Shown here piece by piece: positions 1 through 64,000 of a stretch of 64,000 bases of DNA; positions within the stretch are counted from its first letter, which is position 1; every line of letters begins with the position of its first letter. Source of the stretch: Thermoprotei archaeon. GTDB taxonomy: Archaea; Thermoproteota; Thermoprotei; QMSL01. The translations under genes were made by a program, and so were the position numbers. The notes below the pieces were generated by a model. The model was not told the origin of the DNA, ran no database searches, and worked only from the letters and a program-made list of their open reading frames with translations. The stretch covers positions 18,800 to 82,799 of the forward strand of contig QMSP01000007.1 of NCBI GenBank assembly GCA_003650925.1. The letters are read 5' to 3'.

Positions 1-583
1 CAGGAGTGTTTTCTATCAATGGTGGGGTTATGTCGAGGTATTCTTCGATAATTCTCCTCCTCATCCCTATGATGCCTATCATAGCCCTATTAGCTGCAAA
101 CTCCCAAGGCCTTGGCTGATACATGAGCTTCTCTACGTAGCCATCCTTGACTATAGCAGCTGGATACCTGCCGTAGTCCTTAACTTCCACCGTCGCTACC
201 ACTAGCTCCTCCTTCTGCATCTCCTCCTTGACTTTTCCTAGTATCTCTCCTCTCTCCAGAAGCAGGTCTCCATAGACTATCAGGACGTCATCTTTGACCT
301 TCTCAAAGGCCTTAATGACAGCATCTGCGGTTCCTAGAGGTCTACTCTGCTCGACGTACTCTATTCTCATGCCTAATCTCCTGCCATCCTTTAAGTATGC
401 CTTAATCCTAGACCCCAGAGGGCCTACAACTATTATGGCCTCATCAAAGCCTGCTTCCTTAGCTCGTCTAAGAACCCACTCCAAGATGGGCTTGCTTAAT
501 ACCTGCATCATGGGCTTAGGTCTGGTTAAGGAGAATGGATAGAATCTCTCTCCCTTACCAGCTGCCAGCACTACTAGCTTCAA
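1..583 (-). CDS. sugar-phosphate nucleotidylyltransferase (GlmU/RfbA-like), partial at window edge, TTG start
   Basis: Reverse translation LKLVVLAAGKGERFYPFSLTRPKPMMQVLSKPILEWVLRRAKEAGFDEAIIVVG: nucleotidyltransferase signature. Confidence 0.85.
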   Translation of the reverse strand, partial: MKLVVLAAGKGERFYPFSLTRPKPMMQVLSKPILEWVLRRAKEAGFDEAIIVVGPLGSRIKAYLKDGRRLGMRIEYVEQSRPLGTADAVIKAFEKVKDDVLIVYGDLLLERGEILGKVKEEMQKEELVVATVEVKDYGRYPAAIVKDGYVEKLMYQPRPWEFAANRAMIGIIGMRRRIIEEYLDITPPLIENTP

Positions 584-620
584 GCTCTTGAACCCCCTCT
601 ATGATCTCTAAAGCTTGTTC

Positions 621-767
621 CTATTTTAGACTTAAGCTCGTGCCTCTCTGGCTACGTTGTGGAAACATAGAATTGCACTTGGGACACCAGTACCATCCTG
701 AGGAGCTCTTAGCTCTGAAATCTAGTATTAATGGCTTAGCTCTTGCTCCGCAGTAGGGGCATTTCAT
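621..767 (-). CDS. small zinc-ribbon protein (48 aa)
   Basis: MKCPYCGARAKPLILDFRAKSSSGWYWCPKCNSMFPQRSQRGTSLSLK; two CPxC knuckles; below ORF-track length cutoff. Confidence 0.6.
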   Translation of the reverse strand: MKCPYCGARAKPLILDFRAKSSSGWYWCPKCNSMFPQRSQRGTSLSLK

Positions 768-835
768 GTGCTCACTCAAGAGAGTCTCCCCTAGGATTAA
801 AATCTGGAGAGGCGATATAAAGACTGGGTAAGCGT

Positions 836-1207
836 TTGGCTAAGGCAGGTATGTGCCTCCTAATGACGTGTATTGGAGCCTCTCTAGTACTAGGGGAGGC
901 TACTTTCATCTTCATAGCAAGCCTTATGTGGAATGATATAATGTTATTGTTCTCGTCCAGTCTAGGCATGGTGGCAGGTTTTCTCACCTTTGCTATATCA
1001 GTCAATATGTCCAAGGATGTGAAGGAGGTTAAAAGGCTTGCTCCTCTCCTCTTGATGATGGCTTTCTTGGCTATAGCGTCAGGCGGAGGCCTATTTGCCG
1101 GCTCGATTCTAATAGGCTCCTCAGCTCTCATTTCCATGAAGAGGCCTGAGCTGATGCTTAGGGAGGGAAGGATTCTTGAAAGAGAGAGTGAAGCACCTAG
1201 TGGATGA
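836..1207 (+). CDS. small integral membrane protein
   Basis: Several hydrophobic segments; TTG start; preferred over the antisense ORF 772..1137. Confidence 0.55.
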   Translation: MAKAGMCLLMTCIGASLVLGEATFIFIASLMWNDIMLLFSSSLGMVAGFLTFAISVNMSKDVKEVKRLAPLLLMMAFLAIASGGGLFAGSILIGSSALISMKRPELMLREGRILERESEAPSG

Positions 1208-1874
1208 GCTGCATAGGATATCGAAGAATAACCTTATGGTCTCTTTGAGCTACACAGGTCTTGTTGAGAGGATAGCTTTAGCCTATGAGCTTATGGAGAT
1301 GTCAGTGAATATGCTATCCTCGACCAGCTATCCTTACTTCTACATAAGAGTTAAAGCCTTTGCTCTCAATGAGATAAAGCTCGCTATCTTCCACCTGCTC
1401 TCCGGCTTCTACATTGAGTACTATAGAACTCTAAGACATATCCTTGAGACGTTTATACAAGCCTATTTCCTGGAGACCACCGTAGAGGAAGAACCTCAGA
1501 GGAAGATGAAGGCGATTCTGAAAGAGCTCTCTAGAATGAGAAGAAGAGGGAGAAGCTTTGATCTTAAAATGATATCAAGCCTCTCTGCCCTAAGTAAGCC
1601 CGAGAGAAGGAGAGTTCTGAGGCTCTACAGGAGGTTGACTGAGTATCAACATCCCTCAATAGCTCAAATGGTTAATGAGCGGATTCATACTCTAGCATCA
1701 TTTAGTTTCAGCCTTGAGCAGTATAGCAAAGGTGTTGATCTGCTCCTTGAAGTGCTTGACGTTGGGCTATCTCTTCTCTGTTCCTTGGACGATACGATAA
1801 GGAAGGCTCTTTGCTCATATGAAGAGCTGCTGAAAGCTCTAGATATGAAGTTCACTCTTAGAAAGTTATCCTGA
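1176..1874 (+). CDS. uncharacterised alpha-helical protein
   Basis: Long ORF, co-directional and slightly overlapping upstream gene; no family recognised. Confidence 0.65.
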   Translation: MKERVKHLVDELHRISKNNLMVSLSYTGLVERIALAYELMEMSVNMLSSTSYPYFYIRVKAFALNEIKLAIFHLLSGFYIEYYRTLRHILETFIQAYFLETTVEEEPQRKMKAILKELSRMRRRGRSFDLKMISSLSALSKPERRRVLRLYRRLTEYQHPSIAQMVNERIHTLASFSFSLEQYSKGVDLLLEVLDVGLSLLCSLDDTIRKALCSYEELLKALDMKFTLRKLS

Positions 1875-1885
1875 GGAGAGCACTC

Positions 1886-2686
1886 ATGAGGCTGGCTGTG
1901 TCTACATGGTCACTATCATATATGAGCCTGGATGAGGCCATAAGAACCATCAAGCGCTTAGGAGTGGACGTTGTTGAAATTCTCTTGGATGAACCTCATC
2001 TAAGGCCCGCTGACATGAGCAGCAAGATGCTCCTCAGAGTCAAGGAACTTGTCAATAGCACGGGTCTAGAGGTGATAATCCATGCCCCCTTCCTAAACCT
2101 TAATATTGCTTCAGCTGATGAAACAAAGAGATCCTATTCAAGTAATCTATACAAGAGAGCCCTAGAGGTCGCCTACACTCTAGAGGCTGAGCTCATCACC
2201 TTTCACCCAGGCTATCCTGACTTTCCTGGCATATATGAGCAGAGCTTGCTCCTCTCCATAAATACTATGACCAAAATACTGGACATGGCCTCTCAACTTG
2301 GAGTGAATGTGGCCATAGAGAACATGATAGATACCAAAAGAGAGATCCTCTGTGTTACAGCTGAGGACACGTTGATGTATTTGAACTCCTTAGGAGATAG
2401 AGTCCTTTTAACCCTTGACCTTGGTCATGCTCACATAGCTAGAGAGCTATACAACTTCATACGAAAGCTCTCTGACGTCATAGTCAATGTCCATATCCAC
2501 GATAACGATGGAGCATACGACCAGCATCTACCTCTTGGCATGGGCACATTAAACTACAGTGCAGCCTTGAGCTCTCTTCTGAAACATGCTAAAGGTCTTA
2601 GGTACCTCACCATAGAGACCACGCCTAGGATAGGTGAGGAAGGCGTGGTGATGACTATTAAGAGGCTGGAGGAATTGATATACTGA
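1886..2686 (+). CDS. sugar phosphate isomerase/epimerase (xylose isomerase-like TIM barrel)
   Basis: MRLAVSTWSLSYMSLDEAI...ITFHPGY...VAIENM...LTLDLGHAH...HIHDNDG. Confidence 0.85.
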   Translation: MRLAVSTWSLSYMSLDEAIRTIKRLGVDVVEILLDEPHLRPADMSSKMLLRVKELVNSTGLEVIIHAPFLNLNIASADETKRSYSSNLYKRALEVAYTLEAELITFHPGYPDFPGIYEQSLLLSINTMTKILDMASQLGVNVAIENMIDTKREILCVTAEDTLMYLNSLGDRVLLTLDLGHAHIARELYNFIRKLSDVIVNVHIHDNDGAYDQHLPLGMGTLNYSAALSSLLKHAKGLRYLTIETTPRIGEEGVVMTIKRLEELIY

Positions 2687-2695
2687 GGGGCCATT

Positions 2696-3529
2696 ATGTC
2701 GTCTAAAGAATTCGTGCCTGAAGTGCCAATGATAGCCATACTGGGCAGGAAGGCATCAGGGAAAACTAGGCTAATAGAGCTGTTGACAAAGGAGCTATCA
2801 AGGCAGGGCTTTAAGGTCATGTCCTGCAAACACATAGCATGTAGTGATTTTGACTTTGATAGACAAGGCACTGACACTTGGAGACTATACTCAAGTGGCT
2901 CTTATGCCGTACTGGCCTACTACGATGAGAAGCTTGTCATGTTCATGAAGATGAGCTCTAGCCCTCTTGAAGTAATATCATCTCTAGCGAGCTTTATTCA
3001 AGCCGATGTAGTATTCCTCGAGGGATTCTCCAGGTACATAGCAGAGAATGAACTAGTCCCTAAGCTCATCTGTATCAAAGAGCTTGAAGATATAGCTGTC
3101 TATAAAGACGTGAAGAAGATCATGGCCTTTTGCTACATGGGGATGAAGTCCATAAAGCATGAGCTCTCATCTGACATATGCATTCTCCATATACCTGTCC
3201 AGATGAGGGCGTTATTGAGCATGGTGCAGGGATATATAAGAGAATGGAAGGAGGTTATTAGGCTCTTTTCACAGCTACCTCAGGCTAACTGTGGCCAATG
3301 TAGCCCTGGTCTCTGTATAGAGCTTGCTAAAATGATAGTAAAAGGCAGAGCTTCTCTTAAGGACTGTAGAATGCTGCATCAGGATAGGCTAGTCTTGGTT
3401 CACAGAGGTAGAAGAGTTCCTTTAAATAAGTTCGTTGAAGAGCTAATGTTTGATACCGTCACTGCCATGCTTAGAAACCTTAAATACGTTGGTAAGGAGA
3501 TCAATAGGATAAGGATCGAGTCATGGTAA
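2696..3529 (+). CDS. MobB-like P-loop protein with C-terminal 4Fe-4S-type cysteine cluster
   Basis: AILGRKASGKTRLIELLTKELSRQGFKVMSCKH plus C-terminal CGQCSPGLCIELAKMIVKGRASLKDC. Confidence 0.75.
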   Translation: MSSKEFVPEVPMIAILGRKASGKTRLIELLTKELSRQGFKVMSCKHIACSDFDFDRQGTDTWRLYSSGSYAVLAYYDEKLVMFMKMSSSPLEVISSLASFIQADVVFLEGFSRYIAENELVPKLICIKELEDIAVYKDVKKIMAFCYMGMKSIKHELSSDICILHIPVQMRALLSMVQGYIREWKEVIRLFSQLPQANCGQCSPGLCIELAKMIVKGRASLKDCRMLHQDRLVLVHRGRRVPLNKFVEELMFDTVTAMLRNLKYVGKEINRIRIESW

Positions 3530-3598
3530 TATGAGCTAGGTATTTTACATGTAAGCTTCTTATATTACATTCATCTCAGTCTCTCCGAGGGTGTTTGA

Positions 3599-4297
3599 TT
3601 GAAGTCAAACTCTGCCATCAACGCCCTCCTCAGGCCTAAGATCAACCTGGTAAGCCTAATGGTCGTGATCACAACATGGGCCCTACTAGCCCTAAGCCTA
3701 TGTCTTCCCTGGTATGTAGTGAGGTCTATCAATGGCCTATACCTGCTATTTCCATGGGGATACGCAAAGGTTCGAAGATTATCAGTATTTCCGCTACTCA
3801 ATGGCAACATAGTTGAGATGGCGTTCATTCTTGATAGCCTCTCAGCAAAAGTACTCCTAAGCACCATCAGCATCATAGTCTCAACCATGGCCAGGATAGC
3901 GTCCAAATCAGAATCCAAGATGGCAAAGCTACTGATAGCCTTGACCTTAGGCTCGTCTGGAATCCTCTTGTTGGCATCAGCCATAGCCTTTCAGTATGAA
4001 GTCATCCTCAGATACTACTTCATATCATCAAGTGTTGACCTATACTACGGGCTTGTACTAGCATATGCTCTCGCCATAGCGCTTCTCCTTCAGGCTCTCA
4101 AGATACCTGAGAACATGATCATATACGAGCTAGTGCCCATTGAAGAAGTTGCACGCAGTGACATTGTCAGGCCTAAGCTGATGACTTATCTAAAGGCAGT
4201 CGCCACAGCCTTGGTGATAATTTATAATATCCTGTATAGAATATTATCCCCTGGTGTACCAATCCATGATAGAGCTCATGACTGGACGAAGACCTGA
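3599..4297 (+). CDS. polytopic membrane protein, unknown
   Basis: Multiple hydrophobic segments; TTG start. Confidence 0.55.
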   Translation: MKSNSAINALLRPKINLVSLMVVITTWALLALSLCLPWYVVRSINGLYLLFPWGYAKVRRLSVFPLLNGNIVEMAFILDSLSAKVLLSTISIIVSTMARIASKSESKMAKLLIALTLGSSGILLLASAIAFQYEVILRYYFISSSVDLYYGLVLAYALAIALLLQALKIPENMIIYELVPIEEVARSDIVRPKLMTYLKAVATALVIIYNILYRILSPGVPIHDRAHDWTKT

Positions 4298-4499
4298 CCC
4301 CCAGGGCTACTACATGGTTCTCATGCCTAAGGAAGGTCTAGGAGAGCTCTATGAGCTGATAAGGAGATATGAAGGCCTGGGCGTTATAGTGGAGGACTGG
4401 GGTGAGCATGTAGTTCTCAAGAGTAGGTCAAGGAGTATCCTCAAGAAGTTCCTCAAGGAGGCTAAGATGAGAGGCGCTGTGATTAAGGGCGAGATATGA
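4254..4499 (+). CDS. small conserved-looking protein (about 81 aa)
   Basis: YYMVLMPKEGLGELYELIRRYEGLGVIVEDWGEHVVLKS; overlaps upstream gene; exact start uncertain. Confidence 0.5.
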   Translation: MYQSMIELMTGRRPDPQGYYMVLMPKEGLGELYELIRRYEGLGVIVEDWGEHVVLKSRSRSILKKFLKEAKMRGAVIKGEI

Positions 4500-5376
4500 C
4501 TAGCTTGGCCACGAGGTCTCCTTTCTTGACTCCTAGACTTTCAGCTACTGGATTACACTTAGCTATTAGAAGGAAGGCTACAGGCTTTGAGATCTTCTTT
4601 TCAGCTATATATTCCGATAACATCTCGTAGTTGCCTAGACCTTTTGCTATTATGAGGTCACACCTGGCTATCTCCTCTAGCACCTCATCAGGAGCCCATT
4701 CCAGCACAAGACCTGAAGCTCCTGAGCCTGAGCCTAAGACTCTATCTGCTACTTCACTCAACCCTATCTCGGTAGCATCCTTAAGCGTTACATCATTTTG
4801 AAAGGGATAGCTCTTCACTATAGCCGTAATCTCAGGCCCTAACTCCCTTATCTCGCTCATGAGCAGTTTGTCAAATATCACTTCTCCAGCATTATCACAC
4901 AAGTAGACAATTCTTCTACTCCTCTTAATCAAGTCTACTATGAGGCTTCTATCATCCTTCGAGAGTTGTGCCTCCTTCAAATATGTGAGCCAGTTTCTAG
5001 GGTCGAAGTCGTAGTCAGCTATCCCTACGTCCACAGCATTTCCAGCAATGGCTATTCTTATCAATTCCTTAATCCTCTCCACTACCTCCTTGCTCTCAAG
5101 CTTCCTCTCTATAGTCCTGCTCAGTCTCATAGCTACTTCATTACTCAACTTCTTGTATTCCTCGTACGGATCATCAACTCCAGTCACTTCTCTTATGTAC
5201 TTGAAGGTGTGAGCAGCTACAACTGGACCCAACAAACCCTCTTCTAGCCCTCTTCTAACTATATCGACTACCTTCAGCATCGCTCTCATCATTGCTTTCT
5301 CATCCTTCATAAGCATGTTTAGATCTCTTAGCCTCACCTCTATCAAGCATGGTATACACTCTGGTTTAGGCTTCAT
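4483..5376 (-). CDS. DUF89/ARMT1-like damage-control phosphatase family protein
   Basis: MKPKPECIPCLIEVRLRDLN...; VYLCDNAGEVIFDKLL; DLIIAKGLGNYEML. Confidence 0.8.
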   Translation of the reverse strand: MKPKPECIPCLIEVRLRDLNMLMKDEKAMMRAMLKVVDIVRRGLEEGLLGPVVAAHTFKYIREVTGVDDPYEEYKKLSNEVAMRLSRTIERKLESKEVVERIKELIRIAIAGNAVDVGIADYDFDPRNWLTYLKEAQLSKDDRSLIVDLIKRSRRIVYLCDNAGEVIFDKLLMSEIRELGPEITAIVKSYPFQNDVTLKDATEIGLSEVADRVLGSGSGASGLVLEWAPDEVLEEIARCDLIIAKGLGNYEMLSEYIAEKKISKPVAFLLIAKCNPVAESLGVKKGDLVAKLVISRP

Positions 5377-5428
5377 CAGGAAGCCCTTAATAGAAATTCA
5401 AGTTTATATTGCTAACGGTAGATGAGGC

Positions 5429-5956
5429 TTGCCCTTTAGGTCATGTAGGATTGTGCTCATGGCTCACTGCATCCTCAACTCAAATACTCGCGCACAAGGC
5501 CTTGTCGTAGACAGCAAGCTCAGAGGGGGGGCCTATATGCTTGTATCTGAGGTCCTTCGCCTAGGATATGGGATAGAACAGCTTCCATGTCCAGAGCTAG
5601 CCTTAGAAGGCCTTTTTAGAAGGCCTATGACGAAGAAAGACTATGAGCTAAGAGGCCTAAGAGAAGTTTGCACTAAGCTCTTAAGAGGTCTCGTAGATAA
5701 CAGCTTAAAGCCTCTAGTCAGAGACAGCATTAAGGTCACTGCCTTCATAGGTGTAGCGGGCTCACCAAGTTGTGGCGTGAGATATACTCACATAGATAAT
5801 CCTTTGTCGAGGCAAAAAGGTATGGGGATCTTCACAGAGGAGCTAGTCAAGGCTCTCCAAAGGCTAGGGATAAAGCCTTTGCTTCTAGAATGGGACTTCA
5901 GAAGGCCTTATGAAAGCACTGAGGAGGTGATACAGGTCCTTGAAAGAGTTTTATAG
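5429..5956 (+). CDS. TudS/DUF523-related putative desulfidase
   Basis: AHCILNSNTRAQG...QLPCPEL...GVAGSPSCGVRYTH Cys motifs. Confidence 0.65.
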   Translation: MPFRSCRIVLMAHCILNSNTRAQGLVVDSKLRGGAYMLVSEVLRLGYGIEQLPCPELALEGLFRRPMTKKDYELRGLREVCTKLLRGLVDNSLKPLVRDSIKVTAFIGVAGSPSCGVRYTHIDNPLSRQKGMGIFTEELVKALQRLGIKPLLLEWDFRRPYESTEEVIQVLERVL

Positions 5957-6557
5957 GAGAAGAGCTGTAGTATTTGATGTTGATGGTACTCTTGTGGACC
6001 TTAAGGTTGACAAGAACGCCTACAACAGAGTAGTATCTGAGATGATAAACTATGCCATAAATCTAGAAATGCCAATACATGTAATACCCGAGAAGGCGAG
6101 TATCTCGAGTCTGTGGAGATCCATACTAAGCTGGTGTTGGCTCCATAGGAGAGACTCTATACTAACTATCATGAAGTCCTTAAACGCCATAATACTAAAG
6201 GCTGAGCAGAAATGGGCTACTAATGTAAAACCCATAGACAAGACCATAGCCCTTCTCAAGAAGCTCATTGAGAGAGAGTCATCTATTCTAGGCATATTTA
6301 CCATAGGCAGTCATAAAGCAACTGCACTAAAGCTAAGGAGAGTTGGTCTGAATCACAGTATCTTCAAGGCGATAGTCTCAAGAGAGCTTGTGCTATTTAG
6401 AATAAAGCCTGATCCTTATCATCTAGCGGTAACTCTTAGAATGATGAACATCAAGCCTGAGGAGGCCATTGTAGTAGGCGACTCCAAAGCAGATATGTTC
6501 AGCGCAGAAAGTCTAGGATGCGAGTACATTGATGTGTCCTCACTCATCCAGAGATAG
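5940..6557 (+). CDS. HAD-superfamily hydrolase
   Basis: VVFDVDGTLVD; KPDPYHLAV; VVGDSKADMFSAESLG. Confidence 0.85.
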   Translation: MKEFYRRRAVVFDVDGTLVDLKVDKNAYNRVVSEMINYAINLEMPIHVIPEKASISSLWRSILSWCWLHRRDSILTIMKSLNAIILKAEQKWATNVKPIDKTIALLKKLIERESSILGIFTIGSHKATALKLRRVGLNHSIFKAIVSRELVLFRIKPDPYHLAVTLRMMNIKPEEAIVVGDSKADMFSAESLGCEYIDVSSLIQR

Positions 6558-7376
6558 TCTTGTACAAATCTCAGGCGTCTCTCCAATCAGAGCCCTATAG
6601 ACGTAGTCCTCTCTAAGGCCATTGATAAAGAGTACTTCAATCCCCTTTTCCACAGCTCTGAAAGCCTCCATAGCCTTGCCTAGTATTCCCTTGGTGACAT
6701 CAGGATATTGACATCTAAGCTTTATCCTCCTTAGATCATGGGGTTTCACTACGCTCAAAAGCCTTGCCTCAGGATCTAGTAATGGATCACTAGTGAAGAT
6801 GCCATCAACCTCCATGGCAAATATCAACCTCTTAGCCTTTAATTTTATGGCAAGCTCAGTGGCTATGTAGTCTCCTGAGACTATCCTAAAGCCTCTATCA
6901 GAGTCGAGGACTACATCACCGTGAAGTAGAGGTACCAGACCCAGGTCTAGAGCCTTCACTACTAAGTCAAGAGGTACTGGCAGACCCTCGCTAGATGCTA
7001 GAGCAAAGGACATCGGATGTAGGGGTATAGCCTTGGTGCCAGAGCTCTTCAACTCCTTTAGTAGCTCTATAGTGAGGGTCTCTACAGCTATCTTAGTTAC
7101 AGTAACTCCTTCAAGCTGATGAGGCTCCTTAAAGCCCTCATCGAGCCTATACATTTTCGCCTGAGGATGCCCAAAGGAACCAGCGCCATGCACCAGAATC
7201 AGCCTAACCTCATTGATAGCTCTTGATATCTCCTTACACAACCTCCTCACTACATCTCTTCTCATAACCATGGGCTTGCTTTTATCAGTAATTAGAGAAC
7301 CACCCAGCTTAAGGACTACTAGAGGCCGTTCTCTGGAGCTTTTAAGGTTTCTACTCTTCCTATCATCAAGGCTCAA
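6540..7376 (-). CDS. isopentenyl phosphate kinase
   Basis: VVLKLGGSLITDKSKP; LVHGAGSFGHPQAKMYRLDEGF; LLHGDVVLDSDRGFRIVSGDYIATELA. Confidence 0.88.
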   Translation of the reverse strand: MSLDDRKSRNLKSSRERPLVVLKLGGSLITDKSKPMVMRRDVVRRLCKEISRAINEVRLILVHGAGSFGHPQAKMYRLDEGFKEPHQLEGVTVTKIAVETLTIELLKELKSSGTKAIPLHPMSFALASSEGLPVPLDLVVKALDLGLVPLLHGDVVLDSDRGFRIVSGDYIATELAIKLKAKRLIFAMEVDGIFTSDPLLDPEARLLSVVKPHDLRRIKLRCQYPDVTKGILGKAMEAFRAVEKGIEVLFINGLREDYVYRALIGETPEICTRLSLDE

Positions 7377-7629
7377 TACAGACCCTCCTGATCATGATTT
7401 TGACAGAAGGTTCTATGCTCTTTATGGTATCAGCTATTCTCTCTATGTTCTCATCTAGAGCATAGAGGTATGCTTTGTTTAGTCTAGGCTCCAGAAGCAC
7501 TATAGCAAGGAGTTTCCTTCCATCACCTACAAGATACTCATAGGCATGCATCCTGACGTAGAAGCCCTTTTCTCGTAAAGCCTTCGCTAGCTTCCATCTG
7601 CCATGATGATTTAATAGGAGATTCCACAC
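7366..7629 (-). CDS. small hypothetical protein
   Basis: ORF with overlapping start/stop to downstream gene, same strand. Confidence 0.45.
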   Translation of the reverse strand: MWNLLLNHHGRWKLAKALREKGFYVRMHAYEYLVGDGRKLLAIVLLEPRLNKAYLYALDENIERIADTIKSIEPSVKIMIRRVCIEP

Positions 7630-7676
7630 GTGTGTAATAAATCGAACTCAGCTTATTATCCTAGCGGGGAGAGAAC

Positions 7677-8465
7677 TTGACCATAGTATCGCCTGACCTA
7701 GTCGAAAAGCATGTAGCGAAAGATGAACTGCTTGAGCAGGCCTATTACATGCTTGAGGGTGATGAGGAGGTGCAGTCCCTCCTCAGAATGGCTAATGTCA
7801 TGGCTGTGGGAAGGCTTAGGTATAATGATCATGGCGTTGTACACTCAAGAATAGTAGCTGGTAGTGCTCTTGAGATGTTCGATATACTCTCGCGTTATGT
7901 CACTCCTTCAATCGTGAAAGATAGGGTAGGTACAAGACGTGAAGCCAAGCTAGTTGTGCTGCTTGGTGCTTACCTCCACGATATAGGTAATGCAATTCAC
8001 AGGCAAGACCATCACATACATGGATATTACATAGCTGATCAGATTCTGCGAAGACTACTGCCAAGGATCTTTGGATACGAAGGGAGGAGAGTTCACATGA
8101 TAAGAATGGAGGTTCTGCACTGCATATACTCTCACCATGAAGAGGTACACTGCCTTAGTCTTGAGGCTGGCATTGTAAAAGTTGCAGACGGCACTGACAT
8201 GGCCAAGGGCAGGGCAAGAGTGCCCTATGAGTTGGGCAAGGTTGATATTCACTCTCTATCAGCTCTAGCCATAGATAAAGTTGAGATTGAGAGAGGAACC
8301 TCTAAGCCTGTAAGAATAGTTGTGGGAATGAGCAATGAGGCTGGAGTTTTTCAAGTTGAGGAGATCCTCGGCAGGAAGATAAAAACGTCAGGAATAGGGA
8401 GATATATAGAGGTCTTCGCCATAGGTAAGGACGGCAGATTGAGAGTTACCTATAGCTTCCAGTAG
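7677..8465 (+). CDS. HD-domain phosphohydrolase
   Basis: RYNDHGVVHSRIVAGSALEMFDIL; LLGAYLHDIGNAIHRQDHHIHG; SHHEE. Confidence 0.8.
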   Translation: MTIVSPDLVEKHVAKDELLEQAYYMLEGDEEVQSLLRMANVMAVGRLRYNDHGVVHSRIVAGSALEMFDILSRYVTPSIVKDRVGTRREAKLVVLLGAYLHDIGNAIHRQDHHIHGYYIADQILRRLLPRIFGYEGRRVHMIRMEVLHCIYSHHEEVHCLSLEAGIVKVADGTDMAKGRARVPYELGKVDIHSLSALAIDKVEIERGTSKPVRIVVGMSNEAGVFQVEEILGRKIKTSGIGRYIEVFAIGKDGRLRVTYSFQ

Positions 8466-8481
8466 TTAGCTTTAAGCATAT

Positions 8482-10191
8482 GTGAGGGTGGAAGATATGA
8501 GCCCTGCTGTTCACTTCGTCAAACAAGCTGTGGAGCACATACTCAGGAGATTTCCATCCCTGGAGGTATACACTTGTGAGTCCGGAGTTACTCCATCAGG
8601 GAAGATACACCTAGGCAACTTCTTTGACATGTGTATTGCTGATGCCATTCGAAGAGCGCTTAAGGACGAGGGATTTAAGGCTCGCCACATACTGGTGATA
8701 GACTCAAGAGATCCATTTAGAAGAGCGCCTGAGTTCGCTCCTGAGGACTTCAAAAAAGAGGAGGAGGCCTATAGAGGGCTTCCCTTTGAGCTAGTGCCTG
8801 ATCCTTGGGGCTGTCATCGTAATTATGTTGAACACTTCGTAAGGCCTCTTCTCTCCTCGCTGAAGGAATATGAAATCATCGCAGAGGTCAAATATGCCTC
8901 TGAAATACACAGAGACCCTACCTTCGTAAAGTTGGTTCTTGACATAATTAGAAGACGTGAAGAAGCGCGTAAAGTGTTGAATGAGGTAAGGAGAAGAGCA
9001 GGCCATACAAGGCTCTATCCAGAGGGCTGGATACCTTATAGGCCTCTATGTAAAGGCTGTGGACGCATAAGTGAGGACGTTGAAGTGACAGAGCTCATAG
9101 ATGACCATAGCATAGGATATAAGTGCAGAGTCTGTGGCTATGAAGGAGTAGCTGACGTTAGAAGAGGGGAAGGTAAGCCACCTTGGAGGATAGACTGGCC
9201 ATTGAGATGGATCTTGTTCAACGTTAACTTCGAACCCCTTGGAAAAGACCACATGGCCAGTGGTAGTAGTTATGACACTGCTCGAGCTCTGCTAAGGGAG
9301 CTCTATGGAAGAGAGCCTCCCGTATCCATCTTCTATGATTTCGTATTGCTCAGGACAAAGGAAGGTAAGCTTGAGAAGTTCTCAAAGAGAAAGGGCATAG
9401 GCCTTGGAGTTGACGAGTGGCTCAACTACGCCCCTCCTGAGGTATTGAAGTTCATGATATTGAGGAGAGATGTGAAGGACATTGAGAAGGAGGCTCTTCC
9501 ACACTGGGAGTTTGACCCTAAGCAGATACCCAGCTATGTAGAGGAGTTTGATAAGCTTGAGGAGGCATATTTTAACCTGGAGGCCCAGCCTCCCAGACTG
9601 AGGGATAGGATAAAACTAACTTATGAGCTTGTCATGGGTAGTCGCATTCCTCTGAAAAGGCCATCAAGGCTCTCATACTATACAGCCATCATAATATCGC
9701 AGAGGGCAACAAGCCTAGAGGAGGGCATCGAGATTCTGAGGAAGATGAAGATATTACCAGCTGATGCAAGCAGCTATGAAGTTGAAGATGCCATGAGGAG
9801 ATTGAAGATGGCGAAAAGATGGGTCGATGACTTCGCTCCTGAGTATAAGTTCATAGTCCCTGAAGTACCTGAGGAAGCTCTAACCCTCCTTGATGAAAAG
9901 GATGCTGAAGCCCTAAAGAGGCTCTCTGATGGTCTGCTTAAAGGGGTCATAGACAAGAACACTCTAAGGGAGGCTGTATGGAACATAGCCATAGAGGTCT
10001 ATGGCGACAAGAGGCTTTCCAAAAGAGTGTATAGAGCAGCATATATAGCGTTATCAGGCAAAACCTCCGGGCCTCCCCTCGTTAAGCTCATATTCGAGCT
10101 ATCGAATCCCGACTTCGCTGCAGATAGGTTTAGAAAGATAAGTGAAAGAGTGCTAAAGAGGTTACATCTGAATCGTTTAAGGGAGGGGTAG
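8482..10191 (+). CDS. lysS: lysyl-tRNA synthetase, class I
   Basis: CESGVTPSGKIHLGNF (HIGH-like), FSKRKGIGLGVDEWL (KMSKS-like), Zn cysteines; archaeal class I LysRS. Confidence 0.93.
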   Translation: MRVEDMSPAVHFVKQAVEHILRRFPSLEVYTCESGVTPSGKIHLGNFFDMCIADAIRRALKDEGFKARHILVIDSRDPFRRAPEFAPEDFKKEEEAYRGLPFELVPDPWGCHRNYVEHFVRPLLSSLKEYEIIAEVKYASEIHRDPTFVKLVLDIIRRREEARKVLNEVRRRAGHTRLYPEGWIPYRPLCKGCGRISEDVEVTELIDDHSIGYKCRVCGYEGVADVRRGEGKPPWRIDWPLRWILFNVNFEPLGKDHMASGSSYDTARALLRELYGREPPVSIFYDFVLLRTKEGKLEKFSKRKGIGLGVDEWLNYAPPEVLKFMILRRDVKDIEKEALPHWEFDPKQIPSYVEEFDKLEEAYFNLEAQPPRLRDRIKLTYELVMGSRIPLKRPSRLSYYTAIIISQRATSLEEGIEILRKMKILPADASSYEVEDAMRRLKMAKRWVDDFAPEYKFIVPEVPEEALTLLDEKDAEALKRLSDGLLKGVIDKNTLREAVWNIAIEVYGDKRLSKRVYRAAYIALSGKTSGPPLVKLIFELSNPDFAADRFRKISERVLKRLHLNRLREG

Positions 10192-10230
10192 AGAGAAAAG
10201 ATTTTAATACCCTAGTATACTTCGTTTACG

Positions 10231-10668
10231 GTGTTAAACGTGGGCAGGAGAAGTTTAAGAGGAATATACCATGAGAGACTTACCAAGGAGATGAAAGCTT
10301 CAAGACCCAAAATGCTCTACGTGGTATCATATGACCTGGAGGGAAGCACGCCTGCTATGAGAATGAAGCTCTCAAGACATGTACAAGCTCTGATGGAGGT
10401 TAGTCATGAACTAGGACTAGTGTTTGAAAGAAGAAGCTGGAGCTGTTTCCTATGTGATGAGAGGACGATGCCTATATTTGTTGAGACCCTCAAGAGCCTT
10501 GGTTGTAAACCTGACGTTTTCCCTATAGCTCTAAACCTCACTGTGGTTGAGAGACATCTGATGGAGGCATTAAGAAGCATAAGGTCAGGCGAACTAGGAA
10601 GAGCTGAGAGACACATTGAAGCAGCGCTTAGAGAGCTTAGAGGTGAGCCATGCATAATAGAGAAGTAG
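10231..10668 (+). CDS. hypothetical protein
   Basis: GTG-start ORF overlapping the downstream peptidase start. Confidence 0.55.
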   Translation: MLNVGRRSLRGIYHERLTKEMKASRPKMLYVVSYDLEGSTPAMRMKLSRHVQALMEVSHELGLVFERRSWSCFLCDERTMPIFVETLKSLGCKPDVFPIALNLTVVERHLMEALRSIRSGELGRAERHIEAALRELRGEPCIIEK

Positions 10669-12410
10669 AGAGGATAATAGAGACAGCTGAAAGGATTTGC
10701 AGATTAGGTGAAGTTGTCGCTGGTGATGATAAAGAAGAGAAAGTCCTTGAGATAATAAGAGCTACAGCCGAGCGCTCTGACTTCTCTCTTGAGCTCAAAC
10801 CTGTTCACGTTATGAGCTGGAGGGAGAAGTTCTCTAGCCTTGAAGTATGGTATGATTCACACAAGTTAGACATACCCTGCCTTGCCCTTCCCTATTCTCC
10901 TTCTGGAGTAGTTGAAGCGCCCCTCATCTTCGTAGGCACAGGGACTGAAAAAGACTATGAAAAAGTAGTGGTAGAGGACAAGATCGCGTTGGTAGAGTGG
11001 TATAAGGAAGAGCTGGATGATGTCAAGATTCAGTACTTGAAGGCGTGTGAACATGGTGCAGCAGCTGTAGTAGTCTATGACGCATACGAGGGTGGAAAGC
11101 TGAGGAGAATTGTAGTCACTGGAGTCTATGACTATAGGTTTACACAAGCTCTTCCACCTCCAGTTCCCATAGTCTCCATAGCTAGAGAGGATGGTCTTCG
11201 CCTTGTAGATATGTTGCGCAAAGGGATAGAGCTCAAAGCTAGGCTCGAAGTTCATACTGAGGTTAGACATGATGCTGTAGGCTATAATGCTATTATGAGA
11301 ATTGGGGATGGAGAGGAGAAAGTCATAGTGTCTGCTCACCACGATCATTGGCTTGAAGGAGCTGTGGACAACTGCCTAGGGCTTGCTCTTCTACTATGGC
11401 TTATGAGAGAGAAGTGGCATGATCTTCGTAGAGAACTATGGCTGGTAAGCTTCACTGCCGAGGAGTCAGGTGCTCCTAACTATGCTCCTTGGTATTGGGC
11501 ATATGGGTCTAGAATGTTTCTTAAGGACCTCAAGGAATTGATAGACGAGATACTGGTCAATATCAATGTAGACGTAGTCTATGGTCATCGGGTAGGCATT
11601 GATGCTGCAGGGCCTGAGCTCGTTAAAGCTGTGGAGAGAATACTTGGAATGAGGAACTTGAGCCACATAGTGTACTATTGTGAGCCTATGTTGCACTACT
11701 ATGACAGTTTTTCATTCCTCAGAGAGGGCATCTCCACTATTACCTTGACAGGTCTTCCTCACTTCATGTCCCTATACCATACTAATCAAGATAAGATAGG
11801 CGTTGTGAATTATGACATGGTGAGAGCCTATGCTTCTGTACTTAAGGTACTTGTCAAGTCCTTCTGTAGCGCAGATGCTGACCTGTGCTATGAATGGTTA
11901 ATGAAAACTCTTCGAGCCATGGCACTGAATATGGGCCATGACAAGCTCCTCAAGAGGATCCTGAGCATCAACCATCCTTCACGCTATAGCCTAGAGTCCT
12001 TGAGAAGGTTTAGGAGAAGAGTCAACACTCAGCTCATAAGGCTTGTATGCGAAGGTGATTATAGCAGCTTCGACTCAGAATTCAAGCTCTGCATGGTACC
12101 TCTATACCTGATCGTCAAGGACTATAGGAAACTTCTTAGAGCTCTAAGGTCTCTGGAAATGGAAGCTAAGGACAAAGCTTTGAAGATCCTAGAGAGCATA
12201 CCTCCAGCAAGGACATTTCCAGGAGAAGAGGTCCCCTATATAGCGTTCAATGTCAAAGGAATCAGAGATATGATAGTTAAGGGCAGAATCCATGAGGCTA
12301 AAGAGGAGCTTAAGAGAGTAGTTGATAAGGCTAAGGGGGTCATCCATAGTGAGCTTCAAAAACTAGACGAGCAGATGTATATCATCATAAGGGAAACGCT
12401 TAGTGAATAG
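10650..12410 (+). CDS. M28-family metallopeptidase with PA-like insert
   Basis: VIVSAHHDHWLEGAVDNCLGLALLLWLMRE...VSFTAEESGAPNYAPWYW. Confidence 0.85.
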   Translation: MHNREVERIIETAERICRLGEVVAGDDKEEKVLEIIRATAERSDFSLELKPVHVMSWREKFSSLEVWYDSHKLDIPCLALPYSPSGVVEAPLIFVGTGTEKDYEKVVVEDKIALVEWYKEELDDVKIQYLKACEHGAAAVVVYDAYEGGKLRRIVVTGVYDYRFTQALPPPVPIVSIAREDGLRLVDMLRKGIELKARLEVHTEVRHDAVGYNAIMRIGDGEEKVIVSAHHDHWLEGAVDNCLGLALLLWLMREKWHDLRRELWLVSFTAEESGAPNYAPWYWAYGSRMFLKDLKELIDEILVNINVDVVYGHRVGIDAAGPELVKAVERILGMRNLSHIVYYCEPMLHYYDSFSFLREGISTITLTGLPHFMSLYHTNQDKIGVVNYDMVRAYASVLKVLVKSFCSADADLCYEWLMKTLRAMALNMGHDKLLKRILSINHPSRYSLESLRRFRRRVNTQLIRLVCEGDYSSFDSEFKLCMVPLYLIVKDYRKLLRALRSLEMEAKDKALKILESIPPARTFPGEEVPYIAFNVKGIRDMIVKGRIHEAKEELKRVVDKAKGVIHSELQKLDEQMYIIIRETLSE

Positions 12411-12422
12411 CCTGTATAGTAC

Positions 12423-13730
12423 TTAGGGCTCAAGCCTATATCTATCCCTTGGGAAGAGTGAGGCTTCTCTTATGTTGCACAGGCCTAATAGCTTCATGGT
12501 CATCCTCTCTGCTCCTATGGCAAATCCTCCATGAGGAGGAGCTCCTTGCTTAAAAGCTTCGAGGTAGTATTTGAAATCATCTGGATTCAGCCCCTTCTTG
12601 ATCATCATCTGCCGAAGCAGCTCATACTGATGAATCCTTTGACTGCCTGTTGAGACTTCAAGACCTCTGAATATGAGGTCAAAGGACCTCCCATAGACCT
12701 CATCATAGGGCATTGTGTAGAAGGGCCTTGATGAGAGAGGGAACAAGTCCACGAATACCATGTCGACACCATAGTTCTCTTGGACATATTTAGTGATTAG
12801 TTCTTCCCCTCTAGTATCTAAGTCCTCAGCATCTTCATACTCCTTGAGATTGTAATATTCCACCAATATCTCCTTAACCTCAGGGAACCTGAGCTTGGGT
12901 ATTCTATCAGGGATGGTAACCTCTGCACCTAGTAGCTTAAGCTCTCTACTGCAGTTCTCCTCAACACTCTGAAGCATGTACTTTATAAGGTCTTCTTCGA
13001 AATTGATAAGGTCATTTTCGTCCTCTATGAATCCCATCTCTATGTCTAGGCTCACATACTCGTTTAAATGCCTGACCGTGCTGTGCTTCTCGGCTCTATA
13101 GGCATGCCCTATTTCGAATACTCGCTCGAAGCCAGCTATGACTAACATCTGCTTGTATATCTGAGGACTTTGAGCAAGATACGCGATATTCTCAAAGTAT
13201 TTAACTTCAAAGAGCTCAGCTCCTCCTTCAGTAGCATATACTACAATCTTTGGAGTATGTACCTCAATGAAGCGTCTCTCCTTTAGATATCTCCTAAAGG
13301 CGTCTACAAGCTCTGCTTGCACTCTAAAGATGGCCAGGTTCCTTGGCCTCTTCAAATCAGCCACCCTATAGCGAAGCCTTGTCCCTAAATCGGCTTCTAT
13401 AGCTCCAGTAACATCAAGAGGTACACCGCCTATGACTCTATTCAGCACGCTTATGGACTCAGCCACTACTTCAACAGGAAACTGCCTTGACCTGCTTCTC
13501 TGAACTATTCCCTTTACTTCAATAACGTCCTCCATGTTTAGGCTTCTAGCAAGCTTTACTAGGTCAGGATTACCCTTGACGACTACTTGGCATAGGCCTG
13601 TACAATCCCTCAGAATGATGAACACCAATCCACCAAGCGCCCTCACTTTATGTACCCATCCAGCTATCTTCACCTGCCGTCCTAGCAGAGAGGGCAAGTC
13701 CTCCATGAAGGTTTTCTTCAAGCAAAGCAC
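12423..13730 (-). CDS. aspS: aspartyl-tRNA (Asp/Asx) synthetase, archaeal type
   Basis: N-terminal OB fold VKIAGWVHKVRALGGLVFIILRD; class II motifs; GAPPHGGFAIGAERMTMKLLGLCNIREASLFPRD. Confidence 0.93.
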   Translation of the reverse strand: MLCLKKTFMEDLPSLLGRQVKIAGWVHKVRALGGLVFIILRDCTGLCQVVVKGNPDLVKLARSLNMEDVIEVKGIVQRSRSRQFPVEVVAESISVLNRVIGGVPLDVTGAIEADLGTRLRYRVADLKRPRNLAIFRVQAELVDAFRRYLKERRFIEVHTPKIVVYATEGGAELFEVKYFENIAYLAQSPQIYKQMLVIAGFERVFEIGHAYRAEKHSTVRHLNEYVSLDIEMGFIEDENDLINFEEDLIKYMLQSVEENCSRELKLLGAEVTIPDRIPKLRFPEVKEILVEYYNLKEYEDAEDLDTRGEELITKYVQENYGVDMVFVDLFPLSSRPFYTMPYDEVYGRSFDLIFRGLEVSTGSQRIHQYELLRQMMIKKGLNPDDFKYYLEAFKQGAPPHGGFAIGAERMTMKLLGLCNIREASLFPRDRYRLEP

Positions 13731-13784
13731 CTCTCAGGATATCCTAGAGTGTATAGCCTGAATTTAAACTCAATGTGCAATTAC

Positions 13785-14552
13785 TCAGTACATAGAATTC
13801 TCGATTGTTCTGCGCAGGAAGTCTTGGCCCTCCTTAGCGAAAAGAGGCAGATCCCAGCAAACGTCCACTCTATGCCTTAAGGCCTTCACTTGGATGCGCT
13901 TCATAGGGTCATAGCCCGTTTTCTCATACCTTCTTCTAAATATCAATACTCCTCTTGACTGCCATGAAGGCAACTTCTCGATATCTACTCCAGACCTCTT
14001 GATGACCTTAATTAGCTCCTTCGCCTTAAGGCCTTTAAGAGCTTCTGCCACCCTCCTGGGGCTTAATCCTCTTTTCCTCATGGCATGATATGCGTAGCTG
14101 TTGAGAAAATTCCTGTAGGCCTCCATCTGCCTCCATGCAAAGTAGTCTAGGATATCATCTAAGTTATCGAGTGTAACTATCCTAGCATCAAAGGAGACAA
14201 CCTCCAGAACTCTGAGCTTGCTATACAGAGAGCATGTAAATGCGCTGCTCAACAAGCTTGCAAAAATGGAGTCAAGCTTCTCAACTCTTCCATTGAAGGG
14301 ATAGGGCTTGGCTAGAAGAAAACTCACCTCATCTGAGAAGGCGAAGGCCACTTTTACACATGGGAATTCCTTGAATATAGTGATTGATGACTCGATTAGG
14401 GCTTCAATCAACCTCCTATCATAGGGTTTCTTGAAGCCAACTCTTTCAGTGAGAGCATGAAAGTTCCTACCATCACACCTTATGACGCAGAAGGGTTTCT
14501 CATCTATCCTGATGCCGCTATAGGCCTCTTTATCCTTCATCCCTCTTATCAA
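13785..14552 (-). CDS. tRNA(His) guanylyltransferase / Thg1-like protein
   Basis: RIDEKPFCVIRCDGRNFHALTERVGFKKPYD; AFAFSDEVSFLL. Confidence 0.88.
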   Translation of the reverse strand: MIRGMKDKEAYSGIRIDEKPFCVIRCDGRNFHALTERVGFKKPYDRRLIEALIESSITIFKEFPCVKVAFAFSDEVSFLLAKPYPFNGRVEKLDSIFASLLSSAFTCSLYSKLRVLEVVSFDARIVTLDNLDDILDYFAWRQMEAYRNFLNSYAYHAMRKRGLSPRRVAEALKGLKAKELIKVIKRSGVDIEKLPSWQSRGVLIFRRRYEKTGYDPMKRIQVKALRHRVDVCWDLPLFAKEGQDFLRRTIENSMY

Positions 14553-14558
14553 GGGATT

Positions 14559-15941
14559 TCACCTTACGATCTCTATTCTAACCATGTCAGTTGAGCCTTC
14601 CACTAGTCCCGTAGTATAGACCAGAATATCTCCATATGATATCTCTCCCGCTCTCTTGAGCTCCTCTATAGCCTTAGCCCAAGCCTCCTGGTAGTCCTTT
14701 GCCTCAACAAATAGAGGCCTTATTCCCCATAGGAGGTTTATCTGTCGAGCTACTTTCAGATTGCTGGTGACAGCATACATAGGCACCTTTATTCTATACC
14801 TAGCTAATCTCCTGGGGGTGGTTCCTCCTCTGGTGTAGGCTATTACCTTTCCCCTTATCGACGAAGCGAGAAAGGCTACTCCTTTGGCGAATTTATCATA
14901 TATTGTCTCCTCGGGATTCTCCATCTCGACGTCTAGGTCCTTCTCGGCTTCCTCAATTACCTTCCTCAGCCATCTGACGCTATCAACTGGATATCTCCCT
15001 ATGGAAGTCTCATCAGCCAACATTAGTGCATCAACACCTTGCTTGACAGCATTCATCACATCAACTACTTCCGCTCTCGTAGGCATAGGGCTATTCACCA
15101 TGGATTCAAGGAGCTGAGTTGCTAGGATGACAGGCTTGCCCTTCTTGATGCAGCACTCTATAACAGTCTCCTGAATTTTCGGTATCTCAGCAAGGTCGAA
15201 GTACATTCCAAGATCTCCCCTTGCGACAAGCACAACATCACTTGCATCAACTATCTCTTCAAGATGACTAACAGCTGACCTGGTCTCTATCTTAGCTATC
15301 ACTCTTATGTCATCCCCTCCTTTATCCTCAAGTATGTCCTTCAGTAGCCTTATATCGTAGCTGCTTCTAACAAAAGACAAGGCTATGTACTCCAGGCCAT
15401 GTTCAATGGCAAATTCTATGTCCCTCACGTCCTTGTCAGTTATGGGAGGCACCTTGGGCTCCTTGCCATATATTGTTATGGTTCTTCTGCTCTTTATACA
15501 TCCGTCGTTCAGTACTGTACATCTTATTCTATCATCAAGCACTCTGTCAACTCTAAGCTTAATTCTCCCTCCCTCAAGAAGTATGAGGTCTCCCTCCTCA
15601 ATCATAAAATACATTCTAGCGCTTGGAAGAGGTATGACCTTATCCTCAGCGCTTCCCTTGCTCGAGTTCACGAGAAATACTGTATCACCATGCTTCACAT
15701 CAAAGGGGTCAACATCACCTATTCTGAATGTAGGGCCTTGCAGGTCCCCTATTATTGGAACATAGCCTCTCATTATCCTCTCAGCTTCTCTTATAGCCTT
15801 AACGTACTCCTCCTTCTCCTCAAGAGTGCCATGAGAGAAATTGATCCTCATGACGTCAGCTCCCTCCCTAATCATCTTGATTAATGTTGATGTAGAGCAT
15901 GATGCAGGCCCTACAGTGACTATTATCTTTGTCATTCTCAT
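14559..15941 (-). CDS. pyk: pyruvate kinase
   Basis: TKIIVTVGPAS; MRINFSHGT; VARGDLGMYFDLAEIPKIQ; LADETSIGRYP. Confidence 0.95.
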   Translation of the reverse strand: MRMTKIIVTVGPASCSTSTLIKMIREGADVMRINFSHGTLEEKEEYVKAIREAERIMRGYVPIIGDLQGPTFRIGDVDPFDVKHGDTVFLVNSSKGSAEDKVIPLPSARMYFMIEEGDLILLEGGRIKLRVDRVLDDRIRCTVLNDGCIKSRRTITIYGKEPKVPPITDKDVRDIEFAIEHGLEYIALSFVRSSYDIRLLKDILEDKGGDDIRVIAKIETRSAVSHLEEIVDASDVVLVARGDLGMYFDLAEIPKIQETVIECCIKKGKPVILATQLLESMVNSPMPTRAEVVDVMNAVKQGVDALMLADETSIGRYPVDSVRWLRKVIEEAEKDLDVEMENPEETIYDKFAKGVAFLASSIRGKVIAYTRGGTTPRRLARYRIKVPMYAVTSNLKVARQINLLWGIRPLFVEAKDYQEAWAKAIEELKRAGEISYGDILVYTTGLVEGSTDMVRIEIVR

Positions 15942-16007
15942 ATGATCACCTTTTTTAGAACTAGCACCACACTTATTAAACTTAGGTGAAGTCTTAGGAC
16001 TGATACT

Positions 16008-17585
16008 ATGCCGATTAGGTTCAAAACTCCAAGGGGCACTAGAGACCTCCTTCCTCAGGAGATGCGAATCTTTAGATATCTTGAGTCCATCCTCAGAGAG
16101 ACTTTTGAGAGCTTCGGTTATAGTGAAGTGCAGACTCCTATCTTTGAGCTTTTCGATCTCTTTGCTCTAAGATCAGGTGATGAGATTCGGAACACCATGT
16201 TCGTATTCGAGACAGGCGAAGGTGAGATGGCTTTAAGACCTGAGATGACGGCTCCTATATGCAGGATGATAGTTGAAGGCAAGCTTGATGTCTCAAGGAA
16301 ACCCATCAAGGTATACTACATAGCCAGGTGCTTCAGATACGAGGAGCCTCAAGCTGGAAGATATCGAGAGTTCTGGCAGGCAGGCTGCGAATTAATGGGC
16401 TCTCCCTATCCTGAAGCTGATGTTGAAGTGATTGAATTAGCCGATAGGGTTTTGAAGAAGCTTGGTGTAAAGGACTATGTAATAAGGCTTGGAGATGTAG
16501 CTCTTCTCAGGACCTACATGGAGAGCTTAGGCGTGAACTACGAAGTACAGAATAAAGTCCTCTCGACACTGGATCATGTACAGAGCTCAATAAACAAACT
16601 TGAAGTCTATATCAACAAGTTAAAGGATGATGGAATGTTGGACAAGACCGAGATCATAGACCTAAGCGAGAGGGCATATAACATTGAACGACTTAAGCGA
16701 AGATTAAGGAGATATGAGGTTCCAGCCCCATTTAGGCAATATCTTGAGCTTGACTTAGAGGTCTATAAAGTCGAAGATCTGTCAAGAGATGAGCTTATAA
16801 AATTCATAGAGAGAAAGATAGAGGAGCTGATGATACTTATCCCTCTTGCTCTGGCATACGAAGGACTACTCATAGCAGGTCAGAGAGTAAGACTGCCATT
16901 GAGAGTAGCTGAAGTTCTATCCAGAGCTCTTCGAGCTAAAGGTCATGACATAACAGAAGTCATTGAGAGAGCAGAGGATCTCTTCGGTCATGTAGATAAG
17001 GCCAAGGAGGAAATAAGCAGGCTGGAGGAGATAATTGAACTCCTCAAGGAACTTGAGGTATCTAATGTCCTACTAGACCTTGGCCTTGCACGTGGCCTAG
17101 AGTACTACACGGGCATAGTGTTTGAAGTCCATGTTCCATTCCTAGGCGCACAAAGCCAGGTTTGTGGCGGTGGGAGATATGATAAATTAGTGGCTGAATT
17201 TGGTGGACCAAACATACCTGCTGTAGGCCTTGCCTTTGGCATGGACAGACTTATGCTAGTGTTAGAGAAGACCATGCAGGTAAAGCTTAGCGAGCAACCT
17301 CTAGTCATGGTCGTCCCTGTCTCCACTAAAGAGATCCCAGCTGCCATCAGGATATCCAGTCAGCTTAGACAAAGAGGCGTAAGAGTCTTCTCTGAGCTTA
17401 TGAGAAGATCCCTCAAGAGAAGCCTATCCATGGCTGATAAGCTGGGAGCATCAGTCGTGATCATAGTTGGCGAGAAGGAGCTTAGAGAAGGAAAAGTAGT
17501 GGTCAGATACATGAAGGAGAGAAGACAGGATATTGTTAAGATTGAAGATCTTGGGAAGGTGGTCGCTTGCTACTTGAAGAGCTAG
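16008..17585 (+). CDS. hisS: histidyl-tRNA synthetase
   Basis: TPRGTRDLLPQEM; FRYEEPQAGRYREFWQAGCELMG; GLARGLEYYTGIVFE; GGGRYDKLV. Confidence 0.95.
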   Translation: MPIRFKTPRGTRDLLPQEMRIFRYLESILRETFESFGYSEVQTPIFELFDLFALRSGDEIRNTMFVFETGEGEMALRPEMTAPICRMIVEGKLDVSRKPIKVYYIARCFRYEEPQAGRYREFWQAGCELMGSPYPEADVEVIELADRVLKKLGVKDYVIRLGDVALLRTYMESLGVNYEVQNKVLSTLDHVQSSINKLEVYINKLKDDGMLDKTEIIDLSERAYNIERLKRRLRRYEVPAPFRQYLELDLEVYKVEDLSRDELIKFIERKIEELMILIPLALAYEGLLIAGQRVRLPLRVAEVLSRALRAKGHDITEVIERAEDLFGHVDKAKEEISRLEEIIELLKELEVSNVLLDLGLARGLEYYTGIVFEVHVPFLGAQSQVCGGGRYDKLVAEFGGPNIPAVGLAFGMDRLMLVLEKTMQVKLSEQPLVMVVPVSTKEIPAAIRISSQLRQRGVRVFSELMRRSLKRSLSMADKLGASVVIIVGEKELREGKVVVRYMKERRQDIVKIEDLGKVVACYLKS

Positions 17586-18652
17586 GTCCCATAGTGGTCT
17601 TCGTAGGGCCTAAAGGCTCAGGTAAGTCGAGCCTGATAGGCAGGATACTCCTTGAAGCAAACATTGTAAGCAGAGAGGATGAGGAGGAAGCTAGAGCTGT
17701 AGCTAAGCTCCTGAATAGAGATTCTTACTACTCTCTTCTGGTAGATGAGACCCTTTCTGAGAGAAAGCACGGTTTCACCCAAGTCATGAAGCTCATAGGG
17801 CCTATCAAGCTATTCGATAGAAGTATTAGGCTGGTTGATACTCCTGGCGACTTCAAGTACTTTCGTGACATCATGGCTGCTCTATGCATAGCTGATAAGC
17901 TGTTCATCACGCTTCAGCCTGGTGCACGTGATGAAATAGAGCCTTTTCTACATATTGCAAAGGCTCTGGAGGTAGAGGATGTAGTAATAGTCCTCAATAA
18001 GCAAGATCTATCAACTATACCCACCAATGGGCTGCTCCATGACTTGACCATAATACCTGCATCAGCTCTAAAAGGCTTCAACATAGACTGTATATTAGAT
18101 GAAATAGCTAAGGCCAAGTTCAAGAGGAGAAGTACAGAGCCCACTAGAATGCCCATTATCAAGGTCATAGGTGACCTAGGCATTGCCATAGGAGTTATCA
18201 CCCAAGGTAGCATGAGGATCCACGAGCAAGTCCTCATAGCCCCAGAGTATAAGGTAGGCGAGATCGAAGTCATAGAGGTTCATGGTAGGAAAGTAGAGAT
18301 TGCTCATGCTGGATACGATATAGGATTGAGCATGAAGGGTGTTGGAAGGCAGTACATTAAGAGAGGCTATCTAATAGGCGATCTAAAGAAGCCTCCTATA
18401 AGGGCCTCCACTATGAGGTGTAGCCTTCTATGGAGTCGTGAGCTGAGGGAGGGAATGAATGTTATAGTTAATGTTCATGCCTCTCAGGCACAATGCAAGA
18501 TAGCCAGAGTACTTGCAGATATGGTCGAGCTGAAGGTGTTAAGCCCTCCATACCTACCAGTGGATGAAAGACTTCGAGAAACCTCCGTACTTGTGCTCAG
18601 AACGAATAAGAACATAGTAGGAGTGGGTATTTGTGAAGAGGTCAACCCCTAA
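17567..18652 (+). CDS. divergent EF-1A/SelB-like GTPase paralogue
   Basis: G1 GPKGSGKSS, G3 DTPGDF, G4 NKQD; SERKHGFTQ resembles EF1A switch; shorter than EF1A. Confidence 0.75.
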   Translation: MLLEELGPIVVFVGPKGSGKSSLIGRILLEANIVSREDEEEARAVAKLLNRDSYYSLLVDETLSERKHGFTQVMKLIGPIKLFDRSIRLVDTPGDFKYFRDIMAALCIADKLFITLQPGARDEIEPFLHIAKALEVEDVVIVLNKQDLSTIPTNGLLHDLTIIPASALKGFNIDCILDEIAKAKFKRRSTEPTRMPIIKVIGDLGIAIGVITQGSMRIHEQVLIAPEYKVGEIEVIEVHGRKVEIAHAGYDIGLSMKGVGRQYIKRGYLIGDLKKPPIRASTMRCSLLWSRELREGMNVIVNVHASQAQCKIARVLADMVELKVLSPPYLPVDERLRETSVLVLRTNKNIVGVGICEEVNP

Positions 18653-20037
18653 GCCAATTCAAGATATCTATCGATCTCCCACTCGGTTATACAGTATCTG
18701 CTCTTCTCCCAGCCTCCATGCGCCTCTATGTAGTCCTCCCACTCCTTCCTCCTCAACTTTATGTACTTCTCCATAAGGCTCCTGCCCAACCCCTCTACAA
18801 GAAGCTCATCTTTGAGAAGCTCCTGTAGTGCCTCCTCCAAGGTCTCTGGAAGACAAGGTAGCCCTTCATGCCTATGATATACGTTGTAGTCGACATGATC
18901 CTCAGGCCTTAGCCCTCTCTCCACACCATCAATTCCAGCCAGCGCTACCGAAGCGAAGGCTAGATATGGGTTAAAGGATGGATCTGGATGTCTGTACTCA
19001 ATCTTAGCCTTTCCCGTTCTATAGACAGGCACTCTTATTAAAGTTGACCTATTTCCATAGCCCCAGGAGATATAGACTGGCGCCTCATGCCCTGGCACAA
19101 GCCTCTTATAGGAGTTAACAGTAGGTGAGACTATCGCTGAAAGAGCACGAGCATGTGACAGAACTCCTGCTATGAAGCTTAAGGCTATGCTAGATAGCCT
19201 ATAGGGACTCCTCCTCTCAAGCATGAATAGGTTCTCTCCATCAATGGAGTGTAGTGATAGATGAAGATGTGCTCCACTTCCATTTATTCCCCAAAACGGC
19301 TTAGGCATGAATGTTGCTATGAGACCCATCTTTTTAGCTACACACTTGGCCGCTAGCTTGAATAATATCACTCTGTCAGCTGTACTTAGAAGATCATCAT
19401 ACATGAAGTCCATCTCATACTGTCCTGGAGCTACCTCGTGATGAAGCTTCTCAAACCTAAACCCTAGGCTCTCAAGCATCTCCATAAGCCTTACCTTGAA
19501 GTGAACTCCTTCGTTTAGAGGCTCATAGTCAAAATATTCCCCTCGATCATAAGGCACTATCTCCTTACCTATTCGCTTTACAAGGAAGAATTCAAGCTCA
19601 ACTCCAACTCCAACCTTGTATCCGAGCTTTTGTATCTTATCCATAACCCCTCTGAGGACGAACCTGGGGTCATGTGGGTGAGGCCTCTCATCCTTGTAGA
19701 CGTGGCAGAACATGAGTGCTGTCCTATCCCACCATGGTGTAATGATGAATGTATCCATATCAGGAATCATGACCAGATCACTATCCTCTATGTCTGCATA
19801 GCCTGGTACTGATGAACCATCAAAACCTACGCCATCCGTCAGGTAATCCTTAAGTGTATACTTTCTCACTATGACACCTTTTGGTCTTCCGAAGACATCA
19901 ACTATTACAAAACGTATGTATTTTATGTTCTTTCGCTCGACTTCCTTTATTATTTCTGTAGGCTCTCTCGGCATGTAATACCAAGATTCGTAGTGGAACT
20001 TATCCCTTACGCTTATAAACAGTAAAGCTATATTCAC
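18649..20037 (-). CDS. glnA: glutamine synthetase
   Basis: VGFDGSSVPGYADIEDSDL; HHEVAPGQYEMDF; NGSGAHLHLSL; EYRHPDPSFNPYLAFA. Confidence 0.94.
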   Translation of the reverse strand: MNIALLFISVRDKFHYESWYYMPREPTEIIKEVERKNIKYIRFVIVDVFGRPKGVIVRKYTLKDYLTDGVGFDGSSVPGYADIEDSDLVMIPDMDTFIITPWWDRTALMFCHVYKDERPHPHDPRFVLRGVMDKIQKLGYKVGVGVELEFFLVKRIGKEIVPYDRGEYFDYEPLNEGVHFKVRLMEMLESLGFRFEKLHHEVAPGQYEMDFMYDDLLSTADRVILFKLAAKCVAKKMGLIATFMPKPFWGINGSGAHLHLSLHSIDGENLFMLERRSPYRLSSIALSFIAGVLSHARALSAIVSPTVNSYKRLVPGHEAPVYISWGYGNRSTLIRVPVYRTGKAKIEYRHPDPSFNPYLAFASVALAGIDGVERGLRPEDHVDYNVYHRHEGLPCLPETLEEALQELLKDELLVEGLGRSLMEKYIKLRRKEWEDYIEAHGGWEKSRYCITEWEIDRYLELA

Positions 20038-20059
20038 TCAGGTCATCAGAGGTGTTGAC

Positions 20060-20368
20060 TTGAACTCGAAGAGGCTGGAGCCTGAGGTGTATGAAGGCAG
20101 GCTGATAAAGGTTCACCTAATGCCTGGATGTATCTTAATAGAGGTCAGGTCATCTGAAGAGGCCTATCATGGATTGAGCATGGAGGCCACAGGCCTTTAT
20201 ATGCTGGAGTATGATGACATATTGAATGTGAAGATAGAGAATGAAGAAGTAGTGCTTTTACTCAGAGATGGATCATCGCTTAGGCTTGAAGTGGACAGGC
20301 CCATAGAGCTATACAGCAGGATAAAGCATATATTGGCTAGTATTGAAACCTTTAGAGGTAGAGGCTAG
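20060..20368 (+). CDS. hypothetical protein
   Basis: ORF with coding-like composition, overlaps next gene. Confidence 0.5.
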   Translation: MNSKRLEPEVYEGRLIKVHLMPGCILIEVRSSEEAYHGLSMEATGLYMLEYDDILNVKIENEEVVLLLRDGSSLRLEVDRPIELYSRIKHILASIETFRGRG

Positions 20369-20957
20369 GAGCTTGCAAGAGGTTAGCAAGCTGGTGGCTG
20401 GGGCCGCTATAATGGGCTCTCTAGCCGTAGTACTCACCTTTGCGGGTCTAGAAATCCCTTATCCTCCACTGCCATACCTCAAGTTCGATCTAGCCGAAAT
20501 ACCCTCAATAGTGGCTCTAGTCATGTATGGTCTAAGATGCTCCTTTCTAGTAGCCTCAATACACTTCCTAACCTTAGCCTCGCTTAAAGGGCTTCTTGGT
20601 CCCTTCATGAAGTTCCTTGCAGTGATTTCCACCATAATCGGCTTCTATGTTGGAGAAAGGGCCTTGGGCTCCTTAGCACCTAAGGCACTCGTACTCCTTA
20701 GCATGCTCATAGCCATGATTGTAAGAACTCTTGTCATGACAGTTGCAAACTATGTGCTCCTCATATGGGTGAGTCCAGGATATCTCACGTTTGCCATGGA
20801 ATGTCTTTCAAATGTCCTAGGCCTGAACATACAAGGCGAGGTTCATGGCCTGATCTTAGTTCTTCTATTCACAGGCATATACAATGCTATCCACACAATA
20901 ATGAGCATAGTACCTGTACTTCCTCTCATGAGGATCCTAAGGAGAGTTAGGCTGTAA
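20343..20957 (+). CDS. ECF-transporter S-component-like membrane protein
   Basis: Polytopic; LTFAGLEIPYPPLPYLKFDLAEIPSIVALVMYGLR typical of ECF S components. Confidence 0.72.
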   Translation: MKPLEVEARSLQEVSKLVAGAAIMGSLAVVLTFAGLEIPYPPLPYLKFDLAEIPSIVALVMYGLRCSFLVASIHFLTLASLKGLLGPFMKFLAVISTIIGFYVGERALGSLAPKALVLLSMLIAMIVRTLVMTVANYVLLIWVSPGYLTFAMECLSNVLGLNIQGEVHGLILVLLFTGIYNAIHTIMSIVPVLPLMRILRRVRL

Positions 20958-20968
20958 AAGAGGCTGAG

Positions 20969-21031
20969 GAGGTCAGATACGCCCGAGCTCGATCACTACC
21001 TCTCTCACCGTGGGTTCGCCTCATCATCCTC
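20969..21031 (-). ncRNA. C/D-box guide sRNA candidate (sR-I)
   Basis: Minus: GUGAGG-AUGAUGA(C)-GGCGAACCCACG(12)-GUGA(D')-..-GUGAUCGA(C')-GCUCGGGCGUAU(12)-CUGA(D)-CCUC; terminal GAGG/CCUC stem; TTTTGTA 32 nt upstream of C. Confidence 0.7.
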
Positions 21032-21128
21032 ACTTGATCTTAGCGGTAGTAGTACAAAAGGTTTCACTAGGGCTAAAATTCAAAGTCTATATCCAAAATC
21101 TATCTAACTTTGATATAGGTGCCTTGGA

Positions 21129-22346
21129 TTGCTAGCCGAAAGCCTTGAAGTAATCATAAGACAGCAAGATGAGATAATTCCCTGTACCATTGGTGATCTA
21201 GAGCACCTACTCAATAGAGGAGATATAGAAGTATTGACTGGCTCAGGCTATTCTAAGCTCATAAGGCTAAAAAAGTGCCTTCAAGACCACTACATCGAAG
21301 TGCTTCTGGAGAATGGCATCAGAATACGAGGCTCAGATTCACTAGCAGTTGAAACACTTGAGGGTCCAGTCAGCATAGGTAATCTTAGAAGAGGAGACAT
21401 GCTTCTCCTCAAGATCCCTCACATGACAGGTGACTTCAAAGCGTTAAATCTCCTCATGGTCATTGATAAAATCCCTCCTTGGCTTACTAGATACTTGTAT
21501 GTGGATGGACTTTCATCTACCTTGGATAAAGCGCTTAAGGTCATGAATTGGAGGAGCATAGCTCTCCTCCTAGGAATGAGGATCTCTAGGACTACATATG
21601 AGTGGTTAACTAGCGGCTATCTTCCTCTAGCCATGTTCAAAGGTCTTTTGTCAGAGTTAGGAGTTGAGGTTGACAGTCTTGAGGAACTAACTCTTAAACT
21701 AAGAAGAGGTAGAACTCAGATACCTCTATTAATAAAGCCTGATGACGACTACATGAGGCTGATATCATACTATGTAAACTGTGGAGCCTACTCTGAACTA
21801 CAGCTGGATAAAGGTAAACTCACCTTTATTGTACACGATAGAGAGTCCCTCGATAGGATAATAGATACCATGGACTCCCTCAGAGTATCTCATCGCATAG
21901 TGAGGATGCCCAAGGGCAGATTTAGAGTTAAGCTGAACAACAAGACCCTCTACATATTGTTCAGGTGGATTCTTAGGATACCTCTGGTTCCTACTAGGAG
22001 AAGGATACTACATCCGCCTCTCTCAAGCCTCTCCGAGAGAGCACTAGCTCGCATAATGAATCAGATCCTGGAAGTAAATGGCCTAGTCACATCTAGGATA
22101 GGTAGTGAGCAAGTCTTTGAAGTAAGAGCAAAGGGTATGGCCCTTGACATCATGAGACTGAAGTGGTATGAAGGAATTAAGACTAGGCTATCTAAGCTTG
22201 ATGGCCGCATGATATTGAATATACTGCCTGAGAAGGAGGATTTCCTATTGACCGTGGAGAATGTAAGGGTTGTCAAGGATAAGAGCATTTTGCTTTATGA
22301 GCTGCTGGTTGACTCCTCTGAAGGCGTACTAGCGGTCGACATCTGA
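21129..22346 (+). CDS. standalone intein-like protein: Hint-type N-terminus, degenerate LAGLIDADG-like core, block-F/G-like C-terminus
   Basis: SLEVIIRQQDEIIPCTIGDL...HYIEVLLENGIRIRGSDSLAVETLEGPVSIGNLRRGDMLLL; YMRLISYYVNCGAYS; VENVRVVKDKSILLYELLVDSSEGVLAVDI. Confidence 0.7.
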   Translation: MLAESLEVIIRQQDEIIPCTIGDLEHLLNRGDIEVLTGSGYSKLIRLKKCLQDHYIEVLLENGIRIRGSDSLAVETLEGPVSIGNLRRGDMLLLKIPHMTGDFKALNLLMVIDKIPPWLTRYLYVDGLSSTLDKALKVMNWRSIALLLGMRISRTTYEWLTSGYLPLAMFKGLLSELGVEVDSLEELTLKLRRGRTQIPLLIKPDDDYMRLISYYVNCGAYSELQLDKGKLTFIVHDRESLDRIIDTMDSLRVSHRIVRMPKGRFRVKLNNKTLYILFRWILRIPLVPTRRRILHPPLSSLSERALARIMNQILEVNGLVTSRIGSEQVFEVRAKGMALDIMRLKWYEGIKTRLSKLDGRMILNILPEKEDFLLTVENVRVVKDKSILLYELLVDSSEGVLAVDI

Positions 22347-22852
22347 ACTTCCTCGCCTAGCGCTCTTAGCTGCTCCTCAAGCTCCTGTCTAAGCTTCTCA
22401 TAGACCTCTTCGCTTACCTTACCCTCCTCCTTAAGTTTTTCAAGCTTAGCTAATCTCTCCTTTATTTCCTTCACTGTGGTGCTGACAAAGGGTAGTTTTG
22501 CCTGGAGAGCGTGTCTCATGTAATTCTTATCCAGTTCTTCCAACCTGCTCTTGATGTTGTTGAGTATTCTCTCAACCTCAGATATCTTATTCTTCAAGTC
22601 CTCAACCATTTCAGTAAGCTCCTTCTCCTCTATGAGCCCTATGTTATGCCTTATGGCAAGCTCTTTTATCTCATCATTGTACTTCTCCACTAAGCCTGTG
22701 TATTCTGAGATCTTCCTCATGACCTTTGTCCTATCTGAGATCCATGAATTTAAGGATCTTCTGACGGCCTCCTGATATTCCCTCCACATCCTTTCAAGAC
22801 GTTGTATCTCAGCTTCATACCTATTTAGAAGGACTTCAAGCTCTTCACTCAA
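22295..22852 (-). CDS. coiled-coil protein with SHOCT-like C-terminal motif
   Basis: Heptad-rich; LAKLEKLKEEGKVSEEVYEKLRQELEEQL. Confidence 0.7.
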   Translation of the reverse strand: MSEELEVLLNRYEAEIQRLERMWREYQEAVRRSLNSWISDRTKVMRKISEYTGLVEKYNDEIKELAIRHNIGLIEEKELTEMVEDLKNKISEVERILNNIKSRLEELDKNYMRHALQAKLPFVSTTVKEIKERLAKLEKLKEEGKVSEEVYEKLRQELEEQLRALGEEVQMSTASTPSEESTSSS

Positions 22853-22860
22853 GCTCTCAC

Positions 22861-23562
22861 CTAGCCCATTATTATGGCATAGTCTTCCTCAAGCTCCTTC
22901 TTGAGCTTCTCATATACCTCTTTCTCTATCTTACCTGCCTTGTACAGCTCCTCTAGTTTAAGAAGGCCGAGCTTTATCTTGCTGGGAGATGGTCTAGCGA
23001 AGGAGGGCCTAACTCTTCTATAATGAGGTTCAAGCATGGTATCTATTCGCCTTATGATATTATCAAGCTCATCTCTATCCTTCCTAAGCTCCTCAAGTGT
23101 TCTATTCAGATCATCAATTAGCCTTTCATAGATATCACCATCGATCATGCCCAGCTCTCTCCTGGCCTCAACTTCATTGAGCTCAGTCTCATAATCCTTT
23201 ATAACTCTATTCATGCTGGACAGCTTGCGCAAAAGCTCCTGTCTATACTTGTGCCATTCCTCTATGACCTTTATCGCCTCCTTCTCATATCTCCTCCACA
23301 TATTGTCCAGGCTACTTATCCAGTTTTCTATCTCCTCTACCCTCGTATAGGGCTTCTCCTCTTTAACCACCACTTCCTCCTTCTCCTCTACCTCCTCCTT
23401 TACCTCCTCCTCTTTTCTCTCTTCCACGATCTCCAGTTTGAAGTAGGGGCACTCACTATATGTCGCAAGACAGGGAGCTATGAACGGATTCACATCAGAG
23501 CCAGTCTTTAGGCACTCATAGCTACCATCAGTTCTTGACCTTAAGTAGGGGCACACGCTCAT
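22861..23562 (-). CDS. Cys-rich N-terminus plus coiled coil, tandem paralogue of the adjacent gene
   Basis: MSVCPYLRS..CLKTG..CLATYSECPYFK; LLKLEELYKAGKIEKEVYEKLKKELEE. Confidence 0.7.
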   Translation of the reverse strand: MSVCPYLRSRTDGSYECLKTGSDVNPFIAPCLATYSECPYFKLEIVEERKEEEVKEEVEEKEEVVVKEEKPYTRVEEIENWISSLDNMWRRYEKEAIKVIEEWHKYRQELLRKLSSMNRVIKDYETELNEVEARRELGMIDGDIYERLIDDLNRTLEELRKDRDELDNIIRRIDTMLEPHYRRVRPSFARPSPSKIKLGLLKLEELYKAGKIEKEVYEKLKKELEEDYAIIMG

Positions 23563-23679
23563 CTAGTACACCATCATTCACTTATGTCTGAGTTTCTTAT
23601 TTAAGCCTAGTCTCTCAGCTCACCTTAGACATTGAGGAAAACGCTATCTTCTCTTGGATAATCCTATTCAATTCACGAC

Positions 23680-24135
23680 CTAGATGCCTGCAAAGTCTCT
23701 CCAGTTAGCTACTATCCTCGATACTATTAACTTCACAGGATATCCTGAACCTACGCCCTTACAGAGAAGGTCTATGTACACGTAGAGCTTAAGGCCATCC
23801 TCACAAAGGTACTCGGCTTTTCTCTCAGATACTCCTGGAAGAGGCTTCAATCTTATGTAGAAGGGGTACATCCTACAAACATGTGGTCTCTCAGGATATA
23901 TAGTGCAATAAGCTACTCCATTGTTCCACTCTAGAAATATGCAATCACCATTTGGCTTACAAGCCAATACTAATTTATGATCCTTCTTAATCACTACTGG
24001 TCCATACTTCCTCATCAAGTTCATAGCTTCACCAAGAGTGAGTGGAACAAGATATTCTCTACAACATCTACCACATCTAATGCAACGCCAGTACTCGACT
24101 TCACGCCAGGGAACATAGTTGTGCCCTTTCCCCAT
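23680..24135 (-). CDS. YkgJ-family cysteine cluster protein
   Basis: WRCIRCGRCCREYLVPLT...DCIFLEWNNGVAYCTIYPERPHVCRMYPF. Confidence 0.85.
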   Translation of the reverse strand: MGKGHNYVPWREVEYWRCIRCGRCCREYLVPLTLGEAMNLMRKYGPVVIKKDHKLVLACKPNGDCIFLEWNNGVAYCTIYPERPHVCRMYPFYIRLKPLPGVSERKAEYLCEDGLKLYVYIDLLCKGVGSGYPVKLIVSRIVANWRDFAGI

Positions 24136-24172
24136 CTCCCCCTCCGCCTCCAGTGCTGAAGCAGTTGATCGC

Positions 24173-24358
24173 CTACATGAGTGCTCCTTTGCCAGGAGTT
24201 AACTTAAACTCATAGCCACATCTAGGGCATTTAACGTAGTCACAGCCTGACACTGAAAGAGGACATCCACTACAGGCCATGGTCCTGGCATACGATAGGC
24301 TGAATTGATATCCACAGTTAGGACACCTGATGATCCTTCCTCCTATGCGAAACTTCAA
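24173..24358 (-). CDS. small double zinc-ribbon protein
   Basis: IIRCPNCGYQFSLSYARTMACSGCPLSVSGCDYVKCPRCGYEFKL. Confidence 0.65.
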   Translation of the reverse strand: MKFRIGGRIIRCPNCGYQFSLSYARTMACSGCPLSVSGCDYVKCPRCGYEFKLTPGKGALM

Positions 24359-24402
24359 GCTATCACCCAGCTATGCACCTAAATGTCAGAGACTTCCATA
24401 GA

Positions 24403-24464
24403 GATATAACACTATCGTCTTAATTAAGCCGTACGCTCAAGAGGGCAGATAGTGTGTTTATATC
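24403..24464. promoter_or_regulatory. imperfect inverted repeat in a divergent promoter region
   Basis: gatataacactatc (24403-24416) versus gatagtgtgtttatatc (24448-24464). Confidence 0.4.
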
Positions 24465-24495
24465 ACTCCTAAGCTCTTTATAGAATAGGATTGTC

Positions 24496-25248
24496 ATGTC
24501 TAGGCTCTTTGACCCGCTTAGGAAGGCTAGAGAAGTGGAGAGCATAGTTACTAGGCAAGGTGAGGAAGGGCAGGAAAGGAAGTATTACAGATTTCGAGGT
24601 GGAAGCTGGTATGGGGGAATAGCTACTGCTGACTGCGTAGGATGCTGTCTTCGTTGTGTATTCTGTTGGAGCTATTATCCTCGTGAGCATCCTGATACAT
24701 GCGGCACATTCTACAGTCCAAGTGAAGTGGCGCGGAGATTGTTGGCTATAGCCAAGAGAAGAGGGTACAATAAGGTTAGAATAAGCGGGTCAGAGCCCAC
24801 CATAGGGAAGGAGCATCTACTTAAAGTTTTTGAGTATGTCAGTGTAGAGAAAGTGCTCTTCATCCTAGAGACCAATGGTATTCTAATAGGCTATGATAGA
24901 GACTATGCAAGGGCATTGTCCAGATTCGATAATATACATGTCAGAGTATCGATCAAGGGATGTACTCCTGATGAGTTTAGTCGCCTAACTGGTGCTGTCC
25001 CTGAGGCATTTGAGCTTCAGCTCAAAGCCCTTGAGAATTTATTGGATGCTGGGGTTTCATGTCATCCAGCTGTCATGCTAAGTTTTAGCGATAGAGACAG
25101 CATAGCCTATCTGGTTCAAAAGTTGAGCGAGATAGAGCCCACCTTAGTGAACAATATTGAGGAGGAGTACGTCATTCTCTATCCTCATGTTGCTCGTAGG
25201 CTGAAACAGGCTGGGATATGGCCTAGAACTTATTGCAGTCTTAGGTGA
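24496..25248 (+). CDS. radical SAM protein
   Basis: GCCLRCVFCWSYYP (Cx3Cx2C), KVRISGSEPTIGKEHLLKV. Confidence 0.82.
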   Translation: MSRLFDPLRKAREVESIVTRQGEEGQERKYYRFRGGSWYGGIATADCVGCCLRCVFCWSYYPREHPDTCGTFYSPSEVARRLLAIAKRRGYNKVRISGSEPTIGKEHLLKVFEYVSVEKVLFILETNGILIGYDRDYARALSRFDNIHVRVSIKGCTPDEFSRLTGAVPEAFELQLKALENLLDAGVSCHPAVMLSFSDRDSIAYLVQKLSEIEPTLVNNIEEEYVILYPHVARRLKQAGIWPRTYCSLR

Positions 25249-26060
25249 GCATCATGCCTATCCTTGAGGAGATAGCTAAGAGGCTTGAAGTTCCCTATGA
25301 AGTTTCAGTGGAGGTAATGAGTTCGGAGGGTCCTCTCTACTTCGACCTAGCAATACCATCCTCAAGAAGACCATTAGTTCTTGTGCTGTTAGTTCAGGTT
25401 GAGGACTATGGTAGATTGAGCTTATTCCCTGCTATAAGAGGTGATATAAGGCTAGCTGAGGCATTGACCAACATGGATAATAGATTTCAGCTCATCAAAG
25501 CACGAGGAGTGCCATTCGCTGCTATAGGAGCTATCAGCCTGTTTGAGCCCAACATCAGCAGCAATGTAGCATACACAGATGAGGTACTTCCACTATCGGA
25601 GGTAGATGAAATAGCGAGGATGATAAAACTCATAGTGAGAAACCCTTGGTACCCTGTGTTCTCCATTAGACGATGGGCTCGACGAACCTTGTTATCCATT
25701 GAGCCTCTCTCCTACTACTTAGAGCCTAGCGGCAAGATAGCTAGGTGTAGAGAGGCCAGAGCTCTCATAGGGTTTGATATAGAGGAGGACGAAGTAGTGA
25801 TAAAGAATCCGCTGGGTGTAATCAGGATGAGCATAGAAGCTCTGCGGATGTCCAAGAATAATGTCAAGATCAATGAACTCAGGAACGTACTTCTAAGCAA
25901 CTATGAAGTGGACGATACAGCCCTTAGAGATGTAGTAGGAGGTAGAATCACCATGAAGGAGCTAACAGAGCTTCTAATGAAAAATGAAGACCTCGCTGAA
26001 GAGCTTCTAGGAGCCAAAAATGCCTCACAGCTTCTCAGGAGGCTCGTCAACTTTGACTAG
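25245..26060 (+). CDS. hypothetical protein
   Basis: ORF overlapping both neighbours on the same strand. Confidence 0.6.
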   Translation: MSIMPILEEIAKRLEVPYEVSVEVMSSEGPLYFDLAIPSSRRPLVLVLLVQVEDYGRLSLFPAIRGDIRLAEALTNMDNRFQLIKARGVPFAAIGAISLFEPNISSNVAYTDEVLPLSEVDEIARMIKLIVRNPWYPVFSIRRWARRTLLSIEPLSYYLEPSGKIARCREARALIGFDIEEDEVVIKNPLGVIRMSIEALRMSKNNVKINELRNVLLSNYEVDDTALRDVVGGRITMKELTELLMKNEDLAEELLGAKNASQLLRRLVNFD

Positions 26061-26727
26061 GATCTCGAAGCTAATAATGGTTCATGTCTCCGCCCTGTTA
26101 TTGGAGCTTATACATCGGCTGATATGGAGGATAGGCTGGATAAACTATAGAGGCTTGAGGCTAGCCGTAGTGAGAGGCGTATTTTCGCCCAAGTACACGA
26201 TCACGACAGATCTCCTAGCTGACGTGATTCAGCAGATGATCAAAAGCTCCTACGAGGTGCTTGATGTTGGAACAGGAACTGGCGCCTTAGCCATAATAGC
26301 TTCCAGAAAAGCTCGAAAAGTAGTGGCTATAGATATAGATAGGAGAGCTGTGCTATGTGCTAAACTAAACGCTATATTAAATGGTTCTTCAATCATAGTC
26401 AAACAAGGTAACCTGTTCTCTCCTCTCAAGGACGAGAGATTCGACGTGATAATATTCAATCCTCCATACTTGCCTCTTCGTCCTCGTCCTCCTCTCGGCT
26501 TGAGTGTGTTCTTTGCCGAGGGAGCTCTACTAGAATCTTTCTTATCTCAAGCTAGATACTATCTCAAGAAAGGAGGCTTTCTGCTCATGACTTACTCTAC
26601 TCTTTCAATAAAAGGCTACTTGGAATTTCTTCTGCGTAAATATAAGTGGAAATATGTGAAAATTAGAAGCTTTAGAATGCCTCTTGAGGAGATATATGTG
26701 ATAATGGCTATTCCTCATGGTCAGTGA
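26020..26727 (+). CDS. HemK/PrmC-like SAM-dependent methyltransferase
   Basis: VLDVGTGTGALAIIASRKARKVVAIDIDRRAVLCAKLNA; FDVIIFNPPYLP. Confidence 0.85.
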   Translation: MPHSFSGGSSTLTRISKLIMVHVSALLLELIHRLIWRIGWINYRGLRLAVVRGVFSPKYTITTDLLADVIQQMIKSSYEVLDVGTGTGALAIIASRKARKVVAIDIDRRAVLCAKLNAILNGSSIIVKQGNLFSPLKDERFDVIIFNPPYLPLRPRPPLGLSVFFAEGALLESFLSQARYYLKKGGFLLMTYSTLSIKGYLEFLLRKYKWKYVKIRSFRMPLEEIYVIMAIPHGQ

Positions 26728-26778
26728 GGATAGGGGCTTCTTCATCTATCAGAGGAGGACACACCTCATCATACCAAT
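26717..26778 (-). ncRNA. C/D-box guide sRNA candidate (sR-D), antisense over the methyltransferase 3' end
   Basis: Minus: UGGU-AUGAUGA-GGUGUGUCCUCCU(13)-CUGA-..UAGAUGA..-17-CUGA-CCA; TTTATAAG box 34 nt upstream of C with no protein gene downstream. Confidence 0.68.
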
Positions 26779-26819
26779 TGATCTTCACTATTCTGTAACT
26801 TATAAATGTGTTTATCATA

Positions 26820-28136
26820 TTACTGTATAATGCTATACTCCATGTCGTATAAGCGAGCTATCTCTCTCCAATCCCTCCTTCTATCGCTTAGCATCAACGC
26901 TACCTCTCCATCAGGTATTTCGCTTAATAATGCGCCAAGGTCACCGTCTAGTTTCACAAATGCATGAGGCCATACCTCAACGTCTTCTCTAAACCTTTCC
27001 TTAGGCACCATTATTGAGCTTCCCGATGCTATCACTATTTTCATGCCCTTATCAATCCTATAGAGCTTGACTATGTTTACGCGGCCATGTCTACAACAAA
27101 ACCTCATTGAGACACCTTCTCTCACTACCTCAGTTCGTTGTCTACATAGGTCAATATCTCTCAAGTCATAGGCCATGCTTAGAGGCATATACCCACAGTT
27201 GATAAGCTTCAGTATCTTCTCCTCCCTCTCAACGCCAGCAATGATTGCACGCGCTATGCTCATGTCTAGCATGGCTTTTACTAAACACCCTACCACGAGA
27301 ATACCTAGGCTACCACATGTAGCTAGATAACCTTCTTCATCCAGTAGAGCTAGAGCTATGCAGAAAGAGGCATGACCACACGCCTCGGCTAATACATGAA
27401 TTCCATCGAGACTCCTTGCCTTAATGATGTTCTTCAACGCCATGTACAGCTTGGCCTCCTCATGTATGAGCTGTAAAGGAACTTCAATAACGCCCATCCT
27501 ATCTACAATTCTCTCCTTGACTAGGGTATTGACTTTATCTATCTCTTTAACATACTCCTCCAGGAGGTCAGTCTCTATAGGGATGAGCTCCATTGCGAAG
27601 GTTGATGCTACATCACCGAAACGTAGATCGTGAGTAACAAGTCCTCCTCTAACCACTACACCAATTCTCATCTTGGAGGTCCTATTCATGGCTCTGCAGG
27701 CCCTTATGAATGATAGTGCCTGCGATATGACTCTTGTTTCCTCAGGTGAGCCTACTAGCATGTTGCATTTAATTCCTCTCCTTGACATAAGAGCTCCTAG
27801 CTCGAGGGCACTGGCTATTGATAAGGTGGCCGACTCATATGGGCTCCATATTAACACAGGCACTTTTGGCCTAGGCTCGATGAAGTTCATGGACTTCACA
27901 AAAGCTCCTGGAACTATTATTATGCAGTCTACTGCCTGCTCTTCAGCTCTATGTACAGCCTCAGCATACTCTCCTCTAGTAGTTATGGACTTAGCTTGCT
28001 CAACTATGTCGACACCTTGTCTTCTGAGACTATATGCTATACGTTGTGTATATTCTTCAAGATGTTTTTGACCAATGCCGATCCCCTTCAATACTATCAG
28101 TGCCACTCTAGCTATGCGCCTCTCTTCATAGCTCAC
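26820..28136 (-). CDS. L-fucose/L-arabinose isomerase-like family protein
   Basis: Rossmann-like N-terminus, PVLIWSPYES.., VLAEACGHASFCIALALLDEEGYLATCGSLGI resembles FucI-like (CxxE/CE..D) arrangement. Confidence 0.6.
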   Translation of the reverse strand: MSYEERRIARVALIVLKGIGIGQKHLEEYTQRIAYSLRRQGVDIVEQAKSITTRGEYAEAVHRAEEQAVDCIIIVPGAFVKSMNFIEPRPKVPVLIWSPYESATLSIASALELGALMSRRGIKCNMLVGSPEETRVISQALSFIRACRAMNRTSKMRIGVVVRGGLVTHDLRFGDVASTFAMELIPIETDLLEEYVKEIDKVNTLVKERIVDRMGVIEVPLQLIHEEAKLYMALKNIIKARSLDGIHVLAEACGHASFCIALALLDEEGYLATCGSLGILVVGCLVKAMLDMSIARAIIAGVEREEKILKLINCGYMPLSMAYDLRDIDLCRQRTEVVREGVSMRFCCRHGRVNIVKLYRIDKGMKIVIASGSSIMVPKERFREDVEVWPHAFVKLDGDLGALLSEIPDGEVALMLSDRRRDWREIARLYDMEYSIIQ

Positions 28137-28216
28137 GATCGGAGATGATCCTGCTTTTGTCTCTTAATTCTACCGCTCAGCTTTTAGCTATCCCTTAGCT
28201 CATTGATCATTGAAAG

Positions 28217-28705
28217 GTGAGGTATTTGAAGACAATCCTTCAGCCCTTGCTCATAGGTGTGCTCCTCATGGTAATCCTAGCTCTCCTCACGAGCTATGCG
28301 CTTCAAGTACTATCTCCTGTAAGCCTTGAAGTTACTGGCACTTTATTTCCTCTTCAAAGCAATGTAGTGTACATATTCAAGGGTAGGATAAGCCCGGAGA
28401 GCCCTATAGTGGAGGTTAGGGCGAGGCTTATTGAGAGTGGTAGGATATGGTCAGGTGTCAACGTCACTATAGAGAACTTCATACAGGAGGACTTCAAGGG
28501 TACTCTTGAAATCATCATAATGGGAAGGGGTGGAAGGATCATAGCTAATGGGAGCATATGCCTAGAGATAGGCTATGGTGAGAAGAAGCAGTTCATCGTA
28601 CAGCTGAACTGGCTTCCGAATTATACCATGGAGCAGGCTCTGTGGGGACGACTGGTGTTGAAACTGAGATCACGAAGAGGCTTGTTCTTGGCTCCATGGA
28701 GTTAA
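28217..28705 (+). CDS. membrane-anchored extracytoplasmic protein
   Basis: N-terminal hydrophobic segment, beta-rich remainder. Confidence 0.55.
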   Translation: MRYLKTILQPLLIGVLLMVILALLTSYALQVLSPVSLEVTGTLFPLQSNVVYIFKGRISPESPIVEVRARLIESGRIWSGVNVTIENFIQEDFKGTLEIIIMGRGGRIIANGSICLEIGYGEKKQFIVQLNWLPNYTMEQALWGRLVLKLRSRRGLFLAPWS

Positions 28706-28738
28706 GCTTAAGTTTACTGAGTATACCATAGATTAATG

Positions 28739-28800
28739 GCGTGCGCAACACTCCCGCTGGGAGTAGGATGAGCGCACGCGGGACGTATTCACCGCGCACA
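28739..28800 (+). ncRNA. structured GC-rich RNA candidate with 18-nt antisense to conserved archaeal 16S rRNA
   Basis: GCGTGCGC-AAC-ACTCCC-GCT-GGGAGT-AGGATGA-GCGCACGC then GGGACGTATTCACCGCGC (28780-28797). Confidence 0.6.
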
Positions 28801-28817
28801 TTTCATCTAATTCCCTA

Positions 28818-29849
28818 CTAGTATTCCCCTAGGATGTGCTCAGCAGGAGTGAACAGATATCCCTTATTGTGAGCCTCTTCAATTCTCCTAAGAACTTCCT
28901 TGTTCTCTGTGAGAATCATAGCACAACCTCCTTTAACTACTTTAATTCCAGATAATTTCAGAGCTTCTGAGAGTATATGGCTTGAGGAAGGAGCTACTAT
29001 AAGAGGTAGGCCATGGTTCTTTGCCTTATGGATAAGATACAGGATTAGAGAGGCTAGGCTTGACGCCTTCATGTCTTCAGAGAATACGACATCAGATATT
29101 AGGCCAACGTGAAATACCTGCCCTTTAATGTTGTGATAGTCTCTCAGAGATAAAGTTGCTGTACATTGTATTCCTTCCGCTATAGCATGTTTTCTCCTGA
29201 GTCGTTTTTCAGAGAGGCTACTATAGAGAGATAGTGTGGGCCCTAAGTCTGCATAGTTTCTAATAGCATCATCAACAGATATGAGCTTGCCATGCTCCTC
29301 TACTCTAGGCTTAAAGCTTACAAACCTTACAAGGACTCTATCTAGCCAACGAGGTAACAGGCCTAGGAACGCGGTCTTATCAGCTATGAATATGCCAATG
29401 CCGACGTCGAATATATCTTTAAAGCCTCTTCTTCTGTACATGTTCCAAGCTATGCTCCCACGAGCTGTATATAGCATTGTGAAGTCCACCTTCTCCTCCT
29501 CTACCCTCTTCAAGGCTCTATCGAAGACAAGTCTTCCATAGCCCCTTCCCTGATGGTGAGGTAGAACAGCCACATCATCTATGAAGCATGAGCTGAAATG
29601 GTCTCCCTCAACCACTACATCTTTAAATGTAAGAACGGTTGTAGCAACTACTCTGCCTTCAACCTTCAAAAGTGCAACCTCCACTCTTGGCTCTGACCCA
29701 TATCTTTCAAGCCATTCCTCAGGCCTTCTATATAGCGCAATACCAGCCTTACTAGCCCTTATAAAAGCTTCATTAAAGACTACGCATATATCATTGACCT
29801 CGTCTAGGCTAAGCTCTTCAAACCACCTAACTGTGACGACCTCCTGCAC
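28818..29849 (-). CDS. GNAT-family acetyltransferase
   Basis: FIDDVAVLPHHQGRGYGRLVFDRALKRVEEEKVDFTMLYTARGSIAWNMYRRRGF. Confidence 0.82.
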   Translation of the reverse strand: MQEVVTVRWFEELSLDEVNDICVVFNEAFIRASKAGIALYRRPEEWLERYGSEPRVEVALLKVEGRVVATTVLTFKDVVVEGDHFSSCFIDDVAVLPHHQGRGYGRLVFDRALKRVEEEKVDFTMLYTARGSIAWNMYRRRGFKDIFDVGIGIFIADKTAFLGLLPRWLDRVLVRFVSFKPRVEEHGKLISVDDAIRNYADLGPTLSLYSSLSEKRLRRKHAIAEGIQCTATLSLRDYHNIKGQVFHVGLISDVVFSEDMKASSLASLILYLIHKAKNHGLPLIVAPSSSHILSEALKLSGIKVVKGGCAMILTENKEVLRRIEEAHNKGYLFTPAEHILGEY

Positions 29850-29881
29850 ATGGCCTCCCTCCTCAATAGACCTCAGCTTGA

Positions 29882-29929
29882 TCAGTGAGGTCGGTGTTCA
29901 TCACTATTCAGTCCACCCTAGCCTATCAT
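29882..29929 (-). ncRNA. C/D-box guide sRNA candidate (sR-C)
   Basis: Minus: AUGAUAG-11-CUGA-AUA-GUGAUGA-ACACCGACCUCA(12)-CUGA. Confidence 0.62.
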
Positions 29930-29933
29930 CCTC

Positions 29934-29990
29934 TCAGCCCAGACTATTCTTCATCTCCAAACATCCGCCCTCACACGGCTCATCATCAGC
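29934..29990 (-). ncRNA. C/D-box guide sRNA candidate (sR-B)
   Basis: Minus: AUGAUGA-GCCGUGUGAGGG(12)-CGGA-UGUUUG-GAGAUGA-AGAAUAGUCUGGG(13)-CUGA. Confidence 0.55.
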
Positions 29991-30070
29991 TAGCTCCAGA
30001 ATATACTATTTCCAGCCTGAGCTTAATGTCTTACTGACACCTCGCCTACTCATGATAAGCAAGCCACTGG

Positions 30071-30130
30071 TATCAGCTCGTGGGTTCCTAATCATCGTCT
30101 TCCTCATAGGTGCGAGTCTTCATCACCTCA
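30071..30130 (-). ncRNA. C/D-box guide sRNA candidate (sR-A)
   Basis: Minus: GAG-GUGAUGA-AGACUCGCACCU(12)-AUGA-..-ACGAUGA-15-CUGA-UACC; TTTAATG box 33 nt upstream of C. Confidence 0.58.
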
Positions 30131-30210
30131 AAAGTCAACTAGTGTGAAAGCCCATTAAACACTTTCGCTGCTTGTTCAGGGCTAGAATTCATGAATAAAG
30201 TCAAAAAGAT

Positions 30211-30531
30211 TCACTTCCTAAGCTTAGCGCCTACTAGATATATCCCCTTGAGTCTCCATCCATCTCTCTCCATCTTGCACTTAACTTCATTGAGCTTACT
30301 CTCCTCAACCTCCTCTACAGTATAGACTGTAAGACTTCCTGGCCTCTCGAACGTTAGAGCATAGACTAGCTCTATATCCTCTGACATCTTGGCAAGGTCC
30401 TGAAGCGCACGTTTTGCATCTTCTATGCTAGGCAGGTTAAGCCATCTCCTAGCTGACCTTACGCTTATGTATCCCATACTCCTTATTATGTCCCTCATCA
30501 GTAGCAACTTATGAACTCCTATACGCGCCAC
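30211..30531 (-). CDS. hypothetical small protein
   Basis: 106-aa ORF divergent from the corrinoid protein gene. Confidence 0.5.
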   Translation of the reverse strand: MARIGVHKLLLMRDIIRSMGYISVRSARRWLNLPSIEDAKRALQDLAKMSEDIELVYALTFERPGSLTVYTVEEVEESKLNEVKCKMERDGWRLKGIYLVGAKLRK

Positions 30532-30600
30532 GAGTAGCTCACCGTCAGTAATCAGTTAGTGTTAAATTTGTTAAAACATTAATCCCTTGGGGGTGCTAGC

Positions 30601-31281
30601 TTGAGCTCATGTGCTGAGGAGTTGATAAAGGAGCTAAAGGAGGCAATAGTGAATCTCGATCCTGACAAGGCTAGGGAAGTGGCTGAAAAAGCTCTTAAAC
30701 AGGGAATAGACATCAAGCTGCTCATAAACGAGGGAATAGGCAAGGCTATGCAGAGAGTAGGTGAACTATATGAGCAGGGAGAGTATTTCCTCCCAGAACT
30801 TCTTCTGGCTGGAGAGGCAGCTACAGAGGTTCTCAAAGCTCTCGAGCCTAAGCTAAAGGCCGAAGTTATCAAGCCCAAGGGAGTCATAGTGATAGGGACT
30901 GTAGAAGGTGACCTTCATGATATAGGCAAGAACCTTGTGGCTATGGTGCTTCGTGCCAATGGATTTGAAGTGCATGACCTAGGCAGAGATGTGCCCGTTA
31001 AGGAGTTTGTTAAGAAGGCCATTGAAGTAGATGCTGACATAGTGGCTATGTCAGCTCTCCTAACTACGACCATGATAAAGATGAGAGATGTCATAGAAGA
31101 GCTCAAGAAAGCGGGCATAAGGGACAAGGTTAAGGTCCTCGTAGGAGGAGCTCCTGTCACAGCTGATTTTGCTCGTGAAATAGGTGCTGATGGATATGCC
31201 GAGGATGCTATTGAGGCTGTAAGAGTAGCTGAAGAGCTCGTAAGAGCTAAGTATGGAGGTAAGCTGAGGAGTGAGTTCTAG
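30601..31281 (+). CDS. methyltransferase cognate corrinoid protein (B12-binding)
   Basis: Helical cap plus GTVEGDLHDIGKNLVAMVLRANGFEVHDLGRDVP (DxHxxG). Confidence 0.9.
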   Translation: MSSCAEELIKELKEAIVNLDPDKAREVAEKALKQGIDIKLLINEGIGKAMQRVGELYEQGEYFLPELLLAGEAATEVLKALEPKLKAEVIKPKGVIVIGTVEGDLHDIGKNLVAMVLRANGFEVHDLGRDVPVKEFVKKAIEVDADIVAMSALLTTTMIKMRDVIEELKKAGIRDKVKVLVGGAPVTADFAREIGADGYAEDAIEAVRVAEELVRAKYGGKLRSEF

Positions 31282-31697
31282 AGAACCTCTACAGGCACTC
31301 TGATGATGGCTGAGGATGATGTAGGAGCTACATATGCCGCATAACTCGCAAGTCCTTTCTCCACAGCCACTATAAGCCATATCTCCCCAGGGCACTCAAG
31401 CATTCTATGCATATCAACGCTCGAGGGCATTGGAGAGCCATTGGGGTGTGAATGATACATGCCAATATATGAGAGGCCCTGCTTTCTTGCCCTCATGATA
31501 CATCCCATCCACTCATTAAGATCCATTAGGAAGTAGCCTTCCTCTCCTCTGCCCTGCATAAGCTTCTCTGCAAGGTTTACTCTATAGAGCATGCCATCAG
31601 TGTTACCAAGCAGAACTCCACATATCTCCCTTGGATAAGACCTCATGGCATCCTTGAGTATATCGTCAAGAATGTATTCAGGTATTAGTAGCTTCAT
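31278..31697 (-). CDS. JAB/MPN (JAMM) domain metalloprotease
   Basis: EICGVLLGN; MYHSHPNGSPMPSSVDMHRM. Confidence 0.85.
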   Translation of the reverse strand: MKLLIPEYILDDILKDAMRSYPREICGVLLGNTDGMLYRVNLAEKLMQGRGEEGYFLMDLNEWMGCIMRARKQGLSYIGMYHSHPNGSPMPSSVDMHRMLECPGEIWLIVAVEKGLASYAAYVAPTSSSAIIRVPVEVL

Positions 31698-32389
31698 TGC
31701 CTCCTCTCCTTGAGCTCTTTCATGAGGTCTCTCCTTATGATTCTGCCTTTAGGCTCTACCTCACAGAATATCACAGCTTGAAATCTATAGACAAGAGTAT
31801 CTTCATCTAGCCATGCATCAGGAGGAAGACCAGCTTTGATGCAGCACTCTGCAAGGAAAGTCTCAGCATCCCATCCATATTCGACAGCCACCTGAGGCAG
31901 TAGTAGTCCGCCATAGAAAGGAGGCCTTCTGACCATTAGTCCATCCCTTCCCACAACCACCTCCTCGACCCTATCCTTCGGCTTTTCAGTCCTTATAAGC
32001 TCAGGCTTAGATAGAACGCTAACCTCGAATATCACCTCATCTAGCTCACTGGGGATCATGGGCATGAACCTGGGGTCTCCAATGGCAGCCTCTATAGCCA
32101 CATCCATCATAGCCTTGACAAGTGGATGTATTGGTTCGGGATAGCCAATACATCCTCTCAGCATCTTCGCCAGCTCAGTTCCTCTTCTGACAACCCTCTC
32201 TATGGTAACGAATACGCCTGCTTTCTTCCATAGCCTCTTCGGAACTTCCGAAGGAGGCTTGAGTCTCTCCCCTCTTACCAAGTAATGTTCCACAGTCCTC
32301 CTAGCTAGCTTTACCAGAAGTACACCATCATCATCTGTTAACTCCTCAAGCCTTAAGTACTCCTCCAACTTAAACCCCGCTACTAACAT
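31694..32389 (-). CDS. AMMECR1-domain protein
   Basis: GVFVTIERVVRRGTELAKMLRGCIGYPEPIHPLVKAMMDVAIEAAIGDPRFMPM. Confidence 0.9.
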   Translation of the reverse strand: MLVAGFKLEEYLRLEELTDDDGVLLVKLARRTVEHYLVRGERLKPPSEVPKRLWKKAGVFVTIERVVRRGTELAKMLRGCIGYPEPIHPLVKAMMDVAIEAAIGDPRFMPMIPSELDEVIFEVSVLSKPELIRTEKPKDRVEEVVVGRDGLMVRRPPFYGGLLLPQVAVEYGWDAETFLAECCIKAGLPPDAWLDEDTLVYRFQAVIFCEVEPKGRIIRRDLMKELKERRQ

Positions 32390-32460
32390 GCCAAGTACCC
32401 AATTTAAATATAATTGCCTTATTCTAGCACGTAGAGATGTCGATTCGGCCTAGCCATTGC

Positions 32461-32904
32461 TCAACATCCAAAGCCGTGCTCGACTACTATGTGTATGAGA
32501 ACGTCAGCATATCTCCTGGACTTAAATCCACATCTCAGACATACGTATCGCTTGACTCTATGCCAGCTGCCAGGTTGATATGGCTCTCTTACCTCCTTTA
32601 TCCACTCCCTTCGGAAGTCCTCTCCATGCCTCAACTCCATGTGATTCTTGAAGTCAGAATCCATCTGAATAAGGGAAGGCCCACCTGGAGTGTCATGTCT
32701 TGCTATGCTCAACTCAAGCACCTCTCCACAGTAAGGACACTTGAGTCTTCCAACAATGAACTTCCTCTTAGTCTCGCGCTGTGAAAACACAACGAGCTCT
32801 CCTCTTCTGGTCACCTCGACTAGTCTGAAGAACTCAAGAACATTCTTTTCCTTGTCTAAGGTATTCAGCCTTATGGCCATGCTAAACCCTCCTTGACTGA
32901 CCAC
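32461..32904 (-). CDS. zinc-finger/zinc-ribbon protein
   Basis: LKCPYCGEVLEL..HMELRHGE..YVCLRCGFKSRRYADVLIHIVVEHG. Confidence 0.65.
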   Translation of the reverse strand: MVSQGGFSMAIRLNTLDKEKNVLEFFRLVEVTRRGELVVFSQRETKRKFIVGRLKCPYCGEVLELSIARHDTPGGPSLIQMDSDFKNHMELRHGEDFRREWIKEVREPYQPGSWHRVKRYVCLRCGFKSRRYADVLIHIVVEHGFGC

Positions 32905-32965
32905 ATCCTATCTAGTGAATGTGTTTTTAAGTTTGCCTATATGAATGCCCATGAATGACGGAAGG

Positions 32966-33016
32966 TCAGCTCGGAAGTTCCTCATCACTGCTCAGACCTG
33001 GCAGACTCCTCATTCC
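32966..33016 (-). ncRNA. C/D-box guide sRNA candidate (sR-E)
   Basis: Minus: AUGAGGA-GUCUGCCAGGU(11)-CUGA-GCA-GUGAUGA-GGAACUUCCGAG(12)-CUGA-CCU; CTTATATGG box about 35 nt upstream of C. Confidence 0.72.
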
Positions 33017-33166
33017 TCATGATATCAGTAGCCTACACGACCATATAAGCATAGTCGAGCATGCAGAATAACTATTTGATGAATTCAAGGAGAGTTCCAT
33101 GCTCCTCTCATTATAGCTTATATACCTGGTAGTGCATATAGGAGCGATCGGTGCCACTATGCGCCA

Positions 33167-34510
33167 ATGGGCTTGAAGCATAGAGTTCGACTGCCCATTG
33201 ACGAGATCCCAAGGAAGTGGTATAACATAGTTCCAGACCTTCCAGAGAAGCTTCCTCCTATGTTAGATCCCCTGACTAAGAGGCCCATACCTAGAGAAGC
33301 TCTTGAAAGAATTTTCGTAAGAGAGCTTGTAAGACAAGAGTTTAGTGAGGAGCGCTTCATATCCATCCCTGACGAGGTTCTCGAGGCCTATATAAGAATG
33401 GGACGTCCAACTCCTCTCATTAGAGCAAGAAGGCTTGAGGAATATCTTAGAACCCCTGCCAAGATCTACTACAAATTCGAGGGCGTCAGCCCTACTGGCA
33501 GTCATAAGGTTAATACTGCTATAGCTCAGGCATACTATGCGCATAAGGAAGGTGTGGAGAGGCTGGTTACGGAGACTAGTGCTGGTCAGTGGGGATCAGC
33601 TCTAGCTCTAGCATGTGCTGTCTTCAACCTAAAGCTCACTGTATACATGACAAGGGCTAGCTACTATCAGAAGCCGTACAGGAGAGTTCTCATGCAATTA
33701 TATGGAGCTGAGGTGTTACCCTCTCCAAGCAATAGGACCAAGTTTGGCAGATCAATACTCGAGAGGCATCCAGAGCATCCAGGCTCACTTGGAATAGCCA
33801 TAAGCGAAGCCATAGAAGATGTAATGGAGAGCACGAATAGCCGATACAGCCTAGGCAGTGTTCTAAATCATGTACTTCTCCATCAGACAATAATAGGGCT
33901 TGAGGCTAAGAAGCAAATGGAGCTTATTGATGAGAAACCAGATGTCATCATCGCATGTGTAGGAGGAGGAAGCAACTTTGCCGGGCTGGCATATCCATTC
34001 ATGAAAGATAGACTAGTACATGGGGAGTATATAGAGTTCATAGCTGCTGAACCCAAGGCTTGTCCAAGCCTGACCAAGGGAGAGTACAGATATGACTTTG
34101 GTGATACAGCTGGCTTAACCCCTCTCATCAAGATGTTCACCGTCGGACATAAATATCAGGTACCGCCTATACATGCCGCGGGCCTAAGATATCATGGAGC
34201 AGCTCCAACCTTAAGCCTCCTCCTCAAGAGAGGCTACATCAAGGCCATTGCCTATTATCAGAATGAAGTATTCCAAGCAGCATCTCTATTCACAAGAGTA
34301 GAAGGCATAGTTCCTGCTCCTGAGTCTGCTCATGCAGTGAAAGCCGCCATAGATATAGCACTCAAGGCCAAGGAGAAAGGTGAGGAGAAGGTCATTCTGT
34401 TCAACTTAAGCGGTCATGGGCTATTAGACCTCAAAGGATACGAGGAATTCCTTGAAGGCAAGCTTCCTGACTATGAGCCTGTGACAATAGACCTAAGCTA
34501 TTTGCCTTAA
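33167..34510 (+). CDS. trpB: tryptophan synthase beta chain (TrpB2-like)
   Basis: [48 protein letters not shown]. Confidence 0.9.
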
Positions 34511-34589
34511 TCAGTAGTCCTGAATATGCTCTCTTTACTTTTTCACTATTCTGAACTCGTCATGTTAATCACTTGAAGAATATGGCCGG

Positions 34590-34656
34590 GAGTAGACACC
34601 GCTACTCACAGTGCCCACTTCGGGGCTCTCGTAGCGGCGAGGAGCTATTTATGAAA
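34590..34656 (-). ncRNA. structured GC-rich intergenic RNA candidate (strand tentative)
   Basis: CCGCTAC (34599-34605)/GTAGCGG (34631-34637) versus overlapping alternative GAGTAG/CTACTC; palindromic TATATATA at the correct distance on minus. Confidence 0.45.
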
Positions 34657-34741
34657 ACGAAATAAGTATATATAAGTCTAACCTCAGTTCATGAACGCTT
34701 GTAATATTAAGCAGAAACTATACTCTACAAATTGAGGGATA

Positions 34742-36283
34742 ATGAGAGGGAAAGAGCTAGTAGTAGTGATTGACTTCGGGAGTCAATATACTCATCTTAT
34801 AGCCAGGAGGGTTCGTGAACTCGGCGTATACTCAGAGGTGCTGCCATATCACGTAGATATCGAATACTTAGAGAAGCTGAAACCCAGAGGTATCATACTA
34901 TCAGGAGGGCCCAGAAGTGTGTTTGAGGAAGGAGCTCCAAGAGTAGATTCAAGGATCCTTGAGCTCAATATCCCTGTACTAGGCATATGCTATGGACATC
35001 AACTCCTAGCACTCATGCTAGGAGGTGAAGTTAGGAAAGGGGAGCGAGGCGAGTACGGAAAGGCTCTTCTAAGGATTCTTAAAAAGGATATAATATTCAG
35101 AGGACTTGATGAAGAGGAGATAGTATGGATGAGTCATAGAGACCTTGTAGTTAAGCTACCCTCTAATGTCGAGGTGTTAGCTTCCACTGAAGTAACTAGG
35201 ATAGCTGCCTTTAGGCATAAAGAGAAGCCCATCTATGGCCTACAGTTCCATCCTGAGGTATCACACACGCCTAGGGGCAAGCTAGTGCTTAGAAACTTCC
35301 TCTATGAGATCTGTAGATGTAAAGGGACTTGGAATCCCGTCTCACTAATTGATGACATTGTGAATGATATAAAGGAGAAGGTCAAGCCTGATGAAAAGGT
35401 GTTATGCGCAGTCAGCGGGGGCGTTGACTCCGTAACCACTGCTATTCTAGTCCACAAGGCTGTAGGAGATAGGCTCATAGTCGTGTTCGTCAATCATGGA
35501 TTTCTAAGAAAGAATGAGCCTGAACAGGTCTTGAAATTCCTTAAGGGGATGGGCATTAACGTGATATATGTGGATGCCAGCGAGAGGTTCATGAGACGAC
35601 TTAGAGGAGTTAAGGACCCTGAAGAGAAAAGGAAGATTATTGGTGAAGAGTTCATCAAGATATTCGAGGAAATAGCTGATAAGCTGAAGGGCGTCAAGTG
35701 GCTAGCTCAGGGCACAATATACCCAGATAGAATTGAAAGTGGTGCTGTAGGAGCTAGACCTGCTAGGATAAAGAGTCACCACAATGTTGCTGGTCTCCCC
35801 CAGAGGATGAAGCTTAAACTCCTGGAGCCACTTAGGGACTTCTACAAGGATGAGGTAAGAGCTATAGCTAGAAGGCTGGGAGTGCCTGAGGAGATCGTGA
35901 CTCGTCATCCCTTCCCAGGTCCTGGTCTTGCAATACGAATAATAGGTGAAATAACGCCTGAGAAGCTAAGGATAGTGAGAGAGGCAAGCGCTATAGTGGA
36001 GGAGGAGCTTCGCAAAGCAAACCTCTATGATAAGGTATGGCAAGCCTTCGCTGTGGTGGGCGATGATAAGTGGGTAGGAGTGATGGGTGATGAGAGAAAA
36101 CTAGGCTATATAGTCACTGTGAGAATAGTTGAAAGCATAGAGGCCATGACAGCTGACTGGGTCAGGATCCCATATGAGGTCCTAGAGAGAATAAGCAATA
36201 GGATAACCAGTGAAGTTGATGGTGTAACCATGGTGACCTATGCTATAACTTCCAAGCCTCCAAGCACCATAGAACCATGCTGA
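34742..36283 (+). CDS. guaA: GMP synthase (glutamine-hydrolysing)
   Basis: IDFGSQYTHLIARRVRELG; GICYGHQLLALMLGG; AVSGGVDSVTTAILVHKA; HHNVAGLP. Confidence 0.96.
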   Translation: MRGKELVVVIDFGSQYTHLIARRVRELGVYSEVLPYHVDIEYLEKLKPRGIILSGGPRSVFEEGAPRVDSRILELNIPVLGICYGHQLLALMLGGEVRKGERGEYGKALLRILKKDIIFRGLDEEEIVWMSHRDLVVKLPSNVEVLASTEVTRIAAFRHKEKPIYGLQFHPEVSHTPRGKLVLRNFLYEICRCKGTWNPVSLIDDIVNDIKEKVKPDEKVLCAVSGGVDSVTTAILVHKAVGDRLIVVFVNHGFLRKNEPEQVLKFLKGMGINVIYVDASERFMRRLRGVKDPEEKRKIIGEEFIKIFEEIADKLKGVKWLAQGTIYPDRIESGAVGARPARIKSHHNVAGLPQRMKLKLLEPLRDFYKDEVRAIARRLGVPEEIVTRHPFPGPGLAIRIIGEITPEKLRIVREASAIVEEELRKANLYDKVWQAFAVVGDDKWVGVMGDERKLGYIVTVRIVESIEAMTADWVRIPYEVLERISNRITSEVDGVTMVTYAITSKPPSTIEPC

Positions 36284-36327
36284 CCTCAAGAGGTAAAGCC
36301 TATATATCACCTAACATTCGAGATGAA

Positions 36328-36397
36328 TGAGCCCCGCGCCTCGCCGACAGGGCCGTATGGCCTTGGAGGAAGCGAGGGTTCCTCGCTCCCCCACAAA
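36328..36397 (+). ncRNA. structured GC-rich intergenic RNA candidate
   Basis: Between convergent guaA and asnS; TATATATCA about 27 nt upstream; CCTCGC/GCGAGG and AGCGAGG-GTT-CCTCGCT hairpins. Confidence 0.45.
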
Positions 36398-36413
36398 GCT
36401 CCTTCTTGACGAT

Positions 36414-37715
36414 CTATGGATAGATGCGCCTGATATCCCTTGGGAAGGGCACTGCTTCCCTTATATGACTAAGGCCACATATCCACATGACCAGCCTGTC
36501 TACACCTAGTCCAAAGCCACTATGAGGCACGCTTCCATACCTTCTCAGGTCTATATACCACTCGTAATCCTTTGGGTCAAGACCAAACCTCCTTATCTTT
36601 TCTATGAGCTCATCAGCCTTCTCTATCCTCTCTCCTCCTCCTATTATCTCTCCATATCCCTCAGGCGCTAGGAGGTCGGCTGAGAGTGTAATTTCTGGCC
36701 TTTTTGGATCATTTTTATGGTAGAAGGCCTTGCATTGTTCAGGAAAGCCTATTATGAAGACCGGCTTATCAAACTCCATGGTTAGAGCTCGCTCCTCATC
36801 AGCTCCAAGATCCTCTCCCCACTTGAGGTAAAAGCCTTTGTCGTGAAGTATCTCAAGAGCTTCATCGTAGGTAAGCCTATAGAATGGTGCTCTTATGTTC
36901 TCAAGCCTTGAGATGTCCCTTTTCAGCACCTTCAGCTCATCCACTCTCTCCTCAAGTACTCTGTTGACTATGTATGATATGAGCTCCTCCTCAACGTGCA
37001 ATATATCATTCAGGTGTGTCCATGCTTCCTCAGCTTCTGCGTGCCAGAACTCAGTCAGATGCCTTCTTGTTCGGGACTTCTCAGCTCTGAAGGAGGGAGC
37101 TATGGTGTAGACCTTCTCTAGAGAGTATATCAGAGCCTCTAGATAGAACTGAGAGGACTGCGTTAGGTAGACATCCCTCCTTCCGAAATAGTCGACTGTA
37201 AACAGAGTAGCTCCTCCCTCTACGGCTGCTGTTATGAACATCGGACATTGTACCTCGTAGTATCCTTTGCTTCTGAAGAACTCATGAATGGATTTGAAGA
37301 CTGTATCCCTTACCTTGAGTACTGCCTGCATTCTCCTACTCCTTAGCCATAAATGCCTAACGTCAAGAAGATACTCTGAGTCAACGGCCACTGCTGACTC
37401 CCTTATAGGGAAGGGCTCTGCCAGCCCTACGATCTTTAGCTCATCTACGTGAATCTCAATACCCTCAGGTGCTCTTGGATCCTTCTTAACCACGCCTGTA
37501 AGCTCAAGGGAGGACTCAAGAGTTATCTCCTCAGCTTTCTTTAGATGAGGCTTGGACAGGTCCACTACACACTGAATAATCCCTGAGGAGTCCCTTAGGA
37601 CCAAGAACACTTTGCCTTTCAGAAATCTTATTCTATGAACCCATCCTCTCAGCCTAACCTTAGATCCCTCTTCTATCTTTCCTCTCAGGACATCCTTTAT
37701 GTGAAGGAATTCAAT
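36414..37715 (-). CDS. asnS: asparaginyl-tRNA synthetase; N-terminus appears to extend beyond ORF-track start to about 37715
   Basis: VRLRGWVHRIRFLKGKVFLVLRDSSGIIQCVV; class II motifs; GSVPHSGFGLGVDRLVMWICGLSHIREAVPFPRD. Confidence 0.88.
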   Translation of the reverse strand: MEFLHIKDVLRGKIEEGSKVRLRGWVHRIRFLKGKVFLVLRDSSGIIQCVVDLSKPHLKKAEEITLESSLELTGVVKKDPRAPEGIEIHVDELKIVGLAEPFPIRESAVAVDSEYLLDVRHLWLRSRRMQAVLKVRDTVFKSIHEFFRSKGYYEVQCPMFITAAVEGGATLFTVDYFGRRDVYLTQSSQFYLEALIYSLEKVYTIAPSFRAEKSRTRRHLTEFWHAEAEEAWTHLNDILHVEEELISYIVNRVLEERVDELKVLKRDISRLENIRAPFYRLTYDEALEILHDKGFYLKWGEDLGADEERALTMEFDKPVFIIGFPEQCKAFYHKNDPKRPEITLSADLLAPEGYGEIIGGGERIEKADELIEKIRRFGLDPKDYEWYIDLRRYGSVPHSGFGLGVDRLVMWICGLSHIREAVPFPRDIRRIYP

Positions 37716-37774
37716 CGCAGACCCCTATCATTACACTAATAGTGGAGATTATAAGCCTTATCCAAAAGAACGAA

Positions 37775-38956
37775 CTACATGGGATAGAGTAGTCTAGATA
37801 CGAATAATCCAAGGACCATACAGAGCGTGGCTACAACGTCTGCAATAGAGCTCTCAAGAGGATTCACGAAGTTATCAGGGTCAAGGCCGTGCTTGAAGGT
37901 CAGTATAGCTATAGAGTATGAGATTATGGCCATTACTGGAAATCCTGCTAGAGCTGCGACAATGGGTGAAAGTAGAAGGCTCACTCCCTTCCTATGGCTT
38001 GTCGTGATAATGGTTATTAGGCCAAGTATTAAGTGAAGAAGCAAAAAGGCCAGGTACATAGCTAGCCCCTCGAGTTTAAGTCTGGTGAGCTCGCTAAGGC
38101 TGGGCTCTATGGTGCCCAAGGTAAGTCTTGTTGTGGCCATAGATCCAAAGGCTGAGCCTACGTCACCTAGGGCATCAATTAGGACTGGATAGATCATCAA
38201 CATGCCACTGCGAATTACACGCTCCTTAAAGTGAACTAGAGCTGAGCCTGCCATGCTCTCTAGAGATATGGCCATGAGTACTGCAATGAACATCTCCTTC
38301 AATTCGCTTAGGTAGTTTCTCACAAGGTCTTTCAGCCTATGTAGAGCAAACAGAGAGGCCATGATTCCTAAGGTCATCACAACCAAGGGGCTAGCAAGGT
38401 ATAGGGCTATGACCACTATGTAAAGCGCCGTCGCGAAGATGTCAGAGAGCGTTGACATTATGGGATAAAGAACAGCATCGGGATCATGGCCCCTCCTGAA
38501 TAGAAATGAGCCCAAGGCTATGCTCAAAGGAGCGAGTACGCTTGTGGCCAAAAACATCACTGATATTGCTAAGGTTAGAGAATCAGCTAGTAGGCTTAAA
38601 GCTGACCCTGTCACAAGCCACCCCACCAAGCCTATTATCATGCCACCAGTGACTGACAGAAGGAGGGCTGCCTCTATGATAACCCTCCTTAGAAAGATGC
38701 CTTCTTGCCCCTCCAGAATTCCTAAGTGAAGGGAAGTGCTTATCTTACCACATATCATTCCATTTATGGCTCCTCTAACGCCTAAAATGGCAGGGTATAT
38801 ACACATAATCCAAGGATATCTTGTGAAAGCTTCTTCTCCCCTTATCAGTATTATGCCGGCTACTATGCCAATCAGATCAATGGTAAGGGCCGTGAATATA
38901 TCTCTAAAGACATCATGAAAGGTACCCCTCTTTATCACTTTAGCACCTATGTGCAA
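37775..38956 (-). CDS. MgtE/SLC41-like divalent cation transporter (duplicated membrane domain)
   Basis: Two repeats with ..GSALSLL/..GSALVHF and HGLDPDNFVNPLESSIADVVATL, RRGHDPDAVLYPIMSTLSDIFATAL. Confidence 0.8.
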   Translation of the reverse strand: MHIGAKVIKRGTFHDVFRDIFTALTIDLIGIVAGIILIRGEEAFTRYPWIMCIYPAILGVRGAINGMICGKISTSLHLGILEGQEGIFLRRVIIEAALLLSVTGGMIIGLVGWLVTGSALSLLADSLTLAISVMFLATSVLAPLSIALGSFLFRRGHDPDAVLYPIMSTLSDIFATALYIVVIALYLASPLVVMTLGIMASLFALHRLKDLVRNYLSELKEMFIAVLMAISLESMAGSALVHFKERVIRSGMLMIYPVLIDALGDVGSAFGSMATTRLTLGTIEPSLSELTRLKLEGLAMYLAFLLLHLILGLITIITTSHRKGVSLLLSPIVAALAGFPVMAIISYSIAILTFKHGLDPDNFVNPLESSIADVVATLCMVLGLFVSRLLYPM

Positions 38957-38999
38957 TGTAGCAGAGGGGTATAAGAGCTATCTTGAAGCTCTTGGCTCT

Positions 39000-40106
39000 T
39001 TAGAGTATGGCTTTCTCTGTCTTCTTATCGAAGAAGTGTATTCTGTTATAGTCGAGAGTTAGCCATATCTCTTGCCCTATTCTAAGGTCTACTTCCCTAG
39101 GACCTTCAACCTTCACTATGAGCTCAGGCCCAAGCTCTACGTTGACTATGGTTCTTGTGCCTAGAGGCTCTAGAACGTATATTCTCCCCCTTATGCCCTC
39201 TGGTACCTTCTCCAAGCTTATCCTCATGTCCTCAGGCCTTACGCCTAGTATTACCTCTTCGCTAGGGGCTTGTCCTCTTAATATCTCCTCTATGTCTGAG
39301 GGCAGTGGGATCTTGAAGTATTTTGCATCAAAGAATAGCTTGCCCTCGATCTCTCTCAAAACACCCTCTACGAAGTTCATGGGTGGACTGCCTATGAAGC
39401 CAGCTACGAAGAGATTAGCTGGCTTGTTGTATAGCTCATTTGGAGTACCTACCTGTTGAAGCCTGCCAATATTCATAACAGCTATTCTATCGGCCATGGT
39501 CATGGCCTCTACTTGGTCATGTGTTACATAAATGGTAGTGACCTCCAGTTCTCTTTGTAGTCTTTTCAGATATGCCCTTGCCATGACCCTTAACTTGGCA
39601 TCTAGGTTGCTTAGGGGCTCATCCATGAGGAACACTTTGGGCCTTCTCACTATAGCTCTAGCTAGAGCTACTCGCTGCCTCTCACCACCTGAGAGCTCTG
39701 CTGGCTTTCTGTCTAATAGATGCTCTATGTGAAGCATCTTCGCTACTTCCTTAACTCTCCTCTCTATTTCACGTTTCGGCATCTTCCTCAACTTAAGTGG
39801 GAAGGCTATATTGTCGAACACTTTCATGTGTGGATAGAGAGCATAGCTCTGAAATACCATGGCTACATCTCTGTCCTTTGGAGGTATGTCATTAACTAGC
39901 TCCCCACCTATGTAGATCTCTCCCTTGGTGGGGACTTCAAGGCCTGCTATAAGCCTAAGCGTAGTAGTCTTTCCACATCCTGAAGGGCCTAAGAGAACGA
40001 AGAACTCCTTATCCTTTATGTCTAGAGTGAGATCATCAACGGCAACAACTGCTCTTTTACCACTTCTGAAGACCTTAGTCACGTGGACTAGTCTAACATC
40101 AGCCAT
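39000..40106 (-). CDS. ABC transporter ATP-binding protein (MalK/UgpC-like)
   Basis: LLGPSGCGKTTTLRLIAGLE; LSGGERQRVALARAIVRRPKVFLMDEPLSNLDAKLR; C-terminal TOBE-like region. Confidence 0.95.
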   Translation of the reverse strand: MADVRLVHVTKVFRSGKRAVVAVDDLTLDIKDKEFFVLLGPSGCGKTTTLRLIAGLEVPTKGEIYIGGELVNDIPPKDRDVAMVFQSYALYPHMKVFDNIAFPLKLRKMPKREIERRVKEVAKMLHIEHLLDRKPAELSGGERQRVALARAIVRRPKVFLMDEPLSNLDAKLRVMARAYLKRLQRELEVTTIYVTHDQVEAMTMADRIAVMNIGRLQQVGTPNELYNKPANLFVAGFIGSPPMNFVEGVLREIEGKLFFDAKYFKIPLPSDIEEILRGQAPSEEVILGVRPEDMRISLEKVPEGIRGRIYVLEPLGTRTIVNVELGPELIVKVEGPREVDLRIGQEIWLTLDYNRIHFFDKKTEKAIL

Positions 40107-40285
40107 ATTCTAGGCCTCCACTCTATGATGATTTCCTTCAATAGCGCTTATAAACCTTGTCTCTGATGTTACTTCGTGGGCTCTGCTCATGGGAGATAAA
40201 GGTCTCTCTCCTCCATGAACTCTATTGCTGGCCTGGATTAGTCGTCTGCTGAATCGTTATAAGGCCAAGCACTATAATAGAGACT

Positions 40286-41620
40286 GTGGTGAACAGCATG
40301 TCTGAGGAAATAGTCTATCGTCGTTACAAGCCAGGGGATGAGAGTGGAATAGTCGAGGTGATGAATGCCTGCTTTGACACCTTCAGAGGCTATGGACTTA
40401 ATACCGAGGTATGGCTTGACTATGATAGGAGAGACCCTGGATTCAAGAAGGAAGAAGCTCTGGTGGCTGAGCATAAGGGGCGAATAGTGGGCCATGTGCA
40501 ATTAGTGTTCAGGGAGATTAAGTTAGGCAGGAAGACCTTCATCACGACAGGTGGAATAGCTAATGTATCAACACATCCTGACTATAGAGGCAAAGGCATA
40601 GCTACCAAGCTCATGAAAATGGCTCTTGATAGATGTAAGGAGCTCAAGATACCTTTGTCCAGCCTCTTCACAGGTTATGGATATGTTGCTCATAGAATAT
40701 ATCGCAGACTAGGCTACGCTGACACATTGTTCATGACCAGGTATTTGGCTGAGGATGAAGAAGTTGAAAGGACGCTAGAGATGCTGCCTGAAGACCCTAG
40801 TGTTAGAGTCAGAGAGTACAGAGAAGGCGATGAGGAGGGGATGCTAAAGGTCTATGAGCAGCACATAGAAGAGTACACAGGAGCCATTAGAAGAGACCTG
40901 ACCTACTGGAAGAACAAACTGATAGACATAGTTTGTTATCATGGATTCTTTGCTGAGAACCTTGGAGAGGCTGCCAGGGTACTGATAGCTGAAAAGAATG
41001 GAAAAGTGACTGGCTATGCATACTTCTTCATATGGTCAAAGGCTAGAAAGCCCATAATATTCTCAAAGGAAATGGGAATCTTGACCGAACTCGTAGCCTC
41101 CGACATAAAAACGCTGGCCTCACTAGCTAAGGAGGCCTTAAAGCGGATGAGAGAGGAGAAGGTAAAGACCTTCGCGAGCCTAGTTCCGCCATATCCTCCC
41201 TACAGCGACCTCTTCCGCGAGTTTCAGCTATTTCGAGAAACTGGAATCTACATGGACGCAGTAGTAGACCAATCTCTCCTCTTCGACATGCTATGCAAGG
41301 AGTTCTCCGCCAGACTAGAGGAAGCAGGCATAAGGTCTGAATTTAGATTCCTTGTAGAGAGTCCCTATGGTAGAACACTCCTTGAAGTCAAGGAACATGA
41401 AGTGAGGGTGAGTGAAGGAAAAGCTGATGTGGAGCTAAGGTTTGTCGACATGCACTCTTTCGTTAGAATGCTCTATGGCATAGAGGGCTTTGCAGACCTT
41501 CTCCTCAAAGGGAAAATCGATGTAAGACGCTCAGATGTCAAATTCCAGACGCTATTAAACACCATGAACGCGCTCTTCCCAAGGATGAAGTGGTTCATAT
41601 GGCCTGCCGACCACTGGTGA
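40286..41620 (+). CDS. GNAT acetyltransferase with Eis-like C-terminal domain
   Basis: GIANVSTHPDYRGKGIATKLMKMALDRCKELKIPLSSLFTGYGYVAHRIYRRLGY. Confidence 0.82.
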   Translation: MVNSMSEEIVYRRYKPGDESGIVEVMNACFDTFRGYGLNTEVWLDYDRRDPGFKKEEALVAEHKGRIVGHVQLVFREIKLGRKTFITTGGIANVSTHPDYRGKGIATKLMKMALDRCKELKIPLSSLFTGYGYVAHRIYRRLGYADTLFMTRYLAEDEEVERTLEMLPEDPSVRVREYREGDEEGMLKVYEQHIEEYTGAIRRDLTYWKNKLIDIVCYHGFFAENLGEAARVLIAEKNGKVTGYAYFFIWSKARKPIIFSKEMGILTELVASDIKTLASLAKEALKRMREEKVKTFASLVPPYPPYSDLFREFQLFRETGIYMDAVVDQSLLFDMLCKEFSARLEEAGIRSEFRFLVESPYGRTLLEVKEHEVRVSEGKADVELRFVDMHSFVRMLYGIEGFADLLLKGKIDVRRSDVKFQTLLNTMNALFPRMKWFIWPADHW

Positions 41621-41753
41621 TGTCAGCAGCTTAGCCGCCCTTCTTAACACAATTCTAAAATCTTTATACTAAGTGGTAAACAGGCTTTTTCCTTTGAAAA
41701 AGTAGGTTTAAAATAAGTGAAAAGCTTTTTATTCCCTCTGGACATAATTTCAA

Positions 41754-41840
41754 ATGGCTGAGGCACCCGTCCACAAGGGTGAAGAACTCCCCTGAGGAGT
41801 CCAGGACTAGGCGTGGACGGGTTAACCGATGAGGCCGCTT
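41754..41840. ncRNA. structured GC-rich intergenic RNA candidate with 9-bp perfect stem (strand unresolved)
   Basis: CCCGTCCAC (41766-41774)/GTGGACGGG (41813-41821) enclosing ACTCC-CCTGA-GGAGT; TATA-like boxes on both strands. Confidence 0.5.
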
Positions 41841-41896
41841 ATAAACTTTTCTCAGCTTCTGACAAAAAGAAGAGAACAGGTGTGATTAGGTTTGGC

Positions 41897-43156
41897 TCAC
41901 TTCTTGAGAGCCTTACCCCATCCAAGTCTTTCATGAGCTTCTGCAAGATGTCCTGCTGCTAAAGCTGCGAGTAACGAGAGCTCACCTGCTAGGCAGGCCG
42001 CTGCTACAATCTCAGCAAACTTCTTGCAGTTTGTCCCTGGAGGATCTCCAGGGCCAGCACAGCCCATGATGGCTAAGGCTTCTCTTTGAGTGGGAAGGCC
42101 TGTTCCCCCTCCTACAGTAGCTACTTCCAGTGATGGAAGGGTTACGCTTATGTACAAGTCTCCCTCTGGAGTGACTTCGGCCATGGTTATGCCCATGGAG
42201 GATTCAACCACTTGGGCTACATCCTGGCCTGTTGCTATGAATATGGCTGCCACTATGTTGGCTATATGGGCATTTAGGCCATATGCTGAAGCAAGCCCAC
42301 TGCCTAACAGATTCTTTCTCACGTTAACCTCAACTATGGCCTCAGGCGTCGTCTTTAGCTTCTCTTCCACTATCTTTCTCTTAACCACAGCTTCGCTGAC
42401 TACAGTCTTGCCCCTGCCAAGCAGCCAATTGACTGCATTAGGCTTCTTATCTACGCATAAATTACCGCTAAGGCTTACTAGCTTGGCATATCCTGTATTC
42501 TTCTCTATGAGCTTGCAGGCTCGATCACAGCCTATGGTAACCATGTTCATGCCCATAGCATCATAGGTGTAGGCCTCAAACCTTAGCCATACGTTCCTTC
42601 CAACAATCCATGGCCTTATGTCAAGGAGCTTTAGGTAGGGACTCACAGATTCAAACTCCTTCCTAATCTCCTCTATATGCTCTCTAACCCATTCAACAAG
42701 CTCTACAGCTTTCTCCACGCTGGGAACTACAAATAGTGGAGCTCGTGTCATGTGATCTCTTATTATCTTGCTTCTGGCTCCTCCTGAAGCTGTTATGGCA
42801 CTACACCCTCTATTCACGCTAGCAACAAGCGCACCCTCTGTAGTACAGAGAGGTATGAAATACTCTCCATCAGCATAATCCCCCTTTACCTTCAGAGGGC
42901 CCGCGACTGCCATGGGGATCTGTGCACAGCCTATGGCAACCTCTATGTTCCTTCCCTTAGTAAGGTCCAAGTCGATACTGTAAGAGCCTATGTGCTCAAG
43001 CTTAGCTCCAGTCAGCTTCTCAAGAGCTTTTCTCCTTATGCTTGCAGCCCTGTCCACATCCCATTCAACATAGCCTTCAACCTTGTAGAACTTGAGTTCC
43101 TTTCTGACTAGCTTCTCAACAAGTTCATCGTCGATACTCATTTCGACACCTGTCAT
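41897..43156 (-). CDS. hmgA: HMG-CoA reductase (class I)
   Basis: ENVIGYAQIP-like IEVAIGCAQIPMAVAGPL; TTEGALVASVNRGCSAI; MGMNMVTIGCDRAC; ATGQDVAQVVESSMG. Confidence 0.95.
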   Translation of the reverse strand: MTGVEMSIDDELVEKLVRKELKFYKVEGYVEWDVDRAASIRRKALEKLTGAKLEHIGSYSIDLDLTKGRNIEVAIGCAQIPMAVAGPLKVKGDYADGEYFIPLCTTEGALVASVNRGCSAITASGGARSKIIRDHMTRAPLFVVPSVEKAVELVEWVREHIEEIRKEFESVSPYLKLLDIRPWIVGRNVWLRFEAYTYDAMGMNMVTIGCDRACKLIEKNTGYAKLVSLSGNLCVDKKPNAVNWLLGRGKTVVSEAVVKRKIVEEKLKTTPEAIVEVNVRKNLLGSGLASAYGLNAHIANIVAAIFIATGQDVAQVVESSMGITMAEVTPEGDLYISVTLPSLEVATVGGGTGLPTQREALAIMGCAGPGDPPGTNCKKFAEIVAAACLAGELSLLAALAAGHLAEAHERLGWGKALKK

Positions 43157-43259
43157 CTCTTAATACTTGAGAATATATTAAAGTCTTAGGATACATTGAG
43201 GAGGAGTTGAGCTTAAATAATAATTCATCAGCTACATAGAACTGAGAATCGGTGATACT

Positions 43260-43820
43260 ATGAGCTATCCAGATAAAGTCAGGGTTCTCATCAAGGTCTG
43301 TAAGGTCTTATCAGATAGAGGCGTGAGATATGTAGTAATAGGAGACTCAGTTCTCAACCTACTCTACCCAGGGAAGTGGACCAAGGAACCTCGTGACCTG
43401 ACGATCCTTGCCACAGAGCCTGATCTGATATTTGAGACCGAGTTCTATGAGAAGCTTGGTCAGGAAGAGGGATGGGATGTAGGTTACTCTCAAGTAGGCA
43501 CCATATACTATGAAGTCGAAGGTGAAGTCATAGAGCTGTACTCCAACATTGGAGACATATATTATCCACCACCAATGATTGATGAAGCAGCTATAGTCGA
43601 GGTTGATGATGCAAAGGTAAGAGTTCTAAGAATAGAGGATTATCTAGTCTCAAAGGCTAGAGAATGGAGGAGAGAAGAAAGAGTGACTTTAAGTGAGGTG
43701 GCCAGCTTCATAGGAAGAGAAGGTATCAAGATTGATAAGAAGCGTCTTAGGGAGATGGCTGAATACTTCGACGAGAAGGACGATATTCTTAGGAAGCTCA
43801 AGCTCGTTGGTTTACTATGA
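43260..43820 (+). CDS. nucleotidyltransferase-like protein
   Basis: GVRYVVIGDSVLNLLYPGKWTKEPRDLTILATEPDLI. Confidence 0.6.
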   Translation: MSYPDKVRVLIKVCKVLSDRGVRYVVIGDSVLNLLYPGKWTKEPRDLTILATEPDLIFETEFYEKLGQEEGWDVGYSQVGTIYYEVEGEVIELYSNIGDIYYPPPMIDEAAIVEVDDAKVRVLRIEDYLVSKAREWRREERVTLSEVASFIGREGIKIDKKRLREMAEYFDEKDDILRKLKLVGLL

Positions 43821-43858
43821 TAACTTCTTGAACCTCATTTCCTCAGGCTAATGATTTC

Positions 43859-43911
43859 TCAGCAATGGGACCTCTCATCACGTTTCAGAGTGAGGAAAAA
43901 TCATCATCTAA
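43859..43911 (-). ncRNA. C/D-box guide sRNA (sR-F), canonical boxes
   Basis: Minus: AUGAUGA-UUUUUCCUCACU(12)-CUGA-AAC-GUGAUGA-GAGGUCCCAUUG(12)-CUGA; TTTAAGG box 31 nt upstream of C. Confidence 0.82.
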
Positions 43912-43943
43912 CTACATAGATAGCCAGCGGTCCTTAAATATTT

Positions 43944-44789
43944 CTAACAGTCCACGCATTCAGCATAGTATTGCATGAGCTCTTCCCAGGTATATTTCGC
44001 TCCTCCCACTACAAGGCCCATCCATGTAATCACCACCTTGTACCTTAGGTCTCTTATCGGTCCATCTATGTGTAGCTTGACGCCTGGGATGAAGGTTGCA
44101 GATGCATATTTCCATGAGAAGTTAAACCATCTTGTGAATCCATTCATATCAACTTCATCTCTCCACAGAATGAGCTCCTTATCCTCTATGATGGACTTGA
44201 TAACCACTATAGCTCCTCTCCCTCTGTAATGAAGAGGCTCTCCATCCTCAGTCAGTACTCTGAACTTGACAGCACCTTGCCATACCTCTACATAACTATT
44301 GTTCAGAGCACATAGATCGTTCCAACTAAGTCTGTCTAGAACCACTAGTGGATGATAGACCTTCACCCCTTCATACTCCCTTGCCAAGATTATGGTCAAG
44401 TTAAATAGCCCACGTGCCTTAGCAGGATAGAGTGGGTTCCACAACCTCAACTTGACCCATCCCATTCTATCCGTAGTAGTCTCCTCTACGACAAGCGGAA
44501 ACTCGCCTATCTCAATCCCTGGAAGAGTTCTGTTGTATATTGCAACTATGATTCTCTCGTTGCTAACCCATCCTACTACTTTATTATTTACCATAGGAGT
44601 TATGAGTCTAACCAGCAGAGTTACATATCTTGCCTTATGCTCAAGCTTGTCCACATCAATATCCATTAGCTCCTCTGCTGCTCCTGCATTAGCTTCATCT
44701 AAGGCCTCAAGAACTGTATAGAACACGTCTGGAGCGAAGCTGATACTGGACACTATCAGCATCAACATCATGAGGCTCAAGGGCCACAT
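43944..44789 (-). CDS. secreted protein with N-terminal signal-like segment, unknown
   Basis: MWPLSLMMLMLIVSSISFAP leader, beta-rich body. Confidence 0.6.
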   Translation of the reverse strand: MWPLSLMMLMLIVSSISFAPDVFYTVLEALDEANAGAAEELMDIDVDKLEHKARYVTLLVRLITPMVNNKVVGWVSNERIIVAIYNRTLPGIEIGEFPLVVEETTTDRMGWVKLRLWNPLYPAKARGLFNLTIILAREYEGVKVYHPLVVLDRLSWNDLCALNNSYVEVWQGAVKFRVLTEDGEPLHYRGRGAIVVIKSIIEDKELILWRDEVDMNGFTRWFNFSWKYASATFIPGVKLHIDGPIRDLRYKVVITWMGLVVGGAKYTWEELMQYYAECVDC

Positions 44790-44949
44790 ACTCTCAAGTT
44801 ATCATAAGACTCAAACAGGTATAATAACTAATCTACTTGTCTCCCCTCGCCCTTACAAGGCTCAACCTCAACCTCCTTGGCTAGAATTGCTAGAAGTGGA
44901 AGGGTTTAAATTAGCCTATAGAGCCTAGAAACTGAGGGATGGTGAAAGC

Positions 44950-45648
44950 TTGATCATGGTCTATCACGGATCTCTATCCTTCTACATCAATTATAAGGGT
45001 GACGCTGTCGCTGTCAACATACAGCGATACCCTACCAAGGTTCTGGCTCACATAAAGTTCACTGGATCACGTATGGAACCCCAGATGGTCAAGGCTGGAA
45101 AAATCGAAATGGTCTGGGCTGGAAAAGGTATGCTGCTTAGAGGAGATAGAGAAGTGTACATAACAACAGAGAGAGGACCTGTGAGGAAAGGAGCTGACTA
45201 CTTAGTAGTTCTTCATCCAAGGAAGGACAAGGTGAAGATCTTCTTCAATGATCAGCGTACACTTATCGTAAGAGGAGAGGCCTTTGATTTCACTCATTGC
45301 AGAATAGTCACAAAACTTCACAGCATGAACATTGAAGAGGAGTTCCTCAGATTAATGATAGATGGTAAGAAGAAGGTTGAGGGAAGGCTTTATGATGAGA
45401 AGAGGAGACAGATCAGGGCTGGAGATTACTTAAGGTTCATAGCTCAGAGCGGCCTCGAGGCCTACTTTCTTGTAACTGATGTCAAGGTGTATCCTGGCTT
45501 CATGGAGATGCTTGAGAGTGAAGGCCTTCACAACGTCCTTCCCAAGGCAAGGTCTCTTGCCAATGGAATTCGAGTGTATAGAAGATTTTATAGAGAAAGA
45601 GAGGAACTTGAGTATGGAGTATGTGCTATTCACATAGTGCCTTTGTGA
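44950..45648 (+). CDS. protein with C-terminal ASCH domain
   Basis: NIEEEFLRLMIDGKKKVEGRLYDEKRRQIRAGDYLRF. Confidence 0.75.
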   Translation: MIMVYHGSLSFYINYKGDAVAVNIQRYPTKVLAHIKFTGSRMEPQMVKAGKIEMVWAGKGMLLRGDREVYITTERGPVRKGADYLVVLHPRKDKVKIFFNDQRTLIVRGEAFDFTHCRIVTKLHSMNIEEEFLRLMIDGKKKVEGRLYDEKRRQIRAGDYLRFIAQSGLEAYFLVTDVKVYPGFMEMLESEGLHNVLPKARSLANGIRVYRRFYREREELEYGVCAIHIVPL

Positions 45649-45651
45649 GTC

Positions 45652-46752
45652 CTATATAGTGACTATCTCATACTTCCTAGAGCCAAGTCCTAGCCTCTCC
45701 GCCTCCTCTAGTATAACCCACCAGTTAAGCTCTGGATAGTATAGCTTTGCCTTATCCTCCCCTGGTTTAACAAACTCATATCTGCCCTCCTTGAAGAGAT
45801 ATCCAGGCATGGCGTTTATCAAGTCCATGGAGGCCTGGTCTATGGCAACAGGGTCATAAGAGCCGAGAATTCCTATGTCTGGTATCACAGGAGACTCAAG
45901 GAAGGTTCCACAGTCACAATACCTCGTGACCTCCATGAGGAGATTTATGTAGAATACCTTATTCTTCTCAAAGGTCATTAGAACTCCCTTGGCAGCTTGA
46001 GCTGCTAGTCTTTGGATTCTATCAGTTCTATCCCACGGTATTGTTATGGCTCCACTTCTACATATGGCCAAGCAGTCACCGCAGCCTACGCATTTCTCAT
46101 AGTCTATCCTAGCCTTGCCCTCTATCACTCTGATGGCCTCCCATCTACAGTGTCTTTCGCAAAGCCTACATCCTGTGCACCTATCAACATCTACTGTAGG
46201 CTTTGAGGTTGAGTGCATGGCAAACTTAGTAGCCCTCGCGGTACATCCCATGGCTAGATTCTTGAGTGCTCCTCCAAAGCCAAATGATAGATGAAACTTC
46301 ACATGTGAGATTACTATCATAGCATCTGCTTCAGCTATTGCCGCTGCAACGTCTACTTTACCAAGCTCTCCACCCACTTTCACCTCCACGGCATCTCTTC
46401 CTCTTAGACCATCAGCTATTATTACTGGAGCATTTATAGTGCCCATTGTGAATCCATTCATAGCAGCAGTCTCTAAATAGTCTACAGCATCTCCTCTATA
46501 GCCTGCATAAAGCGTAGTGGTATCGGTCACAAAGGGTTTTCCACCATGCTTCTTAACGTAGTCTACTACTGAGCGAATTATCTGAGGACGTGGGTGTCTG
46601 AAGTTTCCCCTCTCGCCTAAGTGAACTTTTATGGCTATAATCTCGCCTTCTCCTATCATCTCATTAACTTTAGCAGCATTGAGCAAGTCTTGGATTCTCC
46701 TCATTATGTTAGTGGCTTTCCAGTCGAACTTAACCATGTATACCTTCGACAT
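45652..46752 (-). CDS. DUF362 / 4Fe-4S ferredoxin-type protein
   Basis: KVHLGERGNFRHPRPQIIRSVVDYVKKHGGKPFVTDTTTLY; CTGCRLCERHCRWEAIRV; CVGCGDCLAICRSGAI. Confidence 0.88.
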   Translation of the reverse strand: MSKVYMVKFDWKATNIMRRIQDLLNAAKVNEMIGEGEIIAIKVHLGERGNFRHPRPQIIRSVVDYVKKHGGKPFVTDTTTLYAGYRGDAVDYLETAAMNGFTMGTINAPVIIADGLRGRDAVEVKVGGELGKVDVAAAIAEADAMIVISHVKFHLSFGFGGALKNLAMGCTARATKFAMHSTSKPTVDVDRCTGCRLCERHCRWEAIRVIEGKARIDYEKCVGCGDCLAICRSGAITIPWDRTDRIQRLAAQAAKGVLMTFEKNKVFYINLLMEVTRYCDCGTFLESPVIPDIGILGSYDPVAIDQASMDLINAMPGYLFKEGRYEFVKPGEDKAKLYYPELNWWVILEEAERLGLGSRKYEIVTI

Positions 46753-46934
46753 GTGAATGACCCCTCTTAAGAGATCAGTTGAGGCCCATATTTTATCTCA
46801 TCTTCGAATATGCCATATTGTCGGCAAAGCACTTAGGGACCATGACCGAAGGCCATAAACAAATTTCTTGTTGATTGAAAAGCTTGAAATATACCCCTTA
46901 GCTTATATAGTAAGAGCTGACAGGCGGTGTAAGT

Positions 46935-48998
46935 TTGAGAAGAACCCTAGTCTTCCCCTTCACCGCAATAGTAGGACAGGAGAGAGCGAAGCTTGCCCTC
47001 ATACTTAATGCTATAAATCCCCTTATAGGAGGAGTTCTCCTTCGTGGTGATAGAGGGACTGGCAAGTCCACTATGGTTAGAGCTTTTGCTCAAGTGCTTC
47101 CAGAGATAGAGGTGGTAGCTGATTGTCCCTTTAACTGTAATCCCTATAACGTCAATGAGATGTGTGATAGCTGCTATGAGAGATACATGAGAGGAGAGAA
47201 GCTCCCTATTGAAAAGCGAAGAATGAAAGTCGTTGAGCTCCCTCTTAACGCTACCATAGATAGAGTTGTGGGCACTCTTGATATAAGAAGGGCCATAAAA
47301 GAAGGCATAAAGGCGCTTGAGCCAGGAATATTGGCTGAGGCTAATCGCAACATCCTATACATAGATGAGGTAAATCTGCTTGACGATTATATAGTTGATG
47401 TACTTCTCGATGCAGCTGCCTTTGGATGGAATATCGTGGAAAGAGAAGGCATCTCAGTCAAGCATCCTTCACGCTTCATCCTTGTCGGTAGCATGAATCC
47501 TGAGGAAGGTGAACTAAGGCCGCAAATACTTGACCGCTTTGGGCTGGTTGTTGAAGTTGAGGCTATAACAGACCCTGACCTTCGATGTGAAATAGTCAAG
47601 AGAGTTGAGGAGTTCCACTGTGATCCAGAGTCCTTTGTTAAAAAATATGAACACGAGGAGGTAAGACTGAGGGAAAGAATAAGAAGAGCAAGAGAAATAG
47701 TGAGCAAGGTGGCAATGGAGGATGAGCTGGTAAAACTTGTGGCTAAGGTCTGTGTTGAGCTCCATGTATCTACACACAGAGCTGAGATAATAACTGTTAA
47801 GTGCGCTAAAGCGCTTGCAGCCTTTGATGGCAGAACGAGAGTTGAGCTTTCTGATGTGAAGAAGGCTCTAGAGCTTGTCCTACCGCACAGGCTTAAGAAA
47901 AGCCCCTTTGACGAATCACAAGAGGTAAGAGAGCTCTTGGAAAGTCTTGATATCAAATTTCGTAAGAACCAGTACCGAGGGCAATACGAGAAATTTCGTG
48001 TAGACAGACAGAGTACTTCTCATCACTCGCAGGGTAGGGGAGAGTGGAGCGTTAGCTTGGGAGAACTATTGAGGCAGCATCACCCAGTCATGGTGATCAC
48101 TACCATGCCTTTTTACAGAGATATTCCTACGCCTCCTCAATATCATGCTCCTTTAGACAGGATCTTCAAAGTCAGAAAGGACTTCGACATAACCTCCAAT
48201 ATCTATCCTAGGATAAAGCAACAACGTGTAGGGTCAAGAGTAGGGCATAGAGCCTCTAGAAGGAGTTACATAAAGAAAGTTGGCGGCAAGATGGGAGTGT
48301 ACATAACCTATATGGTTCCCAAGGATGTCAAGAAAGTTGATGACATCGCTGTTGATGCTACTATAAGAGCTGCTGTGCTGAGGATGATAGGCTGGAAAGT
48401 AAAAGCTCCTCCCATCAAAGTATCAGACGAGGACATAAGGGAGAGGGTTAGGAGAAGACCTGTAAGCCACCTGATAATACTAATCCTTGACTCAAGTGGC
48501 TCTATGGCTGCTCTCAGGAGAATAGAATTAGCAAAAGGTATACTATGGAACCTAGCCAAGAGAGCCTACATAGACAAGGACTACGTGTCCCTTATAGTGT
48601 TCAGAAGAAATCACGCAAAGATCCTCGTAGAACCCACGAGAAACTATAAGAGAGTTATGTTAGAGCTTGAACGAGTACCTACAGGAGGAAAGACCCCTCT
48701 TTCACATGCCCTCCTCGAGGCTTATAGGCTGATAAAGAGAGAAAAGATTAAGAATAAAGACCTTCAGGTAAGTCTCATCATAGTTACTGATGGCAAGGCA
48801 AATGTTCCACTCAATCCATCAGGATCTATTGAGGAGGAGATAAGAAGATTGGGAACCGCCATAAGAAAGCTTGGCGTGAGATCTCTCATAGTTGATACAA
48901 GACTTCCCTTTGAAGTCAATCTGGCCCTGGACTACATGAACGAATTAGTTGAAGCTCTAAATGCAAGATGTGTGAGAGTTCCAGTAATAGGAGCCTAG
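46935..48998 (+). CDS. Mg-chelatase/cobaltochelatase-like AAA+ (ChlI) fused to VWA (ChlD)
   Basis: [45 protein letters not shown]-terminal [25 protein letters not shown]. Confidence 0.93.
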
Positions 48999-49056
48999 GG
49001 AATATTGGAAGAAAACACAGGGATGTTTTTAGTTGTCCTCAGCGTGCTTTGTGCCT

Positions 49057-49245
49057 CTACTCAGTCTTTACACCCTTTCTGAAGAAGGTTCCACAGTTGG
49101 GGCACTTAAATAGACCTATTGTGACGGGTTTTCTCCCTTTGGGAGCAAGCTGCCATGTCTTTATTGGCTTCTCCACTTCAGTACCACATTTGGGACACTT
49201 GGGCATCATGCTCACCCCTACTTGTCTCCTCTTCAAGATTAACAA
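49057..49245 (-). CDS. small zinc-ribbon protein
   Basis: [42 protein letters not shown]. Confidence 0.8.
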
Positions 49246-49599
49246 GGAGCCAGACCATTATATATGTATCGTCCACATAAAGTCACATCTTTATCCTTTT
49301 CTTTGAGACTCTGAGAAAGAAGCTAAGGACTTTTCAAGATATTTCAAGAGCTTTCAGAGCTCTAGGGAAGAAAAGAAGACAAAATCTTGCTTTATTTCGG
49401 AAAAGAAGCTCAATTCCCTCTATAAAACATAAAATCTTAGCAATTCTCTCCATTTTTCCTAAAATCAGCTGAGATCAGCCTTATTTCTTTTATTTTAAGA
49501 AATTTCCTTTCTTCCTTTGGCATAAACAGCTCTCTTCTGTTTTCTTTAGGTCAGAGTTAGTGAAAAATAGGGCTTCATAGTATTGACCCTGGGGATTAA

Positions 49600-50016
49600 G
49601 TGACAGGTCCAGGTCCTGGCAAGATACCTCTTGAAGCCTCAGTGTATCTTGAGCCAGCCCATATGAAGTTAGACGCTGAGGTGTATCTTCATGTCAAGGG
49701 ATACTCTAATGCTAGGGTCACGCACCTAGACATAGAGTATCCAGGCCTAGAGAGAGTAGTAGGTGAGAGTCGCTTCCTCAAGCTGATAGGGCTAACCAAT
49801 GGCTTTGAGGTGAAGCTTATACCCCCTGTTAAAGTTGAGGGAAGGTACATAACTAGACTTGTTGTTAGGTTCAAGGATCTTAGGATCATTGAGCCTGGTG
49901 TGAGTACCATAGCATGGGTTGGAGTAAAACGTGGAGGGATATACATAGGCTTCAGAAAGGAATATGTGAAAGTTCTTGAAGCTGAAGCCATCCGAAGGGG
50001 AATATCCCCCCTCTAG
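49600..50016 (+). CDS. hypothetical beta-rich protein
   Basis: ORF convergent with the downstream AAA ATPase; GTG start. Confidence 0.5.
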   Translation: MTGPGPGKIPLEASVYLEPAHMKLDAEVYLHVKGYSNARVTHLDIEYPGLERVVGESRFLKLIGLTNGFEVKLIPPVKVEGRYITRLVVRFKDLRIIEPGVSTIAWVGVKRGGIYIGFRKEYVKVLEAEAIRRGISPL

Positions 50017-51116
50017 ACAACGGTCAGGGCAAACTTTAGGTTTAGCCATTCACGATACAGCCTATCCTTAAGTGCTAAGCCTTGAGCAGTATCCTCGATA
50101 ACCTCTATGTTCTGTAGCCTCTTAACATAGCTAGCTATGTAGTGATAAGGCTTTCCGATAACATTGGATAACTCCATGATTCCCTTAGGACCCTTAGCAA
50201 GCTCCACTAGAATCCTTGCCAGAACTCTACCATGGCCTGCCTTAGATAACAGTATCTGATGATAGTGTTCAAAATGTCTATGCAGAAGGCCCCAAGGCTC
50301 CCTTAAGGACATGTACACAGCTCTACTAACAACCTCTGAGTCTACAGTCTCCTTGGCTATACCTCTGTATCTTCTTAGGATTTCCATGACTATGATGTGT
50401 ACGTATAGGGGCAGACCTTCGGAAACTTTATGTATCTCATCAAGTGCATCCCTTGAGAATTCCATTTCCTTAGCCATGTTGTTAACGAGTTCAAATACTT
50501 CATCTCTAGTAAGCTTCATCACCCTCTTCATCGTAAAACTGTCCATGGCCGTCCCGTATATACTCCTTACTAATCTAGGGGATAAAGTAGAACACACCAA
50601 GGATATTGACGAAGAGTTAGTTATTAGGTCAAGGAATTCCATGGGAGTTATCCTTACATCGGAATATCTGAAGAGAGGTCTCAATTCCTCAACGTCATCC
50701 AGCAGCATGATGCAGCATCTATCCATATGTTCAAAGGCCTTATCTGCATGCTCCAACACTTCCTCTATGTTCTGCGCCCTCATCAGAGGTGTTATGTAGC
50801 CCGTCCTGGCCTGTAGCTCTTCTAAGCACTTGACAAAGGCCTCTCTAAGCAAATTTAAGAGGTCTCCTGGCATGAATACTCTATCGCATGGTATGTATAT
50901 CACCTTGATTCCTCTCCTTCTCAATCTTCTCATCAGTGATAGTAATATACTTGTCTTACCTATTCCTATAGGGCCGTAGATTACGTAGTTACACTTGACA
51001 TTCTCCATTACTCCCATTACTCCTTTACCGACTTCTTCAAGTAGCTCAGACCTAAAGGGGAGCTCTTCGGCTATGATAGGAACCCAAGGTGATGGAGTAG
51101 ACATCGGATCTAACAC
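50013..51116 (-). CDS. archaeal P-loop (STAND/AAA) ATPase
   Basis: YVIYGPIGIGKTSILLSLMRRLRRRGIKVIYIPCD; CCIMLLDDVEEL; C-terminal wHTH-like. Confidence 0.82.
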   Translation of the reverse strand: MLDPMSTPSPWVPIIAEELPFRSELLEEVGKGVMGVMENVKCNYVIYGPIGIGKTSILLSLMRRLRRRGIKVIYIPCDRVFMPGDLLNLLREAFVKCLEELQARTGYITPLMRAQNIEEVLEHADKAFEHMDRCCIMLLDDVEELRPLFRYSDVRITPMEFLDLITNSSSISLVCSTLSPRLVRSIYGTAMDSFTMKRVMKLTRDEVFELVNNMAKEMEFSRDALDEIHKVSEGLPLYVHIIVMEILRRYRGIAKETVDSEVVSRAVYMSLREPWGLLHRHFEHYHQILLSKAGHGRVLARILVELAKGPKGIMELSNVIGKPYHYIASYVKRLQNIEVIEDTAQGLALKDRLYREWLNLKFALTVV

Positions 51117-51215
51117 TTATAATGTTAGATTTTAAATCTAGCATTTTATCTTTAACAGTAATATTTAAACGCAGACGTAGTCTGCATCATCATAGGCTAG
51201 AGATACATGATGATA
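51110..51215. promoter_or_regulatory. cluster of inverted repeats between divergent genes
   Basis: ctaacacttataatgttag, tagattttaaatcta, gcagacgtagtctgc, atcatcat..atgatgat. Confidence 0.5.
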
Positions 51216-51229
51216 GGTGGTGAACATAT

Positions 51230-51817
51230 ATGAGCTTGGAGCTCCAGGTAATGGATTATGTTAAGAAGGCCTTAAAGGGCATGGAGCCTCATGGATTTGA
51301 ACACACCATGAGGGTCTACAAGCTCACCATGAAGTTGGCTCAGGCATATCAAGGCAAGGTTGACCTTGAGGTACTGAAGCTTGCAGCTCTACTTCACGAT
51401 ATAGGCAGACCTCTTGAGGAGACTGTGAAGGAGCACCATGCCATAATAAGCTCTAGGATTGCTAGAGAAGTACTGAGGGAGTATGGAGCTAGAGATGAGA
51501 TCATAGAGAGGATAGTTGAGGCCATAATATCACACAGCTATAGCTTGAAGATCAGGCCACGCACATTAGAGGCCATGATACTCTCTGATGCTGATAAACT
51601 GGATGCCATGGGGGCCATAGGCATAGCTCGCTGCTTCATGGAGTCAGGCAAGAGAGGAAGGAGCCTAGAGGAGAGCCTTAAACACTTCTATGAAAAGCTC
51701 CTAAGGCTCAAAGACATGATGTACACTGAGGAGGCCAAGTCTCTTGCTGAGAAACGCCATAAGTTCATGGTCGAATTCCTGAAACAGCTAAGGGAAGAGA
51801 TTGAGGCTTTAAGCTAA
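51230..51817 (+). CDS. HD-domain phosphohydrolase
   Basis: HGFEHTMRVYKLTMKLAQ; LAALLHDIGRPLEETVKEHH; LSDADKLDAMGAIGIAR. Confidence 0.88.
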   Translation: MSLELQVMDYVKKALKGMEPHGFEHTMRVYKLTMKLAQAYQGKVDLEVLKLAALLHDIGRPLEETVKEHHAIISSRIAREVLREYGARDEIIERIVEAIISHSYSLKIRPRTLEAMILSDADKLDAMGAIGIARCFMESGKRGRSLEESLKHFYEKLLRLKDMMYTEEAKSLAEKRHKFMVEFLKQLREEIEALS

Positions 51818-51849
51818 GCTTTATAGGTCTCCACGACTCATCAGTATAT

Positions 51850-51906
51850 GGCGATGAAGAGACCTCACGGTAGCTGAAGGATGACGAAACGCGCCTCCTA
51901 TGAGCC
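51850..51906 (+). ncRNA. C/D-box-like sRNA candidate with degenerate boxes/spacing (sR-G)
   Basis: GGC-GCGAUGA-16-CUGA-AGGAUGA-15-AUGA-GCC; TTTATAGG 31 nt upstream; no protein gene downstream on plus. Confidence 0.42.
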
Positions 51907-52151
51907 GCAATTAGCTCTCTCAAGTATCATAATTCTCAAAGCTGGAGTACTCTGGCTATCCCAACCAGCAGCAGGGAGAGACATTAGATCTGCCTTCCAC
52001 CCTCCCCCCATCATAAAACATGTCATGGGTATTATCAACCTTTCATGGTATAATGAATTGGTGTTGCCCTGTCTCAGCACCTGATTTCTCAACTACCTCT
52101 AGGCTTCTCTCAGAACATCAGGGCGTGAAACATATCTTTCACGACACCAAG

Positions 52152-52970
52152 TCAAGGCCCTCTAGACCTCCTCAGACCTGCAATTCTCAGCTTAAATATA
52201 ATCTCAACTAGGACTATTATTACTATGACTATGGCAAGGTATAGAGTTGTAGCCACGCCTTCAGCCTTTCTTGCATAGTAGAGGTTTATGAAAGTCTTAT
52301 TGGCGTTAGTGAGGTAGGAAATGAATCCATACATGGTAGCCAGTCCATTTACACGACTCATGTACTCGTGAAAAAGCTGTGGGCTTCTTGGATCAGCATA
52401 TGCCAGGATGAGTACGCTGATGTTGTATTTGAGGGCCATCTCCTTAATACTCTCAGCGAAGCGTATGAGTCTATTCATCTCGTCCTCATCAAACATGAAG
52501 TACCCTTTCTTGGACGGATCATAAAAGCTTCCGAACTCATCTATCAGCACAAAGTCAAGGTGTGGTATAACCTCTTCAATGACATCTGGGGGATAATCCC
52601 TCGACCTAACCATAACCCCTATTAGCATGGGCTCAGCTTGTAGCTCCTGAATGATGCTGATTGCTTGTAAATATCTCATGTTATCGTCGTAGATGAGAAT
52701 ACCATCGTAGTGTTCCCGAATAATGTGCTTCAGATACTGCGAAATCCCATCTAGGTCTAGATGACTGAGGTCAGCATAAGCTATGACCTTGCATCCTCTC
52801 TGCTTAAGGGAGCTGACTAAGCTCATGTTCCAGATGGGCTTAAGTATAACAACGTCGAACCTAGCCAGAAGCTCTTCATTCCAACTATCCCCTAGGTATA
52901 TTACATAGTTTGCTGTGCTGTTACTGAGCAGCACTAGTGTGACCATGAGGAGAAGCCATGCTGACCTCAT
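52152..52970 (-). CDS. extracellular GH114-like (TIM-barrel) protein with C-terminal TM anchor
   Basis: Signal peptide; VVILKPIWNMSLVSSLKQRGCKVIAYADLS; GILIYDDNMRYL; LDFVLIDEFGSFYD; C-terminal TM. Confidence 0.6.
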   Translation of the reverse strand: MRSAWLLLMVTLVLLSNSTANYVIYLGDSWNEELLARFDVVILKPIWNMSLVSSLKQRGCKVIAYADLSHLDLDGISQYLKHIIREHYDGILIYDDNMRYLQAISIIQELQAEPMLIGVMVRSRDYPPDVIEEVIPHLDFVLIDEFGSFYDPSKKGYFMFDEDEMNRLIRFAESIKEMALKYNISVLILAYADPRSPQLFHEYMSRVNGLATMYGFISYLTNANKTFINLYYARKAEGVATTLYLAIVIVIIVLVEIIFKLRIAGLRRSRGP

Positions 52971-52998
52971 GAATATACTCCACTCTCCTCCTCACTAC

Positions 52999-53853
52999 TC
53001 ATGGCAAAGGTGTGCTCTTCCTAATCTTAAGGCCTAGAACCTTTGAGCTGGGGTCTATGCTGAGATTGCTCGCATAGTATATACCTCTTCTTACTTCACA
53101 CTCTGGTCCAATTATGACCTCATCTCCTATGACCTCATCACAGACGGTGTACTCTATGTAGACTCTCCTTCCCTCAATTCTCTTAGCCTCAAGCACTACT
53201 CTCTCACCTCTTCTACTTATCCCTATGAGCTCTATCCCTAGAACTCGGATGCTGAGGCTCTTCTCCTTCTCTCTTCTTATATCAACCTCGCTTCTCCCTC
53301 TTATTGTCCCTCCTACACGAGATGCACCTATCATTCTAAGGATGAATCTATCACATTCTACGTCCTCTTCAGTCCTTAAGCTGCCTTTTATCTCTACATA
53401 GCCTGCACTGATGCTTCTAGCTCTTACGTTTCCAGCCACCCTCACATTATGGCCTCTTATGTTCCCCACCACTATCAGGCTTCCATGTGACTTCAAGTCA
53501 CTAACCTCCATGTCTCCTGAGAATCTAGCTGAGCCAGAGGTCTTGATGGTATGAGCTGATATGTTGTCACCTAGAAACCTTCCTGAAACACTGAGAGCTC
53601 TTAGCCTCAAATGGCCTCTTGCCTTACCAGAGCCTGATATGCGTAGCTCTCCTGCCTCATAGCTACCTGCTCCTGATATGGTAACCCTCATCTCCCCTAT
53701 GGATATGTTGCCTGAGCCGCTGATCCTAAAGCTTGTTTTTTCAAGCATATGCCTAATGGCTTCGCTCCTCTTTCTACTCTCTATATTTCCCAGCCTCCTC
53801 TCTCCATCATTGGTATTATGTGAGACAGGAGATAAACATTTCTCCGCAAGCAT
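52999..53853 (-). CDS. bactofilin/YvlB-like beta-helical repeat protein
   Basis: Repeated SGSGNISIGEMRVTISGAGSYEAGELRISGSGKARGHLRL...VVGNIRGHNVRVAGNVRARSI. Confidence 0.65.
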   Translation of the reverse strand: MLAEKCLSPVSHNTNDGERRLGNIESRKRSEAIRHMLEKTSFRISGSGNISIGEMRVTISGAGSYEAGELRISGSGKARGHLRLRALSVSGRFLGDNISAHTIKTSGSARFSGDMEVSDLKSHGSLIVVGNIRGHNVRVAGNVRARSISAGYVEIKGSLRTEEDVECDRFILRMIGASRVGGTIRGRSEVDIRREKEKSLSIRVLGIELIGISRRGERVVLEAKRIEGRRVYIEYTVCDEVIGDEVIIGPECEVRRGIYYASNLSIDPSSKVLGLKIRKSTPLP

Positions 53854-53908
53854 TGATAGCAGTACTTGGTCACGTAGTCAACAATATATATTCAAGTATC
53901 TGAATATT

Positions 53909-55942
53909 ATGATGCGAGTAGATATGGGGAAAGCTGAGAGGCTGTTAAGAAGAACTGGCAAGCATAGAGCCGGGGGAATGCCACAAGTCAGGACCAGTGA
54001 TGGTCATATGGTGACTTGGAGGCGCAAGTTCATAGTCGAGCAACTATTAAGAGAAACCAAGCTTACGGAGGAATTCTTCAAGGTTCAGGCCATAACAAAG
54101 GGAGAGGCTGAGAAGGTAGCTAAGACAGTCGAGGATAAGATAAGAAGCCTAGGCTTGAAGTTTGTCAGTGCTCCTCTGATAAGAGAGATGGTCAACAATG
54201 TCCTCTTAGAGCTCTCCGAGGAGGATCCTAGGTTTGCACTATATAGAAATGTCTGTACTCGATGTGGAGCTCCAGTGTATGATGTCTATCAAATATTCAC
54301 CGGAAGATCCAAGTATGTTGGGGATGACTATCAGAAAATAAGTCCTGAACTATCTCATAGGAGACTAGCTGATTTAACAGCCAAGGAAGCAACTCTTCTC
54401 CTTCTCCCTCCTAGTGTAGCTGACTCTCACCTTAGAGGCGATATTCACATTCATCAGCTTGAGTACTTCTGTACACGTCCTGCCTGTCAAGCACTTGACC
54501 TGAGGTACTTCCTATACTATGGGCTTACAACAGGAGGAGAAGGGCAACTGATAAGCGGTATAGGCCCTCCTAAGAGCCCCTACTCAGCATGTATGGTAGC
54601 AGTTTATGCACTGCTCATGGGCTGTGCCTATCATTCGCTTGGTGTCAGCCTTCTAGACCTCCTCATCATGCTGGCACCCTACATGGCCAAGTTAAGTCAG
54701 GAGCAGGCTGAAGAGCTTTTAAGACTCCTCCTGATGGGCCTCTCTCAGTCCCTTCCTCTCCAAGGAAGGCGACTACTTAACTCAAGCATTCAACTTTCCC
54801 CCATCGTTACTAATCCTTGGCATAGAGCTCCTGTAGTAATGGCTGGAAGCGTGTGTGATGATGTATATGGCAATTATGAGGAGGTGGTTAGAAAGCTCTT
54901 CCTCAGCTTCATGAGGATCCTTTTCAAGAGCCTTCATGAAGGAGGGTACATCAGAGTTCCAAGAGTGGACCTCGTCTTGAATAGCAAGGTCCTGAATGAA
55001 GTAGATGACGACATTGCGAGAATTTTGTTGAAAGCTGTACGCCATGGAGTCCCTCTCTTTGTGAACAATCTATCTGCCTTGGAGAGAGCTATTGAGTGCT
55101 ACTGCTGCTTCTATCACTTCCAAGAGAGCTCCTCCACCACAGACTTTGAAGACTGCGTGGAATTCAAAGGAGGAAAACACTTCAGCTTAGGCGCCAAGCA
55201 GGTGGTCTCAATAAACATGCCCAGGTTGGCATATAAAGCTAAGGGAGATGATGATAAACTTCTGGAGTATGCTCGTAGAGCTGTAGACCTATGTATTAAT
55301 GTGTTCAAGACCAAGGAGGAGTGGCTTCGCAGAATGATGAGGGCAGGCCGCCTCTTCTTCCTCCAAAATAGACCTCCTGATCCTCGTGATGAAAGACGAA
55401 GAGGAGAGCCTCTTACTTACTTCGAGAAGCTCGACTATGTCGTCGCTCTGATAGGTTTTGAGGAGATGCTCAAGTTCCATACTGGCCATTCTCCCTTTGA
55501 GGATAGGTCTTGTCTAGTTTTTGCCATCAAGCTCCTTGATGAACTAAGAAGATATGCTGAGCTATGGCAGGCCAAGGGCATTAGAATAAGGTTTGCAATG
55601 CCTCCCCATGGGGAAGGCAATCAAAGGCTAGCCGTCTGTGATCTTGTAATTCCAAGCTATAGGTATTCAGCAAAAAAGGCTGTTAAGGGAAGAATTGATG
55701 AAGCAAGCAAAATGCTGAGAAGAGGCGTTAGAGACCTTCCTGTATATTACACCTCGGAGATTAAGGTCAGAATTAGTGAGAGGAGAAGACTGGAGCATGT
55801 GGCACATGTAACATCTAGGCTAGATGGAGGAGCCCAGATAGGCATTGTTATAGACCATGATGTAGATGAGGATTTGCTAAGAAGATATTTAGCGTATTTA
55901 ATAGACAAACTTAACCTTGAACACTTTTATATTCAGATGTAG
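53909..55942 (+). CDS. anaerobic ribonucleotide reductase (NrdD)-like protein with ATP-cone, lacking C-terminal Zn/glycyl-radical module
   Basis: ATP-cone MPQVRTSDGHMVTWRRKFIVEQLLRE..; HLRGDIHIHQLEYFCTRPACQALDLRYFLYYGL; ends ..GGAQIGIVIDHDVDEDLLRRYLAYLIDKLNLEHFYIQM. Confidence 0.78.
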   Translation: MMRVDMGKAERLLRRTGKHRAGGMPQVRTSDGHMVTWRRKFIVEQLLRETKLTEEFFKVQAITKGEAEKVAKTVEDKIRSLGLKFVSAPLIREMVNNVLLELSEEDPRFALYRNVCTRCGAPVYDVYQIFTGRSKYVGDDYQKISPELSHRRLADLTAKEATLLLLPPSVADSHLRGDIHIHQLEYFCTRPACQALDLRYFLYYGLTTGGEGQLISGIGPPKSPYSACMVAVYALLMGCAYHSLGVSLLDLLIMLAPYMAKLSQEQAEELLRLLLMGLSQSLPLQGRRLLNSSIQLSPIVTNPWHRAPVVMAGSVCDDVYGNYEEVVRKLFLSFMRILFKSLHEGGYIRVPRVDLVLNSKVLNEVDDDIARILLKAVRHGVPLFVNNLSALERAIECYCCFYHFQESSSTTDFEDCVEFKGGKHFSLGAKQVVSINMPRLAYKAKGDDDKLLEYARRAVDLCINVFKTKEEWLRRMMRAGRLFFLQNRPPDPRDERRRGEPLTYFEKLDYVVALIGFEEMLKFHTGHSPFEDRSCLVFAIKLLDELRRYAELWQAKGIRIRFAMPPHGEGNQRLAVCDLVIPSYRYSAKKAVKGRIDEASKMLRRGVRDLPVYYTSEIKVRISERRRLEHVAHVTSRLDGGAQIGIVIDHDVDEDLLRRYLAYLIDKLNLEHFYIQM

Positions 55943-55991
55943 CATTCCATTAAGGCTTATTTGGGTGATAACTTAGTGTTAATGTCGAGGT

Positions 55992-56849
55992 GTGGGTTTG
56001 CTACTAGTAGTGATGATATTGCTAACCTTAGCACAGCCCGCACTCACTCAATGGACCATCAAGAGCTTGACTATAGAGCTATACCCTGATGGCGCAGCCA
56101 TGGTCAGTTACCTGATAGAAGTCTACGATGGGGTAGGTATGCTTAACATAACTCTTCTAGGCGTGCCTGAGTTCCTCATTGTATCTGATGATGAAGGCAA
56201 CCCTTTACACTATGAGCTCTACGATGATATGATCTCGATCCTTCTGATGGGCTCAAGATATGTGAATGTGACATATTACACCATGTCGCTAACCTTCAAA
56301 GAAGGAGAAGTATGGAAGCTAAGTGTAAGCGAGGTGCCCACTGAGCACATCGTGGTATTGCCTGAAGGAGCGAAGGTAGTTGGACTAACAGAGATACCTC
56401 TGAGCATTGAAATAGTAGATGGTAGAACAAGGCTCATAATGCCAAAGGGCACTTATGAGATAGAGTACGTAGTCCCCATAACTCCTCCTATAAAGCCTCC
56501 TGAGGAGAAGCCTCCAGAGACGCCTCCTAAAGAAGCTCCACCCCCTTCGCAAGAAAGGCCTGCTCTTGACATGTGGCTGCTGATTTTAGCTATAGTAGTG
56601 GCCATAGTCGTCATACTCACCATAATCGCCATAGAGAGGAGGAGAAGGTTAAGCTCTGAAATAAGTGAAGAGGAGAGGGAGATCTTGAATGCTTTGAAGA
56701 GGTTGGGCGGAGAAGCTTATCAGTATGAGGTTGCCAGGATGGTCAATCTACCCAAGACCACGCTGTGGCGTCATGTAAGAAGACTTGCCGATAAGGGCTT
56801 AATAGAGATAGAGAAGCGTGGTAGGCAGAACTACCTTAAGCTAAGGTAA
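55992..56849 (+). CDS. membrane-anchored wHTH transcription regulator with extracytoplasmic domain
   Basis: Signal, Pro-rich linker, TM LLILAIVVAIVVILTIIAI, then EEEREILNALKRLGGEAYQYEVARMVNLPKTTLWRHVRRLADKGLIEIEKRG. Confidence 0.8.
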   Translation: MGLLLVVMILLTLAQPALTQWTIKSLTIELYPDGAAMVSYLIEVYDGVGMLNITLLGVPEFLIVSDDEGNPLHYELYDDMISILLMGSRYVNVTYYTMSLTFKEGEVWKLSVSEVPTEHIVVLPEGAKVVGLTEIPLSIEIVDGRTRLIMPKGTYEIEYVVPITPPIKPPEEKPPETPPKEAPPPSQERPALDMWLLILAIVVAIVVILTIIAIERRRRLSSEISEEEREILNALKRLGGEAYQYEVARMVNLPKTTLWRHVRRLADKGLIEIEKRGRQNYLKLR

Positions 56850-57413
56850 AGTGCCTCTATAATACTCCTTTATGGTCTTCTTGATCTCCTCAAGGCTTCT
56901 TATAACATTTCTAGCCTTCTCAATCTCCTTATCAATAAGGGCTTCAAGAGCCTTCAGCCCTTTCAGCGTTATGTAGATTCTTCCCTTCTCGATCATAACG
57001 AAGCCCTTGTTCATCAACTTCTTTATGCAATTCTCCGCTTCGAGAGGGCTTACCTTCAGGAGCTTAGCCTCCTCAAGTGCAGTATCTATGCTGATTGGCA
57101 TTCTAAGCCTTACTATAGATATGAGGATCGCCTTGGAGAAGTTGTCTGAGATCGCCCTTAGGTCGCTTGAGCTTATGGCTCTCACTTCTCGCCCTGGCCT
57201 AACGAATCCATATAGCGCTCGCTCCTTAAGCTTGAGATATTCTGTATACAGAAGACAGGCTGGATACACCGTGATGTAGAAGATAAGCCTTTTATGAGGA
57301 GGCAGCTCAAGGGCAGCCTTCCTAAGATAGGAGAGAGCCTCTTTTGCTTCAGCATAGGTGTCGGCATCTAGAATACCTTTTATCAGCCTTCTGATCCTAC
57401 TATAGACCTCCAA
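56841..57413 (-). CDS. wHTH-like protein
   Basis: DTALEEAKLLKVSPLEAENCIKKLMNKGFVMIEKGRIYITLKGLKAL. Confidence 0.55.
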   Translation of the reverse strand: MEVYSRIRRLIKGILDADTYAEAKEALSYLRKAALELPPHKRLIFYITVYPACLLYTEYLKLKERALYGFVRPGREVRAISSSDLRAISDNFSKAILISIVRLRMPISIDTALEEAKLLKVSPLEAENCIKKLMNKGFVMIEKGRIYITLKGLKALEALIDKEIEKARNVIRSLEEIKKTIKEYYRGTLP

Positions 57414-57497
57414 GCAAGCCCCTTATGAACCTCACTAGAGGTTAGTATTAAGCTTACCTTTGGGGATAAACTAATAGTACTGGGGGCTTGACCAGAA

Positions 57498-59513
57498 ATG
57501 GATCGCAGGGCTCATATAGTCATAGGTGTGCTAATCCTACTAACGGCTCTAGAGCTGGCTCTTCCCATGGCCTACTCCATGGACAGCATAGTATGGATCA
57601 AGGTATACGCACCTGCAGTTACCAGGACTGAGAAAGGGTTTGAAGGCGTGGTCACCGAGATCTTTATTGGAATAGGCCCTGGCTCAGGCGAAGTATACAT
57701 ATCAACCTTGCCCTTGACTGAGATAGACATGCAAGCATCAGCAAGAGTAGCAGCCATGGTAGCGTGTGAACTAGCTGGTGAGAACTTCTACAGGTACAAC
57801 TTCTATGTAAAGGTAAGAGCTCCAGCGCCTATAATGGGAGGACCTTCAGCTGGTGCTGTGATGACAGTAGCCATGGTTGCTCTCCTCAAGAACCTTGAGC
57901 TAAGGAAAGATATCATGATGACTGGTATGATAAACCCTGATGGTACGATAGGACCTGTTGGGGGAATATATGAGAAAGCGGAGGCTGCACATAAGCTAGG
58001 AGTTAAAGTCTTCCTTATACCTTATGGTCAAGAGGTTGTAACTCGCCAGGAGATAGTTAGGAGGAGGATAGGCCCCTTTATAATAGAGGAGACCAAGACC
58101 ATTTCATTAAACATCACGGAGTACGCTATGAAGCATTGGGGAATGAGGATTATAGAAGTGTTCGACATCCGAGAGGCTATGTACTACTTTACAGGTTTGA
58201 GAATAACATCTCCCCCCGTTGAGGAGTTTGAATCTCCGAAAGTATACTTGGAGGTAACCAGCTGGCTTTTCAATAGGCTTCTACAAAACTACACAAGCCT
58301 GCTGACAGAGGTTGAGAAGGCTAGGAATCAGGCGGAGGGCTTCATGAGGAAGGAGCTTGATAGAATATTGAACAGAGCAGAGGCTCTTATAGAAGAAGCT
58401 AAGGCTAGAGCCGATGAGATGAAGTTTTATGTAGCAGCTTCAAAGGCTTTCCAAGCCATAATACTCTGCCAATACGCTAAGTACTACGTTGAGCTCATAA
58501 GCCATGGCGAAGAAGCCCTAGCTGATGTGGTGGAGGAGGTAAGGTACCTCCTAGACATGGCACGTAATGTAGTGAACTCCTCAACAGTCATCACTATAAA
58601 TGCCCTTGAGCTGCTGTTAGCTGCCAAGATAAGATTGAGAGAGGCTGAAGAGATATATGATGAAGCCATAAGGGCTTATCGCAAGGGGGATTACGCAGGG
58701 TCAATGTATAGGCTTGCGTTCTCTAAGTGGAGAGCTGTGACCGCAATTGAATGGTTCAAAGTTGCCGTGAGGTTCGGAGCTGGAGCAATGGTCAACCTAA
58801 CTTCGCTCAAGACTCTTATTGAGAACTATTTATACGAGGCCTTAACCGTATCCTCTTATGCTTATACAGTGCTTAGCCAAGCTGGGGCTATGAGCGAGGC
58901 ATTACAGCTAGCAGAAGAGGCTATGGAATTTGTAGATAAGGCCAAAGAGTCCTTCTTCAAGGGAGATCTCCTCCTCTCCTTAGCTGAATCCATAGAGGCT
59001 CTTTCAAGAGCTAGCGTAGCTATGAATCTCCTAAACATCAATCCTCAAGCACTCAGACTACACATAGAGCTTCTATCACGCTTATCGCTTATCAGCATAC
59101 ATGAATGCCTCAATGCCAACATACTCCCCTTCATGGCACTATGCTATCAGGAATATGCCCTTGAAATAAGAGATCCTGCCGTTTCAATGATCTTCTACAG
59201 GAGCTCTGCCATCTATGCTAAGATCTTACTTTCGCTTCTAGGAGTGCATGCAAGGCCCGCAGAGATCGTTGAAAAACCATCTGTAAGTCCGAGTAGGAAG
59301 CCCTCTTCTGAAGGTAGTTCTCATGTTAGAGAAGGCTCTGAAGGATATCTGTCTGAAGTAGAGGAGCTAATCAACGAACTGCTGAGGCTGTTCAACCTAT
59401 TCACTAAATATCTATACATGTATAGAGAGGTTGTTCTGACATGCATCATCATAGTGCTCCTAGTAGTAGTAACCGTGCTAGTCCTTGCTGCTCCTAGGAG
59501 GACTAACAGATGA
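57498..59513 (+). CDS. Lon (S16)-type protease domain protein without AAA, signal peptide and C-terminal TM
   Basis: MGGPSAGAVMTVAMVALL; GTIGPVGGIYEKAEAAHKLGV (Ser-Lys dyad context); C-terminal VVLTCIIIVLLVVVTVLVLAA. Confidence 0.85.
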   Translation: MDRRAHIVIGVLILLTALELALPMAYSMDSIVWIKVYAPAVTRTEKGFEGVVTEIFIGIGPGSGEVYISTLPLTEIDMQASARVAAMVACELAGENFYRYNFYVKVRAPAPIMGGPSAGAVMTVAMVALLKNLELRKDIMMTGMINPDGTIGPVGGIYEKAEAAHKLGVKVFLIPYGQEVVTRQEIVRRRIGPFIIEETKTISLNITEYAMKHWGMRIIEVFDIREAMYYFTGLRITSPPVEEFESPKVYLEVTSWLFNRLLQNYTSLLTEVEKARNQAEGFMRKELDRILNRAEALIEEAKARADEMKFYVAASKAFQAIILCQYAKYYVELISHGEEALADVVEEVRYLLDMARNVVNSSTVITINALELLLAAKIRLREAEEIYDEAIRAYRKGDYAGSMYRLAFSKWRAVTAIEWFKVAVRFGAGAMVNLTSLKTLIENYLYEALTVSSYAYTVLSQAGAMSEALQLAEEAMEFVDKAKESFFKGDLLLSLAESIEALSRASVAMNLLNINPQALRLHIELLSRLSLISIHECLNANILPFMALCYQEYALEIRDPAVSMIFYRSSAIYAKILLSLLGVHARPAEIVEKPSVSPSRKPSSEGSSHVREGSEGYLSEVEELINELLRLFNLFTKYLYMYREVVLTCIIIVLLVVVTVLVLAAPRRTNR

Positions 59514-60121
59514 AGTCCACACGGCATAAAGTGCTAAACACGTTGGCATACATTATATCATACGTATTCTGTGCTCCATTGTTCTCTCTCTACATAGCTC
59601 TACTCATAATTTTCAAGGAGCCTTTAGATATGAAATGGCATATCCGCTTGCTAGTCTCTCTCCTCACGTTAGTAGTAGCGCCTACAATACATATAGCCTA
59701 TGCTCGTGTCAAGGGAGAAGTAGACTTCTTTGTAAGTGATAAAAGGAAGAGGCCTAAATTCTTCATCGCTCCTATCATAGGATATATCTTTGGTGCAGCT
59801 CTTTTTCACATATGGGGAGATGTGCTTCTTGCACTATACCATTTCTGCTACTTAGTCATAAGCACAACCACGGCATTCTTCACTATCGTATATGCTAAAG
59901 TGAGCGTACACATGGCTGGCATTACAGGCCCCATAACTTTCGTAGTCCTCACCATAGACCACAGATTAGCTCCTCTATACCTGATATCAATTCCAGTAGC
60001 ATGGGCTAGAATTTCCACTAGAGCGCACAGCCCAAGGGAAGTGATGCTGGGTGCTCTGGTAGCTCCCCTGATGGTGCTCATAGTGCTGATGATGGCTAAG
60101 GCCCTAGGTGTCCTATCCTAG
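59510..60121 (+). CDS. polytopic membrane protein, possibly PAP2-like
   Basis: Multiple TM segments; KVSVHMAGITGP...ARISTRAHSPREVMLGALV. Confidence 0.5.
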   Translation: MKSTRHKVLNTLAYIISYVFCAPLFSLYIALLIIFKEPLDMKWHIRLLVSLLTLVVAPTIHIAYARVKGEVDFFVSDKRKRPKFFIAPIIGYIFGAALFHIWGDVLLALYHFCYLVISTTTAFFTIVYAKVSVHMAGITGPITFVVLTIDHRLAPLYLISIPVAWARISTRAHSPREVMLGALVAPLMVLIVLMMAKALGVLS

Positions 60122-61319
60122 TCTGTACAATGACGCATTTAAGCCCTGCATCATTCAAGATCTTTTTAACACGCAACATCTCATCCACACTAGGCCTTAC
60201 CAAATCTCTTCTCCTGAAGGCGGGGAAATAATCCAGAACACATACTTGAACATCTGAATCTATAGAGGCCAGCTTCTCTCCTATTTTAGCTACCTCCTCC
60301 CAGCTCATGAACTCCTTGTTGTAGGGTATTCCAACGCCGAGATAAACCTCCTCCTTATAGTGATCTATCACGTATTTGATCGCATTCCAAGCTGTTTTTA
60401 GATACCTCTCGGCCAGCTCTTTATCGCTTATACCAGTTATCTTCATGAATGTTTCCACGTAGAGGCCTTTAGGCTCTATGCCTATATTGTTGCAACCTGC
60501 ACTTACGAGCTCGTCTATATAGTCTGGAGTTAACAAAGTACCGTTGCTGTCCAGATGCAGTCTAGCTTCCTTATCTGGATTTAGCTTTCTTAGCTCCTTA
60601 AAGTATTCAATGAGCCATCTCTTGTTAAGCGTGGGCTCTCCACCGCTTATGGCAAGTCCTTTCACTCTATACCTTCTCCTGTAGTATGTGAGGATCTTGG
60701 CAGCCTCCTTTGGAGTCATAGGAGTAGAGGTGTTATCATATGTAACAGCATAGTTCTGACACTGCGGACACCTTAGGTTACATCCAGCAACCCAGATAGC
60801 CACCTCTATGTATCTCCCTAGCTTCTTCTCTCTCCATGGAGTTGCTTTCCCTCCCACGGGATGTGGTTCAGGCCCATGGACTATTCTGAGAGGCTCTCTT
60901 CCTGACGTGTTAGTATCTATCTTCATGCCTTCCTCTACAGGCGTGATACATGACCTCACTAATTCGCCATTGACCACAACAGCGCATGTCCAACATCCTC
61001 CAGTTCCACATGGAGCTTGAAGATCTCCTTCGCCTGGATATATACCTACTCTGAATCCTATCATCTCAAGGGCTTTCCTTACCGTTATTCTCTCAGGGAC
61101 GTAGTAATCCTCATCATTGATATTAACCCTGACAAGCCTTCGCTTTTCCTTAACCCTTCTGATGACTCTAGCCTCATAGGGACATGCCCAATAGCAGCTT
61201 AGACATCCTGCACATCCTCTAGAGCTATAACACATAGCTACCATAGTGCAGAATCCACATCCTCTGCATTTGTTAGGGTCTATTTCGCATATTGTAGTTT
61301 CAACCTCTCCCTCTTGCAA
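60096..61319 (-). CDS. multi-cluster radical SAM protein (4Fe-4S ferredoxin + 2Fe-2S ferredoxin + radical SAM)
   Basis: CRGCGFCTMVAMC..CAGCLSCYWAC; APCGTGGCWTCAVVVNGELVRSC; GCNLRCPQCQNY; ISGGEPTLN. Confidence 0.85.
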   Translation of the reverse strand: MQEGEVETTICEIDPNKCRGCGFCTMVAMCYSSRGCAGCLSCYWACPYEARVIRRVKEKRRLVRVNINDEDYYVPERITVRKALEMIGFRVGIYPGEGDLQAPCGTGGCWTCAVVVNGELVRSCITPVEEGMKIDTNTSGREPLRIVHGPEPHPVGGKATPWREKKLGRYIEVAIWVAGCNLRCPQCQNYAVTYDNTSTPMTPKEAAKILTYYRRRYRVKGLAISGGEPTLNKRWLIEYFKELRKLNPDKEARLHLDSNGTLLTPDYIDELVSAGCNNIGIEPKGLYVETFMKITGISDKELAERYLKTAWNAIKYVIDHYKEEVYLGVGIPYNKEFMSWEEVAKIGEKLASIDSDVQVCVLDYFPAFRRRDLVRPSVDEMLRVKKILNDAGLKCVIVQTRIGHLGP

Positions 61320-61407
61320 TGTTAACCACTCCTCTTGATAACTAAACTCTTAGGGAACTAATCTAAATTAACCCCTACGTCTAACAATAGTCATGAGGTG
61401 AAACTCA

Positions 61408-62091
61408 TTGAGGCTTATCATACCACGATGGATATTCTTCATAGGAGCAGCTATAGTGATTGCCTTTGTACTCCTATACTACATAGTGGGGATTCCTTAT
61501 CTACCAACAGGTCCCACCTACAGGCTGGAGAATGTCAAGGTCATGATAGTCCTCTTTGAGAACTATCAGCCTAGAGAACTGCATCCAGTGCTTAAGGCAC
61601 TTGATAGGGAAGGTGCTACAATATACATACTAGCTGTAAATAAGAGTGTAGGAGCTAGTATTGAGTATCACATGTACATCATGGACATCGTAGACAAGTT
61701 TGAGCTCTATGCTGATACATGTGACGCCATAGTGATCATTGGAGGCAAGGGCGTATATGATAGAGTTGTAGGCATCATAGAGGATCCTGGAGTAGAGCTT
61801 GTTGGCAGGCTGTGCTCTAAGTTCAGAGAGAAGGGAAAGCTAGTAGCAGCCATATGTGCTGCACCTGCTATATTGGCCAAGGCTGGGATACTGAAAGGAG
61901 TCAGGGCTACGTGTTTCCCTTCCAGTGAGCTAGTGGAAATACTTAGAGCTCATGGCGCTATATATGTTGATATGAATGCTGATGTAGTCATAGATGATGG
62001 AATAATGACTGCAGTAGGCCCTGATGTAGCTGATAAATTCGCTGAGGCCATAGTAGAATACTTGGTAGAGCAGAAGACTAAGACTGGCTAA
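61408..62091 (+). CDS. DJ-1/PfpI-family protein with N-terminal TM segment
   Basis: VKVMIVLFENYQPRELHPVLKALDREGATIYIL; VAAICAAPAILAKAGILKGVRATCFPS. Confidence 0.85.
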   Translation: MRLIIPRWIFFIGAAIVIAFVLLYYIVGIPYLPTGPTYRLENVKVMIVLFENYQPRELHPVLKALDREGATIYILAVNKSVGASIEYHMYIMDIVDKFELYADTCDAIVIIGGKGVYDRVVGIIEDPGVELVGRLCSKFREKGKLVAAICAAPAILAKAGILKGVRATCFPSSELVEILRAHGAIYVDMNADVVIDDGIMTAVGPDVADKFAEAIVEYLVEQKTKTG

Positions 62092-62120
62092 GCTTTTTAT
62101 ATCAGCAGCTAGGACAAGAG

Positions 62121-62176
62121 TACTCTGAGAGGCGGGGCTGGCCTGAGAAGTGATGAACCGTTGGGCGCTTGACCGA
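62121..62176 (+). ncRNA. C/D-box guide sRNA candidate (sR-H)
   Basis: CUGAGA(C-like)-GGCGGGGCUGGC(12)-CUGA-GAA-GUGAUGA-ACCGUUGGGCGC(12)-UUGA; TTTATATC about 29 nt upstream. Confidence 0.65.
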
Positions 62177-62196
62177 AGGGGATGACGAGATTAACT

Positions 62197-63429
62197 CTAT
62201 TGAGCATATACATGAGGCTCATCGCATATTATGAATAGCTCGCCCACTCTGAGCTTTGTCTCCTCACATATATCCTCCATTAAGCGTGAGAGAGCATAGA
62301 TGTTGAACTTTGAGGCGTGTACTATATCCCATGATCTAAAGCTAGCCCTGAGGTTTAGGACGTTTCGTCTTATCTGTAGATGTATTTCAGTTAGACAAGG
62401 GACTTCATCAGCTCTATGATCTATTGCTGGATTGAAGAATGCCACATGAGCTCTTGTGGTAAAGCCCCCTATTGCGTTCTTCAACTTCTCAATAGCTACC
62501 TCTAGCTGATTTAGTCCGAAGTGTCTGAATATCCTCTCACCATACGTATATGACTCATTATCGCCCAGCTCTGCCCTCATGAACTCGTGTTTATAATATG
62601 TCTCCAAGGGCTCCAAGTCTTCATCTCCCCATTCACTAGGCTTTTCTATTATGAGAGCTAGGAATGGCAGGACTATCCTCCTCGTATTCCTATCCCTTTC
62701 GTGAAGCTCTTCACCATACCTGCTCATGACATCATTTAAGGCATAATAGGCTTTCCAAGCCTCATCCACTCTGACTACTATGGCATCTCCAAGCACGACT
62801 AAGTCATAGCTAAGGCTTCTTATCACTGCTTCCTCAAAAGCTCCTCTATCATATAGCGTATAGGTCTTGCCCTTGAGAGTAATTGTCCTTGCATTCTCCG
62901 GCTCCTGAAGGCAACAGCTTATAATGTATTTCACTAAATCTCTTACATCATCATCCTCTACATCCATTTCTGTCATATCAATTATGCTCACCTGCTTAAG
63001 CAATCGTTCAAGGCGTCTTCTTCCTATGACCTCTAGCCTTGGATCACTCAATCTGCGCTGAGCTAGTAATCTATATATCTCACCTACTCTATGCCCTTTT
63101 GACTTACCAACCACTATGAGCCACCTTATGTTGGGATTATATAAAAGAGTCTCACACACGAAGTAAGTTCCAAACTCTGTGTTCTGAAGACCAGCTATGG
63201 CAGCACCATAGGCCACAAATTCCTTACAGTATCTCATGTACTCCTCATACTTCTCCAGATCCTCCTTTGTAACATCATAGCCCTTCATTGGATAGGCATA
63301 CGGATATATGACGAGAACAGCTACTGGACTAAGTGGATTTCCATATACAACATGTGGAAACTTTACTCTATAGACTATACCAACTACCTTGTGCACATTT
63401 TGACTTCTGAGCAAGATTAAGGAATTCAA
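62197..63429 (-). CDS. fusion of MtrA-like domain with thymidylate-synthase-like domain
   Basis: AAIAGLQNTEFGTYFVCETLLYNPNIRWLIVVGKSKGHRVGEIYRLL; PCLTEIHLQIRRNVLNLRASFRSWDIVHASKFNIYALSRLMEDICEETKLRVGELFIICDEPHVY. Confidence 0.8.
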   Translation of the reverse strand: MNSLILLRSQNVHKVVGIVYRVKFPHVVYGNPLSPVAVLVIYPYAYPMKGYDVTKEDLEKYEEYMRYCKEFVAYGAAIAGLQNTEFGTYFVCETLLYNPNIRWLIVVGKSKGHRVGEIYRLLAQRRLSDPRLEVIGRRRLERLLKQVSIIDMTEMDVEDDDVRDLVKYIISCCLQEPENARTITLKGKTYTLYDRGAFEEAVIRSLSYDLVVLGDAIVVRVDEAWKAYYALNDVMSRYGEELHERDRNTRRIVLPFLALIIEKPSEWGDEDLEPLETYYKHEFMRAELGDNESYTYGERIFRHFGLNQLEVAIEKLKNAIGGFTTRAHVAFFNPAIDHRADEVPCLTEIHLQIRRNVLNLRASFRSWDIVHASKFNIYALSRLMEDICEETKLRVGELFIICDEPHVYAQ

Positions 63430-63545
63430 CCTAGCTCTCTTTCCTTGGGCATGTCTATCAGACGAATATCCGAGTCTACTCTCTAGTATTATGCCCCCTC
63501 TAGGCTAGGAGTCGAGGAATAGTATTTTAACCCCTTGCACTAGCT

Positions 63546-64000
63546 CTACACTTCTCTTCTAAGCCCTTCGTCTATTTTAACAACCCATCCTCGTCTAGCG
63601 CCTGCCTTGATCCCTGCCCTTAACACCTTATCCCCAGCCTTCTCTGAGGGGACTAGAGCTATCAAGGATCCTCCCAGCCCAGCTCCAGATATTTTAACGC
63701 CTAGTGCGCCTGCTTGTAGGGCTGCGTCTCTGATCCTCTCGAGCTCTGGAAGGCTCACTTCATATAGATCTCTCAACATCTCATGCTGATAATTCATCAC
63801 CAGACCTATGATCGCTAGTTCACTGCCCCACTTCTTTTCAGCATTCTTTGCTAACTCAATAGCATCCTTGCTTACTCCCCTCATGAACTGATGAGCTTCC
63901 TCAATGGTATAGATCTCCCCTTTAAGCATGCTAAGAGCCATCATCGTGGACTCATGGACTCTTAGTGTGAACAATATCCTGTCCCTTGATTTTGGAGGTA
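63546..64000 (-). CDS. mvk: mevalonate kinase, C-terminal portion (truncated by window)
   Basis: PELERIRDAALQAGALGVKISGAGLGGSLIALV; frame open to window end. Confidence 0.8.
   Translation of the reverse strand, partial: PPKSRDRILFTLRVHESTMMALSMLKGEIYTIEEAHQFMRGVSKDAIELAKNAEKKWGSELAIIGLVMNYQHEMLRDLYEVSLPELERIRDAALQAGALGVKISGAGLGGSLIALVPSEKAGDKVLRAGIKAGARRGWVVKIDEGLRREV

Follow-up and report, generated by a model that had tools for sequence, protein, structure and literature searches.

Inteins are usually regarded as parasites of host genes, which either splice or get lost. Among domesticated inteins without exteins, the well-known one is yeast HO, which has relatives named WHO. Both HO and WHO are intein-derived and lack exteins and motif G, and HO is a domesticated protein (PMC7282813). 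Degenerate relatives of homing endonucleases have also been described. WhiA, for instance, combines a LAGLIDADG domain devoid of catalytic residues with an HTH (PMC3781837), and the LAGLIDADG domain of the PhoVMA intein lacks both active-site aspartates (PMC8966425). No free-standing or orphan archaeal intein was described in the literature searched, the coverage of which was incomplete.

A candidate for such a protein lies in a 64,000-nucleotide stretch of a Thermoprotei archaeon contig (QMSP01000007.1), hereafter the window. An ORF of 405 aa with a TTG start codon occupies positions 21129-22346 of the forward strand. A preliminary description, made from the sequence alone, had proposed an orphan intein-like protein at this place, either a relic or domesticated, and the peptides it quoted were located within the ORF. 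A Shine-Dalgarno-like AGGTG (21117-21121, forward strand) lies 7 nt 5' of the TTG, and an in-frame TGA (21111-21113), six codons upstream of the TTG, closes the frame. Likewise, in an orthologous locus (L007), GAGGAGG precedes by 6 nt an ATG at the position equivalent to the window start. An upstream inverted repeat (CTATATCCAA/TTTGATATAG, 21087-21118) was considered as an operator and rejected, as it was equalled by 24 of 100 shuffles. Further upstream, positions 20343-20957 encode a membrane protein whose match to the substrate-specific component of an ECF transporter is just at the Pfam cut-off.

The family consists of three sequences, one of them a fragment. The genomes behind them are all drafts, including at least two MAGs. 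The two orthologues (L002/L007 and L003/L008) share 26% identity with the window protein and come from Thermoprotei MAGs that belong to the same order but to a different family. The complete one, L002/L007, is found in genome G003 (record JAGGUS010000117, 'Thermoprotei archaeon'). On its own, the window protein has no Pfam match, and elsewhere its matches to inteins and homing endonucleases are marginal (E 0.012 for an intein-containing Tes model, E 0.064 for PDB 2dch, a putative homing endonuclease). L002/L007 matches the NCBIfam model intein_Nterm TIGR01445 (E 0.0018), the consensus intein CatC (PDB 6dsl, E 6.3e-4) and the DP2 PolII model NF011303 (E 1e-4), the matched part of which we take to be an intein. 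The profile of the three sequences matches 6dsl (2.9e-6) and, weakly, PI-PkoII (0.24). When 401 Thermoproteota genomes were searched, the best matches outside the family fell in intein-bearing genes. All but one are inteins, in genes presumed from the match translations to be Tes, NrdD, MCM, HerA and Top6B; the lone exception is a weak match that contains stops. Pfam assigned Intein_splicing and LAGLIDADG_3 to each of the three inteins that were checked (two Tes, one NrdD).

The intein resemblance claimed in the preliminary description is not due to chance. In hhalign comparisons with a profile of eight inteins, the window protein alone aligned end to end (P 1.5e-14 local, 1.6e-19 global), and the family profile gave a local P of 2.3e-16. 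The controls with the family profile, a reversed target and ten column-shuffled queries, gave P values of 0.22-0.83. The separate segments were also significant, namely the N-terminal Hint part (5e-5), the middle (7e-6) and the first LAGLIDADG half (8e-7). The last 100 aa alone were not (P 0.2), and aa 389-405 are antisense to the neighbouring gene; the likeness to blocks F/G suggested earlier is thus weak. Blocks A, B and F can be recognized through the full-length homology and the TIGR01445 match of the orthologue, block F weakly. As judged by these profile comparisons, the ORF represents, over its entire length, the relic of an archaeal intein with Hint, HTH-like and LAGLIDADG parts, without exteins. 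Its closest relatives are the inteins of Tes, NrdD, MCM and HerA genes, with Tes_L053 scoring best. In a tree built for the source intein, the family forms a clade (99/98) on long branches, with no supported sister. By score, the Tes inteins are the nearest.

Other inteins were seen in the genomes compared. Matches in short ORFs were considered as further free-standing members and rejected, as those inspected were either cut by contig ends or ordinary inteins (ribosomal protein S12, RtcB, XPB). The genome of the window carries a canonical-looking intein of 330 aa in an anaerobic ribonucleotide reductase (L050:1162-3891, G000:C31), running from S1 to HN and with both LAGLIDADG acids present. 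In G001, one intein lies at the Walker A motif of a secretion-type ATPase (L052:1839-4430, C33) and has a degenerate endonuclease (GYYLARG) and intact splicing ends, while another intein-bearing gene (L051:2112-3496, C17) is apparently broken into several frames. Members of a different family of the class (G019 and G035) have inteins in their ribosomal protein S12 genes (L061:694-2691 and L062); these inteins show an HTH-like motif in the late part of their endonuclease region (RVSRATVYKWLKG).

Within the window protein, the N-terminal Hint part covers aa 1-95 (21129-21413; segment P 5.3e-5). An HTH-like segment with the pattern WRS..LG....RT.Y.WL..G..PL follows at aa 138-182 (21540-21674; P 3.3e-4 against an MCM intein). 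It is conserved between the orthologues and common to NrdD and MCM inteins. Together with the linker, it is the best-kept large domain (32% vs 20% in Hint), and AlphaFold modelled its four helices with more confidence than any other part (pLDDT 66-78). The first LAGLIDADG half (aa 183-301, 21675-22031) is basic, with 23 K/R vs 12 D/E, and its predicted secondary structure, alpha-beta-beta-alpha-beta-beta-alpha, agrees with the LAGLIDADG fold suggested by its profile match. The second half, placed by alignment, is shortened (aa 302-360, 22032-22208). The two AlphaFold models, built from a three-sequence alignment, were poor (pLDDT 44 and 37) and were used as evidence for secondary structure only; Foldseek with one of these low-confidence models returned nothing significant. 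The relationship to Hint and LAGLIDADG proteins is borne out by profile comparison; the folds themselves are putative, no confident model having been obtained.

The alignment shows the loss of the residues on which splicing and DNA cleavage depend. The start methionine of both full-length copies aligns without gaps to intein residue 1 (MLAESLEVII in the window protein and MLLGETGLVL in L002, vs CLPGDQEILV in the intein). The ORF begins at intein residue 1, as had been proposed, but Ser5 is not that residue: a methionine stands where C, S or T is normally found. The TxxH of block B reads GSDS in the window protein and TPDH in L002. Block G (HN) is missing in all three copies, and the window ORF ends at about block F, so that the absence of the terminal HN noted earlier extends to both orthologues. 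In the LAGLIDADG motifs, the acidic residue is replaced by Cys in motif 1 (RLISYYVNCG; Ser in L002) and by Asn in motif 2 (RIMNQILEVNG; Ser in both orthologues). Among the sequences covering each motif, the acid is missing in 2/2 for motif 1 and 3/3 for motif 2; the loss first noticed in one motif thus concerns both. With the splicing set (C/S/T at position 1, TxxH, HN) and the nuclease acids lost, the protein is expected, from its residues, neither to splice nor to cut DNA by known mechanisms.

The gene is present in three of the four genomes of its order that were searched, with one match per genome, and in none of the 77 other genomes of the class in the search. The same two relatives were returned from 85,488 genomes scanned with one peptide pattern, a search of limited sensitivity. 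No relative was found in the viral contigs, phages and plasmids searched, giving no sign of a mobile carrier, and PHROG matches were weak and uninformative. A search for orthologues at the same locus, recommended at the outset, was successful. All three copies are convergent with the same coiled-coil gene (CC1, 22295-22852, reverse strand), which is found in 4/4 genomes of the order and marks the orthologous locus. The 3' ends overlap by 52 bp in the window, where the last 17 codons (aa 389-405, 22295-22346) are antisense to the 3' end of CC1, and by 46 bp in each of the other two. The 5' neighbours of the complete copies differ, being an ECF transporter in one and a phosphomannomutase in the other. 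In the fourth genome, G001, both coiled-coil genes are present and the ORF is missing; the latter is therefore non-essential there. As it occurs in two families, the simplest history would be its presence in the ancestor of the order and its loss in G001. The coiled-coil genes are themselves tandem paralogues (22295-23562, 28% identity) conserved in 4/4 genomes of the order; the second has an N-terminal Cys-rich stretch, and one orthologue of the pair has a weak CdvA-like match.

Several comparisons address selection on the frame. Between L002 and L003, codon position 2 differs at 32% of sites and position 3 at 63% (Fisher P 1.4e-7), with a pN of 0.36 against a saturated pS of 0.77, and the result is unchanged when the antisense overlap is left out. 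Between the window and L002, the values are 43% and 69% (P 4e-13). No stop is observed. Were the divergence neutral and as fast as at position 2, 16.8 would be expected, and all 2000 simulations contained at least one. As conservation is much stronger at position 2 than at position 3, purifying selection on the protein is shown at the codon level. The proposed dN/dS comparison thus yielded purifying selection via codon positions and no finite ratio, synonymous sites being saturated. The family nevertheless diverges more quickly than the neighbouring gene, L002 and L003 being 47% identical where their neighbours reach 72%.

The rival explanations have to be weighed against these data. A true intein, with its extein overlooked because of a frameshift or an assembly error, would explain the intein homology, taken alone, and has next to no probability. 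The upstream TGA closes the frame with no coding continuation before it, the 3' side is taken by an antisense gene, the orthologues have different complete 5' neighbours, and HN is absent throughout. The orthologous loci refute this reading, and a continuous extein was found nowhere. An active free-standing homing element, a WHO/HO-like nuclease homing at the 3' end of CC1, is very improbable. Its position at a gene end, its patchy distribution and the lack of exteins and block G, as in WHO/HO (PMC7282813), would suit such an element. Nonetheless, both LAGLIDADG acids are missing in the copies, and no related copies exist elsewhere in the genomes. A WHO-like element that would have duplicated a fragment of its target was also rejected, as the tandem coiled-coil paralogue occurs in the element-less G001 as well.

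The losses of both active sites, the fast divergence and the missing gene in G001 might also point to a decaying relic without function, in which the stops are simply still to come. This seems improbable, as the frame is intact in both families despite a divergence (26% identity) at which about 17 stops would be expected, the codon-position asymmetry is strong and the start signals are retained. A domesticated protein whose Hint or LAGLIDADG scaffold would bind other proteins rather than DNA deserves more consideration, though it is still rather unlikely. The strongest conserved stretch, K.LYI.FRWI..I....R.....PLS.L (aa 272-301), lies outside the catalytic motifs, and the role of the degenerate LAGLIDADG domain of WhiA is likewise unclear (PMC3781837). 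The retained HTH-like segment and the basic first LAGLIDADG half speak against it; both point, by inference, to DNA binding, and the chances that the protein would work in this way appear slightly better than even.

The free-standing, extein-less intein with a dead LAGLIDADG centre that had been postulated is supported by these results. The ORF is not an in-frame insertion in a host protein; like HO, it is a separate gene without exteins, at a fixed locus and under purifying selection. Between the relic and the domesticated protein initially envisaged, the orthologues with the same losses and the selection on the frame favour domestication over a fresh relic, and a selected, domesticated, extein-less intein is very probable. 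As a whole, the data are best explained, with reasonable confidence, by an escaped and domesticated intein that is likely a non-cutting DNA-binding factor. An archaeal intein with Hint, HTH-like and LAGLIDADG parts may have left its host gene and become a gene of its own at the 3' end of CC1, in an ancestor of this Thermoprotei order. The start codon would have taken the place of intein residue 1, and a stop would have removed block G. The splicing and cleavage residues are lost, yet purifying selection still acts on the protein. Through its HTH-like segment and basic LAGLIDADG scaffold, it could bind specific DNA without cutting it, and might act as a regulator or as a factor binding DNA at particular sites, much like WhiA in bacteria. 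Whether a whole intein, no longer able to splice or cut, has been turned into a regulator that binds specific DNA sequences is evenly balanced; it would be the archaeal equivalent of WhiA and a second, independent intein domestication besides yeast HO. A doubly inactive yet selected archaeal intein gene would mean that an entire Hint-endonuclease scaffold may be retained for uses other than splicing or homing. It also offers a testable case of the passage from selfish element to host gene.

Compared with known systems, the protein shares its domain order and full-length homology with the archaeal Hint-LAGLIDADG inteins (Tes, NrdD, MCM, HerA; PF14890 and PF14528). Those inteins, however, sit in host genes, start with C or S, end with HN (SN or GN in two Tes inteins) and mostly have the acidic LAGLIDADG residues, whereas the window protein is free-standing, starts with Met and lacks both HN and the acids. 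PhoVMA is similarly nuclease-dead, but is still embedded in its host protein. With yeast HO and WHO, the window protein has in common its origin from an intein, its separate extein-less gene and the absence of block G. HO and WHO retain an active nuclease and a C-terminal zinc finger; the archaeal protein has lost the acids and has no zinc finger. The likeness to WhiA, a domesticated protein with a degenerate LAGLIDADG domain and an HTH, is one of architecture. WhiA is bacterial, has no Hint part and carries its HTH at the C-terminus, in contrast to the archaeal protein, which has kept its Hint part. The window protein combines features of WhiA and of HO/WHO and equals neither.

Follow-up and report, generated by a model that had tools for sequence, protein, structure and literature searches.

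What is the function of a small hairpin that ends in a tail complementary to 16S rRNA? The question is raised by a locus at 28739-28800 (+) of the window, by which we mean the whole 64,000-nt stretch of Thermoprotei DNA analyzed here. The locus lies within a 112-bp gap separating two convergent genes, in a host genome of 2.14 Mb (81 contigs, 98.6% complete), and reads GCGTGCGC-AAC-ACTCCC-GCT-GGGAGT-AGGATGA-GCGCACGC-GGGACGTATTCACCGCGC-ACA. The original prediction described an 8-bp stem, an asymmetric 3x7 loop, a 6-bp apical hairpin and an 18-nt tail. Verified against the window, both sequence and coordinates are as described; the dimensions of the loop were right, but its identity as a kink-turn had been missed. 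The features of the locus are as follows.

28217-28705 (+): ORF of unknown family, flanking the RNA locus
28707-28716 (+): weak AT-rich, TATA-like stretch CTTAAGTTTA, seen by eye upstream of the RNA
28739-28800 (+): putative H/ACA-like sRNA gene, full-length match to covariance model R2
28739-28746 (+): outer (pocket-proximal) stem, 5′ strand GCGTGCGC, 8 bp, pairing with 28772-28779; all 8 columns covary
28747-28749 (+): non-bulged strand of the kink-turn, AAC, from a 17-homologue alignment and a 37-homologue table
28750-28764 (+): apical hairpin ACTCCC-GCT-GGGAGT, the C-stem of the kink-turn; 5 apical pairs covary
28765-28771 (+): bulged strand of the kink-turn, AGGATGA (GAU bulge, then GA); GGAUGA or a close variant in nearly all homologues
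28772-28779 (+): outer stem, 3′ strand GCGCACGC, which sets the guide tail and the kink-turn GA exactly 8 nt apart
28780-28797 (+): 18-nt putative 3′ guide arm GGGACGTATTCACCGCGC, complementary to 16S; predicted target, the U 3′ of the paired GUCCC
28798-28800 (+): ACA trinucleotide, possibly an ANA box displaced to 18 nt from the stem (14-16 in canonical RNAs)
28818-29849 (-): GNAT acetyltransferase gene, flanking the RNA locus

Model R2, whose training set includes the window copy itself, matches this copy over the whole model at 76.5 bits (E 3.9e-21). The tail GGGACGTATTCACCGCGC occurs once in the whole genome, and a search of the window that tolerated 3 mismatches likewise found it a single time (0.02 expected). 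A second stretch of the window, 36339-36377 (+), matches the hairpin part of the model weakly (11 bits, E 0.11) and is probably a chance hit. By eye, CTTATAA-like stretches often stand about 33-45 nt upstream of the stem in homologues.

A conserved, covarying RNA family

Homologous hairpins in sister genomes, which the original prediction had proposed as a check, were found. A DNA search recovered the element in two of three genomes of the same order, adjoining different genes; in these two relatives the outer stem is almost wholly swapped for other complementary bases and the 18-nt tail is identical. When 85,488 species genomes were scanned for the pattern ATGA-N(4-16)-tail, 20 matches came up; 17 belong to this RNA and come from Pyrodictium, Pyrodictiaceae, Aeropyrum, Ignisphaera, Acidilobaceae, Desulfurococcaceae and unclassified Thermoprotei. 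The other three (L017, L019 and L022, in bacteria and one haloarchaeon) were set aside as chance. Covariance-model searches, class-wide and over 401 genomes of the phylum, added further homologues; matches near 29.9 bits were discarded on reading, being the 16S gene's own antisense strand. Overall, about 37 homologues are spread across Thermoproteota in unrelated gene neighborhoods. They are partly kin, and hence not independent samples, and several come from complete genomes; those added by the covariance models include some in single-contig, 99% complete genomes (G288, G273, G364, G193, G283 and others). No Rfam family matched the element at gathering thresholds, and the Pyrobaculum genomes searched held no full-length match to it. 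The element is a widespread RNA family without an Rfam entry. In two homologous loci, a C/D-box-like sRNA (ATGATGA-A.AAGGCCTCTC-.TGATGA) lies about 60-80 nt downstream of the RNA (L003:1603-1634 and L004:1625-1650), possibly forming a small sRNA cluster with it.

The hairpin is maintained by compensatory change. In an alignment of 16 distinct sequences, each of the 13 pairs tested has changed on both sides. Compensatory changes occur in every one of the 8 outer-stem pairs, with the outer helix 93% paired, and 5 apical pairs covary with 73% of cells paired. The alignment holds 57 compensatory cells against 16.5 in shuffles, and its covariation score of 0.773 (0.221 shuffled) was reached by none of 500 shuffles; slid registers scored at most 0.382. 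Folding of the single sequence gave z values of -1.7 and -2.2. By this comparative sequence evidence the locus is an RNA gene, presumably transcribed, and the earlier judgment that the 18-nt match exceeds chance is borne out by both the homologues and the compensatory cells.

Set between the two covarying stems, the 3x7 loop has the form of an L7Ae-type kink-turn, GAC/GGAUGA (most relatives have GAC, the window copy AAC), and binding by L7Ae is predicted from the loop type. The outer stem stands on the non-canonical side of the kink-turn, as in H/ACA RNAs, and in 35 of 37 homologues the distance between the kink-turn GA and the tail is exactly 8 nt. A kink-turn with an 8-bp stem is how the upper stem of an archaeal H/ACA RNA is built. 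Because the 8 bp are joined by two G.A layers, the GA stem counts 10 layers, the GA-stem length in 14 of 15 productive Pyrococcus guides and in solved complexes (PMC4652768). In the H/ACA-like sRNAs of Pyrobaculum the GA stem has 8-13 layers (PMC4652768, PMC7991803).

Two other hallmarks of canonical H/ACA RNAs are not retained. The lower stem is absent: complementarity between leader and tail is not conserved, and the leaders themselves are unconserved among homologues. At the ANA position, 14-16 nt from the stem, the window copy has GCG, with ACA at 19-21, and most of the 37 tabulated homologues have no ANA box at 14-16 nt. The ACA that follows the guide arm shows no conservation across the same 37. 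A canonical box H/ACA sRNA, with a 7-9 bp lower stem and then ACA at 14-16 nt, was therefore ruled out. The ANA box is missing in 14% (PMC4652768) and is often degenerate in the Pyrobaculum H/ACA-like sRNAs (PMC4652768, PMC7991803); it is optional in this loose H/ACA-like class, so its absence is no defining exclusion.

The 16S target and the vanishing 5′ arm

The host's own 16S gene was not found in its 81-contig assembly, and the match of the tail was therefore checked in relatives. The tail had been put forward as an exact 16S complement, and this holds: GCGCGGTGAATACGTCCC, followed by U-G-C, is present in every relative whose 16S region was read, and the next bases are usually (U/C)CC. Seventeen further genomes, almost all MAGs, have no 16S gene in their assemblies, and the comparison of tail to 16S thus rests on complete relatives. 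Seven genomes allowed an intact tail to be compared with the 16S of the same genome; in each, the tail pairs with 14-18 contiguous nt of that 16S, starting from the stem foot, and tail substitutions in G364 and G343 retain pairing as G.U. Five homologues (L037, L038, L039, L060, L114) have four tail bases deleted and still pair on both flanks, so that 16S AUAC or AAUA would bulge out. The 18-bp duplex has a computed energy of -38 kcal/mol at 37 °C and -15.8 at 80 °C; its first 6 nt give -3.4 kcal/mol at 80 °C.

With a 3′ guide that starts at the stem foot, the H/ACA rule predicts that the modified base is the U directly after GUCCC. This candidate target lies at about E. coli position 1384 of 16S (numbering from an alignment by eye), between h43/h28 and the decoding site. 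We know of no pseudouridine reported at this position. In four genomes (G004, G023, G055 and G078; loci L010, L061, L062 and L067) the 16S gene is interrupted right after CCCCTT, a few nt downstream of the target U, likely by an intron near E. coli 1391.

The same rule makes a second prediction. The 5′ arm must pair with the CUCC after U-G, and GGAG is therefore expected at the stem foot. Of the 32 homologues left after deduplication, 7 have GGAG there, and it is the commonest of the 256 4-mers (the next best reaches 3); shuffles averaged 0.32, and none of 20,000 reached 7. We judge that the GGAG-bearing homologues represent at least four lineages. In one homologue (L037) the 5′ arm pairs with 16S at 6 of 6 positions, as against only 1 of 6 in the window copy. 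GGAG is kept in 4 of the 5 homologues with the 4-nt deletion in the 3′ arm and in 3 of the 27 others (Fisher p 0.004, not corrected for kinship); because the bulged and 5′-arm-bearing homologues are partly related by descent, the p-values overstate independence. It is as if the two arms compensate for each other, a bulged 3′ arm going with a retained 5′ arm, and the window copy has probably lost its 5′ arm and come to rely on a single long 3′ arm. The original statement that the upstream arm completes no H/ACA pocket applies to the window copy and fails for these relatives. Since they still carry the pocket arm, and given the kink-turn geometry, the mechanism is much less open than was first supposed.

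We propose, with a probability of roughly three in four, that the locus encodes a single-hairpin, lower-stem-less H/ACA-like guide for pseudouridylation of the 16S U after GUCCC. In this model, L7Ae would bind the kink-turn, and Cbf5 (encoded by the host, with a DKCLD domain at G000:C6:35049-35192), Nop10 and Gar1 would assemble on the 8-bp stem and its two G.A layers. The 3′ tail would pair with 16S GCGCGGUGAAUACGUCCC, placing the next uridine (GUCCC-U-G) in the Cbf5 active site, where it would be converted to pseudouridine. In several lineages the short 5′ arm GGAG would pair with the CUCC after U-G, giving the pocket its classical pair of arms. Where the 5′ arm is gone, as in the window copy and many others, a contiguous 3′ duplex of 14-18 bp would serve instead, the target strand replacing the missing strand of the lower stem. 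The long duplex probably stands in for the lower stem, because the target strand occupies that place; the shortest such duplex, of 14 bp, has as many layers as the 3′ guide and lower stem of canonical guides taken together (14).

Sister hairpins and known relatives

These genomes contain other kink-turn hairpins that the models also detect, L127 and L131-L135 among them. The targets given below were assigned against the 16S and 23S of relatives. The tail of one (L041, in G002) pairs with 23S GGCCGGGAGUAACUC, with one mismatch and one wobble, ending at a U that by our own count would be E. coli U1917 of 23S, which we take to be a universally conserved pseudouridine. The host genome carries a kink-turn hairpin with a related tail (L043, G000:C3:66290-66333), predicted to target the 23S H69 region (U1911/U1917), and another on contig 10 (L042, G000:C10:6242-6307) whose tail ends at UCGGGGUGGGGC-U in the 5′ region of 16S. 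Both L041 and L042 follow the stem-foot-to-U rule of the 16S-tail RNA. Two other hairpins were noted in passing. One (L130, G003:C201:1600-2000) has the tail CTCCCGGCC and the leader GGAGT, and would enclose 23S U1911 in a pocket with two arms. The other, a kink-turn hairpin of the same kind, lies at about 247-400 of L126 (G273:C1:55900-56550), inside an apparent tRNA-gene intron; the anticodon region reads GTA by eye, and ARAGORN calls a tRNA-Pro in the same stretch.

RNAs of this kind are already known. Bernick et al. reportedly described the Pyrobaculum H/ACA-like sRNAs sR203-sR210 in 2012 (RNA 18:402). These sRNAs lack a lower stem (PMC4652768, PMC7991803), and they share with our element the single hairpin, the embedded kink-turn with a GGAUGA-type bulged strand, and a 3′ arm complementary to rRNA. 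The element differs in its tail and target, in a 3′ arm that is longer and invariant (14-18 nt), in having no consistent ANA box, and in its spread over many families. Its 5′ arm is also absent in most copies, whereas descriptions of the Pyrobaculum RNAs give them a single-stranded region at either end. The Pyrobaculum H/ACA-type sRNA PyrR205 (RF02803) shares the layout of the element, with a leader of only 3 nt in the Rfam model; that model matches the hairpin half of the element at 13.3 bits, below its cut-off of 35.6, and a search of Pyrobaculum 23S for the target of PyrR205 itself gave no resolved site. With the canonical archaeal H/ACA sRNAs of Pyrococcus (Pab/Pf), Archaeoglobus and Haloferax, the element shares the L7Ae kink-turn, the 10-layer GA stem, a 3′ guide running from the stem foot with the target U beside its duplex and, in some lineages, a matching 5′ guide. 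It differs from them in lacking a lower stem and a fixed ACA at 14-16 nt, and its 3′ arm is about three times longer. What appears to be new is the family, together with its target and its one-armed design.

Competing explanations and implications

Some features sit uneasily with a modification guide. Canonical 3′ guides are 5-6 nt long, all of them shorter than an 18-bp duplex, which the Cbf5 complex as known might be unable to accommodate, and the window copy has neither a 5′ arm, nor a lower stem, nor an ANA box at 14-16 nt. The long duplex may permit a folding-chaperone role, in addition to modification or as an alternative to it. Taken as an alternative, the RNA would be a non-modifying ribosome-assembly RNA, loosely U3-like, in which an L7Ae-bound hairpin anchors an antisense arm that masks 16S 1366-1383 (h43/h28) while the pre-rRNA folds and comes off afterwards; an association with Cbf5, if there is one, would be ancestral. 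Contiguous pairing over 14-18 nt, at the energies given above, is more than a pseudouridine guide needs, the target strand makes essential neck helices, many homologues are missing the 5′ arm and most the ANA box, and chaperone roles have been proposed for archaeal sRNPs (PMC3608112). Yet a simple antisense has no need of the 10-layer GA stem retained in 35 of 37 homologues, the GGAG 5′ arms of several lineages put a U in the pocket, and the tails of the sister hairpins likewise end beside a U, all of which makes the assembly role an unlikely sole function. The likeness to U3-type pre-rRNA chaperone snoRNAs (an L7Ae/15.5K-type kink-turn RNP with a long antisense to the 18S/16S core) is one of analogy only, U3 being of the C/D class, with a different architecture and target.

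An anti-rRNA regulator of mature ribosomes, with the tail binding the 30S subunit and blocking the decoding-site neck under some condition, would account for a tail that exactly complements a functional 16S segment, and a stable hairpin could protect such an RNA. In the mature 30S, however, the target strand is buried in helices. No stress-linked neighborhood is seen, with contexts varying between genomes, and the fixed H/ACA geometry is left unexplained; we consider this reading highly improbable. Even less can be said for a C/D-box 2′-O-methylation guide. GGAUGA does resemble box C (RUGAUGA), and would act as a C/C′ box within the L7Ae kink-turn, but neither in the window nor in the homologues is the antisense arm followed by a D/D′ box, which upholds the original observation, and the kink-turn faces the wrong way, its closing 8-bp stem being on the non-canonical side as in H/ACA RNAs. 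We rejected it on these two grounds. Least probable of all, to a degree that we treat as negligible, is a remnant of a 16S intron, an rRNA-derived mobile piece or a chance match. The interrupted 16S genes of G004, G023, G055 and G078 lend the intron version some appeal, but the exon to which the element is antisense has no interruption, the locus has neither flanking repeats nor 16S-like sequence beyond the 18 nt, and some 37 covarying homologues sit at unrelated loci; covariation together with a conserved tail refutes all three. The mechanisms first listed for the locus are thereby narrowed, with the noncanonical guide kept and the intron remnant and mobile piece falling away, and the original interpretation is partly supported.

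For the organism, the H/ACA-like guide reading implies that this RNA most likely directs a single chemical edit of 16S rRNA near the decoding site. It makes a specific prediction, a pseudouridine at the 16S U after GUCCC in many Thermoproteota, and would extend lower-stem-less H/ACA RNAs beyond Pyrobaculum. A bolder thought, which we hold tentatively and think rather doubtful, is a widespread class of one-armed archaeal H/ACA RNPs in which the lower-stem strand that is missing comes from the target rRNA, and the contiguous 14-18-bp duplex both positions the uridine and holds h43/h28 open during assembly. If true, such a class would unite modification guide and rRNA-folding chaperone in one RNA, the nearest archaeal counterpart of U3-type RNAs. 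Since nature supplies both two-armed and one-armed versions of this RNA, comparing them would reveal whether Cbf5 can dispense with a 5′ guide if it has a long 3′ duplex. Computational searches have difficulty in detecting archaeal pseudouridine guides, and Rfam has no family for this RNA. Because the same design recurs at other rRNA sites in the same genomes, it may provide a search rule for the missing archaeal guides.
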